NCBI RefSeq assembly: GCF_029223285.1
Contig: NZ_JARHUJ010000003.1
Span: forward strand, 372,001-436,000
DNA from: Paraflavitalea sp. CAU 1676
GTDB lineage: Bacteria > Bacteroidota > Bacteroidia > Chitinophagales > Chitinophagaceae
DNA: 64,000 bases
Reading direction: 5' to 3'
Both the position numbers and the translations under genes were made by a program. The notes below the pieces were generated by a model. It worked only from the letters and a program-made list of their open reading frames with translations. It was not told the DNA's origin and did no database searches. Below, one piece after another: positions 1 to 64,000 of this stretch (within the stretch, counting starts at the first letter, position 1; the number at the start of each line of letters is the position of its first letter).

Positions 1-419
1 GAAAGATCTACAACATCGTACGCCGCCATACCGAAGCACTCACCAACCCTTGGAACAACCAGTCGCGGGATGTGCTCAACAGGTACACAGCCAGCAATAC
101 CACGGCATCGATCCCGAGGTACAACCCCTGGCACAACAACAACTTCCGCATATCCGACCGCTTCGTGGAAGATGGATCCTTCCTGCGCATACAAACCTTG
201 TCGATCGGCTACAACCTGCCGAAGAACCTCATCGGCAAAGCAAAACTGTCCAGCGCACGCGTCTATGTATCGGCACAGAACCTCTACACCTTCACCGGTT
301 ATTCTGGCTACGATCCAGATCTGGGCTCACTCAACAACAACGTCACCCGCATGAACATCGATGACGGACACTATCCCAATCCCAGAACGATCACCGTAGG
401 TGCCAACATAGAATTCTAA
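1..419 (+). CDS. SusC-family TonB-dependent outer membrane receptor, C-terminal end (partial)
   Basis: Only the last 138 codons are in the window; the reading frame starts at base 3 and is open to the left edge. The segment has the alternating hydrophobic/aromatic pattern of closing beta-barrel strands, including a stretch around VYVSAQNLYTFTGYSGYDP, which is characteristic of the SusC/RagA C-terminus, and it ends in Phe as outer-membrane barrels usually do. A susD gene follows after 22 bases, so this is the transporter of a SusCD pair that takes oligosaccharides across the outer membrane with TonB energy. The downstream genes indicate mannan oligosaccharides as the substrate (inference). Confidence 0.93.
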   Translation, partial: KIYNIVRRHTEALTNPWNNQSRDVLNRYTASNTTASIPRYNPWHNNNFRISDRFVEDGSFLRIQTLSIGYNLPKNLIGKAKLSSARVYVSAQNLYTFTGYSGYDPDLGSLNNNVTRMNIDDGHYPNPRTITVGANIEF

Positions 420-441
420 TTGCCTTAAAAAGATTACTACC

Positions 442-2025
442 ATGAAATCTAAACTCATCATATCGATACTCGCAGCCGGCTGCCTCATCAGCTCCTGCAA
501 AAAATCATTCCTCGAGCATCCGTCCGAAACCAGTCCCACGCTCGACAACTATTACAACAACGCCGATGAAGTGAACGGCGCCACCGGCATCCTGTACAAT
601 TCCGTATGGGGCGATTGGTTCGATAAAGCCTTCATCGACGTAGGCGACGTCATGGGCGGCACACTGTACACGCGTGATGACAACTACAAGACCTTCTACA
701 GTTTCAACGTACAAAGCACCGACGGACTCGTAGGCGCCACCTGGAAATCATGCTACAAAGCCGCCGGCAATGCCGCGGTACTCGTCAATACCTTCGAGCA
801 AAAGGCCGATAAAGTAGGCAAGGCACCTTACCTTACATTAGGCATAGCCGAAGCCAGGTTCATACGTGGATTCGCCTATTTCTACATCGCCCGCGCCTTT
901 GGCGATGCACCCATCGTGGAAGATCCCATCTCACTCACCGCACCGGGTAAATATGCAGTGCCACGTTATTTCCAGAAAGATGTACTGCGCTTCGCACTCG
1001 AAGACCTCCAGTTTGCCGAAGCCAACCTGCCCGATGCATCCTATCAGCCAGGCCGCGTAACCAAATACTCCGCCAAAGGGTTGATCGCTAAACTGTACCT
1101 GTACAGCAAAGAATACGACAAAGCCAAGGCAAAAGCCAAAGAGGTGATCGACTACGCCACCTCCTCCGGCACCATCGGCCTCATGGACGATTACCAGTAC
1201 ATGTTCACCACCTCCAAAGCCAACAACAACAAAGAATCCCTGTTTGCCCTGCAATGGCAGGCATCCATGAGCTGGAATGGCGGCAACCCGTACCAGCAAT
1301 ACCTCGGCCCGCAGCCGCTGCTGAAACCCAAGCCCACCACGGCCGACGGTTACTCCGCCTGCGTGCCCTCACTCGATATGCTGAATCCTGCCACCGGGTA
1401 TGAAGCAGGCGACAAAAGACGCGATTGGTCGGTGATGGAACATGGCTTCACACGCACCGATTGGGTCAATGAAAACTTTCCCACCGGATTCATGTACGAT
1501 ACCACCACCGCACAAACGACCGACTTCAAGATCAAAACACCCACACGCTCCAATGTGCAGAAGTACATCGTAGGCCCCAAGCGCGAATCCGAGCCGGTGA
1601 ACGGACCGCACACCAGCATGTGCACCTACATACTCCGCTATGCCGACGTACTGCTTATCTATGCCGAAGCCGTCATGGGCGCCAATGGATCCTCTACCGA
1701 TGCCACAGCCCTGGCAGCCTTCAACGCCGTGCACACACGCGCCAAACTCACTCCGGTCACCAGCATCACCAAAGACCTGCTGCTGCATGAACGCAAAGTG
1801 GAATTTGCCTTCGAAGGCGATTACTGGTTCGATATCCAGCGACAAGGGTTCGACAAAGCCAAAGAGATGATCTCCAAACAGGAGCGCGGTTCCCTCAACG
1901 ACAACGGAACGATCAACAGCCTCAAGGTCATCCTCAGTTCGGCCTCTCAGCTATTCCTGCCCGTACCACAGGCAGAAACAGTCGAAAACCCCAAACTGAA
2001 AGAGCCAGCCATCGCTTATTATTAA
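442..2025 (+). CDS. SusD/RagB family nutrient-binding outer membrane lipoprotein
   Basis: A 527-residue lipoprotein that acts as the substrate-binding lid of the SusC channel on the cell surface. The signal peptide ends in a lipobox ISSC (Cys19) followed by Lys-Lys, fitting surface export in Bacteroidota. TPR-like helices dominate the N-terminal half (for example around residues 120-230), and the C-terminal third holds the SusD signatures RYADVLLIYAEA and ERKVEFAFEGDYWFDIQRQ. Length is normal for the family. It follows the SusC gene by 22 bases and precedes a glycan-binding lipoprotein by 24, so the three are probably one transcript. Ligand specificity cannot be read from the sequence; mannan-derived sugars are inferred from the neighbours. 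Confidence 0.95.
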   Translation: MKSKLIISILAAGCLISSCKKSFLEHPSETSPTLDNYYNNADEVNGATGILYNSVWGDWFDKAFIDVGDVMGGTLYTRDDNYKTFYSFNVQSTDGLVGATWKSCYKAAGNAAVLVNTFEQKADKVGKAPYLTLGIAEARFIRGFAYFYIARAFGDAPIVEDPISLTAPGKYAVPRYFQKDVLRFALEDLQFAEANLPDASYQPGRVTKYSAKGLIAKLYLYSKEYDKAKAKAKEVIDYATSSGTIGLMDDYQYMFTTSKANNNKESLFALQWQASMSWNGGNPYQQYLGPQPLLKPKPTTADGYSACVPSLDMLNPATGYEAGDKRRDWSVMEHGFTRTDWVNENFPTGFMYDTTTAQTTDFKIKTPTRSNVQKYIVGPKRESEPVNGPHTSMCTYILRYADVLLIYAEAVMGANGSSTDATALAAFNAVHTRAKLTPVTSITKDLLLHERKVEFAFEGDYWFDIQRQGFDKAKEMISKQERGSLNDNGTINSLKVILSSASQLFLPVPQAETVENPKLKEPAIAYY

Positions 2026-2049
2026 TCACGATCGCAAAACCATCGACAA

Positions 2050-3069
2050 ATGAACCCACTAATTAAACATATAGCGAAGATCATACTGCTGCCTGCCGTA
2101 TGCGCCATCGTATTCACCGCCTGCGAGAAAGGCAAGGACGCCGGCCGCGCCAATCCCAAAGCCGATAAGCTCGATCCCACCAAAGCATCGGGCGGCACCG
2201 TGCTCACACTCACCGGCACCGACCTCGCCGAGATACGCTCCATCGTATTTGGCAACGGAAGCGTACCCGCACCCTTCAATCCCAATTTCAATACCGAGAA
2301 CGCAGTCATCTTTCGCGTGCCCGATACCGCCAACGGCGGCGACCAGGACATCACCTTCACCAACGTAGATGGCAAAACCTTTAAAGTGCCCTTCTCCGTG
2401 GTCGCCTTACCCAAGGTATCCACCGCATACCCGGTCGACTTCCAGACAGGCTCTACCATCACCCTCACGGGCGGCAACCTGGAGAGCGTGAGCAAGGTAT
2501 TGCTCGAAGGCACCACCGCCGAAGCCACCATCGTATCGAAAGAAAAGAAGAAACTGGTGATCACCATGCCCGCAGCAACGGTCAACACCTGCAAGCTCGT
2601 CATCACCAATACATCGGGCACCAGCACCACCACGCAGGTATTTACGAATGTGGATGCCGCATATGGAGTATTTAAAGATGCCCTGCACCCCGATTGGGAA
2701 GACTGGTCCTGGAGCCTCACCAATGCGCCCTTTACAGCCGATAAGATCACCGGCACCGCTTCCATGCAGGCAGCCTACAGCGGCGCCTGGGGAGGTATGC
2801 AGCTGCACGCAAAAGTAAAAGCCAACCTGGCACCTTATAAGTTCGTTACCTTCTGGATCAAAGGAGCCGATGTAGAAAAGAAATTCAAGTTCAACTTCAA
2901 CTGGACCAACGACCAAACCGTAACCGTGCCACCCAATGTCTGGACCTACTACAAGTTCGACCTCAGCATCTTCAAAAATGCCGGCGTCGCCGAACTGGAA
3001 ACCTTCGTGATGCAGATCAACGATGACCCAAAAACATTGTATTTTGATAATATCCTGCTGGTGAAGTAA
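2050..3069 (+). CDS. IPT/TIG-domain surface glycan-binding lipoprotein
   Basis: A 339-residue lipoprotein (signal peptide with lipobox FTAC, Cys25). Two TIG/IPT immunoglobulin-like domains follow: about residues 38-118 (GGTVLTLTGTDLAEIRSIVFGN) and 119-200 (GSTITLTGGNLESVSKVLLEG). The last ~130 residues form a separate beta-rich module (YSGAWGGMQLHAKV, FVTFWIKG, ending YFDNILLVK) that resembles a galactose-binding-like carbohydrate module. Its place right after SusD matches surface glycan-binding proteins of polysaccharide utilisation loci, which hold the polymer at the cell surface before it is cut. The assignment as a mannan binder is inferred from position; no catalytic residues are evident. 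Confidence 0.85.
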   Translation: MNPLIKHIAKIILLPAVCAIVFTACEKGKDAGRANPKADKLDPTKASGGTVLTLTGTDLAEIRSIVFGNGSVPAPFNPNFNTENAVIFRVPDTANGGDQDITFTNVDGKTFKVPFSVVALPKVSTAYPVDFQTGSTITLTGGNLESVSKVLLEGTTAEATIVSKEKKKLVITMPAATVNTCKLVITNTSGTSTTTQVFTNVDAAYGVFKDALHPDWEDWSWSLTNAPFTADKITGTASMQAAYSGAWGGMQLHAKVKANLAPYKFVTFWIKGADVEKKFKFNFNWTNDQTVTVPPNVWTYYKFDLSIFKNAGVAELETFVMQINDDPKTLYFDNILLVK

Positions 3070-3149
3070 TTCGCAAGCGTCACAGTAGGCAAGATGCCAT
3101 CTCAATCCGGTCAAGTGCGGAGATGGCATCACTTAAAAAAATACACATT

Positions 3150-4283
3150 ATGAAACAGTTGTTCACGGGTACCTTGGGGCTGTTACTGGCATTCGCAACG
3201 CCGGCACAGGATCATCCGGCCGATCCGCAGGCTACTACAGAAACGGTTAACCTTTACCGCAACCTCAAAAAGCTGGCCGGCCAGGGCATCCTATTCGGCC
3301 ACCAGGACGATCTCGCCTATGGAGTAGGATGGAAGTACGTCGAGGGGAAAAGTGATATAAAGGAAGTAACCGGCGATTATCCCGCCGTATATGGATGGGA
3401 CCTCGGCGGCCTGGAAGTGAACAGCCCCAACAACCTCGATGGCATCCCTTTCAAAAAGATGCGCCAGTATATCCGCGAAGGATATGAAAGGGGAGGAGTG
3501 ATCACCATCAGCTGGCATGCCCGCAGTCCGCTCGGCAAAGAGAAGGGCGCCTGGGATACTACCCATGGCACCGTCGCATCCATTTTACCCGGCGGCGATA
3601 GTCACATACTCTACAAAGAGTGGCTCGATAAAATAGCCGGCTTCCTGCTCTCGCTCAAAGGCAGCAAGGGCGAACTCATCCCCGTGCTCTTCAGGCCCTA
3701 CCATGAGCTCACCGGCAACTGGTTCTGGTGGTGCCGCAACACCTGCACCGACTTTGAGTTCCAGACTCTCTGGCGCTTCACCTATTACTATTTGCAGCAG
3801 GAGAAAAAAGTACACAACCTCTTGTATGTCTACAACACCAGCGGCGACTTCAAGACCAAAGCAGAATTCCTGCAACGATATCCCGGCGATGAAATGGTCG
3901 ATGTATTGAGCTTCGACGCCTACCAGTACGAGGATCCGCAAAAGAATGACTGGTTCGAAAAGAACACCTACCAGTTGTTAAAACAGGTCACCGAACTCGG
4001 CAAAGAAAAGAACAAGCTAACCGCCTTCAGCGAAACAGGCTACGAAGCCATCCCATACGCCAATTGGTGGACGCAAACCCTGCTCAACGCCATTGGCGAC
4101 AACCCAATATCGTATGTACTCGTTTGGCGAAACCATGGCTATGCAGCATGGAACAAGAAGATGCACTACTATGCACCGTATAAAGGACAAACATCCGAAG
4201 CCGACTTCATCAAATTCTACCAACTGGACCGAACCCTGTTTGAAAAGGAAGTAGCAGCCAAAAAACTGTACAGCGACCTATGA
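3150..4283 (+). CDS. GH26 endo-beta-1,4-mannanase
   Basis: A 377-residue exported glycoside hydrolase that cuts beta-1,4-mannan, probably releasing mannobiose. The frame is open from 3123, but the ATG at 3150 (MKQLFTGTLG) puts a clean signal peptide at the N-terminus, so this start is preferred. GH26 landmarks: GILFGHQDDLAYG near residues 46-58, ITISWHARSP (119-127), the acid/base Glu186 in FRPYHELTGNWFWWC and the nucleophile Glu295 in FSETGYE. No lipobox is visible, so the enzyme is periplasmic or secreted rather than a lipoprotein. It overlaps the transporter gene by four bases (ATGA), indicating translational coupling. Mannobiose as product is inferred from the co-encoded epimerase and phosphorylase. 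Confidence 0.92.
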   Translation: MKQLFTGTLGLLLAFATPAQDHPADPQATTETVNLYRNLKKLAGQGILFGHQDDLAYGVGWKYVEGKSDIKEVTGDYPAVYGWDLGGLEVNSPNNLDGIPFKKMRQYIREGYERGGVITISWHARSPLGKEKGAWDTTHGTVASILPGGDSHILYKEWLDKIAGFLLSLKGSKGELIPVLFRPYHELTGNWFWWCRNTCTDFEFQTLWRFTYYYLQQEKKVHNLLYVYNTSGDFKTKAEFLQRYPGDEMVDVLSFDAYQYEDPQKNDWFEKNTYQLLKQVTELGKEKNKLTAFSETGYEAIPYANWWTQTLLNAIGDNPISYVLVWRNHGYAAWNKKMHYYAPYKGQTSEADFIKFYQLDRTLFEKEVAAKKLYSDL

Positions 4284-6106
4284 AACTGACACTGCTCGAC
4301 ATCAGCATCATAGTCGCCTACCTGGCCACCATGGTGATCATCGGCTGGGCGCTGCGCAAAAAAGCCCGTACCAATAAAGAGAACTACCTCATGGGAGGTA
4401 AAAAACTTCCCTGGTACATGCTCGGCCTCAGCGACGCCTCCGACATGTTCGATATCAGCGGCACCATGTGGATGGTGGCCCTCTGCTTCGTATACGGCAT
4501 GAAGAGTGTATGGATACCCTGGCTATGGCCCGTCTTCAACCAGGTGTTCATGATGATGTTCCTCTCCAAATGGCTGCGCCGCTCCAACGCCACCACCGGC
4601 GCCGAATGGCTCGCCACGCGCTTCGGCATCAGCGGCAAAGGCGTAAGAGGATCGCACAACATCACCGTGGCATTTGCCCTGCTCAGTTGCTTTGGCTTCC
4701 TGGCGTATGGGTTCATTGGCCTCGGCAAGTTCGTGGAGATCTTCATCCCTTTTCACCTCATACAGGATTATGTGCCCTTTGCCGTATCCAAAGAGTTTGT
4801 GCCCCATTTCTATGGCATCATCTTTACGCTCTTTGCCATGTTCTATTCCATACTCGGAGGTATGCACAGTATTGTATTGGGCGATGTGATCAAGTACTGC
4901 GTCATGACGGTGGCTTGTATTTCCATCGCCGTCATCGCCATGGTACACCTGCATGGCAACACACTCAACGTGCCCGCCGGCTGGGAAAACCCCTTCTTCA
5001 ACTGGAAGCTCGATCTCGACTGGAGCCACATCATACCCGACGCCGGCAAAAAGATCACCGATGATGGCTACGGCCTCTTCGGCATCTTCTTCATGATGAT
5101 GCTCTTTAAAGGCGTACTGGCGAGCCTCGCTGGGCCTGCTCCCAATTACGATATGCAGAAAGTGCTGTCGACCCGTTCACCACGCGACGCCTCTAAAATG
5201 AGCGGCTTTGTATCGATCATCTTATTGCCTATCCGGTATTCCATGATCATCGGGCTCACGGTACTGGCGCTCCTCTATTACCAGCAGCTCGACCTCGGCG
5301 ACACCTCCAAAGGAACCGATTTCGAGAAAGTATTACCAGCCACCATCAACGCCTTTTTACCCGCCGGCATCCTCGGCCTCGTGTTGACCGGCCTGCTCGG
5401 CGCCTTCATGGGCACCTTCTCGGGCACCCTCAATGCGGCACAGGCTTATATCGTGAACGATATCTACCTCAAATACATCGATCCCGCCGCCCCCAACAAA
5501 CGCGTCATCCTGATGAACTACGCCGCAGGTATCGTGGTGGTGATCATCGGCATCGTATTGGGATTCTTTACAAAGAGCGTGAACAGCATGCTCAACTGGA
5601 TCGTGGGCGGACTTTATGGCGGATACATTGCCGCCAACATGCTCAAATGGTATTGGTGGCGCTTCAATGCCCACGGCTTTTTCTGGGGCATGACAAGCGG
5701 CATCGCAGCCGCCCTCATATTCCCCAGGGTGGTCGATGGCCTCGACCTCTATTACTGGCCCTGGCTGTTCGTGATATCACTGGCTGGATGCATCATTGGC
5801 ACCTATACCGCACCGGCAACCGATATGGCGATCCTGAAAACCTTCTACCGTACGGTAAAACCCTGGGGATTCTGGCAGCCCGTGCATGCGCAAGTGGTAG
5901 CCGACGATCCTGGCTTCGTACCCAATAAGCGATGTAAGCTCGACATGTTCAATGTAGCACTCGGCATCATCGCACAATGCTGCCTCACACTGCTGCCCAT
6001 GTTCATCGTGCTGTGGTTGAAATTACCCTTGCTGATCACTGTAGCGATATTGTCAGTGATCGTACTGATACTGAAAAGAACCTGGTGGGATAAACTGGAA
6101 GACTAG
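4280..6106 (+). CDS. Sodium:solute symporter (SSS) family inner-membrane transporter, probable mannobiose importer
   Basis: 608 residues with about 13-14 hydrophobic segments. The N-terminus has the SSS signature of TM1 and its loop (IVAYLATMVIIGWALRKK then ENYLMGGKKLPWYMLGLSDA), and later TM segments include GILGLVLTGLLGAFMGTFSG. These cation-coupled transporters bring sugars or related solutes through the inner membrane. The start overlaps the GH26 stop by four bases. The gene order GH26, membrane transporter, GH130, cellobiose 2-epimerase matches the Bacteroides fragilis mannan-catabolic cluster as described in the literature, where this position is taken by a putative mannobiose transporter. 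The substrate here is therefore an inference from context. Confidence 0.9.
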   Translation: MKLTLLDISIIVAYLATMVIIGWALRKKARTNKENYLMGGKKLPWYMLGLSDASDMFDISGTMWMVALCFVYGMKSVWIPWLWPVFNQVFMMMFLSKWLRRSNATTGAEWLATRFGISGKGVRGSHNITVAFALLSCFGFLAYGFIGLGKFVEIFIPFHLIQDYVPFAVSKEFVPHFYGIIFTLFAMFYSILGGMHSIVLGDVIKYCVMTVACISIAVIAMVHLHGNTLNVPAGWENPFFNWKLDLDWSHIIPDAGKKITDDGYGLFGIFFMMMLFKGVLASLAGPAPNYDMQKVLSTRSPRDASKMSGFVSIILLPIRYSMIIGLTVLALLYYQQLDLGDTSKGTDFEKVLPATINAFLPAGILGLVLTGLLGAFMGTFSGTLNAAQAYIVNDIYLKYIDPAAPNKRVILMNYAAGIVVVIIGIVLGFFTKSVNSMLNWIVGGLYGGYIAANMLKWYWWRFNAHGFFWGMTSGIAAALIFPRVVDGLDLYYWPWLFVISLAGCIIGTYTAPATDMAILKTFYRTVKPWGFWQPVHAQVVADDPGFVPNKRCKLDMFNVALGIIAQCCLTLLPMFIVLWLKLPLLITVAILSVIVLILKRTWWDKLED

Positions 6107-6118
6107 CCACCGCTATTC

Positions 6119-7381
6119 ATGACCTTACAAAAGACAATTACAATGTATAAAGGATTTCTGAAAAGATTAGAGCACCTGGAAAGCAGTTACGAGCAATTGG
6201 TCCGTGTACCCAATGAACCGGTGGAATCCGACAATGGTATTTACAAGCGCTACAAAAATGCCGTGCTAACCCATCAGCATGCACCCATCTTCTGGCGCTA
6301 CGACCTCAACTACGAGACCAATCCGCACCTCATGGAGCGCTTTGGCATCAATGCCGTGTTCAACGCCGGCGCTATCAAATGGAAAGGCAAATACCTGGTC
6401 ATAGCAAGGGTAGAGGGACTGGATAGAAAATCCTTTTTCGCCGTGGCCGAAAGTGAGAACGGCATCGACAACTTCCGCTTCTGGGATTACCCCATCGTCA
6501 TGCCCGAAACCCAGGTACCCGACACCAATGTCTATGATATGCGCGTAGTGCAGCACGAGGATGGTTGGATCTACGGCCTTTTCTGTACCGAAAGAAGAGA
6601 TCCCCAGGCATCCGACGCCGATCAATCGGCCGCAATTGCCCAATGTGGCATCGCCCGCACCAAAGACCTCCGCAGCTGGGAACGCCTGCCCGACCTCAAA
6701 ACACCTTCGCCCCAGCAACGCAATGTGGTGCTGCATCCGGAATTCGTGAACGGTCAGTACGCCTTTTATACCCGGCCACAAGATGGCTTCATCAACGCTG
6801 GCAGCGGCGGCGGTATCGGGTTCGGACTCAGCAAAACCATCGAACAGGCTGAGATCAGCGAAGAGATCGTCATCGATAAAAAACTCTATCATACGGTATA
6901 CGAGGCCAAGAACGGACTGGGGCCCGAGCCCATCAAAACCCAACACGGCTGGCTGCACATGGCCCACGGCGTACGCAATACCGCAGCCGGTTTACGGTAT
7001 GTACTCTACCTATTCATGACCGACCTCCACGACATCACCAAAGTCACCCACAAGCCTGGCGGCTATTTCATGGCACCGGAAGGCGAAGAAAGGGTAGGCG
7101 ATGTATCCAACGTATTATTCTGTAATGGCTGGATCGCCGGCGAAGACGGAAAAGTATTCATCTACTACGCCTCTTCCGATACCCGCCTCCACGTGGCCAC
7201 CACCACCATCGATCAACTCGTTGACTATGTCACCCATACGCCGCCCGATAAGTTACGGTCGGCCGCATCCGCCGAAACCCTCATTCAAATCATTGACGGA
7301 AATCAAACTTACCTTGACCACCAGAGCACAACATTGGTAAAGCAGACAATAATTCAAACAGGAGCAAGTGGTAAGCATTGA
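6119..7381 (+). CDS. GH130 4-O-beta-D-mannosyl-D-glucose phosphorylase
   Basis: A cytoplasmic enzyme of up to 420 residues that splits mannosyl-glucose with phosphate to mannose-1-phosphate and glucose. The block FNAGAIKWKGKYLVIARVEG followed by DRKSFFAVAESENGIDNF is typical of GH130 subfamily 1, and VYDMRVV carries the proposed catalytic Asp (Asp140 in this frame). A second start at 6143 (MYKGFLKRLEHL) would place that Asp at 132, close to the position reported for the B. fragilis enzyme, so 6143 is equally plausible. The last ~30 residues after about position 390 look like a low-conservation tail. There is no signal peptide. It lies 12 bases after the transporter and about 100 before the epimerase. 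Confidence 0.92.
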   Translation: MTLQKTITMYKGFLKRLEHLESSYEQLVRVPNEPVESDNGIYKRYKNAVLTHQHAPIFWRYDLNYETNPHLMERFGINAVFNAGAIKWKGKYLVIARVEGLDRKSFFAVAESENGIDNFRFWDYPIVMPETQVPDTNVYDMRVVQHEDGWIYGLFCTERRDPQASDADQSAAIAQCGIARTKDLRSWERLPDLKTPSPQQRNVVLHPEFVNGQYAFYTRPQDGFINAGSGGGIGFGLSKTIEQAEISEEIVIDKKLYHTVYEAKNGLGPEPIKTQHGWLHMAHGVRNTAAGLRYVLYLFMTDLHDITKVTHKPGGYFMAPEGEERVGDVSNVLFCNGWIAGEDGKVFIYYASSDTRLHVATTTIDQLVDYVTHTPPDKLRSAASAETLIQIIDGNQTYLDHQSTTLVKQTIIQTGASGKH

Positions 7382-7480
7382 TAATCAAGGGGCCTGGAGG
7401 AGCATTGTATTATGCCCTACAATACCGACTGATGTAAATCAAATTCTGGGTAGCAGCCCCCCAACACCGTAGTTGTACTT

Positions 7481-8764
7481 ATGCGTTTCATTAATCCTGA
7501 ATTATATTTACGCATGACAACGCCTGTTATACAGGAGGAGCCTGTACTTCAGCAGTTACAGCTATTCCGTACCGATGTAGAACAAGAATTCCATGCTATC
7601 CTTACCTGGTGGATGACACATACTGTAGATGAGCAGTATGGCGGCTTCTATGGAAGCATCGACCACCATAACGTGGTAGACATCCTGGCCCCCAAAGGGA
7701 TCGTGCTCAACAGCCGCATCCTATGGACCTTTTCCGCCGCCTGGAATCAAACCCATCAGCAGCAGTACCTGACTATCGCAACAAGAGCATACGAATACAT
7801 CGTTACCCATTTCATCGATGAGGAAATGGGTGGCGTGTATTGGACCGTCGACCATGCCGGCCACCCCTTCGATGTCGACAAGAAGATATATGCGCAGGCC
7901 TTTACCCTCTATGCGTTTTGCGAGTACTACAAAGCCACCCGCCGCGATTCGGTAAAGGACCGTGCCATCGAATTGTACAACCTCATCGAACGCTATAGCT
8001 ACGATCGTGAACGGGAAGGTTATATAGAATCATTCGACCGGTCGTGGAATACACTCAACGACCTCCGTTTAAGCGCCAAAGACGCCAACGAGAAAAAGTC
8101 CATGAATACACACCTTCATGTACTGGAGGCCTACACAAACCTCTACCGCATCTGGCCCGAAGATGGACTTCGCCGCCAGATCACCCGCCTCATCCACAAT
8201 TTCCTCAAGCACATCATACATCCCATCACATATCACCAGGTCCTTTTCTTCGATGAGGATTGGCATGCACGCAGCACCGTAGTATCTTTCGGCCACGACA
8301 TCGAGACCTCCTGGCTGCTGGCAGAAGCAGCCCATATCATCTCCGATGGGGAGCTGATGATCCGGGTGAAGAAAATATCGGTGCAGATGGCCTATGCCGC
8401 CGGCAGGGGCGTCGATTTCGATGGAGGCATGTGGTACGAGCAGGACAGCGCAACCAACCTCTGGGTAAAGGAAAAACATTGGTGGCCGCAGGCCGAAGCG
8501 CTGGTAGGCTTCTTCAATGCCTGGCAAACTTCCGGCGACCGCAGTTTCCTCGATCGCACCTTCGCCTCCTGGGAATTCATCCGGGAAAACATCATCGACC
8601 GTGAGTTCGGCGAATGGCGCTGGGGCGTGCTCAATGAAGCCAATAGTTGCGACCGCACCGTCATGTCGTGGGAAGACAAGGCCGGCCTATGGAAATGCCC
8701 TTACCACAACGGCAGGGCTTGCATGGAGTTGCTGAAAAGAATTGATACCATCCTCAAAAAATAA
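7481..8764 (+). CDS. Cellobiose 2-epimerase (mannobiose 2-epimerase)
   Basis: A 427-residue (alpha/alpha)6-barrel protein of the N-acylglucosamine 2-epimerase superfamily. It converts the reducing-end mannose of mannobiose to glucose, supplying the substrate of the GH130 phosphorylase encoded just upstream. Family residues visible are NTHLHVLEAYTNLY (His211), FGHDIETSWLL (His272, Glu275), KHWWPQAEALVG (His333, Trp335) and KCPYHNGRACMEL (His409); the pair His272/His409 corresponds to the catalytic histidines of known cellobiose 2-epimerases. A start at 7514 (MTTPVIQEE) is possible since the first 11 residues look unlike the family. No signal peptide, so cytoplasmic. A hairpin terminator follows, closing the locus. 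Confidence 0.92.
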   Translation: MRFINPELYLRMTTPVIQEEPVLQQLQLFRTDVEQEFHAILTWWMTHTVDEQYGGFYGSIDHHNVVDILAPKGIVLNSRILWTFSAAWNQTHQQQYLTIATRAYEYIVTHFIDEEMGGVYWTVDHAGHPFDVDKKIYAQAFTLYAFCEYYKATRRDSVKDRAIELYNLIERYSYDREREGYIESFDRSWNTLNDLRLSAKDANEKKSMNTHLHVLEAYTNLYRIWPEDGLRRQITRLIHNFLKHIIHPITYHQVLFFDEDWHARSTVVSFGHDIETSWLLAEAAHIISDGELMIRVKKISVQMAYAAGRGVDFDGGMWYEQDSATNLWVKEKHWWPQAEALVGFFNAWQTSGDRSFLDRTFASWEFIRENIIDREFGEWRWGVLNEANSCDRTVMSWEDKAGLWKCPYHNGRACMELLKRIDTILKK

Positions 8765-8766
8765 AA

Positions 8767-8786
8767 GGGCAGGTGCTCACCTGCCC
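8767..8786. terminator. Bidirectional terminator hairpin between epimerase and PEGA-like lipoprotein genes
   Basis: Perfect inverted repeat GGGCAGGTG-CT-CACCTGCCC, preceded by an A-run, lying between the two convergent stop codons. It can end transcription from both sides. Confidence 0.7.
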
Positions 8787-8794
8787 GCATTCAC

Positions 8795-9307
8795 TTATTT
8801 CACCGGCACCAGGTGCTTCGCCCAGTCGGCCGGCAAGTCATTCTTAGTGAGGATCTTCAACGAAGGCTGATCCGGAGCCGCCATGGTAGTTGCAGCTGAT
8901 GACTGCACCAGGCTCTCTTCCATAAAGTCTTTTTCCAGCTTATACATCGCTCCGGTAGCGGGATCAACGATCAAAAAACCGATCAAACCACCAATGAGCA
9001 CGTTGCCGATGTACCAGCCATTCACCTTACATTCCAGATTCACCTTTTTCATATCATAGCCATCCAGCTTGTAGGTAACCGTGTACGATTCCTTACTGAA
9101 GAAGCCCGCACCGGATTTCAACTTCATCGTGGCCGGCGTACTGCCGGAGTAGACTTCAACGCCACGTTTGTTAACGATGGAAATGTTTGCTCCGCTGGGA
9201 TTCGAATGAAAGGTAACCGGCCAGTTGCTTTTGCTTACAATGGAAGCGCAACCCGAAAGCGTAGCCGTAGCTACGAGAAGACCAAGTAGTGTAGGTAATG
9301 GTTTCAT
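8795..9307 (-). CDS. PEGA-like domain lipoprotein of unknown function
   Basis: About 170 residues. The signal peptide ends with lipobox LSGC followed by Ala-Ser. The middle section (PVTFHSNPSGANISIVNKRG, then PATMKLKSGAGFF and YTVTYKLDGYDMKKV) has the PEGA pattern: a short beta fold with a PxGAxI motif found in surface or periplasmic proteins. It is followed by a glycine-rich hydrophobic patch (IGNVLIGGLIGFLIVDPATGAMY) that also occurs in similar small lipoproteins. The start at 9307 (MKPLPTLLG) is preferred to 9319 because it gives the standard signal peptide. It runs opposite to the mannan genes and stands alone. Molecular role unknown. Confidence 0.75.
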   Translation of the reverse strand: MKPLPTLLGLLVATATLSGCASIVSKSNWPVTFHSNPSGANISIVNKRGVEVYSGSTPATMKLKSGAGFFSKESYTVTYKLDGYDMKKVNLECKVNGWYIGNVLIGGLIGFLIVDPATGAMYKLEKDFMEESLVQSSAATTMAAPDQPSLKILTKNDLPADWAKHLVPVK

Positions 9308-9343
9308 GTTCATAAACAATTAGGGGTGTCATCCCTAAGATAC

Positions 9344-9370
9344 AAAAAGGCTCCCGTTATGGGAGCCTTT
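9344..9370 (-). terminator. Rho-independent terminator of the beta-helix protein gene
   Basis: AAAGGCTCCC-GTTAT-GGGAGCCTTT, a 10-bp perfect stem with a T-run in minus-strand direction, 26 bases downstream of the stop codon of the gene ending at 9397. Confidence 0.85.
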
Positions 9371-9396
9371 CGAATGTTGTATTATTTGTTAAAACC

Positions 9397-11859
9397 TTAC
9401 TGTTTGATCACCTGCTGGTGATGCTTTACCGTTTCACCGGCAAGCTCCAGCGTGTATTGCCCCTTCGGTAAATGCTGCAGGTCGCCGATCACATACGTGT
9501 TCACACCCGCACCGGCACGCATCGAATAGGACTTCAGGAGTCTGCCACCCTGATCGTACAGGCGGATCTGTAAGTACTCTTCTTTCTGCAGTTTAAAGAA
9601 GATATTGAGGCTGCCCGCAAAAGGATTGGGACCTGCTTTAACAGCAAGCTGTTCGAGGTTCGAACGCAGCAGCAACACCTTGCTCAAAGTAGGCCGTCCG
9701 TCAAAATCCACCTGCTTGATGCGGTAGTAGTTGATGCCTGCACCCGGCGCCTCATCGGTGAAATCATAACTATTGGTAACACCACCTTTAGGCTGCACTT
9801 TACCAATGGTAACATAGTCAGCACCATTAGCACTCTTCTGCACCTCGAAATGGCTGTTGTTCTCTTCTTCGGCTGTCTTCCAGTTCAGGTACGATTTACC
9901 GTCCTTGATACGGCCGGTAAAGGAAACAAAATTCACCGGCAGGCTTACGAAGCCAAGAACACCGCTGAACTCCGACGTACTGCCCGCGCCGCTCGCATTT
10001 TCATAAGCGATCGCCGAGAACTTCGTAGTTGAAGTAATGGCAACGGGCAGACCTGCCAACGGAACTGTGAAGCTGAACTTGTTCTCGGTCCTGGTACCAC
10101 CAGAGCCGGCGCCTTCCACAGTTTGATCATAAGTGCCGGTAGTTGCATCGTTATCAGCAAAACCATTCAGCGTACCACCTTCCTGCGCACGGAACACAAA
10201 CACCGCCCCCTGACCAAAAGACCTGGTGAAACCACCCGGTAGCGGGTTATTGGGATGCAGCATGCCATCGGGAATATAGAACTCGATCACTGCATTCGGA
10301 CTGGCAAAACCTTCAATCACCAGGTTGCTGCCCACCAGGTTAACCGTCGCCAGCACCGGTGCATTCAGCAGGTCATTGGCGCCCGCATCCACATCGCCGT
10401 TATCATTGACATTGACACCGCTGGGCTGAAAGCCGCCCACCAGGTCGATACCCAGAATGGTATTGTTGTAGATATAGTTACCGGCAAACTTATTACCGGT
10501 GCAGGAAGCGCCGCCGGTAGGCTCTAATACCTTGATACCACTTACTGTGTTGTTGAGGATAATATTCCTTTCCACCACATCATTCACTCCATCATGGTTG
10601 GTACCGAAATAGTTGTTACTTACGGCAAAACCAGCATCGGTAGCCTGCAGCTCGATACCATCACCCGTGTTGGGAATATTGACCGATAAGGAAGCATTGG
10701 CGCCAATCACATTCCCCATCACTGTATTATCATTCGTAGAAGCGTCGAAACCAAGGAAGCCCTCACTGGCGAAACGTACACCACCGGTAGTATTGCCGCT
10801 GAAAACGTTCTTCTCGAGCGCATCACTCACGCCATCGGCATTGGTACCGATCCTGTTCGAGAAAGCATTCAGCAATACCAACCCATATACATTGGGGGCA
10901 GCCACATCCGCACTGTTCACCCCTACGGTATTACCGGCAATGATATTGGTAGAAGAAACACCGGCCAGGAAGATCCCATACCGTCCGTTATTACCGATCA
11001 GGTTACCTTCTACGTTGTCACTGGTACCATTACCATCCGTACCGATCAACACCCTTTGGCAAAAAACGGTTGCCACGATACCATCGCGGTTATTACCAAA
11101 GCCGGTAGCACCGGTACCGGTGCCAACACCATTCTTGTTCAACCCGACAATATTACCCGACACTTTCGAGTCTTCGCAACGCCACAGCAGGATACCATCG
11201 GCATTGATGCCCGAACCGCTGGAAGAACCTACGACCAGGTTACCTTCATTGGCATCGCCCGTGCCGTCGCCATTGGTACCGATAAAGACGTTGGTAGCAG
11301 CAACAGTAGAACCAAAGTTGATGTTCACTTCCACACCGCCCGAGGCATTGCCCAGACCGGTGGCCAGGCCCGTACTGTCTGTCCCGATATAATTACCCCA
11401 AACATGCAGGTTATCGACCGCAACCGCACCTGGAGCCAGTCCCTGGATACCCACGCCGATCGCATTATAAATAGCCAAACCCGAGATAGTCACATTATCG
11501 GCATTTACGGTAATGGCATTACCACTGGTGCCTGCCGCATTCAGGTTGATCCTGATGGTTCTGCCGGCAATAGTGCCTGCAGCTGCACCCGGTTGGCTAT
11601 AACCATTAATAGTCAAAGGTTGGGTGATCACCAGCGGAGCAGTAAGGTTAATGATACATTGCTGGTCCGTGGGGATATTAAATACGATATCATCAGGGCC
11701 CGGATTACCATTGGCATCGGCTACAGCCTGCGCCAGGGAACCTGCCCCGCTGGAATTCGTATTCGTAACCGTAAATGTGGCTGAAAAAGCAGATAAAGAA
11801 AACAGAGTACTGAACAGGAGGATAGCACAACTCCTTACGCTTGAGTAGAATTTAAGCAT
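9397..11859 (-). CDS. Secreted right-handed beta-helix protein with T9SS type A sorting domain
   Basis: 820 residues with a signal peptide (cleaved near AFSA). It opens with the element TFTVTNTNSSGAGSLAQAV that begins many secreted repeat proteins. Residues ~100-480 contain repeated NosD/PbH1-like turns rich in GN.I.G and GTNxDGxxD.xE.N units (for example IGTNADGVSDALEKNVFSG), expected to build a parallel beta-helix with Ca-binding-like loops. A linker with fibronectin-like character follows, then a C-terminal T9SS type A domain (AGPNPFAGSLNIFFKLQ ... GQYTLELAGE ... VIKQ). It is probably exported to the cell surface or medium by the type IX system. Ligand unknown; adhesion or polysaccharide binding is only a guess. 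Confidence 0.85.
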   Translation of the reverse strand: MLKFYSSVRSCAILLFSTLFSLSAFSATFTVTNTNSSGAGSLAQAVADANGNPGPDDIVFNIPTDQQCIINLTAPLVITQPLTINGYSQPGAAAGTIAGRTIRINLNAAGTSGNAITVNADNVTISGLAIYNAIGVGIQGLAPGAVAVDNLHVWGNYIGTDSTGLATGLGNASGGVEVNINFGSTVAATNVFIGTNGDGTGDANEGNLVVGSSSGSGINADGILLWRCEDSKVSGNIVGLNKNGVGTGTGATGFGNNRDGIVATVFCQRVLIGTDGNGTSDNVEGNLIGNNGRYGIFLAGVSSTNIIAGNTVGVNSADVAAPNVYGLVLLNAFSNRIGTNADGVSDALEKNVFSGNTTGGVRFASEGFLGFDASTNDNTVMGNVIGANASLSVNIPNTGDGIELQATDAGFAVSNNYFGTNHDGVNDVVERNIILNNTVSGIKVLEPTGGASCTGNKFAGNYIYNNTILGIDLVGGFQPSGVNVNDNGDVDAGANDLLNAPVLATVNLVGSNLVIEGFASPNAVIEFYIPDGMLHPNNPLPGGFTRSFGQGAVFVFRAQEGGTLNGFADNDATTGTYDQTVEGAGSGGTRTENKFSFTVPLAGLPVAITSTTKFSAIAYENASGAGSTSEFSGVLGFVSLPVNFVSFTGRIKDGKSYLNWKTAEEENNSHFEVQKSANGADYVTIGKVQPKGGVTNSYDFTDEAPGAGINYYRIKQVDFDGRPTLSKVLLLRSNLEQLAVKAGPNPFAGSLNIFFKLQKEEYLQIRLYDQGGRLLKSYSMRAGAGVNTYVIGDLQHLPKGQYTLELAGETVKHHQQVIKQ

Positions 11860-12061
11860 AGCTTATTTTTTGTGGTTGGAGATCCGGTTTAGCGAAGGAG
11901 ATGGATTCAGTGGCTAAATAGGATAAAAGGAAGGGATTCCTTATGTGGGCTCTAATATAGAAACGTTCCCGGAATAATCATAACTATTCTCAAACATTAA
12001 TTCTCCCGAAAATAGATAACCATCTGGATAGCAACACTCTACACAGAAATAAACAAACTTA

Positions 12062-12400
12062 TTAACTAGCCATGAGCAAAATGGCCAGTATCAGCAGGCC
12101 CAGCGCAAGCAGCGAAACAAAAAAGGTAAGGCGGTTTCGGAACCGGCGTTGCAGCAGCGAAGCCTTGCGTTCGGGAAGAGAATTACCGGCCTGGGGAGCG
12201 CCGTAATTGGCAACCACAAAGGGTGGGGGACACGCAGCGGGTAAAATTCCCTGCAGATCATCGACCGTCCCTGCCTTAACCCATTCATTCAGGCCCTCGT
12301 ACCAAACCGGCGTATCACGGTGAATAGCCTGGTTCTTCAATTCGGCACGACTAAATGGACCGTATTGGCGGGCGCCAACGAACAGGTAATACTTTTTCAT
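12062..12400 (-). CDS. GYF_2 (DUF4339) domain membrane protein
   Basis: A 112-residue protein from the ATG at 12400 (MKKYYLFVG). Residues 1-55 show the GYF_2 pattern: QYGPFSRAELKN, PVWYEGLNEWVKAGTV. This small fold commonly sits in front of membrane or kinase-like segments and is thought to mediate protein contacts. A basic stretch (LLQRRFRNR) is followed by one transmembrane helix (LTFFVSLLALGLLILAILLM) at the extreme C-terminus, so the domain would be cytoplasmic with a tail anchor. No neighbour suggests a partner. Function not known. Confidence 0.75.
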   Translation of the reverse strand: MKKYYLFVGARQYGPFSRAELKNQAIHRDTPVWYEGLNEWVKAGTVDDLQGILPAACPPPFVVANYGAPQAGNSLPERKASLLQRRFRNRLTFFVSLLALGLLILAILLMAS

Positions 12401-12584
12401 AGGTTTAATGGTTAAGGTCGCAGCAGGCAAGCGAAACGATCCCGCTTATCTGTAAACGAAACTACCTGTCAACTATTATTTTACACCACATCCTATTTGC
12501 CTGAAACTGCCGGCAATTGCGGCTTTTTTGATCTGCATCAATGCACGTCACCAGTAGTAAATGGATACCCGTAGCAAAATAAAA

Positions 12585-12619
12585 CTGCCCGCTCCCGGTT
12601 GCATCACCGGGGCGGGCAG
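12585..12619 (-). terminator. Terminator of the paralogous membrane protein pair
   Basis: Stem CTGCCCGC / GCGGGCAG with an inner CCGG/CCGG pair, followed in minus-strand direction by a T-rich stretch. It lies 18 bases beyond the stop codon at 12638. Confidence 0.75.
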
Positions 12620-12637
12620 TCAGGTAAACCAGGCGCA

Positions 12638-13033
12638 TTAATCCTTAGGTACGGGAACAGCCGCAGTCGCCAGTCGTGCCCTTTCTTTGGAGATCCTTCT
12701 GCCCCGGAAGAAGAGGTAAAGATTGAAGAACAGGCTGATGCCCAGGTACACACAGTAGCCGCCGATCTTGGTACTCAATACTTCCAGCATCGTCCTGGGC
12801 GTATCTATGGTATGTATGATCTCCATCACCCAAAAAGCAAAGCCAAGGTTCAATAAATAAAAGCCGGTCTCGAACAACTTATTGGTGGCGATGGCGATCT
12901 CCGCTTTACCATTAAAAATGTCCAGCATAAAGACCTTACTATTCCTGAAGAGGATATGCGCCACATACCAGGTAAGCACGATCACAACAGGGAGGTAAAT
13001 GAGGTAAGCCGTAAAATGGTAAGAAGTATTCAT
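12638..13033 (-). CDS. Unknown four-helix membrane protein, second of a paralogous tandem pair
   Basis: 131 residues with about four hydrophobic segments (LIYLPVVIVLTWYVAHILF; FETGFYLLNLGFAFWVM; a third near GYCVYLGISLFFNLYLFF) and a basic C-terminus (RGRRISKERAR). I do not recognise a named family. It aligns along its length with the upstream gene product: LFRNSKVFMLDIF against IFYRNGRVFILNLL, and TGFYLLNLGFAFWVME against TGYYLLNLGYAALMLQ. The start is five bases after the upstream stop, so they are co-transcribed. Two related subunits of one membrane complex, or a recent duplication, are both possible. Confidence 0.75.
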   Translation of the reverse strand: MNTSYHFTAYLIYLPVVIVLTWYVAHILFRNSKVFMLDIFNGKAEIAIATNKLFETGFYLLNLGFAFWVMEIIHTIDTPRTMLEVLSTKIGGYCVYLGISLFFNLYLFFRGRRISKERARLATAAVPVPKD

Positions 13034-13038
13034 ATAGA

Positions 13039-13398
13039 TTATATTTTGGGGTTAACAATACGAAAGTGTTTATTACCGATAAAGTAGATAGCACCCATAT
13101 TACAAAAGTGTATCAATGCGAGCGTAAGAATGATCCTGCCCGTCATGCTCACAATGCTCACCAGTAGCGCCGTCCAGCCGTTGATCGTATCCCAGCTCTG
13201 TAACATCAAAGCGGCATAGCCCAGGTTTAAGAGATAATACCCGGTAAGCAGGATACGGTTGATGAAATCGGTAAGCTGCTCATCCTGCTTCAGCAGGTTC
13301 AGTATAAACACACGGCCATTGCGGTAAAAGATAAAGCCTACACGCACCGTGATGATATATGTAATAAGCAGGTAGAGAATATACGCGAGGATGTTCAT
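13039..13398 (-). CDS. Unknown four-helix membrane protein, first of a paralogous tandem pair
   Basis: 119 residues from the ATG at 13398 (MNILAYILYLLITYIITV). The frame stays open to 13590, but a consensus promoter sits at 13443-13473, inside that extension, so translation must begin at 13398; this also matches the length of the paralogue downstream. Hydrophobic segments: residues 3-22, about 50-70 (LLTGYYLLNLGYAALML) and about 75-110. No known domain recognised. The pair shares the motif Y/F-R-N-(G/S)-(R/K)-V-F-(I/M)-L after the first helix and G-(Y/F)-YLLNLG in the second. It is likely controlled through a palindrome overlapping the promoter -33 element. Confidence 0.72.
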   Translation of the reverse strand: MNILAYILYLLITYIITVRVGFIFYRNGRVFILNLLKQDEQLTDFINRILLTGYYLLNLGYAALMLQSWDTINGWTALLVSIVSMTGRIILTLALIHFCNMGAIYFIGNKHFRIVNPKI

Positions 13399-13442
13399 AC
13401 CAGCTGTATTTAAAGGTGAAGTAGAAGAACTGTTTGCTGGAA

Positions 13443-13473
13443 CAAAGATAGCATCTAATACTAAACTTTCAAA
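13443..13473 (-). promoter_or_regulatory. Consensus Bacteroidota housekeeping promoter for the paralogous membrane pair
   Basis: On the minus strand: TTTG (13473-13470), a 19-base spacer, and TATCTTTG (13450-13443). This matches TTTG-N19-21-TAnnTTTG, the known Bacteroidota primary sigma factor promoter, at every defined base. The transcript should start near 13437, about 39 bases before the ATG at 13398. Confidence 0.8.
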
Positions 13474-13489
13474 TATTTCTGAAAGTTTA
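13462..13489. promoter_or_regulatory. Perfect 10+8+10 palindrome overlapping the -33 box (candidate operator)
   Basis: TAAACTTTCA (13462-13471), an 8-base spacer and TGAAAGTTTA (13480-13489). The left arm covers part of the promoter -33 element, so a protein bound here would block the polymerase. The spacing fits a dimeric repressor. The regulator is not identifiable from the window. Confidence 0.6.
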
Positions 13490-13590
13490 TTTAACACGAT
13501 AGGCAGGGGCGCTTGCAGAGAACCGCTTGTCCAGGACACCAGGCAGTATCCCCAACAACAATCAATAAATAACAGGTACCCGTAAAACAA

Positions 13591-13620
13591 AACGTTCCCG
13601 CCCCGAGGGGCAGGAACGTT
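13591..13620 (-). terminator. Terminator of the DUF1080 gene
   Basis: AACGTTCC-C-GCCCC paired with GGGGC-A-GGAACGTT (one mismatch), with T-rich sequence after it in minus-strand direction, 18 bases beyond the stop at 13639. Confidence 0.8.
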
Positions 13621-13638
13621 ACTACAATATCATCAAAA

Positions 13639-14457
13639 TTACTTCGAAGAAGGTTTATTGTACCTGTCGGAGAGGTCGAGCAACTGAATACGCCTGAAGT
13701 CCACCGGCTGCCCTTCACTCTGCAAAGCGACAAAGCCGCTGCTCAGGATCTTCCCGTCCACCTTAATGGCCGGATCATACCGGTTAGCAACCGGTCCGCC
13801 TATCTGCGGCTTCGAATACTGCATCACCGTATCGCCGTTGATGATATGCGTGATCAGCGAATCCCCCAGCACGATCAGTTCCGCACTAACCCATTGGTCG
13901 CCATCATAGGTCTTCGATTTCGAATCGATGCAATGACGCGTATCCAGCTTGCCTTCATACACGATATGCGTACCGGGCGAGCACATATTGCCCGTTGTGC
14001 GGGGTTTGCCATCGCCCAGACCGCCGAGAAACTGCATCTCGATCGAAATGGGCCAGTCCTGCTCTTTAGGCATGGTACGCGGATCCTGCGAATGGTACAT
14101 CACCCCGCTGTTGCGCAACGTATATCCTGGAGCTCCTTTTTGCAACGCACCTACAAAGCGGTATTCCAGCTTCAGGTGGTAGTAAGAGAAGGGAACTTTG
14201 TAGTACAAGTGGCCAAACTGATCATTGAAGTCGCCATACTGATCATATTTCACCCGGATCATACTGTCCTCCACCCGGAAAGTATTACCAAAGTTGACGC
14301 CCACATCATGGTGCTGGATCTTCACGAACCAGTCATCGATATCTTTTCCATTAAAGAGCGATATCCATTGATCATGGGAGGCAGTAGAAGATTTGGACGT
14401 TTTACAACCGGCGCAAACAATCAGGGCCAGACAGGCAGCGAAAAGCAGGGATTTCAT
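13639..14457 (-). CDS. DUF1080 (3-keto-disaccharide hydrolase family) lipoprotein
   Basis: 272 residues, signal peptide with lipobox VCAGC (Cys18) followed by Lys. The DUF1080 fold, a concanavalin-like beta sandwich, is recognisable by SLFNGKDIDDWFVKI, LKLEYRF, NSGVMYH, ISIEMQFLGG, and SGFVALQSEGQPVDFRRIQL near the end. Family members act on 3-keto-disaccharides or other oxidised sugars in the periplasm, though many have unknown substrates. Length is typical. It stands alone with its own terminator. The adjacent molybdenum hydroxylase operon is on the same strand but separated by about 150 bases, and a functional link is not evident. Confidence 0.88.
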   Translation of the reverse strand: MKSLLFAACLALIVCAGCKTSKSSTASHDQWISLFNGKDIDDWFVKIQHHDVGVNFGNTFRVEDSMIRVKYDQYGDFNDQFGHLYYKVPFSYYHLKLEYRFVGALQKGAPGYTLRNSGVMYHSQDPRTMPKEQDWPISIEMQFLGGLGDGKPRTTGNMCSPGTHIVYEGKLDTRHCIDSKSKTYDGDQWVSAELIVLGDSLITHIINGDTVMQYSKPQIGGPVANRYDPAIKVDGKILSSGFVALQSEGQPVDFRRIQLLDLSDRYNKPSSK

Positions 14458-14609
14458 ATGTCGTTAATAATGTGTTGGCTAAAGATAAGCTTCCGGCGTG
14501 TATTGCGATCGTGCAAACGGTTGTTTTTCAACCTGCCGGTAAAAAGCCACATACAAAATCCCGGGATTCGCCTGCAAAACCGGGCCGCCCGCTGCTGCGT
14601 CCGGTTCTA

Positions 14610-15224
14610 CTATTCGTTCGGCGCCACCGCTCCGGTCGACACCCAGGTCTTGAACTGCTTCACAAATTCTGCATGCGCCAATGGCGGCAGGGTTCTGCCA
14701 TCGCCCGGCTTCCAACCCCATAGCACCAGCGCGTCTTTGGACACGTGATCGAGCAATTGCTGCAGCGTCTTATGTCCGTTTTGATTGGGATCTTTCAATT
14801 GCAAAGCCAGTTCCCGGGGCGAACGCCCTTCAAACACCATCGGCATATCGGCCGGGGGCAAATGCCAGGTGGGATTGCCCGGCGGCATATTCAGCCCGGG
14901 CGTATTGGCCACCTGGTGGCAATTGGAACATTTCAGCGCATACACACCCTTACCATCCACACCGCGGGTTACATTCATGGTATGCAGGTGACTGTCGTCA
15001 CCCTGCAATGGTATGTCTCCATTGGGGTGACAGTTCATACACCGCGGGCTCATCAATACTTTATAGACAGCCTGGAAGGCAGCCTGCGAAATTGCACGCT
15101 CGCTACGCGCAGCATCATCCGCCGGCCGCACCGCTACGGCGGCCACGGAGAGGGCTCCTGCAATACAGAAAGTGAACAGGGCAGCCCGTGGCCGCCACCA
15201 GGTAGGTGAATTCGTTCTTTGCAT
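14610..15224 (-). CDS. Di-haem cytochrome c-like protein of the molybdenum hydroxylase operon
   Basis: About 204 residues from the ATG at 15224 ([10 protein letters not shown]); a slightly longer start at 15245 is possible. One N-terminal hydrophobic segment ([18 protein letters not shown]) targets or anchors it in the periplasm. Two c-type haem motifs are present: CMNCH (in [12 protein letters not shown]) and CSNCH (in [12 protein letters not shown]). Two Met-rich stretches (NMPPGN and PADMPMVF) could give axial ligands. It follows the large subunit gene closely and would carry electrons away from the periplasmic hydroxylase, as is known for exported xanthine-dehydrogenase-like enzymes with cytochrome subunits. 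Partner role is inferred from position. Confidence 0.85.
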
Positions 15225-15260
15225 AATCGTACATGCTTGGGTCAATGAATCAGATTGTCC

Positions 15261-17447
15261 TTAGCTCAGGTCTTCCGGTTTTACCGGCAGGTTCCTGATA
15301 CGTTTGCCGGTGGCCGCAAACAAAGCATTCGCTACAGCCGGCGCCAGCGGTGGCACACCGGGCTCACCAGCGCCACCCATCTTTTCGGTACTCGGTACAA
15401 TGAAAACTTCTATTGCCGGCGCTTCCTGCATCCGCACCATCTTGTAATCATGGAAATTGCCCTGGCGAACCCGGCCCTTATCCAAAGAGATATTGCCGTA
15501 TAGAAAAGCGGTAAGCCCAAAGATGATCCCGCTCTCCATTTGCGCCGCTACACCATCAGGGTTCACCGCCAGCCCGCAGTCGATAGCACACACCACGCGA
15601 TGTACCCGCACTTTACCTTTCTCTACACTCACTTCAGCCACCTGCGCCACCGCACTGCCAAACGAGTCATGCACGGCAATGCCGCGGAAATGACCTGCCG
15701 GCAAAGGAGTACCCCAGCCAGCTTTCTCAGCAGCGAGGTTCAAAGCCGACAACGGTCGCTTATGATCTTTCAACAACGTGCGGCGGTATTCTACAGGATC
15801 CTTGCCAGCCGAATGCGCCAGTTGATCGATCATCGTTTCCATCACAAAAGCAGTATGGGTGTGGCCCACCGATCGCCACCACAATACCGGTATCTTATTC
15901 TTGGGAGAATGTAATTCTATAAGATGATTGGGCACATGTCCCATATAAGGAGAATCATTAACGCCCTCGACGGAAGCACCATCGATACCATCCTTCACGC
16001 CCGCCTCGAAAGGAGTGCCAGCCAGGATCGATTGCCCCACGATGCTGTGATGCCAGGCAACCGGCATCTTGTCTTCGCCCAGACCCACCCGCACACGATG
16101 CAGGAAAGCCGGCCGGTAATAACCACCCCGGATATCATCTTCACGGGTCCACACAGTTTTAACGGCCTTGCCGCTGGCCTTGGCCACTTCCACCGCTTCC
16201 GACACAAAATCAGAAGCAGCCGTAGCCCGGCGACCAAAGCCGCCGCCCAGGAACATCGTATGCACTTCCACCTGCTCGGGTTTAAAGCCCAGGATCTTTG
16301 CCGCCGCACCCTGGTCGAGGCCCGGCATCTGTGTACCCGTCCATATTTCACATTTATCGTTGGCGATCTTAACAGTACAATTCAAAGGCTCCATACAGGC
16401 ATGTGCCAGGTAGGGCAGGGTATACTCCACATCCACTTTGTCCGCAGCTTTGGACAAAGCATCCTGCGCATCACCGGCCTTGGCCGCCACAGCGCCACGT
16501 TGCTCCGTCAAGCCACGATAGGCAGCCCATTGACCGGGCGTATCGATCTGTAAGGAGGGTTCGATATCCCATTCTACCACCAGCGCCTCCCGGCCTTGTT
16601 TGGCAGCCCAGAAATGATCGGCGATCACCGCCACACCAGAAGGAACTGCTACCACTTGCCGCACACCGGCCACTGTTTTGGCCTTGGCCGCATCGAAACG
16701 CTTCAGCTGAGCACCGAACACCGGTGGCCGCGCAATAACGGCAGTCAGCAATCCCGGAAACTGAACATCCATGCCGAACCTGGCCTTGCCATTGATCTTT
16801 TCGGAGGTATCCAATCGCTTTACCCCTTTACCGATGTATTTCCATTCGCTCGCAGGCTTCAACGGCACATTGGCAGGAGGAGGTATTTTAGCAGCCGCAT
16901 CGGCCAGCTCACCGTAACTCAGTTTCTTATCATTATAGATCACGTATCCATCAGCCGTACTGCAGGCTTCGGGAGCAACGCCCCATTGTTGCGCGGCAGC
17001 AGCTACCATCACAGCCCGCGCCGTAGCGCCAGCCTGGCGATAGCGGTCAAACTCCGACCAGGTAGTGGACGACCCGCCCGTGATCTGGATACCGAACATC
17101 GTATGGTAATAAGGTTGCGCAGGAGGCGCATGCCCTACCTTGATCTTATTCCAGTCGCAATCCAGTTCATCGGCAATGAGCATCGGCAGGGTAGTCCACA
17201 CCCCTTGCCCCATCTCCACATGCGCCAGAATGATATGTACTGAATTGTCCCTGCCAATACCGAGGTAGGCATTGGGAGCGAAAGCAACAGCAGAGTCGGC
17301 ACCAGCGGCTTCCGCAGCACCCAGGGCGCCCAGCATGCCCATGCGTTTAGCCCCGGCCGATACGAAGAATGGAATGAGCAAGCCACCGGCAAAGGTGGTA
17401 GTCGTTTGCAGGAATTTTCTCCTGCTTACAGTAGATGGGTTGTTCAT
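15261..17447 (-). CDS. Tat-exported molybdopterin aldehyde/isoquinoline oxidoreductase, large subunit
   Basis: 728 residues of the xanthine dehydrogenase large-subunit family, most like IorB of isoquinoline 1-oxidoreductase. The N-terminus has a twin-arginine signal ([21 protein letters not shown]). Cofactor-binding features: [10 protein letters not shown] and TGGSSTTW near residues 80-140, [17 protein letters not shown] around the molybdopterin site, and the catalytic Glu region [18 protein letters not shown] near the C-terminus. The enzyme hydroxylates an N-heterocycle or aldehyde next to the ring N, using water. Its start overlaps the end of the 2Fe-2S subunit by four bases, so both subunits are translationally coupled and likely co-exported by Tat. 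The substrate is not predictable. Confidence 0.92.
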
Positions 17448-17914
17448 GATTTACCTCCTTCGCGTTGAATTTTAGCAGCAAGATGGATCGCTTTGCGGAT
17501 GCGCGGATAAGTACCGCAACGACACACGTTACCACTCATCGCGCGATCGATGTCTTCATCCGTTGGATCGGGTTTTTCGCGTAACAGGACCGCCGCCGAC
17601 ATCAGCTGGCCGCTTTGGCAATAACCACATTGCAGCACATCTTCCTGCAGCCAGGCTTGCTGTAAAGGATGCGTGAGATCCGTCGAAAGTCCTTCAACGG
17701 TCGTGATCTGCTGGTTGGCAGCACGCGAAACCGGCGTTACACAGCTGCGAACAGCCTCACCATTTAAATGAACCGTGCAGGCGCCGCATTGAGCCATGCC
17801 GCATCCAAACTTGGTGCCGGTTAAACCCAGCATATCTCTCAACACCCATAACAAAGGCATCTGGGGACTCGCATCAACCGAGTAAGGTTGATTATTAATG
17901 TGGAGTTTGATCAT
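17444..17914 (-). CDS. 2Fe-2S subunit of the molybdenum hydroxylase (IorA-like)
   Basis: 156 residues carrying two [2Fe-2S] clusters. The N-terminal plant-ferredoxin-type cluster uses Cys38, Cys43, Cys46 and Cys58 ([14 protein letters not shown] ... SCVTP). The C-terminal four-helix cluster uses Cys96, Cys99, Cys131 and Cys133 ([10 protein letters not shown] ... [12 protein letters not shown]). It passes electrons from the molybdenum site in the large subunit to the outside acceptor. It has no signal of its own and is likely carried by the Tat signal of its partner. It is the first gene of the operon; an imperfect 16-bp palindrome (17926-17941) lies 12 bases before the start. Confidence 0.93.
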
Positions 17915-18156
17915 ATTTAGCAGTTGTAACCTTAAAGTTACACTTATTCCAAACCCTCCTGATTACAATATTCAATGCAACACTTGCAGAATTCAAACAA
18001 GCCAAAGCAGTAAAAAAATTTGGCAAAGCACATTAATTTTCGTATATCAGAATACATCAAAAACACGCTGGCAGCCACTTTCAGCCTGCATGCACTACTT
18101 AATAAAATATACGTAACTTTAAATCAGTTCTTTTCCCTCACGTAAAAACAAGCCAT

Positions 18157-18597
18157 ATGAATCTCCTGCAACGCTTCGAACACTGGGGTGATACGCATCA
18201 TCCACAATGGGTAGATATTGTACGCATAGCACTGGGCGCATTCCTCGTATGGCGGGGAATAGTATTCATAGAAAACATGGGCGCCGAATTGGGGCGCATA
18301 TCTAATTATATATCCTCGGGTTCTTTCTTCCTGCTTTCTCTGGGCCATCTTATCGTTTTCGCCCACCTGCTGGGCGGCGTATTGATCATGCTGGGCGTAC
18401 TGACCCGTTTCGCCTGCCTCATTCAGATACCGATCCTGATCGGCGCCATCATCTTTGCCGGCACACCCGGCGGATTGTGGACACCGGCTACCACCATCAT
18501 ACTCGCACTCATAGTGTTGGGATTATTGGTGTACTTCCTCGCAGCCGGCAATGGCCGTTTCTCGTTCGATAGTTACATGAACGCTACCAGCAAGTAG
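18157..18597 (+). CDS. DoxX-family membrane protein
   Basis: 146 residues with four hydrophobic helices: IVRIALGAFLVWRGIVFI, FLLSLGHLIVFAHLLGGVLIMLGVL, LIQIPILIGAIIFAG and TIILALIVLGLLVYFLAAG. The layout matches DoxX, a family linked to quinone or redox processes in membranes. The HLLGGVLIMLGVLTRFAC segment is the most typical part. It is transcribed divergently from the molybdenum hydroxylase operon across a 242-base gap; since both are redox-related they might share control, but no shared operator is clear. Confidence 0.85.
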   Translation: MNLLQRFEHWGDTHHPQWVDIVRIALGAFLVWRGIVFIENMGAELGRISNYISSGSFFLLSLGHLIVFAHLLGGVLIMLGVLTRFACLIQIPILIGAIIFAGTPGGLWTPATTIILALIVLGLLVYFLAAGNGRFSFDSYMNATSK

Positions 18598-18600
18598 ATC

Positions 18601-18618
18601 AGCCGGCACCTGCCGGCT
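18601..18618. terminator. Terminator hairpin after the DoxX gene
   Basis: AGCCGGCA-CC-TGCCGGCT, a perfect 8-bp stem directly behind the DoxX stop. The following T-run is weak, so termination strength is uncertain; it also lies beyond the convergent kinase gene. Confidence 0.5.
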
Positions 18619-18687
18619 GTTAAAAGATCGGATCAACAGAAAAATAGAAGGCCTGCGATAAGTGTTATCGCGCGCCAGGGCAAAGTT

Positions 18688-19872
18688 TTATCCCGTAGCG
18701 CTGATGGAAAAGGAGCAGGGCTGCTCCAGCGGCAGGGTTACTTCAAAAGCGGTGTGCTCAACACCCTTCCGCATCACTTCAATATTGCCATGAAGGGCTT
18801 CTACCAGTTTGTGGGTGATGAACAACCCCAAACCATTACCCTCCATATTGATGCCCGTACGCACATGCTGGTACGGATGAAAGTACTTACGTAATTGCTC
18901 GGCCGGAAAACCACCACCATCGTTGATCACCACCAGCTGCCAGCGATCCGTTTCCTGCAGGTGTACGGTGATGACCACTTCACAGCCTGCACGCACAAAC
19001 TTGATGGCATTGTGTACGAGATTATTGGCGATCTGCCGAAGCTTTACCTGGTCGCAATACACCACGGCAGGCATCCCACTATCAACCAGCAACCGGATAT
19101 GCGTATGCTCGGCCCTGGCCGTATACTGGAATTCCTCCACCACCTGCTTCATAAAAGACCTTATCTCCAGGGGTTCCACGATCAGTTCATCTTTCTTGCC
19201 ATGCTCGAGTCGGGAATATTCAAGCAGGTTCGACAATAAGCGGCGATAACCATTGCACCCGCTCTTGATATGGCCGATAAGCTGTTCGGAACTCACTTTC
19301 GCTTTTGCCAGCCGCTCCTTGTTGGCGAGGTAGCCCACCATGCCTTCGATCGGATTGAACCCGCTTTTGATCTCATGCACAAAATCACGGATGAAGTTTT
19401 TCTTTTGATCATTGGCATGCAAGGCCCGCACCATCTGCTGCTCGAGAGATTCCTGGCTGGCCTCCATGTCGGCCACCATACGCTGGCTCATGTAAATAAA
19501 TCCGCCAAAGAACAAGCCGGTCATAGCCATCCAGAACAACATCATGATAGAAGCATAAGTATCCTTACCAAATACAATGGCAAAATAACCACCTACCACA
19601 TACAGCCCTGCAAAAAGCACCCAGGTGGCGGCGCGATGCCGCCGGCTGCGGTTCAACACGATCACCACAGCCATCAATACACTCTCGAGCAAACTACCGG
19701 CAAGGATCACTGGCTTCTGGATCAGGAGATACAACAGCGGGCCTGCAATTACATTGAGGAGAATAATAATGACTGCCAGCAGATTGATGCTTCGGCAGGC
19801 AATTAACTTTCCTGGTGAACCGGCGGCGCCGGCACTCACCAAAGATTCCCAAAAGGTTTTGACTTTTTTCAT
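18688..19872 (-). CDS. Membrane sensor histidine kinase, orphan
   Basis: 394 residues from the ATG at 19872 (MKKVKTFWESL). Four to five transmembrane helices (about residues 30-140) are followed by a short coiled region (ASQESLEQQMVRALHANDQKK). The phosphoacceptor box reads FVHEIKSGFNPIEG, which keeps His-Glu but departs from the common HE(L/I)RTP. The ATPase domain has the N-box NNLVHNAIKF, G1-like NDGGGFP and G2 GNGLGLFITHKLVE. It autophosphorylates and passes phosphate to a response regulator, but none is encoded next to it. No extended extracytoplasmic domain is present, so sensing is likely within the membrane or cytoplasm. It is convergent with the DoxX gene. Confidence 0.88.
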   Translation of the reverse strand: MKKVKTFWESLVSAGAAGSPGKLIACRSINLLAVIIILLNVIAGPLLYLLIQKPVILAGSLLESVLMAVVIVLNRSRRHRAATWVLFAGLYVVGGYFAIVFGKDTYASIMMLFWMAMTGLFFGGFIYMSQRMVADMEASQESLEQQMVRALHANDQKKNFIRDFVHEIKSGFNPIEGMVGYLANKERLAKAKVSSEQLIGHIKSGCNGYRRLLSNLLEYSRLEHGKKDELIVEPLEIRSFMKQVVEEFQYTARAEHTHIRLLVDSGMPAVVYCDQVKLRQIANNLVHNAIKFVRAGCEVVITVHLQETDRWQLVVINDGGGFPAEQLRKYFHPYQHVRTGINMEGNGLGLFITHKLVEALHGNIEVMRKGVEHTAFEVTLPLEQPCSFSISATG

Positions 19873-20417
19873 CAGGCGATACAATGGGATATTTGAGCGA
19901 TTGCTGTTCAGGTAACCATCGGAGTCAACCGAAATGGCAGAACAACTGATTCCTGATACGGCTAATACTGGCAAAAAGGGAAGGTTATGGGCGAGAGGCT
20001 TATCACAAAGTGATACACGAATATAAATAAATAATCAAAACTGCCAAAGTATGGCCCCGCTCTTGCCCGTGAACCCAAACCAGCAACAACCCGCTCCCGC
20101 CTGCTTTCCTGCTTCATACGCACCTAACGGATTGTGGGTTAATCTCCACCTGCCCGCAACAGTACGCAAAACACACGCAAAAAATCATGTAAAACAGGGA
20201 TAGGCACGACGCTGGTTATTTCGTCAATTGCACCCATTAACCTTATCCGCCTTCCGGGCACAAGGAAAACCCTGCCATCTGCCGCCCGATTCATTCCCCC
20301 TGCTTGCGTGTCATTAGAAAACCGGTCAAACGGCCCTTCCGTACGTATCGTGCGGAGGCAAGCCGTATGCCCGCAAACCATGAAAATCAAACATACACAA
20401 ACAGTAAACGAAACAGC
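19873..20417. other. Intergenic region between divergent kinase and KAS III genes
   Basis: About 545 bases without a gene I can support. The reading frame of the KAS III protein stays open upstream to 20304, but those extra residues are basic and unlike the family. No clear TTTG/TAnnTTTG promoter, hairpin or repeat stands out. Confidence 0.5.
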
Positions 20418-21503
20418 ATGAACCAGATCAACCTCGCCATCACGGGCGTATCCTCCTTTGTGGCAGAGCCCATCAGCATCCACCAATGGGCCAGCGATTA
20501 TAAAGTGCCCGACAGGCAGGAGGCAGGTAAATACCTCGACGGCAAAATGGTAGAAAAGATACTCGGCATCAAATCCAAAAGCTGGGCGCCCGATGTATTC
20601 AAAGATCCGCAGATCGTGATCAACACCACCAAAGAAGCCATGAGAAGAGCCAACGTAGAACCGGGCGATATCGATGCCGCCATCATCGTCACCTGCTCCC
20701 CCTTCATGGTCCAGCTCGACCAGGATGCATTCCTGTTATACAAAGAGATCGGACTAAAAGATCACATCGTGCCGGTATTGCTCGGCGCCGGTTGCGCAGG
20801 GTTTGCCCGCGCCATGGCGCTCGCCGCACAAATGAATGCCAGAACGACCCTGCTGATCTCGTATAGCCTCAGCAGTTTGTACACACAAACAGCAGTATAC
20901 AAAAACAACGTGCAGAACCCTTATGGCAAATCACTGTGGATGTCGGCAGCCCTCTTCTCGGATGGGGTATCTGCCGTGGTGCTGAAGCGCACTGAAGCCG
21001 CCACAGGATTCTCTTTCTACTCCAGAGATTCCATCAAGTTCGGAGAGGAAGCCGGTTTCGACGACCCGCTGATACATTATACCGGCAGCGGCGCCTGGGC
21101 GCCTCCCGGCACCGAGGAATGCGAAGCATTATCCTGCTTTGCCATGTCGGGACCCAAGATAAAAGAATATTATATCAAGGGAATGACGCTTAATCACGAA
21201 CAGCTACAGGCCATAGAACCCGGTTACCTCGGCCGTGTAAAGAAAATATATACCCACCAGGCAAGCCCCATGCTCACCAATGCATTCCTTGAAACCCTCA
21301 TCAAAGACCATGGCATCAGCCGCGATAAAATGGGCATCAATGTAGTGAAGTATGGTAACCTGGTAAGTACGAGCACCATCAAATTGCTCGACGACGACCT
21401 GCAATCGGGCATATTGCAATCGGGAGATAGTATCTGTATATCGGTAGTAGGCGCAGGGCCCGAAAGAGGAGCGTTCATCATACCGGTAGTGCCGGCAGCT
21501 TAA
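20418..21503 (+). CDS. 3-oxoacyl-ACP synthase III-like condensing enzyme (KAS III), orphan
   Basis: 361 residues from the ATG at 20418 (MNQINLAITGV). Thiolase-fold condensing enzyme with the full KAS III triad: Cys126 (LLGAGCAGFARAMALAA), His280 (KKIYTHQASPML) and Asn314 (KYGNLVSTST), plus the closing GDSICISVVGAGPERGAFI typical of the family. It would join an acyl-CoA or acyl-ACP to malonyl-ACP. It lacks the fatty-acid gene neighbourhood (plsX, rpmF) usual for FabH, and the GAGCAGF active-site sequence and long insert before Asn depart from FabH, so a specialised lipid or secondary-metabolite role is more likely than housekeeping. It is flanked by a strong terminator. Confidence 0.82.
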   Translation: MNQINLAITGVSSFVAEPISIHQWASDYKVPDRQEAGKYLDGKMVEKILGIKSKSWAPDVFKDPQIVINTTKEAMRRANVEPGDIDAAIIVTCSPFMVQLDQDAFLLYKEIGLKDHIVPVLLGAGCAGFARAMALAAQMNARTTLLISYSLSSLYTQTAVYKNNVQNPYGKSLWMSAALFSDGVSAVVLKRTEAATGFSFYSRDSIKFGEEAGFDDPLIHYTGSGAWAPPGTEECEALSCFAMSGPKIKEYYIKGMTLNHEQLQAIEPGYLGRVKKIYTHQASPMLTNAFLETLIKDHGISRDKMGINVVKYGNLVSTSTIKLLDDDLQSGILQSGDSICISVVGAGPERGAFIIPVVPAA

Positions 21504-21510
21504 AAAATTC

Positions 21511-21549
21511 CATACTGAACGGGCTGGCAGATCATGTCCGTTCAGTATG
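21511..21549. terminator. Bidirectional terminator between KAS III and folP
   Basis: CATACTGAACGG (21511-21522) and CCGTTCAGTATG (21538-21549), a perfect 12-bp stem with a 15-base loop, flanked by A-rich sequence on the left and T-rich on the right, between convergent stops. Confidence 0.8.
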
Positions 21550-21559
21550 TCTTATCATA

Positions 21560-22387
21560 TCAGGCCCCCTGGTAAGCCTGCCACAACTTCACCGCTTCCA
21601 CCGCTTCCCGCACATCATGCACCCTCAGCATATGGGCGCCTTTCAGTAAGCTGATCGTATTGATCACCGTAGTACCATTTAAAGCCTCATCAGCGGTAAC
21701 ACCCAGTGTTTTCCAGATGGTACGTTTACGCGAAAGCCCCACCAGCACAGGCCGCTCCAGCACATTCAACACCTCCAACTGTTTTAGAAGCGCCAGGTTC
21801 TGCACACTGTTTTTGCCAAAGCCAAAACCCGGATCCAGGATAATGTCCTTGATACCCGCCTTACGGCACAACGCTACCTGGTGTATGAACCAATCGAGCA
21901 CCTCAAGCCCGATATGCTCATAAACGAACTCCTCGCGCAAGGTATCGAGCGTACCCTTCATATGCATCAGCACATAGGGAACCTGCAGTTTCGCCACCGT
22001 ATCGATCATCGCGGCATCGATACTGCCGGCACTCACATCATTCACGATAGAAGCACCAGCAGCCACCGCCTCGGCCGCTACACGCGCCTGGAAGGTATCG
22101 ATAGAAATAGGGATATCGGGAAACCTGGCATGAATGGCCGCAATGGCACCCGTTACCCGCGCCAGCTCCACCTCAACAGGCACCCGCTCACTGCCGGGCC
22201 GCGTACTCTGACCGCCAATATCCAGGATGTCCGCGCCATCATCGATCATACGCTCAGCCTGCCGCAATACATCCTCATCGCCAACACGGCTGCCGGCATA
22301 GAAAGAATCGGGTGTCACATTCAGGATACCCATCACCAGCGGTTTATCCACGACCAGCAAACGGCCTTTGCAATTCAGTGTAAACAT
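21560..22387 (-). CDS. folP: Dihydropteroate synthase
   Basis: 275 residues, TIM-barrel enzyme joining p-aminobenzoate to hydroxymethyl-dihydropterin diphosphate in folate synthesis, and the target of sulfonamides. Signatures: LVMGILNVTPDSF (residues 17-29), DIGGQSTRPGSERVP, ISIDTFQARVAAEAVAAGA, INDVS-like IVNDVSAG, and LDPGFGFGK. The LVGLSRKRTIW segment supplies the phosphate/pterin-binding Arg/Lys. Length is normal, and the start is fixed by the family. It is divergent from the DUF1599 gene over 74 bases; these two are often neighbours in Bacteroidota as far as I recall. No sign of a sul-type resistance insertion after the conserved SRK. Confidence 0.95.
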   Translation of the reverse strand: MFTLNCKGRLLVVDKPLVMGILNVTPDSFYAGSRVGDEDVLRQAERMIDDGADILDIGGQSTRPGSERVPVEVELARVTGAIAAIHARFPDIPISIDTFQARVAAEAVAAGASIVNDVSAGSIDAAMIDTVAKLQVPYVLMHMKGTLDTLREEFVYEHIGLEVLDWFIHQVALCRKAGIKDIILDPGFGFGKNSVQNLALLKQLEVLNVLERPVLVGLSRKRTIWKTLGVTADEALNGTTVINTISLLKGAHMLRVHDVREAVEAVKLWQAYQGA

Positions 22388-22461
22388 TTAATCTTTGTTC
22401 GCTATTTTTGACGCCTTAAAGATAACAAGAAGCAGCATACAAGCCTCTGGCAAAGCGCATT

Positions 22462-23013
22462 ATGAGCAATACCATACAACAATACGACGCGGCAATACAA
22501 TCCTGCAGGGATATCTTCCTCAAAAAAACCAAAGATTACGGAACATCTTGGCGGGTATTGAGGCCCATCTCCATCGTGGACCAGATCTTCATCAAGGCCC
22601 AGCGCATCCGCACTATCCAGGAAAAAAAGACACAGAAGATAGGAGACGATATCGCCGGCGAATTCAAAGGCATGGTCAATTATGGCGTCATTGGGTTAAT
22701 ACAGCTCGAATTGCAGAAAAGCACGGCGGAAGACCTGCCGGTGGCAGAAGTAGAAAGATTGTATTCGGAGAAGATCGCTTTTACCAAAGCAACGATGCTC
22801 GATAAGAACCACGACTACGGAGAAGCCTGGCGCGAAATGAGCCAGGAAAGCTTTGCCGACCTCATCCTGGTAAAACTGTTGCGCATCCGCCAGATACTGG
22901 CCAACGACGGCAAAACCCTCATCAGCGAGGGAATCGATGCCAACTATGTTGACATCATCAACTATTCCGTATTCGCCCTCATACTTATCGAAGAAGGAAA
23001 ACACAAGGGATAA
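22462..23013 (+). CDS. DUF1599 protein with internal duplication
   Basis: 183 residues, soluble, matching the DUF1599 family whose biochemical role is not established (related to nucleotide-modification-associated domains). The two halves repeat each other: residues ~20-82 (KKTKDYGTSWRV ... IKAQRIRTIQ ... GMVNYGVIGLIQLE) and ~113-178 (DKNHDYGEAWRE ... VKLLRIRQIL ... DIINYSVFALILIE). The DYG-x-x-W-R, (K/V)-x-x-RIR and (V/I)-(I/N)NY motifs recur at matching spacing, suggesting a pseudo-dimer of an all-alpha fold. A TATTTTTG -7-like box lies upstream at 22403-22410. Confidence 0.88.
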   Translation: MSNTIQQYDAAIQSCRDIFLKKTKDYGTSWRVLRPISIVDQIFIKAQRIRTIQEKKTQKIGDDIAGEFKGMVNYGVIGLIQLELQKSTAEDLPVAEVERLYSEKIAFTKATMLDKNHDYGEAWREMSQESFADLILVKLLRIRQILANDGKTLISEGIDANYVDIINYSVFALILIEEGKHKG

Positions 23014-23034
23014 AGCGGTCAACCATCACGATAC

Positions 23035-23781
23035 TTACAATTTGAGAGCTGTAATCACCAGCTCTTTTTTATTGCGTGAAACCGGCACCTGGTGCCCGTT
23101 GTCGAGCAACAGGTAGCCGCCATCTTCCTTAACCCAACTCTTCACAAAACGCCGGTTCACGAGGTGCGATTGATGACACCGGAAGAACCCGTAATCCCGC
23201 AGCAACTCTTCATATTCAAAGATGGGACGCGAAGAGGTGAGCTTTTCCCCGTCGGAGAGAAAGATAGCAGTATAGTTGTTCGATGATTCACACCGTACGA
23301 TCTCGGCCGTACGGATAAAACGGGTTTCCCGCAAGGTGGTAATGGCAATACGATGCTCTTCTTTACCGGCCTGCAGCAATTGCAGCAGGTTCTCCAGCTG
23401 CAGGTTCTTTTGCTTGTCCCGCACCCGCACCCAGACCCGGCCAACCGCCGCCTGTAGCTCATCGATGTTGACGGGCTTCAGCAAGTAATCGACCGCCGCA
23501 AAACGCACAGCCTGCACCGCATACTGATCATAAGCCGTTACAAAGATCACCTCGCATACCTGCGCGGGCAGTTCCTTCAACAGATCGAAGCCGCTTTTCC
23601 CCGGCATTTGAATGTCGAGGAAAAGCAGGTCGGGCCGGTGTTGCAGCAAAAGCTGTTTGCCGTCTGTCGCATTGAGCGCCGTGTCCACTACCTCCACGCC
23701 CGCACAATAGGTCTTCAGCAATTGTTCCAGGTTGATCAGGTTGTTCTTCTCATCGTCGATCAAAATAGCCTTCAGGTTCAT
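23035..23781 (-). CDS. LytTR-family response regulator
   Basis: 248 residues. The receiver domain (1-115) has the acidic pair Asp9/Asp10, phosphoacceptor Asp56 in LFLDIQMPG, Thr82 and Lys102 (LLKPVN). The LytTR DNA-binding domain (about 145-245) includes EIVRCESSNNYTAIFL, FFRCHQSHLVNRRFV and the closing VPVSRNKKELV. It is the third gene of a minus-strand operon and overlaps the kinase by four bases, so this is a matched LytS/LytR-type pair. Regulated genes are unknown; the co-transcribed transglutaminase-like protein is the obvious candidate to be in the same circuit. Confidence 0.94.
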   Translation of the reverse strand: MNLKAILIDDEKNNLINLEQLLKTYCAGVEVVDTALNATDGKQLLLQHRPDLLFLDIQMPGKSGFDLLKELPAQVCEVIFVTAYDQYAVQAVRFAAVDYLLKPVNIDELQAAVGRVWVRVRDKQKNLQLENLLQLLQAGKEEHRIAITTLRETRFIRTAEIVRCESSNNYTAIFLSDGEKLTSSRPIFEYEELLRDYGFFRCHQSHLVNRRFVKSWVKEDGGYLLLDNGHQVPVSRNKKELVITALKL

Positions 23782-25466
23782 GCCAGCCAGTTTTTAAAAA
23801 GGATTGTTACCGTAGAGCCCGGTTGGGCCACACCGTTTATAGACAACACGATCTGCTCACTGCCGGCCATCTCATTGAAAAGCCGTATCCGGTCGCGCGT
23901 AAGCTTCAAACCAAAGCCATTGACCGGCTGTTGCGCATCGAAACCGGCACCGTTGTCGGTGATGCGGATCGTCAGGTCTCTGCCCTGCGATAGCACATCG
24001 ATACGCACCTTGCCTTTATCCCCTAAGTTGGAAATACCATGCTTCACCGCATTCTCCACCAGGGGCTGCAGCAGGAGGGAAGGTACGTCAACGTTCGCAA
24101 GCGGGAAATCGGGATCCCAATGAATAGCATATTCAAAATTAAAGCGCAGCTTTTCCAGCCTCAGGTATGTATCGATCGTTTGTAATTCCCGCTGCAGGGG
24201 GATCAGTGGTCGTTCACTATCCGCCAGCGATTGCCGCACCAGGCTGCCAAAATCGGCCAGGTATTGATTGGCCCCTTTGATATCGTTGTTGTTGATGAGC
24301 CCCTGGATAGAGGAGAGGGCATTGAAAGTAAAATGAGGGTTCAGTTGCGCATACACCGACTTCAAACCCTGCTCGGCCCGTTCTTTTTTCTCCTGCTCGG
24401 CAAGGGTGCGCCGGCGTTGCCGGCGCAATGTAAATCCAAGAACAATGAACCCCATAAAGGCCAGCAACAACAAAGCGCCGATGGCCTTGAACCACCAGGT
24501 CTGGTACCAGGCAGCCTGTACCCTGAAAGGGAAGGCCAGCACCAGGTCGGGCAGTCTTTTATAGCGCACTTCCAGCACCTGGTCGCCAGGTTCTGGATGT
24601 TCGATCCAGATATAGCTGTTGGGCGCTTTGTTGCCTGTCCAATTTATAACCGTCCGGCCATTGCGGAGAAGGCGGTATTCAAAAACATTCTTTTTATACA
24701 CCATGGCGCGCAACTGGAAAATAAGGCCGCTTTCATTGGGCGGCACGATCCACTGATTAGGCGTCCGGGCCGCCGTATCCAGTTTTTCCCCTTCCGAAGG
24801 CCCCATCAGCGTCGACAATAAACTTTCGCCCATCGGATTGTCAGACGAATGGCTCAGCATCATCGCAGTGTATTGATTTACGGTATAAACACCGCTGAGC
24901 AGGGGCCTGGCAGCCACCCACCGCACTACCGAAGTAATGAATGGCGCCGCTGCCCCCTTGCGCCTTAATTCTACCGATAGATAGTTACCAAATTGGGTAG
25001 AAAAACCTCCCAGGACCCCAAACTTGGCGCGGAAGAAATTCAATTGAAAGTTGGCCTCCACGAATGTCGTTACCTCGCCCCAGGGCTTGATCACTTTGGT
25101 ACCATTTTCCACCACCCGGAACTCATACAAAGCTGCATTATTACTGAAGATGCCCGGCGCCAGGAAATATACATCCCCGGAGTCGTAAGTATACAATTGC
25201 TGCCCGCTGGTGGTCAATTGCGATCGAAAACGATAATCGCTGAAAGAAACATCAAAGGGCGTATTGCCCGTATGGCGGCTGATGCCATAATTAGGAAGCG
25301 CACTGATAATAACCGGCACCGAATCGGATCCGTCACCGAGGTAAGTAGTAGAGTAATTATCCCAGGCCGGTTCGCCGGAGTCGGAAGCACTGAATTTGAA
25401 ACCAACCTGCGCCGGAGTCATTAACCAGCTGCAGAATAATACTATAAGGAGGATGATCTTTTTCAT
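23778..25466 (-). CDS. LytS-type sensor histidine kinase with periplasmic domain
   Basis: 562 residues. A signal peptide/first helix is followed by about 310 periplasmic residues without recognisable propeller repeats, ending in a Y_Y_Y-like beta module (VLEVRYKRLPD ... FPFRVQAAWYQTWWFK). One transmembrane helix (AIGALLLLAFMGFIVLGFTL) leads to a short linker and the His_kinase domain with phosphoacceptor motif LNPHFTFNALSSIQ. The ATPase has LLLQPLVENAVKHGI, ITDNGAGF and GFGLKLTRDRIRLF. This is the layout of Bacteroidota one-TM sensors but with a shorter sensory part than hybrid sensors of glycan loci. It overlaps both neighbours by four bases. Confidence 0.92.
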   Translation of the reverse strand: MKKIILLIVLFCSWLMTPAQVGFKFSASDSGEPAWDNYSTTYLGDGSDSVPVIISALPNYGISRHTGNTPFDVSFSDYRFRSQLTTSGQQLYTYDSGDVYFLAPGIFSNNAALYEFRVVENGTKVIKPWGEVTTFVEANFQLNFFRAKFGVLGGFSTQFGNYLSVELRRKGAAAPFITSVVRWVAARPLLSGVYTVNQYTAMMLSHSSDNPMGESLLSTLMGPSEGEKLDTAARTPNQWIVPPNESGLIFQLRAMVYKKNVFEYRLLRNGRTVINWTGNKAPNSYIWIEHPEPGDQVLEVRYKRLPDLVLAFPFRVQAAWYQTWWFKAIGALLLLAFMGFIVLGFTLRRQRRRTLAEQEKKERAEQGLKSVYAQLNPHFTFNALSSIQGLINNNDIKGANQYLADFGSLVRQSLADSERPLIPLQRELQTIDTYLRLEKLRFNFEYAIHWDPDFPLANVDVPSLLLQPLVENAVKHGISNLGDKGKVRIDVLSQGRDLTIRITDNGAGFDAQQPVNGFGLKLTRDRIRLFNEMAGSEQIVLSINGVAQPGSTVTILFKNWLA

Positions 25467-26716
25467 AGCGGTTTTTGCCAGAATAGGGCGGGGTTATTCG
25501 TGTTATAAAATTGGTACGTGGTGCCGCTGGGCGCCTTGGTGTTGGATCGGCTATCCGGTTTTTGTTTGAAGTAATCCAGCGGCATTAATTGGATGTACTG
25601 AATGGTTTTGCCAGCGGCAGGGCGTTCCATATCATACGCACTATTCACCGGGCACTGCAGCATGTAAAGGTTCTTCGCCATGTACTGGTATAGGTATTGT
25701 TCTTTGGTGGCCGACACCCGGTGGTTCCAGTTGGCCGTCGGATTCAGGATCAGCGGCCTGCCGGCAATCAATCGCTCCCGCACTTCATCGATGCCCAGCA
25801 ACACTCCTTGTTCATTCATCACATAAGCATCCTGCGTAGGATCGGTCCATACCCATTTCTGCAGCGAAGGCACCCATACTACATTGATGACATGGCAATC
25901 GGGATCGACACCCAAACTGTCCTTCGGCAGGCAGGTCACCAGGCGCGACGCAAAACCCATCGACAGGTAACATTCGTTCAGCACGGTTGCAAGGCCCCTG
26001 CAATTTAAGCCCCGGCCTTCTTTCCGGCAAACACCGATCAGGTCCATCGCATTCTTCACAGGCGGGTTCTCGTGATTACCATCGTGCGGAATGAGTTCGT
26101 GCACCCAGTGCAACAAGTTCAGCACCTTCGAAACATCGCTACCCGCCCCGGCGATAGAGTCGAGGCGAAAACCCTTCCGCAAAGCTACCAACTGGCTATC
26201 GCTCGCCGGCTGAAAGGTAAAAGCAGGTAGTGGCCGCTGATCATGAAGATCGTAAGCCGCTCCACGTCGGAGAATGTACAGATAGTCGCCCGTTGCCCGC
26301 AAAGGCTGCAGCAATTGTGCAAACCGCGGTTCCTTGCGCAGTACGTCGAGGTCAGCATCTTTCATCATATGCGAATAATTCACATACCCTGCCCGGATGG
26401 CCTGCTCCAGTTGATCCAGGGCCGGCTTTTTTTGCCCCAGCAAAGCGTAAGCGCAACTTAAATTATAGTGGCCATTGGCCAGATGTTGTTTGTACGCGCG
26501 CCGCGAAACGTCGGGCTGCGAAGCATACCGTGTAATAAAACTGTCCAGTACACGATGATACCGGTTCACATCACGCTGTTCGTACAATTGCACAAACAGT
26601 TTTTGCTGTTGTCCGGCATAAACGGCAAATTCTCCCTGCCCGGGCTCCTGCGCTTTCAGGGCTGGGCCGGCGATCAAACATAAGAGCAGCCAGATAATGA
26701 TCCTTTTACATATCAT
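25463..26716 (-). CDS. Exported transglutaminase-like protein with TPR-like N-terminus
   Basis: 417 residues with a signal peptide (IIIWLLLCLIAGPALKAQ). Residues ~60-135 contain helical TPR-like sequence (HYNLSCAYALLGQKKPALDQLEQAI). The transglutaminase-like core keeps the Cys-His-Asp triad: Cys in EGRGLNCRGLATVLNE, His in DPDCHVINVVW, Asp in WVWTDPTQDAYV. Such domains work as proteases, transamidases or peptide-N-glycanases; the precise activity here cannot be told. The start codon of the sensor kinase overlaps its stop by four bases, so it leads a three-gene signalling operon. It might prepare or destroy the ligand of the sensor (inference). Confidence 0.85.
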   Translation of the reverse strand: MICKRIIIWLLLCLIAGPALKAQEPGQGEFAVYAGQQQKLFVQLYEQRDVNRYHRVLDSFITRYASQPDVSRRAYKQHLANGHYNLSCAYALLGQKKPALDQLEQAIRAGYVNYSHMMKDADLDVLRKEPRFAQLLQPLRATGDYLYILRRGAAYDLHDQRPLPAFTFQPASDSQLVALRKGFRLDSIAGAGSDVSKVLNLLHWVHELIPHDGNHENPPVKNAMDLIGVCRKEGRGLNCRGLATVLNECYLSMGFASRLVTCLPKDSLGVDPDCHVINVVWVPSLQKWVWTDPTQDAYVMNEQGVLLGIDEVRERLIAGRPLILNPTANWNHRVSATKEQYLYQYMAKNLYMLQCPVNSAYDMERPAAGKTIQYIQLMPLDYFKQKPDSRSNTKAPSGTTYQFYNTNNPALFWQKPL

Positions 26717-26913
26717 ATGCGTTGGGGTTTGGTGAAGGAATAATTCATTGACCCCTGCAAATTGTTCAATTTAAAAAGGCGCGGGGAACCCGTTGTGAAT
26801 AGGGTAGGCGCCATTGTGAATCATGACGCCCCCTTTTTGAATTACCCATTTGGCAGCCCGCAAATTATCCCGTAACCCTTATCTTGCAGTCCTTACAAGT
26901 CATCTGCTCTATT

Positions 26914-28092
26914 ATGAAATACTTCCTCAACGTAGCCAGGATCATCGTAGGCGTACTCTTTATCTTTTCCGGACTGGTCAAGGCCAACGACCCGCTCGGA
27001 TTGAGTTATAAAATGCAGGAGTTCTTCGAGATCTGGGGCTGGGGTTTCCTGGACAATTATACCCTGGCATTTTCGATCGCGATGAATGCCTTCGAGATCA
27101 TTGCCGGTGTAGCCATATTGGTAGGATGGCAGATGCGCTTGTTCAGCTGGCTGCTCCTGCTGTTGATTGTGTTTTTCACCTTCCTCACCGGGTACGCCCT
27201 GTTCTCGGGTAAAGTAAGGGAATGCGGCTGCTTTGGCGATTGCATCCCCCTCACGGCCGATCAGTCGTTTATGAAAGACATCTTCCTGCTGGTACTCATC
27301 GGGGTCATCTTCCTCTACCGGAACAAGATCAAATCGGCCGTACCTGTTCGGGCCAGTATCGTGGTACTGTTCTTTACCACCATATTCTCATTCGCCCTGC
27401 AGTGGTACGTGTTGCAGCACCTGCCCATCGTAGACTGCCTGCCTTACAAGAAAGGCAATAACATCACCGAAAAGATGAAAGTGCCTGCCGGCGCCATACC
27501 CGACAGTACCGTTATCAGTTTCGTCTATAACAAGGAAGGAAAAGAGCTGGAGTTCACCGCCGATAAATTCCCCGATGACTTCGACGACTCTCTGTATAAG
27601 TTTGTGAAGCGATATGATAAGGTAGTCCGTAAAGGTAATGCCACCCCGAAGATCAAGGACTTTGCCCTGCAAACCTTTTACCAGAACGATACCACGCAGG
27701 CCCTGCTGCACGAAGACCGCTACCAGCTTTACCTCTTCCTCAAGAACGACTATAACAAAGGCAACTGGCCGCAGGTCCTGGAAACCATCCTGCAAAGCGC
27801 CACCCAAAAGAATATCCGCGGATTCCTCGTAACCAGCATTCCCATAGAGGAAATATTCAGCGACAAAGCGCCCGCGGTCTTCAGCCAGTTATTACCGCTG
27901 CGTTGCGATCCGGTGGCCATTAAAACAGCCGCCCGCGCCAACCCAACGCTTTTCCTCGTAAAGAACGGCACCATTCTCCACAAATGGAGCTATGCCGACC
28001 TCGAGAAAGCGCTGCCGGTCGTATTGACACTGCCCGCCAACGCCGCCGCAACCGCCGCAGCCGACACAACAACACCAGCCACCAAACAATAA
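26914..28092 (+). CDS. BT_3928-type DoxX/MauE membrane protein with thioredoxin-like C-terminus
   Basis: 392 residues from the ATG at 26914 (MKYFLNVARIIVGVL). Four helices in the first ~145 residues match DoxX/MauE: IVGVLFIFSGLVKANDPLG, NAFEIIAGVAILVGWQMRL, WLLLLLIVFFTFLTGYALF and a fourth, with the conserved cysteines VRECGCFGDCIPL between them. A fifth helix precedes a soluble domain of ~220 residues that ends NPTLFLVKNGTILHKWSYADLEKAL, which reads like a thioredoxin fold lacking CXXC. The C-terminus is Ala/Thr-rich. This combination is known as the BT_3928 family of Bacteroidota; a membrane redox function is likely. The permease gene follows after nine bases. Confidence 0.82.
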   Translation: MKYFLNVARIIVGVLFIFSGLVKANDPLGLSYKMQEFFEIWGWGFLDNYTLAFSIAMNAFEIIAGVAILVGWQMRLFSWLLLLLIVFFTFLTGYALFSGKVRECGCFGDCIPLTADQSFMKDIFLLVLIGVIFLYRNKIKSAVPVRASIVVLFFTTIFSFALQWYVLQHLPIVDCLPYKKGNNITEKMKVPAGAIPDSTVISFVYNKEGKELEFTADKFPDDFDDSLYKFVKRYDKVVRKGNATPKIKDFALQTFYQNDTTQALLHEDRYQLYLFLKNDYNKGNWPQVLETILQSATQKNIRGFLVTSIPIEEIFSDKAPAVFSQLLPLRCDPVAIKTAARANPTLFLVKNGTILHKWSYADLEKALPVVLTLPANAAATAAADTTTPATKQ

Positions 28093-28101
28093 CCCAACTG
28101 C

Positions 28102-29151
28102 TTGATCAAGTACTTCACCAAACGAATGCTCTACGGACTCCTGGTAATGCTGGGCGTGGTAGTGCTGGTATTCTTCCTGTTCCAGGGCTTTGGCGATCCG
28201 TCGCGGCTCATCCTGGGGCAAAGCGCCGATGCCGCCACCCGCGATAACATCCGCAAGGAGCTGTACCTCGATCAGCCAGTTTGGAAACAGTTTGGCCTTT
28301 ACCTCAACGACGTATCACCCATAGCTATCCATACACGACAGGAAATAAAGAAGAAACAGCTCAAGGGCTGGTTTGTGGGAGGGGATACTAAGCTGGGATT
28401 GAAAATACCTTACCTGCGGCGTTCGTATCAAACCAAGAAAGATGTGTGGCAGGTGCTGATGGAAGCGCTGCCGGGCACCTTCGTACTCGCGCTGGCTGCC
28501 ATACTCATCGCTATTGCCCTGGGCATCCCCCTGGGCGTCATCGCAGCCGTGAAAAAAGATACCTGGATGGATACCTCCGCCATCTTCACCAGCGTACTGG
28601 GCATTTCGGCGCCTTCCTTCTTCATGGGCATCATCATCGCCTATGTGTTCGGGTTTCTGCTCAGTGATGTAACCGGACTCAATATGACCGGCACCCTGTT
28701 CGACAATACACCGCCCGGCTGGCACCGCGAACTGCAGTTGAAGAACCTGATACTGCCGGCGTTCACACTCGGCATCAGACCACTGGCCATCATTACACAG
28801 CTCACCCGTGGCTCCATGCTCGATGTACTGAACCAGGATTATATCCGGACGGCCTATGCAAAAGGATTATCGAAGAGAACGGTCATCTGGAAACATGCAC
28901 TGCGCAATGCGCTCAACCCGGTCATCACTGCCATCACCGGATGGTTTGCCGAACTATTGGCAGGCGCCTTCTTTGTGGAGTATATCTTTGGCTGGAAGGG
29001 GATCGGCAAAGTGACGGTAGACGCGCTCGAAAAACTTGACTTCCCCGTGGTAATGGGATCGGTACTCATCACCTCGTTTTTCTTCATTCTCGTCAATATC
29101 CTCGCCGATATACTCTATGGCGTGGTGGATCCACGCGTAAGGCTGCAATAA
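28102..29151 (+). CDS. OppB/DppB-type ABC transporter permease, orphan
   Basis: 349 residues of the peptide/nickel ABC permease family. The N-terminus (YFTKRMLYGLLVMLGVVVLVFFLF) and the repeat-free core with six helices are standard; the EAA-like loop reads YIRTAYAKGLSKRTVIWKHALRNAL, with the conserved A-x-x-KG-L. DPRVRLQ closes the protein as in DppB. The start is a TTG at 28102; the next ATG would remove the basic N-terminal turn. An 87-residue insert between helices 1 and 2 is normal for this family. No partner permease, ATPase or binding protein is encoded nearby, which is common in Bacteroidota where the system is scattered. Confidence 0.9.
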   Translation: MIKYFTKRMLYGLLVMLGVVVLVFFLFQGFGDPSRLILGQSADAATRDNIRKELYLDQPVWKQFGLYLNDVSPIAIHTRQEIKKKQLKGWFVGGDTKLGLKIPYLRRSYQTKKDVWQVLMEALPGTFVLALAAILIAIALGIPLGVIAAVKKDTWMDTSAIFTSVLGISAPSFFMGIIIAYVFGFLLSDVTGLNMTGTLFDNTPPGWHRELQLKNLILPAFTLGIRPLAIITQLTRGSMLDVLNQDYIRTAYAKGLSKRTVIWKHALRNALNPVITAITGWFAELLAGAFFVEYIFGWKGIGKVTVDALEKLDFPVVMGSVLITSFFFILVNILADILYGVVDPRVRLQ

Positions 29152-29219
29152 TTCCCATGCTGCGCATAAGGGTTATCCGGGGTTGAAGTGTTATAGCTGA
29201 AAGGCCATTCGCCACCCGG

Positions 29220-31052
29220 ATGAAACCAGTTGTACATGCCATGTTGTCTTTGTCACTGCTCCTCTCTGTAACCGCTGGTGCACAGATCATAAAAACTATT
29301 GCCGGTACGCCCGGCGTGCAGGGCAATACCGGTAATGGAGTTCCGGCTGTAGATGCCGTATTTCACGGACCTTATTCCATGGCTACAGATGATGCGGGCA
29401 ATATCTACCTGGCCGACTATGCGCTGATCAGGAAGATAGATAAGAACGGCATTATCCGTACGATTGCCGGTACCGGCGTGCCTGGTAATAGCGGCGATGG
29501 GGGATTGGCTATCGCTGCGAAGGTGGATGCTGGTTGCATTGCCGTTGACAAAGCAGGGAATATTTATTTTACCGGTGGGGTCAATGGTGTAATACGGAAA
29601 ATAGCTCCTTCGGGTATCATCACTACCATCGCCGGCAATGGTAGTGTGGGGTTTAGTGGTGATGGCGGGCCGGCCACAGCCGCTCAACTGTCGCCGGGGC
29701 ATATGGTGGTGGATGATGCGGGCAATATCTATGTATCGGATTATCATAATGGTCGCATCAGGAAGATCAATACAGCTGGCATCATTACCACCATCGCCGG
29801 CAATGGCGTGAGGGACACAGGTGACGAAACCGGACCAGCCACCACTATTCCCATCATTCCTTATGGATTGGCCCTTGATATTTCAGGGAACTTATATGTG
29901 TCGGACAACAATAGCCGTGTACGAAAGATCGATAAGGCTGGCATCATTACTACAATTGCCGGCGCTGGCATCCATGGGTACCGTGGCGATGGCGGTCCTG
30001 CTACGGAAGCATGGCTCAATGTGCCCCTTGGAATAGACGTGGACGAAGCCGGCAATATATATATTGCAGATGCAGCAAACCACCGGATCAGGATGATCAA
30101 TACGGCAGGTATCATCAGTACCATTGCCGGTACCGGTGTAGAAGGACATCGTGGGGATGGCGGGCAGGCTGTGGCAGCTCAAATTTCCTATCCTGTTGAT
30201 GTAGTGGTAGACAGGGATGAAGCGGTATATTTTCCAGACTATGATTATTTTACCCTTCGTAAGGTCAGTGCCTGCCCATTTATGCTTAAACCATCACTTA
30301 CGATCGCCCCCTCCATGCTTAGTCCCTGTTCAGGCCTTCCTGTTACGTTTACAGCAAGCCTTATCAACGGAGGCAATGCCCCCTGCTACCAATGGAAAGT
30401 AAATGGCATCAATACCGGCACCAATAGTTCCCGGTTTGTAACCAATACGCTGAAGGATGGCGATGTGGTAAGTTGTATGCTGGCAGACAGCATTGATTGT
30501 GTCATCCCAGCATTCTCAAACAGCCTGCACATGCACGTCCGGACTTCTCCCACGATCGTATTGAATCCAGAAGTAACTATTCTTCCTGGACAAACAGCGA
30601 CTTTAAAGCCTGGCATCACCGGTGTCATCAATGCCTGGCAGTGGACACCTGCCACCCGGTTGAGCGATCCTGCGATTGCCAATCCCGTAGCATCGCCGCT
30701 TACCACCACTACCTACCAGCTAAAAGTAATGTCTGATGAAGGATGTGAAGCGACAGCGCAAACGACGGTAATAGTGTACCGAAAAATACAAATGCCCACA
30801 GCCTTTACGCCCAACGGGGACTATAAAAATGAGCTATTCAAAATACCTGCGGGCACTACCTTCTCGCTCAAAAGTTTTACTATCTACAACAGGTGGGGAG
30901 AATTGGTTTTCAGAACAAACAATGTCCAGCAGGGGTGGGATGGAACACAAAAGGGAGTACCTGCCAATGCCGGCTTGTATGTGTATGCCATTGTAGGATC
31001 AGACCAGCAAAAGGAGGTGGTCTTCAGAGGCACTGTATTACTGATAAAATAG
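29220..31052 (+). CDS. NHL-repeat secreted protein with T9SS type B sorting domain
   Basis: 610 residues with a signal peptide (LLLSVTAGAQ). Six NHL-type repeats fill residues ~22-350, each with DDAGNIY(L/V)(A/S)D, (I/L)RKI(D/N)K-G-I-I and TIAG-G units, expected to give a six-bladed propeller. A PKD-like/Ig segment (~355-520) follows. The C-terminus (FTPNGDYKNELFKIP, IYNRWGELVF, GWDGTQKGVPANAGLYVY) is a T9SS type B (gliding-motility CHU_C) sorting domain. It is likely surface-attached. The ligand is unknown. The stop lies two bases from the convergent DUF721 stop, so the 3' ends of both transcripts must overlap. Near-identical DNA repeats inside the gene simply reflect the protein repeats. 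Confidence 0.88.
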   Translation: MKPVVHAMLSLSLLLSVTAGAQIIKTIAGTPGVQGNTGNGVPAVDAVFHGPYSMATDDAGNIYLADYALIRKIDKNGIIRTIAGTGVPGNSGDGGLAIAAKVDAGCIAVDKAGNIYFTGGVNGVIRKIAPSGIITTIAGNGSVGFSGDGGPATAAQLSPGHMVVDDAGNIYVSDYHNGRIRKINTAGIITTIAGNGVRDTGDETGPATTIPIIPYGLALDISGNLYVSDNNSRVRKIDKAGIITTIAGAGIHGYRGDGGPATEAWLNVPLGIDVDEAGNIYIADAANHRIRMINTAGIISTIAGTGVEGHRGDGGQAVAAQISYPVDVVVDRDEAVYFPDYDYFTLRKVSACPFMLKPSLTIAPSMLSPCSGLPVTFTASLINGGNAPCYQWKVNGINTGTNSSRFVTNTLKDGDVVSCMLADSIDCVIPAFSNSLHMHVRTSPTIVLNPEVTILPGQTATLKPGITGVINAWQWTPATRLSDPAIANPVASPLTTTTYQLKVMSDEGCEATAQTTVIVYRKIQMPTAFTPNGDYKNELFKIPAGTTFSLKSFTIYNRWGELVFRTNNVQQGWDGTQKGVPANAGLYVYAIVGSDQQKEVVFRGTVLLIK

Positions 31053-31054
31053 GA

Positions 31055-31336
31055 TTACCTGATCACCACTTCTTTCACGGTGTTTTCACCCAGTACCTCG
31101 TTCACACGTTGTACGATGCTGTCTTTTTGGTAAAGCAATTCCTGCTTGAGGGCTGCAACATTGGTAGTAATGTATAAAGTGCTGCCGTAGATCTGAATTT
31201 TGTCGGTGTATTTGGCGATGGTCTTCCCCATGATCTTTTCCCATACGTCCTCGATCTGCAAAGCCTGCATAGATCCTTTGATGCGCGGATTCCGCATAAA
31301 ATGTTTCAACGCATCACTCATTGAATATTCGCCCAT
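31055..31336 (-). CDS. DUF721 (DciA-like) protein
   Basis: About 93 residues (start at 31336, MGEYSMSDAL; 31345 and 31321 are alternatives). Matches the DUF721 family: DALKHFMRNPRIKGSMQ, VEDVWEKIMG-like IEDVWEKIMGKTIAKYTDKI, and LYITTNVAALKQEL. The family includes DciA, the ancestral loader of the replicative helicase DnaB, and it is often encoded next to recF or gyrB. Here it sits in the same minus-strand run as recF, supporting a replication or DNA-repair role. The protein lacks any extra domain beyond the core. Exact function in this lineage is not proven. Confidence 0.82.
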   Translation of the reverse strand: MGEYSMSDALKHFMRNPRIKGSMQALQIEDVWEKIMGKTIAKYTDKIQIYGSTLYITTNVAALKQELLYQKDSIVQRVNEVLGENTVKEVVIR

Positions 31337-31361
31337 GGGGTGCAAGTTAGTAAGAAATCGG

Positions 31362-31706
31362 CTACAACTTAAAGCGGGGATCGTTTTGCTGATAGGAATT
31401 CTGCCCGATAATAGAAAGGATCAGATCGCGGGGGCCATATTGCGGTCGCACGCAACTGATCAGGTTGTAGCCCGTTTCGCTCACCATCCATTCACGCGGG
31501 CACAACAACAGGCTGCTTTGCCGCGGCATCCTTTCCATTTCCAATGATTTTTTTAGTAGTTCGAGGGCATACAAACGCAGACCTTCTTTGTTGGCACTGA
31601 TGGCCCCCGATTCTCCCGCTTCGTCCGAAGTATATGAAAAAAAAGCAACGCGGGGGTCGGTCGTCTCTTCCAGAAACGCAATAAGCGACTCAAGTGAATT
31701 AGTCAT
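31362..31706 (-). CDS. Conserved small protein of unknown function in the recF operon
   Basis: 114 residues from the ATG at 31706 (MTNSLESLIAFL); a start at 31733 is less likely. Acidic, soluble, without signal or membrane segment. No family recognised. Features visible are TTDPRVAFFSYTSDEAGESGA, a central helix (LYALELLKKSLEME) and a C-terminal part with two cysteines (LLLCPREWMV, LISCVRPQYGP). It lies 91 bases after recF and 16 before the DUF721 gene, so it is probably part of the operon. Confidence 0.7.
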   Translation of the reverse strand: MTNSLESLIAFLEETTDPRVAFFSYTSDEAGESGAISANKEGLRLYALELLKKSLEMERMPRQSSLLLCPREWMVSETGYNLISCVRPQYGPRDLILSIIGQNSYQQNDPRFKL

Positions 31707-31797
31707 AAGCAATCGTCCTTTACCTGTATTCAATATACGTTTTTGCCGTCATAGTTAGACGGGTAAATCTACTTTTTCACTTCGATTTTTTACAGAA

Positions 31798-32895
31798 TTA
31801 TAGGCAAACCACCTGGTATGTATCGGTGAGATCGGAGAAATGGCGGTTGATCCTTTCTTCGTGGGTGTCGGTAATAAACAATTGGCCTTCGTTTTCCAAA
31901 CAAACCTGCGACAGCAGGTTGTGCATGCGGTGTTCGTCGAGCTTCTCGAACACATCATCCAACAGCAGGAGGGGAGCAAACCCTTTGGCAGTCTTTAAGG
32001 CTTCAAACTCAGCCAGTTTGAGGGCAAACAACAAACTCTTTCGTTGCCCCTGCGAAGCGATCTGCTTAAAAGATTGCTGCTGAAAACGGATATCCAGATC
32101 GTCTTTGTGGATACCCGCAGTGGTTCTTTGCAACAAAATATCTTTTTCCCGGAAACGGAAAAACAGGTCAGCAAAGGAATACTGCAACAACTGGCTCTCG
32201 TACAGGATATCCAATTGCTCCTCCACGCCGGCGATCTGGTGGTAATATTTTTGAACGGAGGGAATGAATCCGGTCAGGAAATCCTTACGGCGATTGAAAA
32301 CATAACTGCCGTAATGAACAAGCTGCTGGTCATATACATCGAGTAAACCCGTATCCTGTACTTTCCGGTCGGCGAGCGATTTCAGGAAACTATTGCGTTG
32401 TTGCAGCACGCGGTTGTAATCGATCAGTTGCAGCAGGTAGGTGGCATCCAGTTGCGACAACAAGGCGTCGAGGAAACGTCTTCGCTCTTCGCTACCACCG
32501 GTGATGATCTGGATATCGTCGGGCGCAATGATCACACAGGGCAGTTTACCGATATGCTGCGCCAGCTTCTCATAGGGCTCGTCATTAACGAGGAACTCCT
32601 TTTTACCCGTTTCCCGCAAAATACACACAACTTTCAGCGGCTCGCCCTGCACTGTAAAACGCGCCTCGATGCGAAAGCCGGCCGCACCGCGCAGCACATT
32701 CTGTCCGTCGCTGCGCGCAAAATAACTTTTCGTGAAACAGCAATAGTAAATTGCATCGAGCAGGTTGGTTTTGCCAACCCCGTTCTTGCCGGCAATACCA
32801 ACAATACGGTGATCGAAAAGGAAAGAGGAATAGGAGTAGTTCTTGAATTGAACCAGCGATATGGAATCCAGCTTTAACAAGGCTGCAATATACAC
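31798..32895 (-). CDS. recF: DNA replication and repair protein RecF
   Basis: About 365 residues. SMC-like ATPase that helps RecO/RecR load RecA at gaps. Walker A is GKNGVGKTNLLDAIYY; the signature region includes ITGGSEERRRFLDALLS, and Walker B reads LLLLDDVFEKLDEHR, followed by the D-loop area and the switch His in ITDTHEE. The frame continues upstream to 32967, into the 3' end of miaE, but the family begins with LKLDSISLVQFKNYS; the GTG at 32895 (eight bases after the miaE stop) or the TTG at 32880 are the likely starts, since no ATG is suitable. Position between miaE and DUF721 suggests one operon. Confidence 0.94.
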   Translation of the reverse strand: MYIAALLKLDSISLVQFKNYSYSSFLFDHRIVGIAGKNGVGKTNLLDAIYYCCFTKSYFARSDGQNVLRGAAGFRIEARFTVQGEPLKVVCILRETGKKEFLVNDEPYEKLAQHIGKLPCVIIAPDDIQIITGGSEERRRFLDALLSQLDATYLLQLIDYNRVLQQRNSFLKSLADRKVQDTGLLDVYDQQLVHYGSYVFNRRKDFLTGFIPSVQKYYHQIAGVEEQLDILYESQLLQYSFADLFFRFREKDILLQRTTAGIHKDDLDIRFQQQSFKQIASQGQRKSLLFALKLAEFEALKTAKGFAPLLLLDDVFEKLDEHRMHNLLSQVCLENEGQLFITDTHEERINRHFSDLTDTYQVVCL

Positions 32896-32903
32896 CCGAA
32901 AAT

Positions 32904-33509
32904 CTAATGCATCCGGTCGCCCCGCACTTCCAGCTGCGTGATGATGTCGGCCTCGTAGTTCAGCCACTCCTGCCAGCGTTTACGCACAATGGCTTTCTCA
33001 ATATAGGTTTCGGACAGCTCTATGAAGAGATGGTAATGTCCGGCTTCGCTTTCCATGAACCGGCGGTAGAATTTGCGCAGGTAAGGATCTTCCAACCCTT
33101 CGCTCAGTCGTTTGAAACGTTCGCAGCTGCGCGCCTCGATGAGGGCAAAGATGAGCAGCTTATCCAGGAAACGTTCTTCGGGCGAACCGCCCTTCTTTTC
33201 AAACTTCATCAGCTCGTTCACATACATGTCGCGGCGCTGTCGGCCCAGTTTCAAACCGCGCTTGTCCAGTTCGGCCAGCACCAGCCTGAAGTGACCCCAT
33301 TCTTCCGTAACGATCGGCGACAGTTCCCGCACCAGTTTATCCTTTTCACTGTATCGCTGAATGAGAGAAATGCAACTGGTCGCAGCCTTCTGCTCGCAAT
33401 ACGCATGATCGGTAAGGATATCTTCGAGCGAGATCTCGGCCAGGTTTACCCACCGTGGATCGGTGGGCAGCTGCAAACCGAGAATATTCTTAACATCATT
33501 CGTTTCCAT
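32904..33509 (-). CDS. miaE: tRNA-(ms2io6A)-hydroxylase-like protein (MiaE)
   Basis: 201 residues, ferritin-like four-helix fold with carboxylate-bridged di-iron. Ligand motifs are in order: TDHAYCEQKAATS (Glu), VTEEWGHFRLV (Glu and His), ALIEARSCERFKRLSEG (Glu) and ESEAGHYHLFIEL (Glu, His). MiaE hydroxylates the isopentenyl group of ms2i6A at tRNA position 37, using O2. The N-terminal 30 residues and the length fit the family. It is the first gene of the run miaE-recF-unknown-DUF721. The functional annotation rests on the family; the Salmonella-type reaction has not been shown for Bacteroidota proteins to my knowledge. Confidence 0.88.
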   Translation of the reverse strand: METNDVKNILGLQLPTDPRWVNLAEISLEDILTDHAYCEQKAATSCISLIQRYSEKDKLVRELSPIVTEEWGHFRLVLAELDKRGLKLGRQRRDMYVNELMKFEKKGGSPEERFLDKLLIFALIEARSCERFKRLSEGLEDPYLRKFYRRFMESEAGHYHLFIELSETYIEKAIVRKRWQEWLNYEADIITQLEVRGDRMH

Positions 33510-33648
33510 GCGCGCAAGTTAAAGAAAACCAGTCAACGGTCATCGCCCGGCCACTCACCGCCTGCGGGGATCGGCATTGGTAGCACCACCGGCCCCGTAG
33601 CCGGTCACCCGTAAAAAAAGCAGTAGCTTCGGGGTCGCAAATCCGATC

Positions 33649-34767
33649 ATGAAAGAATCATTTCTCCATAAAAAGCTGGAAGAACGAAAAGCTGAACAGG
33701 CATACCGTACCCTGCGGCTGCCCGACGGCAAAGCCGATTTCTGTTCCAACGATTATCTCGGTATCATACACCAGGGGTTGATCGAAGCCAATACCACCGC
33801 TGCTGCCACACCTTTATTACATGGATCGGGAGGGTCGCGACTGCTGGCAGGCAATTACAGCAGGATAGAACAACTGGAGAAAATGCTGGCCACCTTCCAT
33901 GAGGCGCCGGCCGGCCTGGCCTTTAACTCGGGCTACGACGCTAACCTTGGCTTATTGAGCTGTGTACCCCAGCGGGGCGATACCGTACTCTACGATACCC
34001 TGAGCCATGCTTCCCTGCGCGATGGTCTGCGGCTCAGTTTCGCCCAGGCATTTGCCTTTGAACACAACGACCTGCACGCGCTGGAGAAAAGATTACAGGC
34101 AGCCACCGGTAATATCTTTGTCGTGACCGAGTCGGTATTTTCAATGGATGGCGACCAGGCGCCCCTGGAGGCCATGGTGCGTTTGTGTAAGCAATATGAA
34201 GCAAACCTTATCGTAGACGAAGCCCATGCCACCGGCGTGATCGGCGAGCAAGGCGAAGGATTGGTGCAACACCTCGGCCTGCAGCAGGCCTGCTTTGCGC
34301 GTATCCATACTTTTGGTAAAGCGGTAGGCTGCCATGGGGCCGTTATTTTGGGCAGCGAAACCTTGCGACAGTTCCTCATCAACTTTTCCCGGCCCTTCAT
34401 CTATACCACAGCCCTGCCCGAAAGCAGCGTGGCGGCGATCCAGACAGCCTATGGCCTGTTTCCCGCTATGCACAGCGCCCGCAAGCAATTGCAGCAACTG
34501 GTACAGTTGTTTCAGCAGGCATCCCTTCCATTCGAAAAGCTACGGTCCGACACGCCCATTCAGGTGGTCATCATACCCGGCAACGACCAGGTAAAGGCCA
34601 TAGCAGGCCGGTTACAGGCTGCACACCTCGATGTGAGGCCCATCCTGTATCCTACGGTGCCAAAGGGGAGCGAAAGGTTAAGGATCGTACTGCATGCATT
34701 CAATACCGTCGACGAAGTCAATCAACTCATTCACCTCCTCACTGCTTCTGCTTCGCCGGCTCATTGA
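33649..34767 (+). CDS. bioF: 8-amino-7-oxononanoate synthase-like PLP enzyme
   Basis: 372 residues, alpha-oxoamine synthase of PLP fold type I. It condenses pimeloyl-ACP/CoA and alanine in biotin synthesis. Landmarks: FCSNDYLGI (31-39), GSGGSRLLAGN (59-69), FNSGYDANLG, DEAHATGVIGEQG (Asp190, pyridine N contact) and the Schiff-base Lys224 in TFGKAVGCHGAVIL. At 372 residues it is slightly short but complete. Other biotin genes are not in the window. It could also be a related amino-ketone synthase (KBL, serine palmitoyltransferase-like), but the N-terminus and size favour BioF. Its 3' end overlaps the convergent cupin gene by 29 bases. Confidence 0.85.
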   Translation: MKESFLHKKLEERKAEQAYRTLRLPDGKADFCSNDYLGIIHQGLIEANTTAAATPLLHGSGGSRLLAGNYSRIEQLEKMLATFHEAPAGLAFNSGYDANLGLLSCVPQRGDTVLYDTLSHASLRDGLRLSFAQAFAFEHNDLHALEKRLQAATGNIFVVTESVFSMDGDQAPLEAMVRLCKQYEANLIVDEAHATGVIGEQGEGLVQHLGLQQACFARIHTFGKAVGCHGAVILGSETLRQFLINFSRPFIYTTALPESSVAAIQTAYGLFPAMHSARKQLQQLVQLFQQASLPFEKLRSDTPIQVVIIPGNDQVKAIAGRLQAAHLDVRPILYPTVPKGSERLRIVLHAFNTVDEVNQLIHLLTASASPAH

Positions 34768-35224
34768 CATAATAGGTCTCATTGGGTCCGATACCTTCCA
34801 CCTGCAGGACGCAGGCTTCATTGAACCATTCATAATGCGGCTGATCCGCTTTGATGATGATAAAACTGCCAGGCCCGTACATAGTAACATTGCCCGTGGT
34901 ATCCCATCGGTCACCCAGGCCCACGTGGGCAGTACCCTTGATCACGGTAACAAAAATATCTCCATTGTGAATATGTGGCAAGCCCCTATAGCCGGCGGGG
35001 AAAGTGCCGCGCTCTACGAAAAATCCGGGCTGATTGCGCATGCCTACCAGGTAAGTGTTCACCCGGCCGCTGGGCAGTGTAGTATCTCTGGCGTCGGGTA
35101 CGATCATCGCAGCATCGGGAACTGCGGGAGCAGCGAGTTTTGCATTTTCGTGTGCGGCCTGGTCATTACAGGCCAGCCATGGAATGAGGAGCAATGCCAT
35201 GACATGACAAGCTGATTTTTTCAT
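34739..35224 (-). CDS. Exported cupin-domain protein
   Basis: 161 residues with an N-terminal signal segment ending IPWLACNDQ; the lipobox is not canonical (Trp at -3), so lipidation is uncertain. The cupin barrel is clear: GLPHIHNGDIFVTVIKGTAHVG (metal-ligand His, His) and GPGSFIIIKADQPHYEW (second motif with His). No Glu is in the usual HxH-x4-E position, where Asp follows. Small exported cupins of this kind are of unknown enzymatic role and often bind a metal. The final 29 bases lie antisense to the end of bioF. Confidence 0.8.
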   Translation of the reverse strand: MKKSACHVMALLLIPWLACNDQAAHENAKLAAPAVPDAAMIVPDARDTTLPSGRVNTYLVGMRNQPGFFVERGTFPAGYRGLPHIHNGDIFVTVIKGTAHVGLGDRWDTTGNVTMYGPGSFIIIKADQPHYEWFNEACVLQVEGIGPNETYYVNEPAKQKQ

Positions 35225-35579
35225 AGCAAAACAATTTGAGGTGAGGAATATGAAAAGAACTACCTAAAAGGTACGAAAAAATCAGGGAATCAGTATGCGA
35301 ACGGGAGGGCCGGCAGGAGAGGGGCCGCACAAAAGAAGGGCAAAGGCGCTACGAAAGCCGCAGGCACCGGCAGTCTTAATAGTACCCACCACAGCACTTT
35401 ACAAAACCTGCGGTAGCTACCCGATCATGATGCAGGTTTGGTAATGCGTCGTTAGGGAATTTGCAATAAACAATAGCGCTGGCCCCGGGATGAAGGGCAG
35501 GCAATACAGGAACATTCCCGGAATAATGAACGATTCCAGGTCGGTTGTCAATGAAAGTAGTTGGAAGAAATGCAGGCTG

Positions 35580-35681
35580 TTAAACCACCAGTCCAATCAC
35601 GAACAGGCAGCAAACAAGTGTAACACCGGCAAACTGTTTCAGGCGGAAGATTCTGTTGGAGTTTTTAGTAGACCTTTTCAT
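35580..35681 (-). CDS. Possible 33-residue single-helix membrane peptide
   Basis: An ATG frame of 33 codons with a strongly basic N-terminus (MKRSTKNSNRIFRLKQF) followed by one hydrophobic helix (AGVTLVCCLFVIGLVV) ending directly at the stop. This charge pattern is that of a small inner-membrane peptide and is unlikely by chance. A promoter-like TTTG-N20-TACCTTGC lies upstream (35752-35721). No homology can be judged, and the frame is short, so it remains a candidate. Confidence 0.42.
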   Translation of the reverse strand: MKRSTKNSNRIFRLKQFAGVTLVCCLFVIGLVV

Positions 35682-35720
35682 TTGTTAAGGGAGTTTGGGT
35701 TGGGAAATTGGATGTGTACT

Positions 35721-35752
35721 GCAAGGTAATGCAGCACATCAACAATAGCAAA
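35721..35752 (-). promoter_or_regulatory. Promoter-like element upstream of the 33-aa frame
   Basis: Minus strand TTTG (35752-35749), 20-base spacer, TACCTTGC (35728-35721). The -33 is perfect and the -7 matches TAnnTTTG except in the last two positions. Confidence 0.45.
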
Positions 35753-35829
35753 CAAGTAAACGGATAAATTATAATAATAATTGTGCAGCCTATACCCCTA
35801 ACAGTGAGCTACTTGTCAAACCATAAAAA

Positions 35830-35855
35830 GAGCCGGCCTCTGGAGAGACCGGCTC
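35830..35855 (-). terminator. Intergenic GC hairpin, possible terminator
   Basis: GAGCCGG and CCGGCTC separated by 12 bases, with a T-run behind it in minus direction. No gene on the minus strand to its right is apparent, so it may be a processing or attenuation structure instead. Confidence 0.4.
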
Positions 35856-36074
35856 GTTAACGACGGATTTAGCAACCTATGACCTATTTAGACAAAGAGT
35901 AAGATCAAACAACACCTGGAGAGAAATGAACCGGCCCTACGGAGGCCGGTATTCAGACGACCATGTAGCCGTCCGGCTTCATAAAGGCTGTTGATTAAAA
36001 AACGACGACTGTTTAAATGTTCCCTCAAACTATATTGTAAAATTGCACCCTAATCGCTTGCCACACAATACAAT

Positions 36075-36105
36075 TTTGTGGTATTACCAGTTCGTGTTAC
36101 TTTTA
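36075..36105 (+). promoter_or_regulatory. Promoter of the penicillin-acylase-family gene
   Basis: TTTG (36075-36078), 19-base spacer, TACTTTTA (36098-36105): matches the Bacteroidota consensus except the last base. Expected transcript start near 36112, 25 bases before the ATG. Confidence 0.65.
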
Positions 36106-36136
36106 AACGATTTCTATAACCCCATCCGGTAGCAGT

Positions 36137-38584
36137 ATGAAACTCGTTCCCTTTTTAATATCCGCAGCAGTGACAACAGGCCTGGTGATCGCCCTGAGCG
36201 TGCCGCTCGGCAGCGCCCCGCCGTTTGGTAGCTTTCTCAGTCCGCAGGAAGGGTTCTGGCAAAATGCCGAACCGGTGAATGAAGATTACAACGCCACCCT
36301 GCACCTGCCCCAGTTAAAGGAAAAGGCCGAAGTCTATTTCGACGACCGGATGGTACCCCACGTATTTGCCCAGAACGATGAAGACCTGTATTTTATACAG
36401 GGTTACCTCCATGCAAAGTTCAGGCTGTGGCAGATGGAATTCCAGACCCATGCCGCCGCCGGCCGCCTCAGCGAGATCGTAGGCGCCGGAGCCGATAGCG
36501 TGATCCTCAATTTCGATCGCAACATGCGCCGCCTCGGCATGGTATACGCCGCCAAAAACTCACTGCAGGTAATGGAAAGCGATACCACCACCAAAAAGAT
36601 CATCGACGCTTACACCGCCGGTGCCAACGCTTACATCGATCAGATCACCCCGGCCAACCTGCCGCTCGAATACCGCCTGCTCAATTACCGGCCCGAGCAT
36701 TGGAGCAACCTCAAAACAGCCCTGTTCCTGAAATACATGAGCTACGACCTCACCGGGTCCGAGAACGATATCGAATACACCAATGCGAAAGCGGTGCTGA
36801 GCCGGGAACTCTTCGACAAGTTCTATCCGGCATCACCCGATTCGCTCGATCCCATAGTGCCGCGCGGCACCGTCTTTCAGCCACCCTTGTTTCAGCCGGT
36901 AGCACCCGCAGCAGCCGACTCGCTGTATTTTCAATGGAAAGACAGCGCCGCCATCTACGCCGTCCATAAACCTGATAAAGACAATGGCAGCAACAACTGG
37001 GCAGTGAGCGGACAAAAAACCCAAAGCGGCCGTCCGATACTCTGTAATGATCCCCACCTGGGATTATCATTACCTTCTCTCTGGTTCGAGATGCAATTGC
37101 ATACGCCGCAGTCCAACGCATATGGCGCCAGCTTTCCCGGCTCGCCCGCCATCATCATTGGCTTCACCGATCAGATCGCCTGGGGCGTTACCAATGCCAG
37201 CCGCGACGTAAAAGACTATTTCGCGATCCAGTTTAAGGACGATACCCGCCAGGAATACTGGTTCGATAGTGCCTGGAAACCTTCGCAGATCACTGTTGAA
37301 GAGATCAAAGTGAAAGGAGCCCCCATGGTAAAAGATACCGTAGCCTATACCGTTTTTGGACCTGTACAATACGATGCCTCCTTCAATGGATGGGGCCGCG
37401 CCACCACACCCACCAACCTGGCGGTAAAATGGCAGGCGCATAAAGGTTCTAATGAACTGTTGACCTTCTACCAGCTTAACCGGGCAGGTAATTACAACGA
37501 CTACCTAAACGCCATAAAACATTTCACCTGTCCCGCGCAAAACTTCGTCTTTGCGAGCAAGAACAATGAAGTGGCCATCTGGCAGCAGGGTAAGTTTCCC
37601 GCCAAATGGAAAGAGCAGGGCGCCTTCATCATGCCGGGTACCGATAGCAGCTATGATTGGAAACCCGATATCGAACCCGCCGAGAACCCACACGTATCTC
37701 CGGGCGCCGATTTCGTAGCCAGTGCCAACCAGTTGCCTACCGACACTACCTATCCCTACTACCAGAATGGGGGATACGACCTGTACCGCGGCTACCTCAT
37801 CAACCATCGCCTGCGTGCAATGAACGGCATTACGGTGGAGGAGATGAAACAATTGCAAACAGAGAACTACAATATACTCGCCCAGCTCGCCCGTCCGGTG
37901 ATGCTCAGGAACATCAAAACCGACCAGCTCAGTCCTGAAGAGCGTGAATACCTCAACTCCGTTACGGCCTGGAACCTGCGAAATGATGCAACCGAGCAGG
38001 GCGCCACCGTTTTCGACGTATGGTTCAAGACCCTCGAGTCGGAAGTGTGGAGCGATGAACTCGCAGCAGCCCCCCAGCCAACACTGGTACCGGAGTCTTA
38101 TACACTGGTAGAAGCGCTGATCAGGGATTCCGCTTTTGCGCCGGTCGATAATATCAATACGGCCGACAAAGAAACGGTGGCTGATGTAATAACGACAGCC
38201 TTTAAGAAAAGCGTCCCCGTACTGAAGCGTGCAGAATCGGAAGGTAAACTGACCTGGGGTAAATACAAGGATACCGGTATCCGGCACCTGCTGCGACAGA
38301 TAGCCCCGCTGAGCCGCCTGCACCTGAATACCGGCGGAGGCGACAATATCATCAATGCCACCAAACAATACCATGGCCCCAGCTGGCGCATGGTCGTGCA
38401 CCTCACCGATAAAACCGAAGCCTGGGGCGTATATCCCGGCGGTCAGCAAGGCAATCCCGGCAGTAAGTATTATGATAATTTCGTTGACCAATGGGCCAAA
38501 GGCGAATACAACAAACTGTGGTTGATGGCCGAGGGCGACGAGAAAACGGCTCAGGTGAAATATACCATGACCTTTGAAAAATAG
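36137..38584 (+). CDS. Penicillin acylase family Ntn-hydrolase
   Basis: 815 residues: exported proenzyme that cuts itself into alpha and beta chains and hydrolyses an amide side chain. An N-terminal hydrophobic segment directs it to the periplasm. The alpha chain includes YFDDRMVPHVFAQNDEDLY and QGYLHAKFRLWQMEF, both family hallmarks. Gly284-Ser285 in DNGSNNWAVSG is the autocleavage site and the new N-terminal nucleophile. The beta chain holds NDPHLGLSLPSLWFEMQL and PGSPAIIIGFTDQIAWGVTN. Members act on beta-lactam side chains, acyl-homoserine lactones or other N-acyl compounds; quorum-signal or aculeacin-type substrates are possible, but none can be picked from sequence. Confidence 0.93.
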   Translation: MKLVPFLISAAVTTGLVIALSVPLGSAPPFGSFLSPQEGFWQNAEPVNEDYNATLHLPQLKEKAEVYFDDRMVPHVFAQNDEDLYFIQGYLHAKFRLWQMEFQTHAAAGRLSEIVGAGADSVILNFDRNMRRLGMVYAAKNSLQVMESDTTTKKIIDAYTAGANAYIDQITPANLPLEYRLLNYRPEHWSNLKTALFLKYMSYDLTGSENDIEYTNAKAVLSRELFDKFYPASPDSLDPIVPRGTVFQPPLFQPVAPAAADSLYFQWKDSAAIYAVHKPDKDNGSNNWAVSGQKTQSGRPILCNDPHLGLSLPSLWFEMQLHTPQSNAYGASFPGSPAIIIGFTDQIAWGVTNASRDVKDYFAIQFKDDTRQEYWFDSAWKPSQITVEEIKVKGAPMVKDTVAYTVFGPVQYDASFNGWGRATTPTNLAVKWQAHKGSNELLTFYQLNRAGNYNDYLNAIKHFTCPAQNFVFASKNNEVAIWQQGKFPAKWKEQGAFIMPGTDSSYDWKPDIEPAENPHVSPGADFVASANQLPTDTTYPYYQNGGYDLYRGYLINHRLRAMNGITVEEMKQLQTENYNILAQLARPVMLRNIKTDQLSPEEREYLNSVTAWNLRNDATEQGATVFDVWFKTLESEVWSDELAAAPQPTLVPESYTLVEALIRDSAFAPVDNINTADKETVADVITTAFKKSVPVLKRAESEGKLTWGKYKDTGIRHLLRQIAPLSRLHLNTGGGDNIINATKQYHGPSWRMVVHLTDKTEAWGVYPGGQQGNPGSKYYDNFVDQWAKGEYNKLWLMAEGDEKTAQVKYTMTFEK

Positions 38585-38653
38585 ATAACCCACCACCAAC
38601 GTTGAGACGCGGCAACGAAACGGCAAGCGAATACACGTAGAAAAAAAGAACAC

Positions 38654-38995
38654 ATGAAATTCACAGTTTCCATCATACTCACTGTACTCTTAGCCTTTGC
38701 AGCCGGCCTTTACCTGCCCTGGTGGAGCCTGGCACTGGCAGCATTCATTGTAGCCCTGGCTATCCCCATGAAGCCCTGGCAAAACGGCCTCGCCGGATTT
38801 ACCGGGTTGCTGATCCTTTGGGGCGGACTCGCTTGCTGGATCGATATGGCCAATCAGCACATCCTCTCCAGGAAGATCGCGCAGGTGCTTCCACTTGGTG
38901 GATCACCAATAGTACTCATCCTTGTCACCGCCCTCGTAGGCGCACTCGTGGCCGGCTCGGCCGCATTAACCGGTAGCTACGCGAGGAAGAAATAG
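38654..38995 (+). CDS. Small four-helix membrane protein of unknown function
   Basis: 113 residues, almost entirely hydrophobic: helices at about 3-20 (FTVSIILTVLLAFAAGLYL), 22-38, 44-62 (NGLAGFTGLLILWGGLACWI) and 82-106 (IVLILVTALVGALVAGSAAL), with a basic tail (YARKK). No family name recognised. It starts 69 bases after the acylase stop on the same strand without a clear terminator between, so co-transcription is likely; whether it helps the acylase is unknown. Confidence 0.75.
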   Translation: MKFTVSIILTVLLAFAAGLYLPWWSLALAAFIVALAIPMKPWQNGLAGFTGLLILWGGLACWIDMANQHILSRKIAQVLPLGGSPIVLILVTALVGALVAGSAALTGSYARKK

Positions 38996-39054
38996 TTATT
39001 GCAGTAGGCCTAAGCCTGGCTTCAGTTTCTGGGAAAACCAGCAATTCCCCTCCC

Positions 39055-39699
39055 TTACTTTTTCTTCCAGCACTTCAGCAAGCCGTCGAAATCCGATTCT
39101 ACCAGTAGGTAGCTGTCCGGAATTTCATCGCCCCAGCTACAATACGTAACAATGCGGGTGCCTGTAGGCAGTACCCCGAGCTGCCTGTTCAGATAATAGC
39201 TGTAGTAGTCGTATAGCTCCTTCGAGTAAGCTATCGAATCGTCGATCCTTTCCTGGTGCGACAGGTTCTCGAAAAATGCATTGTAGAAATAGAAGTGGTC
39301 ATAAGCACGCAGATCAAGCTGTGTAAAATTGCAGTGATGGAATTGCACGTTGGTTAACCCAAGCCGGTCACGCACGATAGTAGCCTGCCACACCAGGTAC
39401 TCCCTTTGTTCTACGCCATAAAACATAGCCGAAGGTTTGTAATGGGCGCCAGCCAGACAAAACTTACCCACGCCGCTGCCTATATCCAGGATCTTTACGC
39501 CCACTTCCTGGGCCAGGAACTGAACTGCTTTGCCGGCCACCTGCAAGGGCGACCAGTGCAAAGCGTCCAGTTTTTGTATAGGGTGGGGAAAAAGGTTTCT
39601 AAAAGTCGCCTCATTTCCAAGGCAATTATTTAAATGTTCTGTTTTTTGCGGCATGTCGGATAGCATAACAGGCAACTTAGGGGTGTAAGGAGATAGCAT
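39055..39699 (-). CDS. Class I SAM-dependent methyltransferase, second of a tandem pair
   Basis: Up to 214 residues. SAM-binding motif I is KILDIGSGVGKFCLAGAH, followed by acidic motif II in FYGVEQREYLV and a downstream VQFHHCNFTQLD with the adenine-contact region. The fold is complete, while the substrate part is short. It is about half identical to the upstream gene product over the core (HWSPLQVAGKAVQFL against HWTPLEIAQKVAQFL). Its ATG directly follows the upstream stop with no gap; starts at 39666 or 39654 would remove an atypical N-terminus. Substrate unknown. The pair is divergent from a Crp/Fnr regulator. Confidence 0.85.
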   Translation of the reverse strand: MLSPYTPKLPVMLSDMPQKTEHLNNCLGNEATFRNLFPHPIQKLDALHWSPLQVAGKAVQFLAQEVGVKILDIGSGVGKFCLAGAHYKPSAMFYGVEQREYLVWQATIVRDRLGLTNVQFHHCNFTQLDLRAYDHFYFYNAFFENLSHQERIDDSIAYSKELYDYYSYYLNRQLGVLPTGTRIVTYCSWGDEIPDSYLLVESDFDGLLKCWKKK

Positions 39700-40326
39700 T
39701 TAGATCTTGATCCAGAACTTCAGCAGCGTGCCTACATGCGACTCTGCCAGGCAATAACCGGGAGGCACCCTGTCTTCGATCGTATGGAAAGTAGCCAGCC
39801 TGGTTCCCGCAGGCATGGCTTCCAGTTTCTTATATAAATTCCTGTTGTAATAGTTATACAGCGCCGTCGAAAAAGTGATGGAATGATCGATCTTGTCGGT
39901 TTCGGTCAGGTGTTCGTAAAAGGAATTGTAGAAATAGAAATGATCATACCGGTTAAAGTCGAGGTGAGTGAAATTGCCACAACTGAATTCTACATTCTGC
40001 AGGCGAAGTATCTCTTTGGCAGATTTGGCATGACTTACCAGATCGGCTCTCTGTTCAATACCATAGAAACGCGAACCGGGGTGATGGAAAGCGCCTGTGA
40101 GGCAGAATTTACCGACACCGCTGCCAATGTCCAAAACCCTCGAGCCCGCCGCCGGCGAAAGGAACTGCGCTACTTTTTGCGCAATCTCCAGCGGTGTCCA
40201 ATGCCTGCTGGCCAGTTGCCGGATGGACAAAGGGTACAAATGATGGAACTGCTCGTCCGATTGATGCCAGAATAAACCGGGCGTACGGGCGCCAAAGCTT
40301 GAAAAGGAAGTCTTCAATGAATCCAT
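39700..40326 (-). CDS. Class I SAM-dependent methyltransferase, first of a tandem pair
   Basis: 208 residues, related along its whole length to the next gene. Motif I reads RVLDIGSGVGKFCLTGAF, motif II FYGIEQRADLV, and NVEFSCGNFTHLDFNRYDHF covers the later SAM contacts. Both proteins share an N-terminal helix with RHWTPLEIA and end with a (L/S)ES-containing strand and a Lys/Trp-rich tail (LLKFWIKI). No methyl acceptor family (rRNA, quinone, small molecule) is recognisable. It is divergent from the regulator gene with a 100-base intergenic region that holds a TGTGA-N6-TCAAT site. Confidence 0.85.
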   Translation of the reverse strand: MDSLKTSFSSFGARTPGLFWHQSDEQFHHLYPLSIRQLASRHWTPLEIAQKVAQFLSPAAGSRVLDIGSGVGKFCLTGAFHHPGSRFYGIEQRADLVSHAKSAKEILRLQNVEFSCGNFTHLDFNRYDHFYFYNSFYEHLTETDKIDHSITFSTALYNYYNRNLYKKLEAMPAGTRLATFHTIEDRVPPGYCLAESHVGTLLKFWIKI

Positions 40327-40382
40327 GCCACAAAACTACCAGACTCATGATCAGTATGATGCACACCAATATCACCGCAAAA

Positions 40383-40398
40383 TGTGACATTTATCAAT
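40383..40398. promoter_or_regulatory. CRP/FNR-like operator candidate in divergent region
   Basis: TGTGA (40383-40387), six bases, TCAAT (40394-40398), close to the TGTGA-N6-TCACA site of Crp-family proteins. It sits between the methyltransferase pair and a Crp/Fnr-family gene, just upstream of a TACCTTTG -7 box (40410-40417). Confidence 0.4.
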
Positions 40399-40426
40399 AT
40401 TTTAAAAAGTACCTTTGACTTTCCTT

Positions 40427-41134
40427 ATGAGTATCAGCGGCATATTTCCCATTGAAAAATGGAACTTCAAAAGTCAGTCTATCATGGCCAACCTGCCAGA
40501 GAGCGACCTGGCCATACTGCTTGCTCACCAAAGCGAACAGGTTTACCACAAGGGCGAGGTGATATTCCGGGAAGGCGGATACCCATCCGGCATCTTCTTT
40601 ATCAGAAAAGGAAAAGTCAAGAAATACAAACTCGCGGGAGATGGCGGCCAACAGATCATTTACGTAGCCAATACCGGCGAGCTGTTGGGCTATCATGCAG
40701 TGCTGGAAGGAGAAAGGTATCCGGATTCGGCAGCATCGCTGGAAGAGAGCACCATTCAGTTTATTCCTAAAGAGGATTTCCTGTTGACATTACAACAATC
40801 TACCATCTTAAGCGGTAGACTACTCAAAGCGCTCAGCCATGAATTCTCAGTCATGGTCAACAGCATCACCTCATTTTCCCAACAGTCGGTAAGGGAGAGA
40901 CTTGCCCTGCAGTTGGTGGTGTTGCGGGAAAAATATAAAGTAGATTCCCTTCCCGGCTCAATCGTTGAGATCAATTTATCACGGGAAGACCTGGCCAACC
41001 TCGTTGGCACCACGCGCGAGTCCATAGTCCGCATGCTGAGCGAGTTCCGGGAAGCAGGTATACTCGATACCAAAGGTCGAAAGATCGTTGTGCGCGATGT
41101 AGTGGCCCTGGTTCAGATAGCTAATTACAAATAG
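40427..41134 (+). CDS. Crp/Fnr family transcriptional regulator
   Basis: 235 residues from the ATG at 40427 (MSISGIFPIEKW). The N-terminal cyclic-nucleotide-binding barrel (about 20-130) includes VYHKGEVIFREGGYPSGIFFIRKG and GELLGYHAVLEGERYPDSA; the usual cAMP phosphate-binding Arg-Ser is not clearly kept (RYPDSA). A dimer helix (TSFSQQSVRERLALQLVVL) is followed by a winged HTH with recognition region LSREDLANLVGTTRESIVRMLSEF, of the Fnr/Crp type. No Fnr iron-sulfur cysteines at the N-terminus. It probably controls itself and the divergent methyltransferases. The start is closely preceded by a perfect -7 box (TACCTTTG). Confidence 0.92.
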   Translation: MSISGIFPIEKWNFKSQSIMANLPESDLAILLAHQSEQVYHKGEVIFREGGYPSGIFFIRKGKVKKYKLAGDGGQQIIYVANTGELLGYHAVLEGERYPDSAASLEESTIQFIPKEDFLLTLQQSTILSGRLLKALSHEFSVMVNSITSFSQQSVRERLALQLVVLREKYKVDSLPGSIVEINLSREDLANLVGTTRESIVRMLSEFREAGILDTKGRKIVVRDVVALVQIANYK

Positions 41135-41145
41135 GCCGGCTACTA

Positions 41146-41181
41146 CGGTTATGTACAATTTTGTTAAATCTTACATAACCG
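41146..41181. promoter_or_regulatory. Perfect 10-bp inverted repeat after the Crp/Fnr gene
   Basis: CGGTTATGTA (41146-41155) and TACATAACCG (41172-41181) around a 16-base loop that itself contains ACAA-TT-TTGT. There is no T-run, so an operator for the downstream gene or an RNA structure fits better than a terminator. Confidence 0.45.
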
Positions 41182-41240
41182 GTCCAACTTATTCAGCGAC
41201 AAGGAGAGAAAGCGGTTATTTTCGCAGCACAACTGCGGCT

Positions 41241-43778
41241 ATGACAAAAACTGTACTTCTATTACCCCTCCTGTTGCTGTCAACTATCGCATCACTGGCC
41301 GGCCGTGTGTCCGGCACCGTCAAGAACCAACAGGGAGAAAATTTACCGTATGCCTCTGTGTTTGTCAAGGGTACCACCACCGGTACCACCACAAACAGCC
41401 AGGGCAGCTACTTTCTCGATCTTGCGCCCGGCCAATACACCCTCGTGTGCCAGTATGTGGGCTATGCCAAAATAGAAAAGGCCATCACCGTTACCAATGC
41501 CGCCCTCACCGTTCATTTTGAACTGAGCGTTCAGCAAACCTCCATGAAGGAAGTGGTGGTGCGCGCCAATGCCGAAGATCCCGCCTACGAGATCATCCGC
41601 AATGCCATCAAAAAGAAAAAAGAATACGTATCACCGCTCGACTCCTTTACCTGCGAGGCCTATATCAAAACCCTGGTCAAAACCCGCAAAGTGCCCAACA
41701 AGGTGCTCGGTCAGAAGATCAAAGAAGAAGACAAAAAGGAGATGGGGGTCGACTCGGTCGGCAAAGGCATTATCCACCTCTCCGAATCGCTCACGAAGAT
41801 CGCCTTCAAGAAACCCAACAAGATCAAACTGGAAGTACTTTCCGGCCGCGAAAGCGGTTCCAGTGGTTATGGGTTCAACTTTCCTACGTTCATCAATTTC
41901 TACAACGACAACGTAAACGTACTCACCTCACAGCTCAATCCCCGGGGGTTTGTATCGCCCATAGCCGATGCAGCCTTCAGCTTTTATGCCTATAAATACC
42001 TCGGTTCATTTTGGGAAGATGGAAAAGAGATCAACCAGATACAGGTCATCTCCCGCCGCAACTATGAACCGCTCTTCAACGGTACCATCAATATCACCGA
42101 AGGCGATTGGCGCATACACAGCCTCGAGCTGTTGCTCACGAAGAAATCGCAGCTGGAGATCCTCGATACCATGCGCATCAAACAAATTCATGTGCCCGTA
42201 TCGCCCAACGTATGGCAAACCAAAGACCAGGTGGTGTATTTCACCTTCAACATCATGGGCTTCGATGCCGTAGGCAACTTCCTCAACGTATATAATAAGT
42301 ATGAGGTGACCCCCACCTTCAACAAGAAGTATTTCAACAATGTGGTCATCAAGTACGATACTGCCGTCAACAAAAGGTCCAAGCACTATTGGGATTCCAT
42401 CCGCCCCGTGCAGCTGGAGCTGGAAGAAGTAAAGGATTATAAGGTCAAGGACAGCCTGCGCGAATACCGGCGCGATTCGGTGTGGACTAAGGCCTATACC
42501 GATTCCATGCGCCGCAAACAGGGTAAGGTGACCTTCATGAAAGTGTTTTACAACGGCTTTACCCGTCGTAATTACAAGGCCGATCGCCCCATGAGCTTTA
42601 CCTGGAAGCCGCTGATACAGGGCATCCAGTACAATACCGTGGAAGGACTGGCGCTGAATGCCGAAGCAACCCTGCAACGATCGTTCCCCAAAACAAGGCA
42701 ACAGATCAGCCTGACGCCCCATGTGCGATATGGCTTCAGTAACCAGCACCTCAATGCCTGGGCTACCCTCCAATACTGGAAACGAAGTTTTACCTGGGAA
42801 GAGGATGGCGGCACCACCAGTCGCTCGGTGTGGTCGCTGGCCGGCGGTAAACGGGTGAGCCAGTTCAACCAGGATAATCCCATCACGCCGCTCATGAACA
42901 GCGTCTACACCCTGTTCGTGCGCCGCAATTACATGAAGATCTATGAGAACTATTTCGGTAAGCTCACGTTCAACAAGCGGTTCGATAGCGACCTCCGCAT
43001 AACCGCCGATCTGCTGTATGAAGACCGTATACCGATCGACAATACCACCGACTTTTCCATCTTCAAGGATAAGGACAAGGTCTTTACCCCCAACTATCCC
43101 TATGAGCAGCTCGACGAGCAGTTTACCAAACACCAGGCCCTGATAGCCAGCATCGGCGTACAGTTTCAACCAGGCCAGCGGTACATTCAATATCCCAATA
43201 ACAAATTCCCCATCGGATCCAAATACCCAACCTTTGCCGTATCGTATAAGAAAGGGATCGACAACCTGCTCGGCAGCGATGTGGACTTCGATAAGTGGAC
43301 ATTCTCAGTTTGGGACAATATGAACTTCAAGCTGCGCGGGGCCATGAGCTATCGGCTCGGCATCGGCGGATTTATCAACGACAGTAAAGTGCCCATCCAG
43401 GACTACCAGCATTTCAATGGCAATCAACTGATCTTCGCCAGCAAATACCTGAATAGTTTTCAACTGGCGCCTTACTATGCCAACAGTACCACGGCATCGT
43501 TCTATGCAGTAGGGCACCTCGAACACCATTTCAACGGATTCCTCACCAACAAGATCCCCTTGTTCAAACGCCTCAACTGGCACCTCGTGGGCGGCGGCAA
43601 TGCCTTCTTCGTGAATAAGAACAACAACTATGTGGAGGTATTCGGCGGACTGGAGAACATCTTCAAGCTGATCCGGGTGGATGTCGTAGCATCGTATTTA
43701 AACGGCAACAAAGGGCAGGTAGGCCTGCGTATTGGCCTGGGCGGCCTCTTGGGCAGCGCGATCCAATTACCGCAATAA
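41241..43778 (+). CDS. DUF5686 outer membrane protein with carboxypeptidase-regulatory-like N-domain
   Basis: 845 residues from the ATG at 41241 (MTKTVLLLPLLLL), which gives a signal peptide; the frame is open from 41151. Residues ~20-105 form a CarboxypepD_reg-like Ig fold (SGTVKNQQGENLPYASVFVKG, YFLDLAPGQYTLVCQYVGY). The rest is the DUF5686 region with a short helical insert (EIIRNAIKKKKEY) and a long beta-rich C-terminal part consistent with an outer-membrane barrel ending in aromatic/hydrophobic strands. Such proteins resemble TonB-dependent receptors but lack a recognisable plug; role unknown, possibly transport or cell-envelope maintenance. It stands alone downstream of the regulator. 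Confidence 0.85.
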   Translation: MTKTVLLLPLLLLSTIASLAGRVSGTVKNQQGENLPYASVFVKGTTTGTTTNSQGSYFLDLAPGQYTLVCQYVGYAKIEKAITVTNAALTVHFELSVQQTSMKEVVVRANAEDPAYEIIRNAIKKKKEYVSPLDSFTCEAYIKTLVKTRKVPNKVLGQKIKEEDKKEMGVDSVGKGIIHLSESLTKIAFKKPNKIKLEVLSGRESGSSGYGFNFPTFINFYNDNVNVLTSQLNPRGFVSPIADAAFSFYAYKYLGSFWEDGKEINQIQVISRRNYEPLFNGTINITEGDWRIHSLELLLTKKSQLEILDTMRIKQIHVPVSPNVWQTKDQVVYFTFNIMGFDAVGNFLNVYNKYEVTPTFNKKYFNNVVIKYDTAVNKRSKHYWDSIRPVQLELEEVKDYKVKDSLREYRRDSVWTKAYTDSMRRKQGKVTFMKVFYNGFTRRNYKADRPMSFTWKPLIQGIQYNTVEGLALNAEATLQRSFPKTRQQISLTPHVRYGFSNQHLNAWATLQYWKRSFTWEEDGGTTSRSVWSLAGGKRVSQFNQDNPITPLMNSVYTLFVRRNYMKIYENYFGKLTFNKRFDSDLRITADLLYEDRIPIDNTTDFSIFKDKDKVFTPNYPYEQLDEQFTKHQALIASIGVQFQPGQRYIQYPNNKFPIGSKYPTFAVSYKKGIDNLLGSDVDFDKWTFSVWDNMNFKLRGAMSYRLGIGGFINDSKVPIQDYQHFNGNQLIFASKYLNSFQLAPYYANSTTASFYAVGHLEHHFNGFLTNKIPLFKRLNWHLVGGGNAFFVNKNNNYVEVFGGLENIFKLIRVDVVASYLNGNKGQVGLRIGLGGLLGSAIQLPQ

Positions 43779-43801
43779 AATGGCTCCAGATGGCTAATAG
43801 A

Positions 43802-43841
43802 GTAAACCTGGTCCTGCGGTTAAGGGACAGGGCAGGTTTAC
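43802..43841 (+). terminator. Probable terminator of the DUF5686 gene
   Basis: GTAAACCTG (43802-43810) and CAGGTTTAC (43833-43841), a perfect 9-bp stem 24 bases behind the stop, with a further CCTG/CAGG pairing inside. It is followed by CTTATTCC, a weak T-run. Confidence 0.55.
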
Positions 43842-44257
43842 CTTATTCCAGAACGGGTCCCAACAAGTTCAACTCCGTTACAGTTTGACAGGCTGTCCCG
43901 TTACTAAACGTACCGACTGTCCGGTTAAGCACTTCCTACCGGGAGCCAGCACCTCCAATGGCGCCTTACAGGCAGATTTTAACGCCTGATCTCCGCTTAG
44001 TCAGCCCTTTTTTCTCATTATTGGAAAATCCTTCCCACCATGGGATCGTTTTGGCCGTCTGGCACGGCCATTCCCGTTTAAAACTGAACTGGCACGGGGA
44101 TTGAAATACCTTACTCGGTTTTTCATAGGATATTGGATTTTGAAAACGGGGCTGGATCTTCATCCGGGCCCTCTTTTTTTGTAGCATACCCCCAACCGGC
44201 CATCTCCCTCAGCAGGCCAGCCGCCATTCCGATGCACAACTCTTTCATCGTGAAGAA

Positions 44258-44288
44258 GTTGCCTTTAGGGCCTTTTTTCGTACCTTTG
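44258..44288 (+). promoter_or_regulatory. Promoter of trhO
   Basis: GTTG (44258-44261), 19-base spacer, TACCTTTG (44281-44288). The -7 is a perfect TAnnTTTG and the -33 matches three of four bases. Expected start near 44294, leaving a ~45-base leader. Confidence 0.75.
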
Positions 44289-44338
44289 CGGCGTTTCAAA
44301 ATTTTGACTGTCAGGCATACGGTCACAAAATTTTACCC

Positions 44339-45379
44339 ATGGCATTATTACACAACAGAGTCTCCCAAAAGGAGCTGAAAGAGCGTTTATACCAGGAAAC
44401 CGAACCCCGGACCACCATTTCCTTCTACCAGTATTTTCCCATTCCCGATCCCCAGGTCTTTCGCGATGAGCTGTACAAAGTATTGCACGCTATAAAAGTA
44501 TTCGGACGGATCTATGTAGCCCATGAAGGCATCAACGCGCAGATCAGCGTGCCGCAAAGCAATTTCGACGCGTTGAAGCAAGCGCTGTATGCGATACCGG
44601 CCTTGGATGGAGTACGGCTCAATATCGCCGTAGACGACGATGGCAAATCATTCTGGGTACTTAAGATCAAAGTGCGGGACAAGATCGTGGCCGACGGCAT
44701 CATCGATCCCGCATTCGACATGGCCAATAAAGGCAAATACGTCAACGCGGCACAAATGAACCGGCTGCTCAGCGACCCCGATACCATCGTGGTCGACATG
44801 CGCAATCACTATGAATTTGAAGTAGGTCACTTCGAGAACGCCATCGAAGTACCGAGCGATACTTTCCGTGAGCAATTGCCCATGGCAGTAGATATGCTGA
44901 AGGATCAGCAGGAGAAGAACATCATCATGTATTGCACAGGCGGTATCCGGTGTGAAAAGGCCAGTGCCTACATGCTGCACAATGGTTTCAGGAATGTATA
45001 TCACCTCGAAGGAGGCATCATCAACTATGCAAAGCAGATCAAGGACGAAGGGATCGATAGTAAGTTTATTGGTAAGAATTTCGTGTTCGACGACAGGCTG
45101 GGAGAGCGCATTACCGAAGATGTAATAGCCCACTGCCACCAGTGCGGCAAGCCGGCCGATACGCACACCAATTGCGCCAATGAAGGCTGCCACCTGCTGT
45201 TTATACAATGTGAGGACTGCGCCCGCACGCACGAAGGATGCTGCAGCACCGAATGCCAGGACTTCATTCACCTGCCCGAAGAGCAGCAGAAAGAGCTGCG
45301 CAAGGGCGTCCTGAAAGACGGCAATATCTTCAACAAGTCAAAAGCCCGCCTGCGGCCGAGGCTGAACAAAGAAGGGTAG
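44339..45379 (+). CDS. trhO: tRNA uridine-34 hydroxylase, rhodanese family (TrhO/YceA)
   Basis: 346 residues. The N-terminal acylphosphatase-like domain ([31 protein letters not shown]) precedes a rhodanese domain (about 135-235) with [18 protein letters not shown] and the active-site loop [19 protein letters not shown], Cys199. The C-terminal ~100 residues hold a cysteine cluster (CHQC, CANEGC, CEDC, CCSTEC) that probably binds zinc. TrhO adds the oxygen to U34 of tRNA in an O2-dependent way to start 5-methoxy/carboxymethoxy-uridine formation. Length is normal for this family. It has its own promoter and terminator, so it is monocistronic. Confidence 0.94.
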
Positions 45380-45397
45380 CAACCACAACAATATTAA

Positions 45398-45425
45398 AAG
45401 GGCCGATCTGTAAAGATGGGCCCTT
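45398..45425 (+). terminator. Terminator of trhO
   Basis: AAGGGCC (45398-45404) and GGGCCCTT (45418-45425) with a 13-base loop, followed by ATTAATTT, 19 bases after the stop. Confidence 0.75.
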
Positions 45426-45476
45426 ATTAATTTCATATCAACAGGTCTCAGACGAAATTACGGATCTTCACCAGCC

Positions 45477-46049
45477 TCATTTCTTCGGCGGAGGAGGTGG
45501 CATTTTAGGCGGAGCCTGCTCATACTGATACATCAGGTTGATCTTGCCTTCGCTATCAAAACGCCAGGTCTCGTGTAATTCTTTAGCCATTGTTTTTCCT
45601 TTGGCATTCGTGGTAATTTCCCGGGTCCAGATACAGACCCATTCATCATTGTTATTTTTGTTCCGGAGCGCCATGAAAGCATGCACAGAATCAACAACAG
45701 TACCCATTTGTCCGCGCACCTGTTTGGCCATCGCAATCAGACTGTCGCGGCTGCCGGCAAACATAGTACCATCGGAGAAGTACATGGTATCACTGGCTGC
45801 GAATAAACTCTTGGCATTGTCGAGCGTGTTGTTGTCCCAGTGCTTGTACAATTCCAGCAGCGATTGAACATTCTTGGGATCGCCCATTTCGAAGTTGGAA
45901 GAGTAATCAGCCGTGAACGGATAAACCGGTTGTTCCTGTCTGGCCATTGTGGAATCGCTGGCTTTAGTTGCTTCCGTGGTTGTTTTGTCGGCGTTAGACG
46001 AGCAGGCTGCCAATACAGCAAACGCTGCAAAAAGACACATCTTTCTCAT
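45477..46049 (-). CDS. NTF2/SnoaL-like lipoprotein
   Basis: 190 residues with a signal peptide and lipobox LAAC (Cys16) followed by Ser-Ser. A Thr/Ser-rich linker leads to a cone-fold domain of the NTF2/SnoaL type (about residues 58-175): LLELYKHWDNNTLDNAKSLFAASDTMYF, SRDSLIAMAKQV, HAFMALRNKNNNDEWVCIW and HETWRFDSEGKINLMYQYE. The C-terminus is a polyproline run (PPKMPPPPPKK). No catalytic pattern can be assigned. It is convergent with trhO and has no operon partner. Confidence 0.8.
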   Translation of the reverse strand: MRKMCLFAAFAVLAACSSNADKTTTEATKASDSTMARQEQPVYPFTADYSSNFEMGDPKNVQSLLELYKHWDNNTLDNAKSLFAASDTMYFSDGTMFAGSRDSLIAMAKQVRGQMGTVVDSVHAFMALRNKNNNDEWVCIWTREITTNAKGKTMAKELHETWRFDSEGKINLMYQYEQAPPKMPPPPPKK

Positions 46050-46198
46050 AAAAGTGGGTTCTAAATTTTTTAATAATAAATAAGGCCGAAGATGTTAGTG
46101 GAGGGAGCGGAGGGACGTGGATTACAATGAGTATCCTAAGTTAGTACTTTCTGCAATACTTTCAATATAATAGGCCCCCGACCGGCAGGTGCCAACGA

Positions 46199-46227
46199 AA
46201 AAGGCTGCCCGGGTCGGACAGCCTTTT
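46199..46227 (-). terminator. Terminator of the lactonase gene
   Basis: AAAAGGCTG (46199-46207) and CAGCCTTTT (46219-46227), 9-bp perfect stem with T-run in minus direction, 22 bases after the stop at 46250. Confidence 0.85.
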
Positions 46228-46249
46228 GAAATTCTATTAAAAGCAACCT

Positions 46250-47365
46250 CTACTTTAACGGGATCCACTTCAGGCATACCGGCTTATCGACCTCGATCTT
46301 CTTGCCGGTATCGGTCAGTAAACCCGTTTCTTTATCGATTGTGAACACCACGATATCATTGCTGTTCTGGTTGGCAGACAGCAGGTATTTGCCGGTAGGG
46401 TCAATGACGAAGTTACGCGGCGTGCGGCCCATCACCGATTGGTGGCCTTTGAGCGTGAGCTTGCCGGTCGATTTGTCGATCGAAAAGATCGCAATATCAT
46501 TCTCATCGCCCCGGTTCGAAGCATACAGGAACTTACCATCGGGCGATACATGGATATCCGCACTGCCAACAGCGCCTTTATAACCTTCTTTGATGGCTGA
46601 AACCCTTTCGATGAATTGCAACTTGCCTTTGCTATAAGCATAAGCGCTCACATGACCGCTCATTTCCTCCATCAGATACAGGAATTTCCCATTGGGCGTA
46701 AAATCTATATGTCGCGGACCAGAACCGCCGATGGCTGAAGTAGAAGGAATTTTTGCCGGCTTCAGTTCGCCCAGCTTCTTATCGAAATCATATACCAGGA
46801 TCTTATCCGTGCCCAGGTCCTGCACCAGCAGGTGGTCATTGCCCGGATCGAATACGGTAGAATGCACATGGGGCTTGTCCTGCCGCTGCTTGTCCGGACC
46901 GCTGCCCGATTGCTGGATCGTTCTTTCCGATGCACGGAGGTAACCATCCGGACTGACTCCCAGCAGCGAAAAATTGCCGCCGCTGTAGTTGGCGACCGCC
47001 ACCCATTTGCCCGACTCATCGGTGGCCACATAACAGGGGTGGTCGCCGCCGCTGGATTGTTTGTTGAGGAACTTCAGCGTACCGGTCTTTTTGTCGAACT
47101 CGAAAGCAGCTACACTGCCTTTGTCGTCGCCATCTTCAAACACGGAATACACGAACTTATTATTCTTCGAAACCGCCAGGTAGCTGGGATTGCTGGCCGG
47201 GGCCTTACTTACATAAGTAGCCTCACCGGTGGCGGCATTGAATTTGTACACATAGATGCCTTCACTCTTGCCCGAGGTATAAGTTCCTACAAGCAGGTAA
47301 AAATCCTGGCTGAAAGCAAGTGCTGGCGCGATCATAAGAAGCAATTGGCAGAGCATTTTTTTCAT
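46250..47365 (-). CDS. Exported lactonase family protein (6-phosphogluconolactonase-like propeller)
   Basis: 371 residues with a signal peptide (LLLMIAPALAFSQ). The seven-bladed propeller of the Pgl/YbhE family is seen in repeated motifs: LLVGTYTSGKSEGIYVYKF, NPSYLAVSKNNKFVYSV, HPCYVATDESGKWVAVANY, GPRHIDFTPNGKFLYLM, DIHVSPDGKFLYASNRG and TPRNFVIDPTGKYLLSANQ. The signature RG.E and HVHST residues implied in lactone binding are present (SNRGDEN, KPHVHSTVF). The signal peptide places it outside the cytoplasm, so a sugar-lactone other than 6-phosphogluconate is the more likely substrate. Stands alone. Confidence 0.88.
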   Translation of the reverse strand: MKKMLCQLLLMIAPALAFSQDFYLLVGTYTSGKSEGIYVYKFNAATGEATYVSKAPASNPSYLAVSKNNKFVYSVFEDGDDKGSVAAFEFDKKTGTLKFLNKQSSGGDHPCYVATDESGKWVAVANYSGGNFSLLGVSPDGYLRASERTIQQSGSGPDKQRQDKPHVHSTVFDPGNDHLLVQDLGTDKILVYDFDKKLGELKPAKIPSTSAIGGSGPRHIDFTPNGKFLYLMEEMSGHVSAYAYSKGKLQFIERVSAIKEGYKGAVGSADIHVSPDGKFLYASNRGDENDIAIFSIDKSTGKLTLKGHQSVMGRTPRNFVIDPTGKYLLSANQNSNDIVVFTIDKETGLLTDTGKKIEVDKPVCLKWIPLK

Positions 47366-47552
47366 GCCCGTAAATTACATGATATAATCATGCCACGGAA
47401 ATCGATCGCGGGGTAAAGCTCGGCCGGATTTTCGCTCCACGTGTACCCGCAGAGGCGGAAGAAACACCCACAAGGCAGCGCAGCTACAAACCTACCGCGT
47501 AGGCCGCTCCGGTGTGGGAGATTGGAGCCACCCCCAACGACAGCGCATACCG

Positions 47553-48416
47553 CTACAACCCCGCCGCATACGCCGCTACCGTGGTACCCGGTTTCCCCAG
47601 TTCCTGCCTGGTAACCGTGCTTTCAAACCGCTCAGGATACTCGTTCAGCGCTTCGGCAATCTTGGCGCCATAATCAATGACCGGGATCACTTTACCCATT
47701 ACTTTGAAAAGCCCCAACGGCATTTGCAGTGTCTTTAATTTCTTGTGCCGGTAATGATCGATGAAGATGCGGGCGGCCTCGTGCCAGGTATACGCCATCG
47801 GCCCCTGGATAGCATACTCGCGGCTTTCAGTGGTCAGCACGGTAAAGGAACGCGCCACCTGCAGGCCATAATCGGCCGCCGCGACAAAATACATTGGAGC
47901 TTTCGACGTGCCGGCCAGCAACAGACGATTGCCCTTCAGCATCAATTGGTCAAAACTCTCCATAAAGGTCGAAGGGTAGAAGATCGAATAGGGAATGCCC
48001 GACTGTTTTATCTTTTGCACCGCCGACAGTTTGATATCGAAGATCCACCAGTTGAAACCATGCATGCCCTGGTAATTTTGCACCAGCGACGACAGCAGGG
48101 CCAGCCTTTTGATACCGGTTCGTTGCGCCACGGCAATAATATTATCGATGCCTTCCCGTTCGGGCATCCGGTCGCTGCGACGGGCCGTGCGGGTCGGACT
48201 TAAACTGATGTACACCGCATCGTGGCCCGGGAATGCCGTCATCATACTGATGGGGTCGAATACATCGCCTTTCAGCACCTGCACACCGGGAAACAGCGTT
48301 TCCGCCTTTGCGGGATTACGCGCCAGCAGGCTCACTTCGAAGCCCGTCTGTATCAAAGCCCGGGTGACCGGCTTGCCGATCATACCCGTGCCGCCAATAA
48401 CTAATATTTTTTTCAT
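47553..48416 (-). CDS. Atypical SDR / NmrA-like NAD(P)H-binding protein
   Basis: 287 residues, cytoplasmic. Rossmann motif KKILVIGGTGMIGKPVTRAL (GGTGxxG) at the N-terminus, an Arg after strand 2 (LLARNPAKAE) compatible with NADP, and DVFDPISMMTAFPGHDAVYIS for the acidic strand. LALLSSLVQNYQG covers the place of the catalytic Ser, but no YxxxK is found, so it is likely an atypical extended SDR that acts as a sensor or on unknown substrates. Similar to NAD(P)H azoreductase/NmrA-like proteins. Divergent from the DUF7151-like lipoprotein. Confidence 0.87.
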   Translation of the reverse strand: MKKILVIGGTGMIGKPVTRALIQTGFEVSLLARNPAKAETLFPGVQVLKGDVFDPISMMTAFPGHDAVYISLSPTRTARRSDRMPEREGIDNIIAVAQRTGIKRLALLSSLVQNYQGMHGFNWWIFDIKLSAVQKIKQSGIPYSIFYPSTFMESFDQLMLKGNRLLLAGTSKAPMYFVAAADYGLQVARSFTVLTTESREYAIQGPMAYTWHEAARIFIDHYRHKKLKTLQMPLGLFKVMGKVIPVIDYGAKIAEALNEYPERFESTVTRQELGKPGTTVAAYAAGL

Positions 48417-48525
48417 ACCTGAACGTTGAGATAAAGATAAATCAGTAATTCGGTCCCTTGTTCACCTACAAACTTTGAATTAAAGTTTAATATCAGAGAG
48501 TTACAACACTTTTAACACAAGCTTA

Positions 48526-48557
48526 TTGGAAATCCTTGAAGCCGGATACTACTTTTG
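48526..48557 (+). promoter_or_regulatory. Promoter of the DUF7151-like lipoprotein gene
   Basis: TTG (48526-48528), 21-base spacer, perfect TACTTTTG (48550-48557). It lies inside the open frame upstream of 48577, which supports 48577 as the start codon. Confidence 0.62.
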
Positions 48558-48576
48558 GCATCTAAACTATACCGTT

Positions 48577-49251
48577 ATGAACATTCGAAATGTACTCCTG
48601 TTAGCTATCGCTTTAGTCTCGCTACTTGCTTGTAAAAAACAGGGCCCACAAGGTTTCAAAAGCCTCGTGGACATCCAGACGGAAGCACCCGGAGCAAAAT
48701 GCGCCACCGGCGGCCTGGCCGTCAAGTCCGGAATCGACAGGAACAACAACAATACACTGGATGCCGATGAAGTAGAAAACACGAATTTCGTTTGCAATGG
48801 GAGTACTGGCCCCGTTGGTCCGGCTGGTCCGGCTGGTCCGGCTAGCCCAGCTGATAAATTCATAATGATCAGATTATTCGAGGGTGTGTATGGAATAGGT
48901 GGTGCCGGGAACATTACCTATGGGCCGTTCTATAAGTTCAACAAAAAGAATTACCCCGGTGTGGATTCTATTGTATTTGCCGCCCGGCCTTACATAAACC
49001 ATTACGGTACCGGTGGAGCTGTTATCGTAGATCTCGTCAACAAAACCTCCAATTCAGTCATCGACAATTCCCAGATGACCGGCACCAAGAATGGTATTTC
49101 ATATAATGATTTACCACCTTTCCAATACTCAAAGAACATCTATAATAGTATTCCGGATGGCGACATAGACCTTGGGGTGAAAGTAACTGTGCAGGAACAA
49201 AGTCAACAGGGATACGTGTTCGATGGCTGGCTGTTTCTCTACAGGAAATAA
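48577..49251 (+). CDS. Lipoprotein with DUF7151-like repeat and short collagen-like stretch
   Basis: 224 residues from the ATG at 48577 (MNIRNVLLLAIALVSLLAC, lipobox LLAC, Cys19, then Lys-Lys). Residues ~22-80 match the small DUF7151-type module: GAKCATGG, IDRNNNNTLDADEVENTNFVCNG, which looks like a Ca-binding EF-loop with a disulfide. A short collagen-like run follows (GPVGPAGPAGPA, about 14 residues). The last 130 residues are a beta-rich domain that I do not recognise (FYKFNKKNYPGVDSIVFAA ... GYVFDGWLFLYRK). Probably displayed at the cell surface. Function unknown. Confidence 0.78.
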   Translation: MNIRNVLLLAIALVSLLACKKQGPQGFKSLVDIQTEAPGAKCATGGLAVKSGIDRNNNNTLDADEVENTNFVCNGSTGPVGPAGPAGPASPADKFIMIRLFEGVYGIGGAGNITYGPFYKFNKKNYPGVDSIVFAARPYINHYGTGGAVIVDLVNKTSNSVIDNSQMTGTKNGISYNDLPPFQYSKNIYNSIPDGDIDLGVKVTVQEQSQQGYVFDGWLFLYRK

Positions 49252-49287
49252 GCAGTAGAAGCTACATGCTCGATACATTTTTTTTAT

Positions 49288-49341
49288 AAAGGCCTCAAAG
49301 CGATTTCCAACACACCAACGTGGAAATCATTGGAGGCTTTT
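49288..49341. terminator. Bidirectional terminator
   Basis: AAAGGCCTC with GAGGCTTT (one bulge) and an inner GATTTCCA/TGGAAATC stem, T-runs on both sides, between the convergent stops at 49251 and 49340. Confidence 0.75.
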
Positions 49342-49921
49342 ATTTTTTCCTCTTCCTGATCCGGCTCAAATGCTCGGGCGTAATCCCCAGCAGCGAAGCG
49401 ATCATGTATTGGGGCACCCGTTGCAGAAGTGATGGCCGCTGATCGATCAGCCAGTCATACCGCTCTTCGGGCGATAGCGTCAGCAGGCGGCTGTTCTGGT
49501 TCGAGACCTCGATGAACAACTGCTCGGCCATGCGACGGCCAAAAGTCTCCATCACCGGGTGATGCCGGTACATCCACTGCATATCGGCCAGGGAGAGGTG
49601 CAGCACCTCACAGTCCTCCAGCGCATCGATATTGGCGGTAGCCGGTTGCTGTGTAAGGAAACTGGCATATTCGCTCACATAACTGTTCTCAGCCAGGAAA
49701 CCCGTACACACTTCACGCCCCTCCGACAAATAATAATACCGTAGCAACCCCTTATTGATAAAGGTGACATAGCGGCAGATATCTCCGTTGCGCAGCAGTA
49801 CGCCACCCTTGGGAAGCAACTGCGTCGTGAGCCTGCCCTGCAGGTCGGCCCAGGCCGCCGCATCGATGGCCGGCACCATGTGGTGATAATAAGCCCTGAT
49901 CTGATCGAATTGACTATCCAT
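49340..49921 (-). CDS. Crp/Fnr-type cyclic-nucleotide-binding regulator
   Basis: 193 residues. The barrel of the cNMP-binding fold is present: LLPKGGVLLRNGDICRYVTFINKGLLRYYYL, ENSYVSEYASFLTQQPATANIDALEDCEVLHLS. The conserved phosphate-binding Arg-Ser is absent, so an effector other than cAMP, or none, is likely. The C-terminal HTH is short and near the end (PQYMIASLLGITPEHLSRIRKRKK), which is the usual form of small Bacteroidota Crp-like proteins. No neighbouring target is evident. It is divergently placed from nothing; purC lies upstream on the same strand, isolated by a strong hairpin. Confidence 0.88.
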   Translation of the reverse strand: MDSQFDQIRAYYHHMVPAIDAAAWADLQGRLTTQLLPKGGVLLRNGDICRYVTFINKGLLRYYYLSEGREVCTGFLAENSYVSEYASFLTQQPATANIDALEDCEVLHLSLADMQWMYRHHPVMETFGRRMAEQLFIEVSNQNSRLLTLSPEERYDWLIDQRPSLLQRVPQYMIASLLGITPEHLSRIRKRKK

Positions 49922-49930
49922 ACAATAAAA

Positions 49931-49955
49931 CGGCCCTTATTATTAATAAGGGCCG
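49931..49955 (-). terminator. Terminator of purC
   Basis: A 12-bp perfect palindrome CGGCCCTTATTA-T-TAATAAGGGCCG, followed in minus direction by TTTTATT. It separates purC from the regulator gene. Confidence 0.8.
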
Positions 49956-50004
49956 CGTATAAAAAACGAATTATGAAGTAAACGCCTGTAAGGCTGTCGA
50001 ATGA

Positions 50005-50931
50005 TTATCCCAATTTCTCCAGCGACTTCACCACCCGGTCATACACTTCCTGTTCGGAGAGGTCCTGCGCTTCGAATTTCTTACCGATCACTTTTTCGTA
50101 CAGCTCGATGTAGCGGCCACTGATGGTATTGATCCACTCGTCGCTCATCTCAGGTACGGTTTGCCCTTCCTTACCCATAAAATTGTTAGCGATCAGCCAT
50201 TCCCGCACAAACTCCTTGCTCAGCTGTTGCTGCCGTTCGCCTTTGGCCTGACGTTCTTCGAAACCATCGGCATAGAAATAACGGGAAGAATCCGGCGTAT
50301 GTACTTCATCCATCAGGTATACGGCCCCTTTGAATTTGCCAAACTCATACTTGGTATCTACCAGGATCAGTCCCTGCTTTGCTGCGATCTCCTTGCCACG
50401 GGCAAACAGCGCGAGCGCATATTGCTCCAGGATACGCCAGTCGGCCTCTGAAGCCAGTCCCTGGGCTATGATCTCTTCTTTGGAAATATCTTCGTCGTGC
50501 CCCGCTTCCGCTTTGGTGGAAGGGGTAATGATGGGAGTAGGAAAATAGTCGTTCTCTTTCATGCCTTCGGGCAAAGTGACCCCGCAAAGGGTGCGTTTAC
50601 CACTGGCATAGGTACGCCAGGCATGACCGGTAAGGTTACCGCGTACCACCATCTCGATCTTGAATGGTTCGCACTTCTGACCAATCGACACACTCGGCGC
50701 CGGAACATCCATCAACCAGTTCGGACAAATATCACGGGTAGCCTCCAGCATATAAGCCGCGATCTGATTCAGTACCTGACCTTTATAGGGTATAGGTCGG
50801 GGTAATATTACATCAAATGCAGATATGCGGTTAGAGGCCACCATCACCAGCCAATTATCCTGGATAGTGTACACATCTCTTACTTTTCCTTTGTAAAACT
50901 TTGTCTGACCGGGAAATTGATAGGCATTCAT
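50005..50931 (-). CDS. purC: Phosphoribosylaminoimidazole-succinocarboxamide synthase
   Basis: 308 residues. SAICAR synthetase, the step joining CAIR and aspartate with ATP in purine synthesis. Signatures: [60 protein letters not shown] and [11 protein letters not shown] with [13 protein letters not shown]. The length of ~308 is the longer Bacteroidota/yeast-like type rather than the ~240-residue E. coli form. No other pur gene is nearby. A TATATTCG -7-like sequence lies directly before the start. Confidence 0.96.
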
Positions 50932-51073
50932 GGCGCGAATATAGATCAGCCCGTCAAATGCCAGAAAAAAAGTATGCCTGAGATATTAACATTGAATACG
51001 TATTTGGTTAAAAATTAAATTTTTAGGTGCAGATTACAATACGTAGATTAGTATATAAACAAAAACTGCCATT

Positions 51074-54025
51074 ATGAGAAACAGCTTCCAATATCGGGCA
51101 GCAGTTATTCATCTACTTTTGTTATTGTTTGCTGCCACTACCACCAACTCCCAAATTCAAACCTACACCATCACCGGGACCATCAGAAACAGCACGAACA
51201 AAGACGTTGTTCCGGCTGTATCGGTCACCGTAAAGGGTACCACGCTGGGTACCTTCAGTGATGAAAAAGGACAATTCAGGATCGTCACCTCTCAACGTCC
51301 ACCCTTAACCCTGATCGTATCCTCCATTGGATTCGAAGCGCAGGAGATCACTGTCAACAATGCCAGTGATGCGGTGGAAGTAAATTTCGTACCAGCCTCC
51401 GTACTTGGTCTGGAAGTCGTAGTATCCGCCAGCCGCTCCGCGGAAAGGATACTCGAATCGCCGGTCTCCATCGAACGCATGAGCGCTGCCAACGTGCGGG
51501 CAGCGGGAGCACCCAGTTTTTACCAGGGCCTTGCCAACTACAAAGGCGTGGACTTGGTTACCTCCAGTTTAACTTTCAACACACTCAGCACCCGCGGTTT
51601 CAACGGCTCGGGTAACCTGCGTTTCAACCAGCTCGTAGACGGGATGGACAACCAGGCGCCGGCCCTTAACTTCTCCGTGGGCATTATTACCGGCCCCACC
51701 GAACTCGATATCGACAACGTCGAGTTGCTGCAGGGCGCTTCATCGGCCCTGTATGGATCGGGCGGTATGACGGGCACCCTGCTCATGACCAGCAAGAACC
51801 CTTTCAAATACCAGGGGCTCAGCTTCCAGGTAAAACAGGGTATCATGCACGTCAACAGTAATGCGCGCAGTGCCGCACCCTACTACGATTGGGCATTCCG
51901 ATGGGGAAAGAAGCTCAGCGAGAACCTGGCCTTCAAGATCGGCGGGCAGTTCGTATCCGGGCAGGATTGGCAGGCCAACGATACCCGCAACCTGGCCCGC
52001 AACAACGTACTCAGCACGATCAAGCCCGGCACCCGCAGCAGCGATCCCAATTATGACGGTATCAACGTGTATGGCGACGAAGCCAGCGTAAGCATGCAGG
52101 GACTGGCCCAGGTGATCAGAGCGCAGGTATCTGCCAACCCAGCTGCTGCACCGGCCGTAGCCGCGGTAGACGCTGCGATCGCAGCCGGCTTTACGGCCCA
52201 GCAGATCGCCGCCAACCCTGCCTTGCAACCTATTCAGGCCTACCTACCTTTCCTGATACCCACCAGCCCGTCTGCCAACAATCCTTACAAAAACACGTAT
52301 GGCAGTCAGCTCGTGAGCCGCACTGGTTATAACGAGTCCGACATGGTCGACTACGACGCCTACAGCATAAAACTCAACGGCGGATTGTATTATAAGATCA
52401 ATAACAATGTCGAAGCCTCTGCCATCGCTTATTGGGGCGCTGGTACCACCGTATATACCGGGGCCGACCGCTATTCGTTGAAGAACTTCAAACTGGGTCA
52501 GTACCAGGTGGAAGTAAAATCCAAGAACTGGTTCCTGCGCGGTTATACCACCCAGGAAAATTCCGGCGACTCCTATACAGCCACTACCGCGGCACTAGCC
52601 GTCAACAACTTATGGAAACCTAATGGAACCTGGTTCCAGCAGTATACGGGTATTTATGGCGTATCCAGGCTCGGCATCATTCCCAATGGATCGGGAGGCT
52701 TCCTGCCTGTATTGCCCGATGGCCAGGCGCATTCGGCAGCACGCAGCGCAGGCGACAATGGCCGCATCCTGCCAGGCACCCAGGCCTTTGAAGATGCCTT
52801 AAAGACCGCCACTGGTACCAACATCAACGACAAAACGGCTGCTGGCGGCGCCAGGTTTGCCGACAAATCGGCCCTGTACCATTTCGAAGGACAGTACAAC
52901 CTGAGCCAGTATATAAAAGTGGTGGAAGTAATGGTAGGCGCCAACTACCGCATCTATCACCTGAATTCAAACGGGACTATCTTTTCCGACTCATTGGCCC
53001 CCATAGATATTACAGAGTATGGCGGCTATATACAACTGCAAAAGCGCTTGTTCAATGATGTATTGAAACTCACGGCATCGGGCCGTTACGATAAGAACGA
53101 AAATTTCGATGGCCGCTTTACCCCCCGGGTAACTGCCCTCATCAAAGTGGCAAAGGACAACAACCTGCGCCTCTCGTTCCAGACTGCCTATCGTTTCCCA
53201 TCCACGCAAGACCAGTACATCGATCTGAACGTGCCGGGTGCACGATTGATCGGCGCTTTGCCCGAGTTCAAGACCTATTATAACTTCGATACCAAACCGG
53301 CCTACACCGCCACCAGCATTGCGGATTTCCGGGCTTCTGTGGCAGCAGGCACGCCCAATCCTGGCTTGCTGAAAGTGGCGCCTTTCAAAGAGATGAAACC
53401 TGAAACAGCCAACTCCTACGAGTTTGGCTACCGCGGGCTGCCCGTGAAGAATTTCCTGGTAGATGCTTATATCTATTATTGCGAGTACAAGGACTTCCTG
53501 GGTAAAACAGCCGTTGGCCGCCCGGCGAACAATGGACCACTGGCCTTTGTGGCCAACCCATTGACTACCGAGCAATATTCTTACGCCGAAAATTCGGAAA
53601 GCAAGGTAAAAGCGATCGGCTGGGGTATAGGTGGTGAATACCGGATGAATGGCGGGTACAATGTCCGCGCCAATGTATCGGGCGATCAGCTGCGCGATGT
53701 GCCAGCAGGATTGATCACTTATTTCAACACACCCAAAGTGCGTTTCAATGTAGGCGTGGGTAATGAAAGCATCGCGAAGAGCCCCTGGGGTTTCAACTTC
53801 GTGTATCGCTGGCAGGATAAGATGAACTGGGAAGGAACTTTTGCAGCCGGCGAAGTGCCCGCTTATGGAACGCTCGATGGCCAGGTAAGCTATAAGCTCC
53901 AGAAGATCCGCAGCCTGATCAAGTTGGGAGGATCCAATCTGCTGAACAAATACTATTACAGCTCCCTGGGCAACCCCTATGTAGGAGGTATTTATTACAT
54001 CTCTTTCGGGTATAATATTTTCTAA
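51074..54025 (+). CDS. TonB-dependent outer membrane receptor without partner SusD
   Basis: 983 residues. The signal peptide is followed by a CarboxypepD_reg-like domain (ITGTIRNSTNKDVVPAVSVTVKGTTLGTF ... GFEAQEITV, residues ~30-115 in short blocks). A plug domain follows with STRGFNGSGNLRFNQLVDGMD and DIDNVELLQGASSALYG, and the rest is a barrel that ends YYISFGYNIF. Size and plug are TonB receptor-like, but no SusD follows and the linker lacks the SusC signature, so a siderophore, vitamin, peptide or other small-ligand receptor is as likely as a glycan transporter. A large helical Ala-rich insert (residues ~340-390) in an extracellular loop is unusual. It has its own terminator. Confidence 0.9.
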   Translation: MRNSFQYRAAVIHLLLLLFAATTTNSQIQTYTITGTIRNSTNKDVVPAVSVTVKGTTLGTFSDEKGQFRIVTSQRPPLTLIVSSIGFEAQEITVNNASDAVEVNFVPASVLGLEVVVSASRSAERILESPVSIERMSAANVRAAGAPSFYQGLANYKGVDLVTSSLTFNTLSTRGFNGSGNLRFNQLVDGMDNQAPALNFSVGIITGPTELDIDNVELLQGASSALYGSGGMTGTLLMTSKNPFKYQGLSFQVKQGIMHVNSNARSAAPYYDWAFRWGKKLSENLAFKIGGQFVSGQDWQANDTRNLARNNVLSTIKPGTRSSDPNYDGINVYGDEASVSMQGLAQVIRAQVSANPAAAPAVAAVDAAIAAGFTAQQIAANPALQPIQAYLPFLIPTSPSANNPYKNTYGSQLVSRTGYNESDMVDYDAYSIKLNGGLYYKINNNVEASAIAYWGAGTTVYTGADRYSLKNFKLGQYQVEVKSKNWFLRGYTTQENSGDSYTATTAALAVNNLWKPNGTWFQQYTGIYGVSRLGIIPNGSGGFLPVLPDGQAHSAARSAGDNGRILPGTQAFEDALKTATGTNINDKTAAGGARFADKSALYHFEGQYNLSQYIKVVEVMVGANYRIYHLNSNGTIFSDSLAPIDITEYGGYIQLQKRLFNDVLKLTASGRYDKNENFDGRFTPRVTALIKVAKDNNLRLSFQTAYRFPSTQDQYIDLNVPGARLIGALPEFKTYYNFDTKPAYTATSIADFRASVAAGTPNPGLLKVAPFKEMKPETANSYEFGYRGLPVKNFLVDAYIYYCEYKDFLGKTAVGRPANNGPLAFVANPLTTEQYSYAENSESKVKAIGWGIGGEYRMNGGYNVRANVSGDQLRDVPAGLITYFNTPKVRFNVGVGNESIAKSPWGFNFVYRWQDKMNWEGTFAAGEVPAYGTLDGQVSYKLQKIRSLIKLGGSNLLNKYYYSSLGNPYVGGIYYISFGYNIF

Positions 54026-54066
54026 GCTCAACAGAGCCCTTGCAATAACCAAAGGTTACATCGAAC

Positions 54067-54102
54067 AAAAAGCCGCCTTCATCACTGAAAGGCGGCTTTT
54101 TT
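54067..54102 (+). terminator. Strong Rho-independent terminator of the TonB receptor gene
   Basis: AAAAAGCCGCCTT with AAGGCGGCTTTTT: 13-bp perfect stem, loop of nine bases, ending in a T-run. Confidence 0.9.
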
Positions 54103-54165
54103 ATTGTACCTCGTCCTCTTTTAAAATGGCGGGTGGCGGCTCAACCGGCGCGGCCCCTAAGACCC

Positions 54166-55032
54166 TTACTCCACCCCCAGGATCTTCGCAGCACCAGCAT
54201 AACGTGCAGCCTGGATATGGGTGGCATTTTCCTGGTAGCCGTACACAAAGCCAACGGCCAGGATCAGGGTATGATTGCTGTTGGGTGGTTCCGCTACCAG
54301 CTCCAACTCCATCGTGGTGGCAGGCATGCCTTGTTTCACCGGATGCCACATGGTCATCAAACTCGTTGGGGCCGCTTGAAAGTACGCATAGCCAGGATCG
54401 GAAAACGTATATTTATGAACATAGGAGGCAGCCATCGGATTGGTGAAACTGTCATAAGATTTATCGATCGGTGCACCATTTTGGGTAAAGAACAGATCGG
54501 GCACCAACCCCAAAGAGACCATGATCGAAAACCAGGGATACTTCTCATTGGGGAACAGGTTTACGTAAGGCTTCAGCTCCGGAATCGTGATCAATACCGA
54601 CGTCTGGCTCTCGAAAAATTCATACTCTACCGGGGTACGCACAATGGCATCGAAATTAGCGTTGCGGTTGAGCGAAAAACCTTTCAGTATTTCCGGGTTC
54701 CTGGTAAGTCGCAGCGCCCGCTGGCCATAGATGTTGTCTTCATCCATATCCTGGATGGGTTTCAACAGGGAATTGATAGGGCCGGCAATATTGTAATCGG
54801 CCAGTGTTTTATGGAACAATAAAGACTTAAGGATCCACTTGCTCATGGCGGCGCGTGCGCCAAACTCCGAGTTGTTGCGACGCGTCATTTCAAACCTCTC
54901 GCCCGTTTTCACCTTCTCTCTCGAAGGTCCGCCTTTTCGACGCACGACAGGCTTTTCAACACCTCTCATTTTGTAGACAGACAGGTTTCCGACAGAGCCG
55001 GAAAAATCGAATGATTCGTTCAGTTTTCCCAT
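54166..55032 (-). CDS. Conserved unknown protein with N-terminal glycine/basic segment
   Basis: 288 residues from the ATG at 55032 (MGKLNESFDFSG); 55059 is a possible earlier start. No signal or membrane segment. The N-terminal ~60 residues (FSGSVGNLSVYKMRGVEKP, VVRRKGGPSREKVKTG, then TRRNNSEFGARAAMSKW) resemble a recurring Bacteroidota N-terminal motif seen in proteins with GSIGNLTFYK-type starts (DUF6266-like), whose role is unknown. The remainder is mixed alpha/beta and unrecognised, with a hydrophobic strand pair near the end (HTLILAVGFVYGY). The upstream region carries a striking mirror array of 11-bp repeats. Function unknown. Confidence 0.72.
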   Translation of the reverse strand: MGKLNESFDFSGSVGNLSVYKMRGVEKPVVRRKGGPSREKVKTGERFEMTRRNNSEFGARAAMSKWILKSLLFHKTLADYNIAGPINSLLKPIQDMDEDNIYGQRALRLTRNPEILKGFSLNRNANFDAIVRTPVEYEFFESQTSVLITIPELKPYVNLFPNEKYPWFSIMVSLGLVPDLFFTQNGAPIDKSYDSFTNPMAASYVHKYTFSDPGYAYFQAAPTSLMTMWHPVKQGMPATTMELELVAEPPNSNHTLILAVGFVYGYQENATHIQAARYAGAAKILGVE

Positions 55033-55090
55033 ACAACAAGCATTTAAAAGGTAAGTCAATCAGTACTTGCAGGCTCAAAAGCGTCAAGGA

Positions 55091-55205
55091 TGTTCCGCTT
55101 GTTTCCCGCTCTTATCAGGTAATTGTTCCGTAGATATCCCGTATCTATAAGGGACGGGATATCTACGAGACAACTACAAGACATATACGGAACATATACG
55201 AGACA
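55091..55205. repeat. Mirror-symmetric array of 11-bp repeats (5 + 5 units)
   Basis: Right arm in + orientation: GGGACGGGATA (55151), TCTACGAGACA (55162), ACTACAAGACA (55173), TATACGGAACA (55184), TATACGAGACA (55195). Left arm read on the minus strand, from centre outwards: GATACGGGATA (55145-55135), TCTACGGAACA (55134-55124), ATTACCTGATA, AGAGCGGGAAA, CAAGCGGAACA (55101-55091). The centre is TATAA (55146-55150). Consensus is about nnTACGRGACA. The innermost units create a 14-bp perfect inverted repeat (55129-55142 and 55154-55167). Units repeat once per helical turn, as for several protein copies on one face of the DNA. It lies 59-173 bases upstream of the start of the unknown gene at 55032. 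Confidence 0.8.
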
Positions 55206-55239
55206 TCAATAAAGTCAGATTGGGGATAGCCACAAAAAA

Positions 55240-55266
55240 GGCCGGCAGTGATGTACACTGCCGGCC
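55240..55266 (-). terminator. Terminator of the DoxX gene at 55334
   Basis: GGCCGGCAGTG-ATGTA-CACTGCCGGCC, 11-bp perfect stem, T-run behind it in minus direction. Confidence 0.85.
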
Positions 55267-55269
55267 ATG

Positions 55270-55344
55270 GGCTATACCTGATTATTTACGAACGTTTTAG
55301 GCGATGAGCTATACTTGATTAAGGTTGATCTCTTTAGGCGATGG
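55270..55344. repeat. Imperfect direct repeat (period 38) copying the DoxX gene end
   Basis: Copy A 55270-55306 and copy B 55308-55344 both begin (G/A)GCTATAC(C/T)TGATTA and end TTTAGGCGATG. Copy B includes the stop codon and last codons of the DoxX gene; copy A looks like a decayed second copy of that end. Confidence 0.5.
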
Positions 55345-55756
55345 CGCTGGTAACCAGGCTGTCTGCCGGCCGACCCGCCAACCGGACCTGATCCTGCATT
55401 TTCTTTCTTTTGGTATAGAAATAATAGCAGAGGGCCAAAAAGCCGATAAAGATCAGGTTGAAAACCCAGGCGGAACTACCCACCGAGTAGACGGAATACG
55501 TGGCGCCGACGAGGTCGAAGAAGAAACCGGCATAAGCCCATTCCTTGATCTTGTGAAAACCCGGCACCAGGATGGCAATCACGCCGAGCGTTTTTAATAC
55601 GCCGATAAATGGAATGAAGTACAGTGGGTATCCCAATACGCCGTTCATGAACTGTACCGCTTCGGGATTGTTTACGATATCCGGCAACGCCGAAAACAAC
55701 ATAAAGGCTCCGAAGAGACCATTGAAAACCCAGTAGAGGATGTTGATCTTTTTCAT
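55334..55756 (-). CDS. DoxX-family membrane protein
   Basis: 140 residues from the ATG at 55756 (MKKINILYWVFNGLFGAF). Four helices: ILYWVFNGLFGAFMLFSAL, YFIPFIGVLKTLGVIAILV, GFFFDLVGATYSVYSV and AWVFNLIFIGFLALCYYFY, followed by a basic tail (TKRKKMQDQVRLAGR). The PLYFIPFIGVLKTLGVIAIL block with a later GAxY is typical for this DoxX-like branch. It stands alone. Redox or membrane-protein role is possible, but unproven. It is divergent from the cardiolipin synthase gene. Confidence 0.85.
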   Translation of the reverse strand: MKKINILYWVFNGLFGAFMLFSALPDIVNNPEAVQFMNGVLGYPLYFIPFIGVLKTLGVIAILVPGFHKIKEWAYAGFFFDLVGATYSVYSVGSSAWVFNLIFIGFLALCYYFYTKRKKMQDQVRLAGRPADSLVTSAIA

Positions 55757-55904
55757 GGCTATCATTTTTTGATAGCACAAAACTATAAAGCACCTACGGC
55801 ATTTGCGGGCGGTGTATCCGTCAATCTAAGGGGGCCAATGCGACGATCAACCCCTTTTTTGATCTACCTTAGCATCATCCCATCAAATCACTTAGCCTGG
55901 ATCT

Positions 55905-57368
55905 ATGAACCTCGACTGGTTACTCGTTATAGAAGTCATTTACGTTATCCTTGTGATACTGGTTTGCCTCCGTGTGATCTACGATACCCGCAGCACCACA
56001 AAAACCGCCGCCTATATACTACTGGTGATCTTTGTGCCCATTGGCGGCATTTTCATCTATTTCTCCTTTGGCATCAACTACCGCAAAAGAAAGATCTACA
56101 ATAAAAAGATCATCAAAGACAGTGAACTCGACCGCAGGATCAAGGAAGAGATCGTTCATTACTCGCTCCACAACCTCGAACGCAAAAATCCCGCTATCGC
56201 TGCTAACAAAGAACTGGCCCGGCTGCTGCTGAACGACGGACCGAGTCCGCTCACGAGCAACAACGACGTGCAGGTGCTGGTGAACGGTGAACAAAAATTT
56301 CCCGCGGTACTCGAGGCACTCGAAAAAGCCCAACACCATATCCACATAGAATATTACATCTATGAAGACGATGAAATAGGGCGGGCTATCGAAGCCGTGC
56401 TTTGCCGCAAGGCGCAGGAAGGGGTTACCGTTCGCTTCATTTACGACGACTTCGGCAGCCGCACCATCCGCAAAAAAATGGTGCGCCGGCTGCGGGCGGC
56501 GGGCGTTCATGCCTTTGCCTTTCACAAGATCATCTTCATTGCGCTCGCCAATCGCCTCAATTACCGCAACCACCGCAAGATCATCGTGATCGATGGGGGA
56601 GTGGGGTTTGTAGGCGGCATCAATGTTAGCGATCGCTATATCAATTCACCGGATAGATCACAGCAACAATATTGGCGCGATACGCACCTGCGCATTGAAG
56701 GCCCCGGAGTGCATTACCTGCAATACCTGTTCCTGGCCGACTGGAATTTCTGCGCCGGCGAGCAGGTGCAGCCCGATTATGACCTGTTCCCTAAAGAAAA
56801 TGCCTTCCACCCCAAAGGCAATAAGATCGTGCAAATGGCTGCAAGCGGTCCGGATAGCGACCGGCCAACCATCCTGTTCAGTTTGCTGCAGGCCATTCAC
56901 CTGGCTCAGGAGGAAATACTCATCACCACGCCTTATTTTATACCCGGCGAAAGCATACTCGAGGCGCTGATCGTATCGGCCTTGGGCGGATTGAAAGTAA
57001 AACTGCTCGTGCCCGGCGAATCGGATTCGGTATTCGTGAACACGGCCGCCCGTTCGTATTATGGAGAACTGTTGAAAGCCGGCGTCGAGATATACCTGTA
57101 CCGGAAAGGATTTGTGCATGCGAAGACAATGGTAACCGATAGCAAGGTAGCGATCGTTGGCAGCGCGAATATGGATTACCGCAGCTTCGACCTCAATTTT
57201 GAAGTGAACGCCATTGTTTATGACCAGGAAGTGGCCGGCAAACTGCGCACCATCTTTTACGAAGACATCAAGGATGCAGAAAAGATAGACCCCGTTGCCT
57301 GGGATGCCCGTCCCTGGTACCTGGAAATGAAGGAAAAGACTGCCCGGCTGGTGGCGCCGATGCTGTGA
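55905..57368 (+). CDS. cls: Cardiolipin synthase
   Basis: 487 residues. Two N-terminal transmembrane helices (LLVIEVIYVILVILVCLRV and AAYILLVIFVPIGGIFIYF) anchor the enzyme; then two phospholipase D domains with catalytic HxKxxxxD motifs: NYRNHRKIIVIDGG (His223, Lys225, Asp230) and FVHAKTMVTDSKVAIVGSANMD (His405, Lys407, Asp412). It transfers a phosphatidyl group from one phosphatidylglycerol to another. The layout is like ClsA. Its 3' end is overlapped for 101 bases by the convergent gene 57268-57609. Confidence 0.95.
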   Translation: MNLDWLLVIEVIYVILVILVCLRVIYDTRSTTKTAAYILLVIFVPIGGIFIYFSFGINYRKRKIYNKKIIKDSELDRRIKEEIVHYSLHNLERKNPAIAANKELARLLLNDGPSPLTSNNDVQVLVNGEQKFPAVLEALEKAQHHIHIEYYIYEDDEIGRAIEAVLCRKAQEGVTVRFIYDDFGSRTIRKKMVRRLRAAGVHAFAFHKIIFIALANRLNYRNHRKIIVIDGGVGFVGGINVSDRYINSPDRSQQQYWRDTHLRIEGPGVHYLQYLFLADWNFCAGEQVQPDYDLFPKENAFHPKGNKIVQMAASGPDSDRPTILFSLLQAIHLAQEEILITTPYFIPGESILEALIVSALGGLKVKLLVPGESDSVFVNTAARSYYGELLKAGVEIYLYRKGFVHAKTMVTDSKVAIVGSANMDYRSFDLNFEVNAIVYDQEVAGKLRTIFYEDIKDAEKIDPVAWDARPWYLEMKEKTARLVAPML

Positions 57369-57609
57369 GGCAATTAAAGTAAATATTGACAACGATCGCA
57401 GCGATAACAGCCACCAATATAAATTGAACGAACATAACACCCCAATAATATCGTTTCGAACGTTCCTTGCAACGGTCCAGAAATTCTACATAAGGGGGAA
57501 TAGTGTGCAGTAGCATATTCACCAGCGCAAAAACGATGCCCGTGATCAACAGGAACGCGGCAAAAAGAATGACCATTAAACCGGTATAATCCTCTCTCAA
57601 TAAAATCAT
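57268..57609 (-). CDS. Small membrane protein whose tail is encoded antisense to cls
   Basis: 113 residues in the open frame. Residues 1-80 carry two helices (LMVILFAAFLLITGIVFALVNMLL and GVMFVQFILVAVIAAIVV) around a basic loop (DRCKERSKRYYW). The remaining 33 residues (after VNIYFNCL) are polar, Pro/Gly-rich and antisense to the last codons of cls, which looks like a read-through tail or a real but recent extension. The two-helix part matches the protein at 58294-58545: MILLRED against MILLHDS at the start, KERSKRYYW against WERSILLYF at the second helix. No function known. Confidence 0.6.
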   Translation of the reverse strand: MILLREDYTGLMVILFAAFLLITGIVFALVNMLLHTIPPYVEFLDRCKERSKRYYWGVMFVQFILVAVIAAIVVNIYFNCLTASAPPAGQSFPSFPGTRDGHPRQRGLSFLHP

Positions 57610-57867
57610 CTACCCAGGCTTTAACAAATCAAGACAGCCCCTCGGATCGAAATTTCTCCGCCCGGACCTGAGGCTGAATAACCCGACAAAATAACGTGAA
57701 TAAGTCGTCCAAATTGCAGTTCCCCGAAGACCACCCTGTTTTTCCAGATACATAATTTTTCACAGGTAGCCACATACGCTGCAATCGTATCGACTGCAGT
57801 ATACCGTAAAAACAGGCTGGTACATCAGCTCCCTTTTCCTTACATTCGAAGCACAGAACCCCTCACT

Positions 57868-58194
57868 ATGAACAAAGACCTGCTCATCATCGGCTGCAAT
57901 GGATTTGTATCGGCCATCAACATCAACAATGGAAATGAGCTGTGGCGCACCAAACTGCGCGATGGCGTACTGGGCGGCTCACGCGGCTCCGATGTAAGTG
58001 TTTTGATTGACGGCGACCAGATCTTTGCCGGCTGCAGTGGTCGCATTTATGCACTCCGGACTTCGAATGGAGATGTCCTTTGGTCGAACGACCTCAAGGG
58101 GATGGGCTTCAACGAAGTGGCCCTGGCCCGCCAGGGTACCAGCGTACAGTTCGTTACCAGGGTAGAATCGTCGGGCAACAGTTCCACCACCTGA
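57868..58194 (+). CDS. Short PQQ-type beta-propeller repeat protein
   Basis: 108 residues without signal peptide. Two PQQ-like blades are visible: DLLIIGCNGFVSAININNGNELWRTKL (segment of residues 4-30) and QIFAGCSGRIYALRTSNGDVLWSNDL (51-76), followed by half a blade ending with VESSGNSSTT. A full propeller needs seven or eight blades, so it may assemble as an oligomer or be a fragment. No frameshifted continuation is visible downstream. A TACATTCG -7-like box occurs at 57840. It sits between the two related two-helix membrane proteins. Confidence 0.72.
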   Translation: MNKDLLIIGCNGFVSAININNGNELWRTKLRDGVLGGSRGSDVSVLIDGDQIFAGCSGRIYALRTSNGDVLWSNDLKGMGFNEVALARQGTSVQFVTRVESSGNSSTT

Positions 58195-58257
58195 TCGGGG
58201 TCGCGGTCAACCGTATAGTCTATTCCGGACCGCCCCCTCGCATTGTAGTATTACCCC

Positions 58258-58291
58258 GCCAACCGGTTACTTTTCCGGGTTGGCTTTTTTT
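58258..58291 (+). terminator. Terminator of the mini PQQ-protein gene
   Basis: GCCAACCGG (58258-58266) and CCGGGTTGGC (58275-58284), followed by seven T. Confidence 0.8.
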
Positions 58292-58293
58292 GC

Positions 58294-58545
58294 TTACATA
58301 TAGGCCAGCATGAATCCCGCCAGGACGATCACCAGTATGGTATTGATCACGAACAGCAACAACACGAAAAGAAAATAGAGCAGGATGGACCTTTCCCATA
58401 GCCGCTTCATAAACCGCGCAAACCGCTCGTTGCCGTGCAATAGGGCGAACACCCCCAAAAAGACAAGGCCAGACACTACCAGGAGTACTATTACCAGAAA
58501 AGGAGCAGCGTCACCCAAAGAATCGTGTAGCAGGATCATAAGCAA
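58294..58545 (-). CDS. Small two-helix membrane protein, relative of 57268-57609
   Basis: 83 residues (or 81 from MILLHDS at 58539). Two hydrophobic helices (FLVIVLLVVSGLVFLGVFALL and LYFLFVLLLFVINTILVIVLAG) around a basic amphipathic loop (NERFARFMKRLWERS). Similar in layout and in several residues to the first 80 residues of the 57268-57609 product, so the two genes probably arose by duplication and now flank the mini PQQ gene. Function unknown. Confidence 0.65.
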   Translation of the reverse strand: MLMILLHDSLGDAAPFLVIVLLVVSGLVFLGVFALLHGNERFARFMKRLWERSILLYFLFVLLLFVINTILVIVLAGFMLAYM

Positions 58546-59068
58546 TCAGAGCGTTTCACAAGTTTTGCTGAAAAAAAATAACGGCGGATCAAAAAATAGT
58601 AACAGAGGAGTTGGATAGAAGTGGTTCTAAAGATAGGGAAAGCGAACCAAAAAGTGAAAGAATGAAAGTCTCCCCATAAACGGGCAGTCCTCCCTTTTAT
58701 TGTACGAGTCGCCCGTTATTTCAACTCATTTTGATAAAAATCAAAGAAACCGCCATAACGTGAAAACCACGCCTGTATTGTGGTTCCCCGTGGAACACTC
58801 AAACTTTGTTGTTTTCACGGAGGTTTCACACAGGCTTACTTTGCGAGCGGGCGAGGGTAGGGCAATTGCCGCGCATTCGTGGAATACTTTTCAATTTGCC
58901 TTCCATAAAGCCTGATGGCAACCGGCCATTCAGGCAATGGATGAAACGTCAATGATAAGTGGTTCCGAAAACCGGAACGCACAAAAGAAGAACCCCGCCG
59001 GGGCGGGGCTCCATGGATCCATTAATGGCTAATACTGTGCACGGTTTACACCATCCATTCAGTTGTTA
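58546..59068. other. Intergenic region with several RNA-like stems
   Basis: No gene supported. A nested structure at 58759-58819 has an outer stem CGTGAAAAC/GTTTTCACG enclosing CCAC/GTGG (58767-58783) and GTTCC/GGAAC (58783-58796) hairpins. A TTTGAT-AAAA-ATCAAA stem lies near 58731-58746. The CCCCGCC/GGCGGGG stem at 58993-59008 is the likely terminator of the gene ending at 59069. Confidence 0.5.
58991..59010 (-). terminator. Terminator of the TIG/Kelch lipoprotein gene
   Basis: CCCCGCC and GGCGGGG stem with T-rich sequence behind it in minus direction, about 60 bases beyond the stop. Confidence 0.6.
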
Positions 59069-61006
59069 TTAGCGGCTGGGGACATACCGGTAAACCACCC
59101 CGCTGGGTGACCAACAATAGGCCGCGCCATTGATCACTGCGGCGCTATTCTCAGTGATCGTTTCAGGAACTGTAGTTTTATGCGTCCAGGCCGGTGCGGC
59201 CGGATCAAATACATAGGTCTTTTGATCTGAACCAATGAAGTAGGCCTTACCTTCCATGGTGAAGGTAGAAAAGCCCCTACTGTAGACGTTGCCTGCAGGC
59301 CAGGTAACGCCCGTCAGTTCTTTCATACCAAGGGCCGTATTGGCAGGGTCGAATACATACATTTTTGTAGACACGACAAAGTCGGATCGTTGGCCGCATC
59401 CAAAATAGGCTTTGTTATTAAGCGTGAAAAAAGCGCCATATATATGACTATCTACTGCAGCACTAGCCGGCAAAACCTGCGTCCAGTTACCGGTGGCCGG
59501 GTTAAACTCGTTCATGCCTGATCCGAAATAGAAATAAGCGGCATAACCTTTACCGTTGATGGCAAAATTGATACCTCCATATCCTTTAACCGGGAAGTTT
59601 CCCTGTTGCTTCCACGCGCCATCACCTGATACGGCAGGATCGTATTCCCACCAATCCATCCTATCGGGCGAATAATTTCCCATACCAATATATGCCTTGT
59701 TATTCAGCATAAAGCAGGCAGCCAGGGATCTGTCGCCCACTGTTGCCGGCAGCGCGGGTCCTATGGTCCAGGCCCTGCTAGCCGGATCAAAAATATGCAG
59801 GTTGCGGGCACTTAAAGTGCCCGAGCCACTGCCAAAAGCCACGTAGATCTTGTTGTCGTAAACAAAAGAAACTGTTTGAGAAAGGCTGCCACTACGGGCA
59901 GTGGTGATCGCCTGCCACTTATTGGTAATTTCAAAAAGACCCATGGAATTGCCTAATCCGTCCTGGGTCAGCATCAATTCCCCGGAATTTAGATTGGCAG
60001 GTACTTTAAACCGGATCATCGTTGACGTACGATCAGCTTCTATGGGCACTGCGGAGCCTCCCAGCGTGAGCGTGGCCGAATTTGAAATGTTTTTACCACT
60101 GATGGTCATTGTAGCACCAGGATCGCCATCAGTAACAAACGTGGAAAGGGTAGGTACGATCGTGAATTGAGCAGCACTCTGTACGCTGTCTTTTACCTCT
60201 ACTGCAATTTTAACCTGACCGATAAAGCCAGGGATTTTCACCTTAATGCTGGTCCTGGTAGCTTCTTCAAGCGCAGTAACTTTTGTATCGCCAAACCATA
60301 CGGCATTTTTGGTTTTATCTTCCGAAAAGTTGGAGCCGTTAATGGTCATTGTTGCACCTTCTACGTGGCGCGACGGTGTGAAGGAAGTAATGGATGGCTT
60401 TACCCAGAAATCGCCGGCGCTTACTGCTTCGAGTTCGCCTACGGTTACTTTGATCTTTCCGTTCAGTGCAGCGGCAGGCACTTTGGCCTTGAGGCTGGTT
60501 TTGCTCACAAAGGTGACAGCAGTAGCTTCCACACCGCCAAAGAACACTTTACTGCTGGCTGCAAAACGAGTGCCCGTAATGATTACCTCGGTATCGGTAC
60601 CGCCCTTTTCGGGACTGATAGCACTAATGCCAGGCGCGGTAGCATTCACTTTAAAGTCTGTGGCGGAAGTAAACGTACGCTCGCCGATCCGGATGGTGAT
60701 CCTACCATCAGTGGCATCTTCCGGCACGGTCACTGATAACTCCGTAGCTTTTGCTTCCGAAACGACAGCCAGCTTTCCGTTAAACTTCACTTCACTCTTA
60801 GATTTATCCGCTGGGAAATTTTTACCGGAAAGCACCACGGTGGCACCTTCAGCTGCCTGTGCGGGGGAGAAGGAAGTAAACTCTGGTACCTTTTCGGCAG
60901 GTTCAGCCGGAGAGTCTTTCTTATGACATCCTGCAACAAAAATGGCGGCCAGTGCCAATGATACACCGGCTGCATAAAGCAGGCTTGGGCCTTTTTTCAT
61001 ATTCAT
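59069..61006 (-). CDS. Four-TIG-domain lipoprotein with Kelch propeller
   Basis: 645 residues, signal peptide with lipobox VAGC (Cys27) and His-Lys-Lys following. Four IPT/TIG domains, about residues 40-120, 122-200, 202-285 and 287-360, each with the pattern SxxGGxxTxVxIxGxxF (for example GGTDTEVIITGTRFAASSKV). The C-terminal ~285 residues are a Kelch-type propeller with five or six blades containing SFVYDNKIYVAFGSG, ACFMLNNKAYIGMGNY, FAINGKGYAAYFYFGS and FTLNNKAYFGCGQ. Surface-bound binding protein; the ligand is unknown. Its TIG architecture parallels the mannan SGBP, but no glycan genes adjoin it. Confidence 0.88.
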   Translation of the reverse strand: MNMKKGPSLLYAAGVSLALAAIFVAGCHKKDSPAEPAEKVPEFTSFSPAQAAEGATVVLSGKNFPADKSKSEVKFNGKLAVVSEAKATELSVTVPEDATDGRITIRIGERTFTSATDFKVNATAPGISAISPEKGGTDTEVIITGTRFAASSKVFFGGVEATAVTFVSKTSLKAKVPAAALNGKIKVTVGELEAVSAGDFWVKPSITSFTPSRHVEGATMTINGSNFSEDKTKNAVWFGDTKVTALEEATRTSIKVKIPGFIGQVKIAVEVKDSVQSAAQFTIVPTLSTFVTDGDPGATMTISGKNISNSATLTLGGSAVPIEADRTSTMIRFKVPANLNSGELMLTQDGLGNSMGLFEITNKWQAITTARSGSLSQTVSFVYDNKIYVAFGSGSGTLSARNLHIFDPASRAWTIGPALPATVGDRSLAACFMLNNKAYIGMGNYSPDRMDWWEYDPAVSGDGAWKQQGNFPVKGYGGINFAINGKGYAAYFYFGSGMNEFNPATGNWTQVLPASAAVDSHIYGAFFTLNNKAYFGCGQRSDFVVSTKMYVFDPANTALGMKELTGVTWPAGNVYSRGFSTFTMEGKAYFIGSDQKTYVFDPAAPAWTHKTTVPETITENSAAVINGAAYCWSPSGVVYRYVPSR

Positions 61007-61074
61007 ATCAGATTTAGTTTGAGCGATATGCCAAAACGCGCATACAGGTGTGTGTGTGCAGAGTACCAGCCAGG

Positions 61075-61395
61075 ATGCCAGATAATGTGGTTAAAGCAGT
61101 AGATTTTGAATACGGAATAGAAGGAGGATGGTCGCCCCCGGCCCGATACCAGGTTTGCTTTTCGTCGAATACACTAAACGTATATATTAAACAGTTAGAT
61201 ACTGGTATCTTAAACCTCGCGGAAGACGGCACCATCAAACAGCAAAAGGTCCTGGACAACAGCGATGACCTGATGCCCATTGGTCAGCATGCCAGTGCGA
61301 TCGCCGAAAACCAATTCCGCATTCCCATGCTCCATTTCAGGCGCCTCGGCGGCATGGGTAATGAGTCACGCTGGGGCATAGTGCTGGTACAATAG
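61075..61395 (+). CDS. Small protein of unknown function
   Basis: 106 residues from the ATG at 61075 (MPDNVVKAVDFEYG), preceded by an AGCCAGG purine-rich sequence; 61048 is an alternative start. No signal or membrane segment. The protein-like composition (FEYGIEGGWSPPARYQ, LNVYIKQLDTGILNLAEDG, FRIPMLHFRRLGG) and a terminator right after the stop support a real gene, though no family is recognised. Confidence 0.6.
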   Translation: MPDNVVKAVDFEYGIEGGWSPPARYQVCFSSNTLNVYIKQLDTGILNLAEDGTIKQQKVLDNSDDLMPIGQHASAIAENQFRIPMLHFRRLGGMGNESRWGIVLVQ

Positions 61396-61406
61396 TACCA
61401 ACAAAA

Positions 61407-61439
61407 AGGCCCGCCGCAGCATGTGCTTTGGGCGGGCCT
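61407..61439. terminator. Bidirectional terminator
   Basis: AGGCCCGCC (61407-61415) and GGCGGGCCT (61431-61439) between the convergent genes ending at 61395 and 61461. Confidence 0.8.
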
Positions 61440-61460
61440 GAACGGGGAAGGGGGAAAACT

Positions 61461-62564
61461 CTATTTAAAGATCTCTTTCAGTTTTTGGTTGAGCGCCTCA
61501 CCGCGCAGGTCCTGCGCAATGATGGTACCTGATGGGTCGATGAGGAAGTTGGCCGGTACAGCCTTCACGCCATACGCCACCGCGATCTCATTGTTCCAAC
61601 CTTTGAGGTCCGACACCTGCGTCCAGGTAAGTCCGTCCTTCTCGATGGCCTTCACCCAGGGATCACGCGCTTTGTCGAGCGATACACCCAGTACATTGAA
61701 CCCTTTGGATCCGAAGATATCCACCTGCTTACGCAGGTTGGGGTTCTCCGCCCGGCAGGGACCGCACCAGGATGCCCAGAATTCCAGTAAAACATACTTT
61801 CCTTTATAAGTGCCCAGCGTGATCTTTTTGCCGTCTACAGCCGCCTGAGAGAAGGGTAGGGCCGCTTTGCCGGTGGTGATCTTGTTCAGCAATTCAAAAC
61901 GTTTGGTAAGTTCCTGGCCTTGTAAAGTGGCCTTTACCTGCGGCTCCAGCGCTGCATACATGGGGGTGCATTCGGCCAGCGTTTTGTTGTTGACATACAT
62001 GAGCAGCTCACGCGCACTGATGGGGCTCGCCGGATGGCTCTTAATATAAGTTTTGCGGATCTCATACTCATAAGCATACCATTTGTTGCCATCGGCTTCC
62101 AGTCCCTTTGCACGGGTGGTATCACCTGCCTGTTTGGCCTCATAAGCTTCGGTAAAGATCTTGTTAACCCATTTGCGGTTTGACATGATGGTGCGGTTGA
62201 ACACCTCATATTCATTCACCACCGGAGAACCAACAACTTTCATATCCTCGATGGGTCCTTCTACCGTCACATTGCCCTTGTCTACGAACAGATCGAGGCG
62301 CAGGCGGTAGTTGCGCGAGAACAGCATGCCCTGCAGCGGCTCGGCCACTTCACCCTTGAAGGCGAACTTGCCATCGGTCACCTTAGCGCTGTCTATTTTA
62401 GTATTGTCGAAGGTGCCGTAGGTGAGGAACACAATACTGTCCTTGAAGTCGGGCACATTACCGATCAGGGTAAAGCCTTCGGGAGTGGCCGCTTTTTGCC
62501 AGCTCAGCGCACCCATGGAAGCTGCCAGCAGTAGTCCGAGTACCGTTTTCTTATTTGTTGTCAT
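61461..62564 (-). CDS. TlpA-family thiol-disulfide protein with DUF4369 N-domain
   Basis: 367 residues with a signal-like N-terminus (TVLGLLLAASMGALSW). Residues ~28-115 form a DUF4369 beta domain (GFTLIGNVPDFKDSIVFLTY, LRLDLFVDKGNVTVEG), followed by a helical linker and a thioredoxin domain with catalytic WCGPC (266-270) in YVLLEFWASWCGPC and the cis-Pro region AVPANFLIDPSG. It is periplasmic and reduces or exchanges disulfides. The gene is 29 bases after a PKD-like lipoprotein gene; in Bacteroidota such a pair often ends a RagA-RagB-lipoprotein locus, so the rest of that locus probably lies right of the window. Confidence 0.92.
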   Translation of the reverse strand: MTTNKKTVLGLLLAASMGALSWQKAATPEGFTLIGNVPDFKDSIVFLTYGTFDNTKIDSAKVTDGKFAFKGEVAEPLQGMLFSRNYRLRLDLFVDKGNVTVEGPIEDMKVVGSPVVNEYEVFNRTIMSNRKWVNKIFTEAYEAKQAGDTTRAKGLEADGNKWYAYEYEIRKTYIKSHPASPISARELLMYVNNKTLAECTPMYAALEPQVKATLQGQELTKRFELLNKITTGKAALPFSQAAVDGKKITLGTYKGKYVLLEFWASWCGPCRAENPNLRKQVDIFGSKGFNVLGVSLDKARDPWVKAIEKDGLTWTQVSDLKGWNNEIAVAYGVKAVPANFLIDPSGTIIAQDLRGEALNQKLKEIFK

Positions 62565-62593
62565 TGGTATGATTTGAAAAGTGTTGTTGAAAT

Positions 62594-64000
62594 TTATTTA
62601 TCGTTGCGGATCACCACGTCGATGGTTTGTCCGGGAATGCCGTCCTGCTTTTTGATGATGTCGCCAAATTTGCCCGTGCTAACATCGAGCTGATAAAGCG
62701 AACCTTCGGTACCTGCCAGCAGGGTATTGCCACCGTCGATGAGCTTGATCATCGTCACCGCTTTGCCGTTGAAATTGGTCGTGAGCGGACGGATGTCTTC
62801 ATTGGTAGGATTGTACCGGTAGATCTTGTCGCCCGAAGTAAAGTAGAAGATCTCACTGGGTGCAAAAGCCCATTTGGTGGTCGGGGTGATCAGCGCGGGC
62901 TGAATGAAGTTGCGGATATACACGGGCCTCAATTGAATAAAGCCCATGAAAGCGGCGCCAAACTTGATCTCTTTCAGGTTACCCGAAGCGTCCTTGCCCA
63001 GTGCGTAGCAATTGCCATCGTTTACCTGCGTGAAGTAAACCAGGTCCAGGCCAACCTTTTTCACATCGAACGTATCGCCCACAACCTGGTAATTGGTACC
63101 GATATAGGCCGGTGAACCGAAGTTGGTAAAGGCCACCACCTGCTTCCTTATCTTATCATAGCCCAGGAAATAAGGCATGACCGAGTTGAAGGCAGCCTGG
63201 TCAAACAGGTTGTAATCGCCTTCCGCCGGATTGCCATACATGCCATACAGCGGGTTCAGGTTCCAGGTTTGCGTCATGCCCACGTACAGCTTACCATTGA
63301 TCACCCCGTTCATCACTTCCTGCTGTGTACCAATGAAAGATCCGGGCGTAAGGGTAGCCGGCGGCGTAAAGAAGTTACCGGCCAGGTTCTTGACCTTCTT
63401 CATCGTGTTGGTGTTGATCTGCACGCCTTTCTCTCCTTCCTCCGTAATCACCCAATAGCTGGAGATATGGTAGGGTACTATCGATGCATGGCGCAAGCCG
63501 ATCAATTGTTTGGGTTTGCCGCCCAGTTTCGCGCCCAGGTTGGCAGCTTCATAAATGTTCGGCTGCACAGTTCCATCGGGCTTGATGAAAGAAAACTTTG
63601 TTTCGCCGTTCTCCACACTCAGTACCGCAGTGCCCTGAGAAAAAGCGGTTTTTCCACTCACTACGAAGCTGTAGAAGTACTTCATTCCATTGCTGCTGTC
63701 GGTGATGGTGAGCTTGGCCTGGTAACGGCTGGCGCCCAAACCATATACGGTGCGGATCTCAGGACCTTTGAAGGAGAGGTCTGATAACAATTCGGGAATA
63801 GCGATCTTCCAGTCGAACCGAAGCATCGCCGGATTGGTGTATCGTATGGTTGGTTTAACGATAAGGCTGTCACCGACGAATACAGAATATACGGTATCGA
63901 GGTTGGTCACCAGGGGCTCTTCCGGAGCCGAATAATCGTAGTTGCCTTTGTCCTTGTAACAGCCGGCCACCACGACGACCAGGGCTGCCACTATGATGAT
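62594..64000 (-). CDS. PKD-like family lipoprotein (5' end outside the window)
   Basis: At least 468 codons; the frame is open to the right edge, and the GTG at 63991 is not the true start. The visible N-terminus is the end of a signal peptide with lipobox VAGC followed by Tyr-Lys-Asp-Lys. Residues from YDYSAPEEP through FDWKIA and YFYSFVVSG form an Ig/PKD-like domain; the remainder is a long beta-rich part with repeated YIGTN/VYFTQV segments, consistent with a propeller. Matches the PKD-like lipoproteins that occur beside RagA/RagB genes, where they may bind the substrate at the surface. Co-transcribed with the TlpA gene. Confidence 0.85.
   Translation of the reverse strand: MIIVAALVVVVAGCYKDKGNYDYSAPEEPLVTNLDTVYSVFVGDSLIVKPTIRYTNPAMLRFDWKIAIPELLSDLSFKGPEIRTVYGLGASRYQAKLTITDSSNGMKYFYSFVVSGKTAFSQGTAVLSVENGETKFSFIKPDGTVQPNIYEAANLGAKLGGKPKQLIGLRHASIVPYHISSYWVITEEGEKGVQINTNTMKKVKNLAGNFFTPPATLTPGSFIGTQQEVMNGVINGKLYVGMTQTWNLNPLYGMYGNPAEGDYNLFDQAAFNSVMPYFLGYDKIRKQVVAFTNFGSPAYIGTNYQVVGDTFDVKKVGLDLVYFTQVNDGNCYALGKDASGNLKEIKFGAAFMGFIQLRPVYIRNFIQPALITPTTKWAFAPSEIFYFTSGDKIYRYNPTNEDIRPLTTNFNGKAVTMIKLIDGGNTLLAGTEGSLYQLDVSTGKFGDIIKKQDGIPGQTIDVVIRNDK

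Follow-up and report, generated by a model that had tools for sequence, protein, structure and literature searches.

The window analysed here, a stretch of 64,000 nucleotides, contains a mirror-image array of ten 11-bp units around a TATAA centre at positions 55091-55205, upstream of a gene at 54166-55032 on the minus strand. The better conserved arm comprises five direct units on the plus strand (55151-55205), for which the sequence and an alignment of copies give the consensus nnTACGRGACA. The TATAA (55146-55150) lies within a core of 11-12 bp, rich in A/T, that separates the arms of aligned copies. On its other side, in minus orientation, are two inner inverted units (55124-55145) that are well kept across array types, and three outer inverted units (55091-55123) that are degenerate in most types. 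The outward decay of the left units, which the first-pass annotation had described, is real, though the outermost of them is partly kept (GCGGAACA). A 58-bp spacer (55033-55090, minus strand) connects the array with the gene and contains TTACCTTTTAAA, which starts 22 bp before the ATG and resembles TTACCT stretches ahead of several other linked genes; it may have a promoter role. By covariance model R1, in which the conserved arm comes first on the model strand, the whole array was matched at 55081-55215 on the minus strand (G000:C17:427081-427215), with an E-value of 1.7e-17 and 126.6 bits for an array that is itself among the 23 training arrays.

The ten-unit mirror arrangement was confirmed by counting in-phase pairs of the form TACGRGACA-NN-TACGRGACA. 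At up to three mismatches, five such pairs occur in the window, every one inside the array, compared with a mean of 0.11 in shuffled sequence, and five were reached in 0 of 100 shuffles. The single 9-mer, at up to one mismatch, was observed 18 times where 17.0 were expected; this is chance level, and the phasing is therefore the special feature. Tandem Repeats Finder reports period 11 across 55164-55206. The lag-11 score at 55152, 31 of 44, is among the two top lag scores of the 64 kb, the other being 32 for lag 9 at 48796. We rejected a local curiosity or chance origin of the array on the basis of the shuffles, the copies found by the covariance model and the test for upstream arrays in relatives described below. 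On the far side of the array, an 11-bp inverted repeat without mismatches precedes a T run on the minus strand at 55240-55266, likely the terminator of a DoxX-like gene at 55334-55765; some arrays without a linked gene, hereafter orphans, also sit just past terminator-like hairpins.

The linked gene encodes a protein of 288 residues belonging to an unannotated Bacteroidota family (11-member alignment A3). The protein has no match in Pfam, NCBIfam, PHROG or PADLOC, the family profile matched nothing among PDB sequences, and no transposase or DNA-binding family was matched in the libraries searched. Neither this protein nor five other family proteins carry a winged-helix response-regulator domain of Pfam, and two AlphaFold predictions (pLDDT 44 and 56) gave uninformative models. 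Carriage by phage or plasmid was rejected, the protein having no match there, as was a defence system, with no PADLOC match for the protein. Relatives of the gene occur in 48 of 147 sampled genomes of the taxonomic family at E up to 1e-5, and a search of 296 genomes of the phylum gave matches in 25 at the limit used. The earlier statement that no standard feature class covers the locus is borne out within the libraries searched. No description of these arrays was found in the family libraries and open-licence literature searched, and the gene-plus-repeat system of Bacteroidota is apparently undescribed.

Dispersed copies and their genomes

Across the whole genome, the in-phase pair pattern at up to two mismatches gave 23 matches, all within five arrays; this count alone is not clean, because the backwards-pattern control at the same limit returned, beside 0 forward matches, 13 reverse matches at unlisted places. 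At up to one mismatch, there were 12 matches against 3 in the control. The proposal that units recur in phase and not at random spacing thereby holds within the window, and genome-wide it holds together with a backwards-pattern control that is unexplained. The same kind of genome search placed the CAGGCAATRTG type at nine places, one of them gene-linked, and the TATAGATGGTG type at a single, gene-linked place, with 0 matches in the backwards-pattern control for either. A scan of named genomes yielded 39 stretches, of which 18 were examined, the remainder, in unrelated phyla, being left out; it revealed further arrays in Niastella, Longitalea and a Chitinophaga MAG.

We built the covariance model from 23 arrays and counted distinct places at E up to 0.05, the E-values being rough. 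The model found 10 places in the window's own genome and 36 in four congeners (16, 11, 8 and one weak); 10 of these 46 places are training arrays, five from the own genome and five from G002. Array types differ in unit sequence, as in TGTCTCGTATA, ATAAGCCGTAG and ATAATCCAGAG, and have a common anatomy of five direct units, an A/T-rich centre of 11-12 bp, two kept inverted units and a degenerate outer part. The reading of the units as replication iterons is not supported, because each genome holds many dispersed copies. Among 41 arrays checked for context, four (own_C2, G2_f, G3_d and G1_b) overlap a predicted ORF start, probably owing to over-long ORFs.

Several further observations concern the distribution and form of such repeats. 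In G2_i (L109:5082-5217), about six nearly perfect units lie on the opposite arm, so that conservation falls on the other arm compared with the model. In the single-contig congener G003, all eight model arrays fall at 4.41-7.83 Mb of C1, less than half of the chromosome; the GC skew of 20 stretches of this genome carried too much noise for origin and terminus to be located. Similar 11-bp arrays are seen in Indibacter, Arthrospiribacter, Paludibacter and Pseudochryseolinea (L048, L055, L068, L074), with a member of the gene family adjoining the array in L074. Congener DNA at L141:13738-15760 has three lag-11 stretches of differing unit sequence within about 2 kb, and heptad-periodic DNA (lags 7, 14 and 21) is common in unselected DNA of G003 (L137-L156).

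The occurrence of arrays was compared with that of the gene. Model matches at E up to 0.01 were found in five of eight genomes with a close relative of the gene, one of which (G075) had supplied two training arrays, and in none of 16 without one. Under stricter filters, the search gave no match in 42 further gene-less genomes and one weak match in 18 genomes with distant relatives only; a model-type array was thus found in none of 58 gene-less genomes. In 84 genomes of the taxonomic family outside the genus, matches were confined to those carrying the gene family. The three genomes with a close gene and no model match may hold units too different for the model; G006, one of the three, does show an array upstream of the gene, made of different units. 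Retention of an array was expected in relatives with the gene and was observed, with differing unit sequences.

Linkage to the gene family

To 54 arrays, 41 of the 46 model places and 13 from the scan of named genomes, we applied a count of gene linkage; the other five model places, including G001:C2:2054634, which was read separately, are outside this count. A family gene adjoins 12 of the 54, and in 12 of 12 cases it lies 3' of the conserved arm in the same orientation; one of these 12 is a deletion derivative, and most copies are orphans. In the own genome, the linked copies number one of five for type A, one of four for type B and one of one for type C. Thirteen further family genes of this genome show lag 11 as the strongest upstream period in seven cases, with units unlike those of the window. 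Within the stretches examined, no linked gene was found for the single F-type array of G001 (G1_f) or for six arrays of the Chitinophaga MAG, one of which, yeo3, lies in a stretch with only 196 bp on its 3' side.

The upstream regions of the gene family gave a more general test. Among 25 lags, 11 and 22 stand out in 85 distinct regions. With 350 bp of upstream sequence and a lag-11 threshold of 24 matches in 44, an array was scored for 23 of 24 close family genes and 17 of 61 distant ones, compared with five of 230 control regions, unselected upstream regions of one congener. Since 11 of the 24 close genes and one of the 61 distant genes had been found through arrays beforehand, the clean figures are 12 of 13 (Fisher 1e-15) and 16 of 60 (Fisher 2e-8), leaving 44 of 60 distant genes with no upstream lag-11 array at this threshold. 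One gene below it within 350 bp (L160) has an array 411 bp upstream (L204). Genes from the phylum search had an upstream array in eight of 27 cases, and downstream of family genes the lag-11 threshold was passed in three of 65. The association with the gene downstream, first noted from its position, is upheld by both the co-orientation of the linked copies and the array-independent close relatives.

The distance between array and gene varies within narrow limits: for close genes, the best array window begins 104-321 bp ahead of the ATG, with a median of 192 bp. This spacing would suit a regulatory array, and certain regulators typically use tandem 11-bp sites. By such an account, the product of the linked gene or another factor autoregulates the gene and controls the neighbours of orphans, with dispersal reflecting regulon turnover. 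Also in its favour, a co-oriented 3' neighbour is found at 12 of 14 B-type orphans (L101, L102, L104, L107-L109, L111 and L117-L123; ORFs under 100 aa ignored), and arrays are kept at orthologous loci such as own_C1a/G1_c/G2_h/G3_d. By the same ORF rule, however, A-type orphans (L024-L027, L106, L112 and L114-L116) have a co-oriented 3' gene in only three of nine cases and several lie between converging genes, hinting that array types occupy different intergenic niches. Moreover, 20 neighbours scanned reveal no theme (methyltransferase, KDO transferase, NIF3, GidA, MacB-like and others, among them malic enzyme, M23 peptidase, MarR and DAHP synthase), and no DNA-binding domain was found in the linked protein. 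We therefore regard regulation as unlikely to be the explanation. A simple local operator, as first proposed, is not supported as stated, because most copies are orphans and their neighbour genes share no theme.

Conservation of copies, loci and pairing

Genome G107 has 29 distinct array places and allows the copies to be compared with each other. The comparison took 18 of 26 arrays, leaving out six of types II and III (three each) and two whose arms are swapped; three arrays at contig ends (L282-L284) were outside it. Among 17 orphans of one type, identity is 94.5% in the conserved arm, 97% in the loop and 86% in the two inner inverted units, falling to 65% in the outer part and about 27% in the flanks. 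Taken from sequence, this gradation suggests constraint on the conserved part and not recent copying alone; it fits site selection as well as recent copying.

Other copies bear on how arrays are duplicated. In G001, array and gene were duplicated as a unit, the two gene-bearing copies G1_d and G1_e being 89% identical over a region that begins about 38 bp ahead of the array and ends shortly after the stop codon, and another copy pair includes an internal-deletion derivative, G1_i, in which both ends are kept. Such a derivative, the nearly identical arrays in unrelated flanks of G107 and the number of array places in that genome would be expected of a non-autonomous mobile element moved by an unrelated transposase, with the family gene as a passenger. 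We consider this improbable, as many different array types are tightly linked to one gene family and inspection of the aligned flanks by eye revealed no target-site duplication. Within about 1.5 kb of the two Y1 transposase genes in the own genome no array occurs, and mobility by Y1 transposases was rejected on this basis.

With masked flanks, several linked and orphan arrays sit at orthologous loci in congeners, including the syntenic linked copies own_C17/G2_b, own_C18c/G3_h/G2_j and own_C20/G1_l. The own_C1a site, between ubiE-type and UbiA-type genes in the own genome, has a B-type array in own_C1a, G2_h and G3_d and a D-type array in G1_c. At the locus of the B gene, G001 has a D-type array and the gene is absent; at the own_C12 locus, it has an E-type array beside the orthologous gene. 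For the orphans own_C12 and own_C22, we inspected eight stretches of 1.5 kb beyond the orthologous gene, the G004 counterpart of own_C12 being a candidate position only. Four of the eight hold a lag-11 array scoring at least 29, and their unit sequence is different; unselected, mostly coding G003 DNA, with five arrays in 400 kb, would lead one to expect about 0.15. The own_C12, own_C22, own_C1a and own_C18c loci suggest that array positions persist while the sequence is replaced.

Conserved loci would also fit sites for chromosome organisation or segregation, at which arrays would seed a protein filament or anchor, with several types working free of cross-talk. The phasing of 11-bp units on one face is consistent with such sites, and so is the count of six lag-11 stretches (threshold 27/44) in a 400-kb sample of G003 DNA taken without selection. 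Against them stand types with anything from a single copy to at least 18, the mirror orientation, a linked protein lacking any ParM- or ParR-like domain, and the A-type orphans of the own genome, for which G002 showed no counterpart at the corresponding loci. On balance, we hold this role to be very doubtful.

The mirror arms could pair, and an RNA or cruciform element whose functional form is a long hairpin was considered in this light. Predicted RNA folds range from -26 to -78 kcal/mol over both strands and are lower on the strand with the conserved arm first in 16 of 23 arrays, and RNAalifold proposes an inner stem of 18 pairs, seven of them changed on both sides. Such double changes are expected, however, because the units are repeats. 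Pairing within an element equals pairing across elements in all five groups tested, and G.U pairs (147) compared with A.C (114) indicate little strand bias over 87 arrays, a set from which long1 and long2 were removed because they duplicate L265 and L266. Rfam gave no match that attained the gathering score of its family; mir-M7 scored highest, with 24.6 bits against 91. A structured RNA family was rejected for want of both a pairing-supported fold and an Rfam match, the attractive energies notwithstanding, and we give the hairpin very little chance of being the functional form. That pairing within elements is no better than between them points instead to recognition of the duplex.

Interpretation and comparison with known systems

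We favour, with a confidence just short of even, an explanation in which the arrays are double-stranded binding arrays that are maintained or spread with a cognate gene in the manner of domesticated REPIN-RAYT systems, though with an unrelated protein, and for which we infer both binding and mobility. The earlier suggestion of a phased array bound on one face of the duplex gains indirect support from the conservation of orphans and from the pairing tests. The window array would then be a gene-linked copy within a dispersed family of recognition arrays. Eleven base pairs are about one helix turn, and the protein of the linked gene, or a complex that it recruits, may bind one helical face of its own array and help to copy, convert or maintain the orphans. 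Most types examined have one or two copies that begin some 190 bp before a family gene in the same orientation, and 0 to 17 or more orphans elsewhere. Several results count against this explanation: neither a target-site duplication nor an exact empty site was found, the linked protein has no match to a transposase or DNA-binding family in the libraries searched, three of the eight genomes with a close gene gave no model match, some types show no linked gene in the stretches examined, and 44 of 60 distant family genes have no upstream array at the threshold used.

For 23 gene-linked arrays, array similarity was unrelated to protein identity (Mantel r -0.06), in a set where at least one extraction (L095) took a window downstream of the array. 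This lack of covariation counts against a simple code between protein and array: the recognition code may change fast or involve few residues, or another factor may read the arrays. An extension of the binding-array explanation treats the arrays as competing addresses, each paralogous protein founding and spreading its own and able to overwrite other types by homing-like propagation. We speculate on this as a possibility, albeit a rather unlikely one; if true, it would add a new class of homing-like propagation of DNA within genomes, driven in several Bacteroidota families by one protein family that has no known relatives. Many types coexist and change at fixed positions, which would allow direct tests of how protein-DNA recognition evolves. 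The results tie a recurrent, unannotated Bacteroidota gene family to a concrete DNA partner and provide it with a first function that can be tested; they also suggest that gene-plus-dispersed-repeat systems arose a second time, independently of REPIN-RAYT.

MITEs are small scattered elements without a gene that accompany an intact copy with one, and the arrays share with them this distribution and the mirror arms. They differ in matching no transposase family and in consisting of 11-bp units throughout, and no target duplication was seen by eye in their aligned flanks. Sites of the OmpR/PhoB type are 11-bp head-to-tail units on one helix face, as are the units here; the five-plus-five arrangement, the dispersed types and a linked protein that is not a response regulator set the arrays apart.

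Type II centromeres of the ParR/parC kind have serial repeats upstream of a gene, with units of 11 bp in plasmid R1 as in the present arrays, and the parC of R1 reportedly has ten repeats. ParR of R1 needs at least two 11-bp repeats, and several distinct types can coexist (PMC9426499). The arrays differ in being mirrored where parC repeats are all direct, in lying at many sites on chromosomal contigs and in the linked protein, which matches no ParR or ParM family.

In REPIN-RAYT systems, a REP adjoins the RAYT gene and several REP types occur. The linked gene differs from RAYT genes in not being Y1/HUH, with no match to PF01797 or any other Pfam family, and the five plus five 11-bp units contrast with two REPs around a diverse spacer. 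The arms of the arrays can pair, but do so no better within elements than between them. Each type has fewer copies than E. coli genomes have REPINs, for which PMC8049555 gives 69-235 per genome. That paper describes REPINs as dispersed inverted repeats with a vertically inherited cognate gene, tied to the genomes bearing it (PMC8049555). The arrays resemble this in each respect: they are dispersed, multi-copy, extragenic inverted repeats; most types examined have a cognate gene with one linked copy; the gene is apparently inherited vertically, with syntenic linked copies in congeners for three types; and the repeats are tied to genomes that have the gene.
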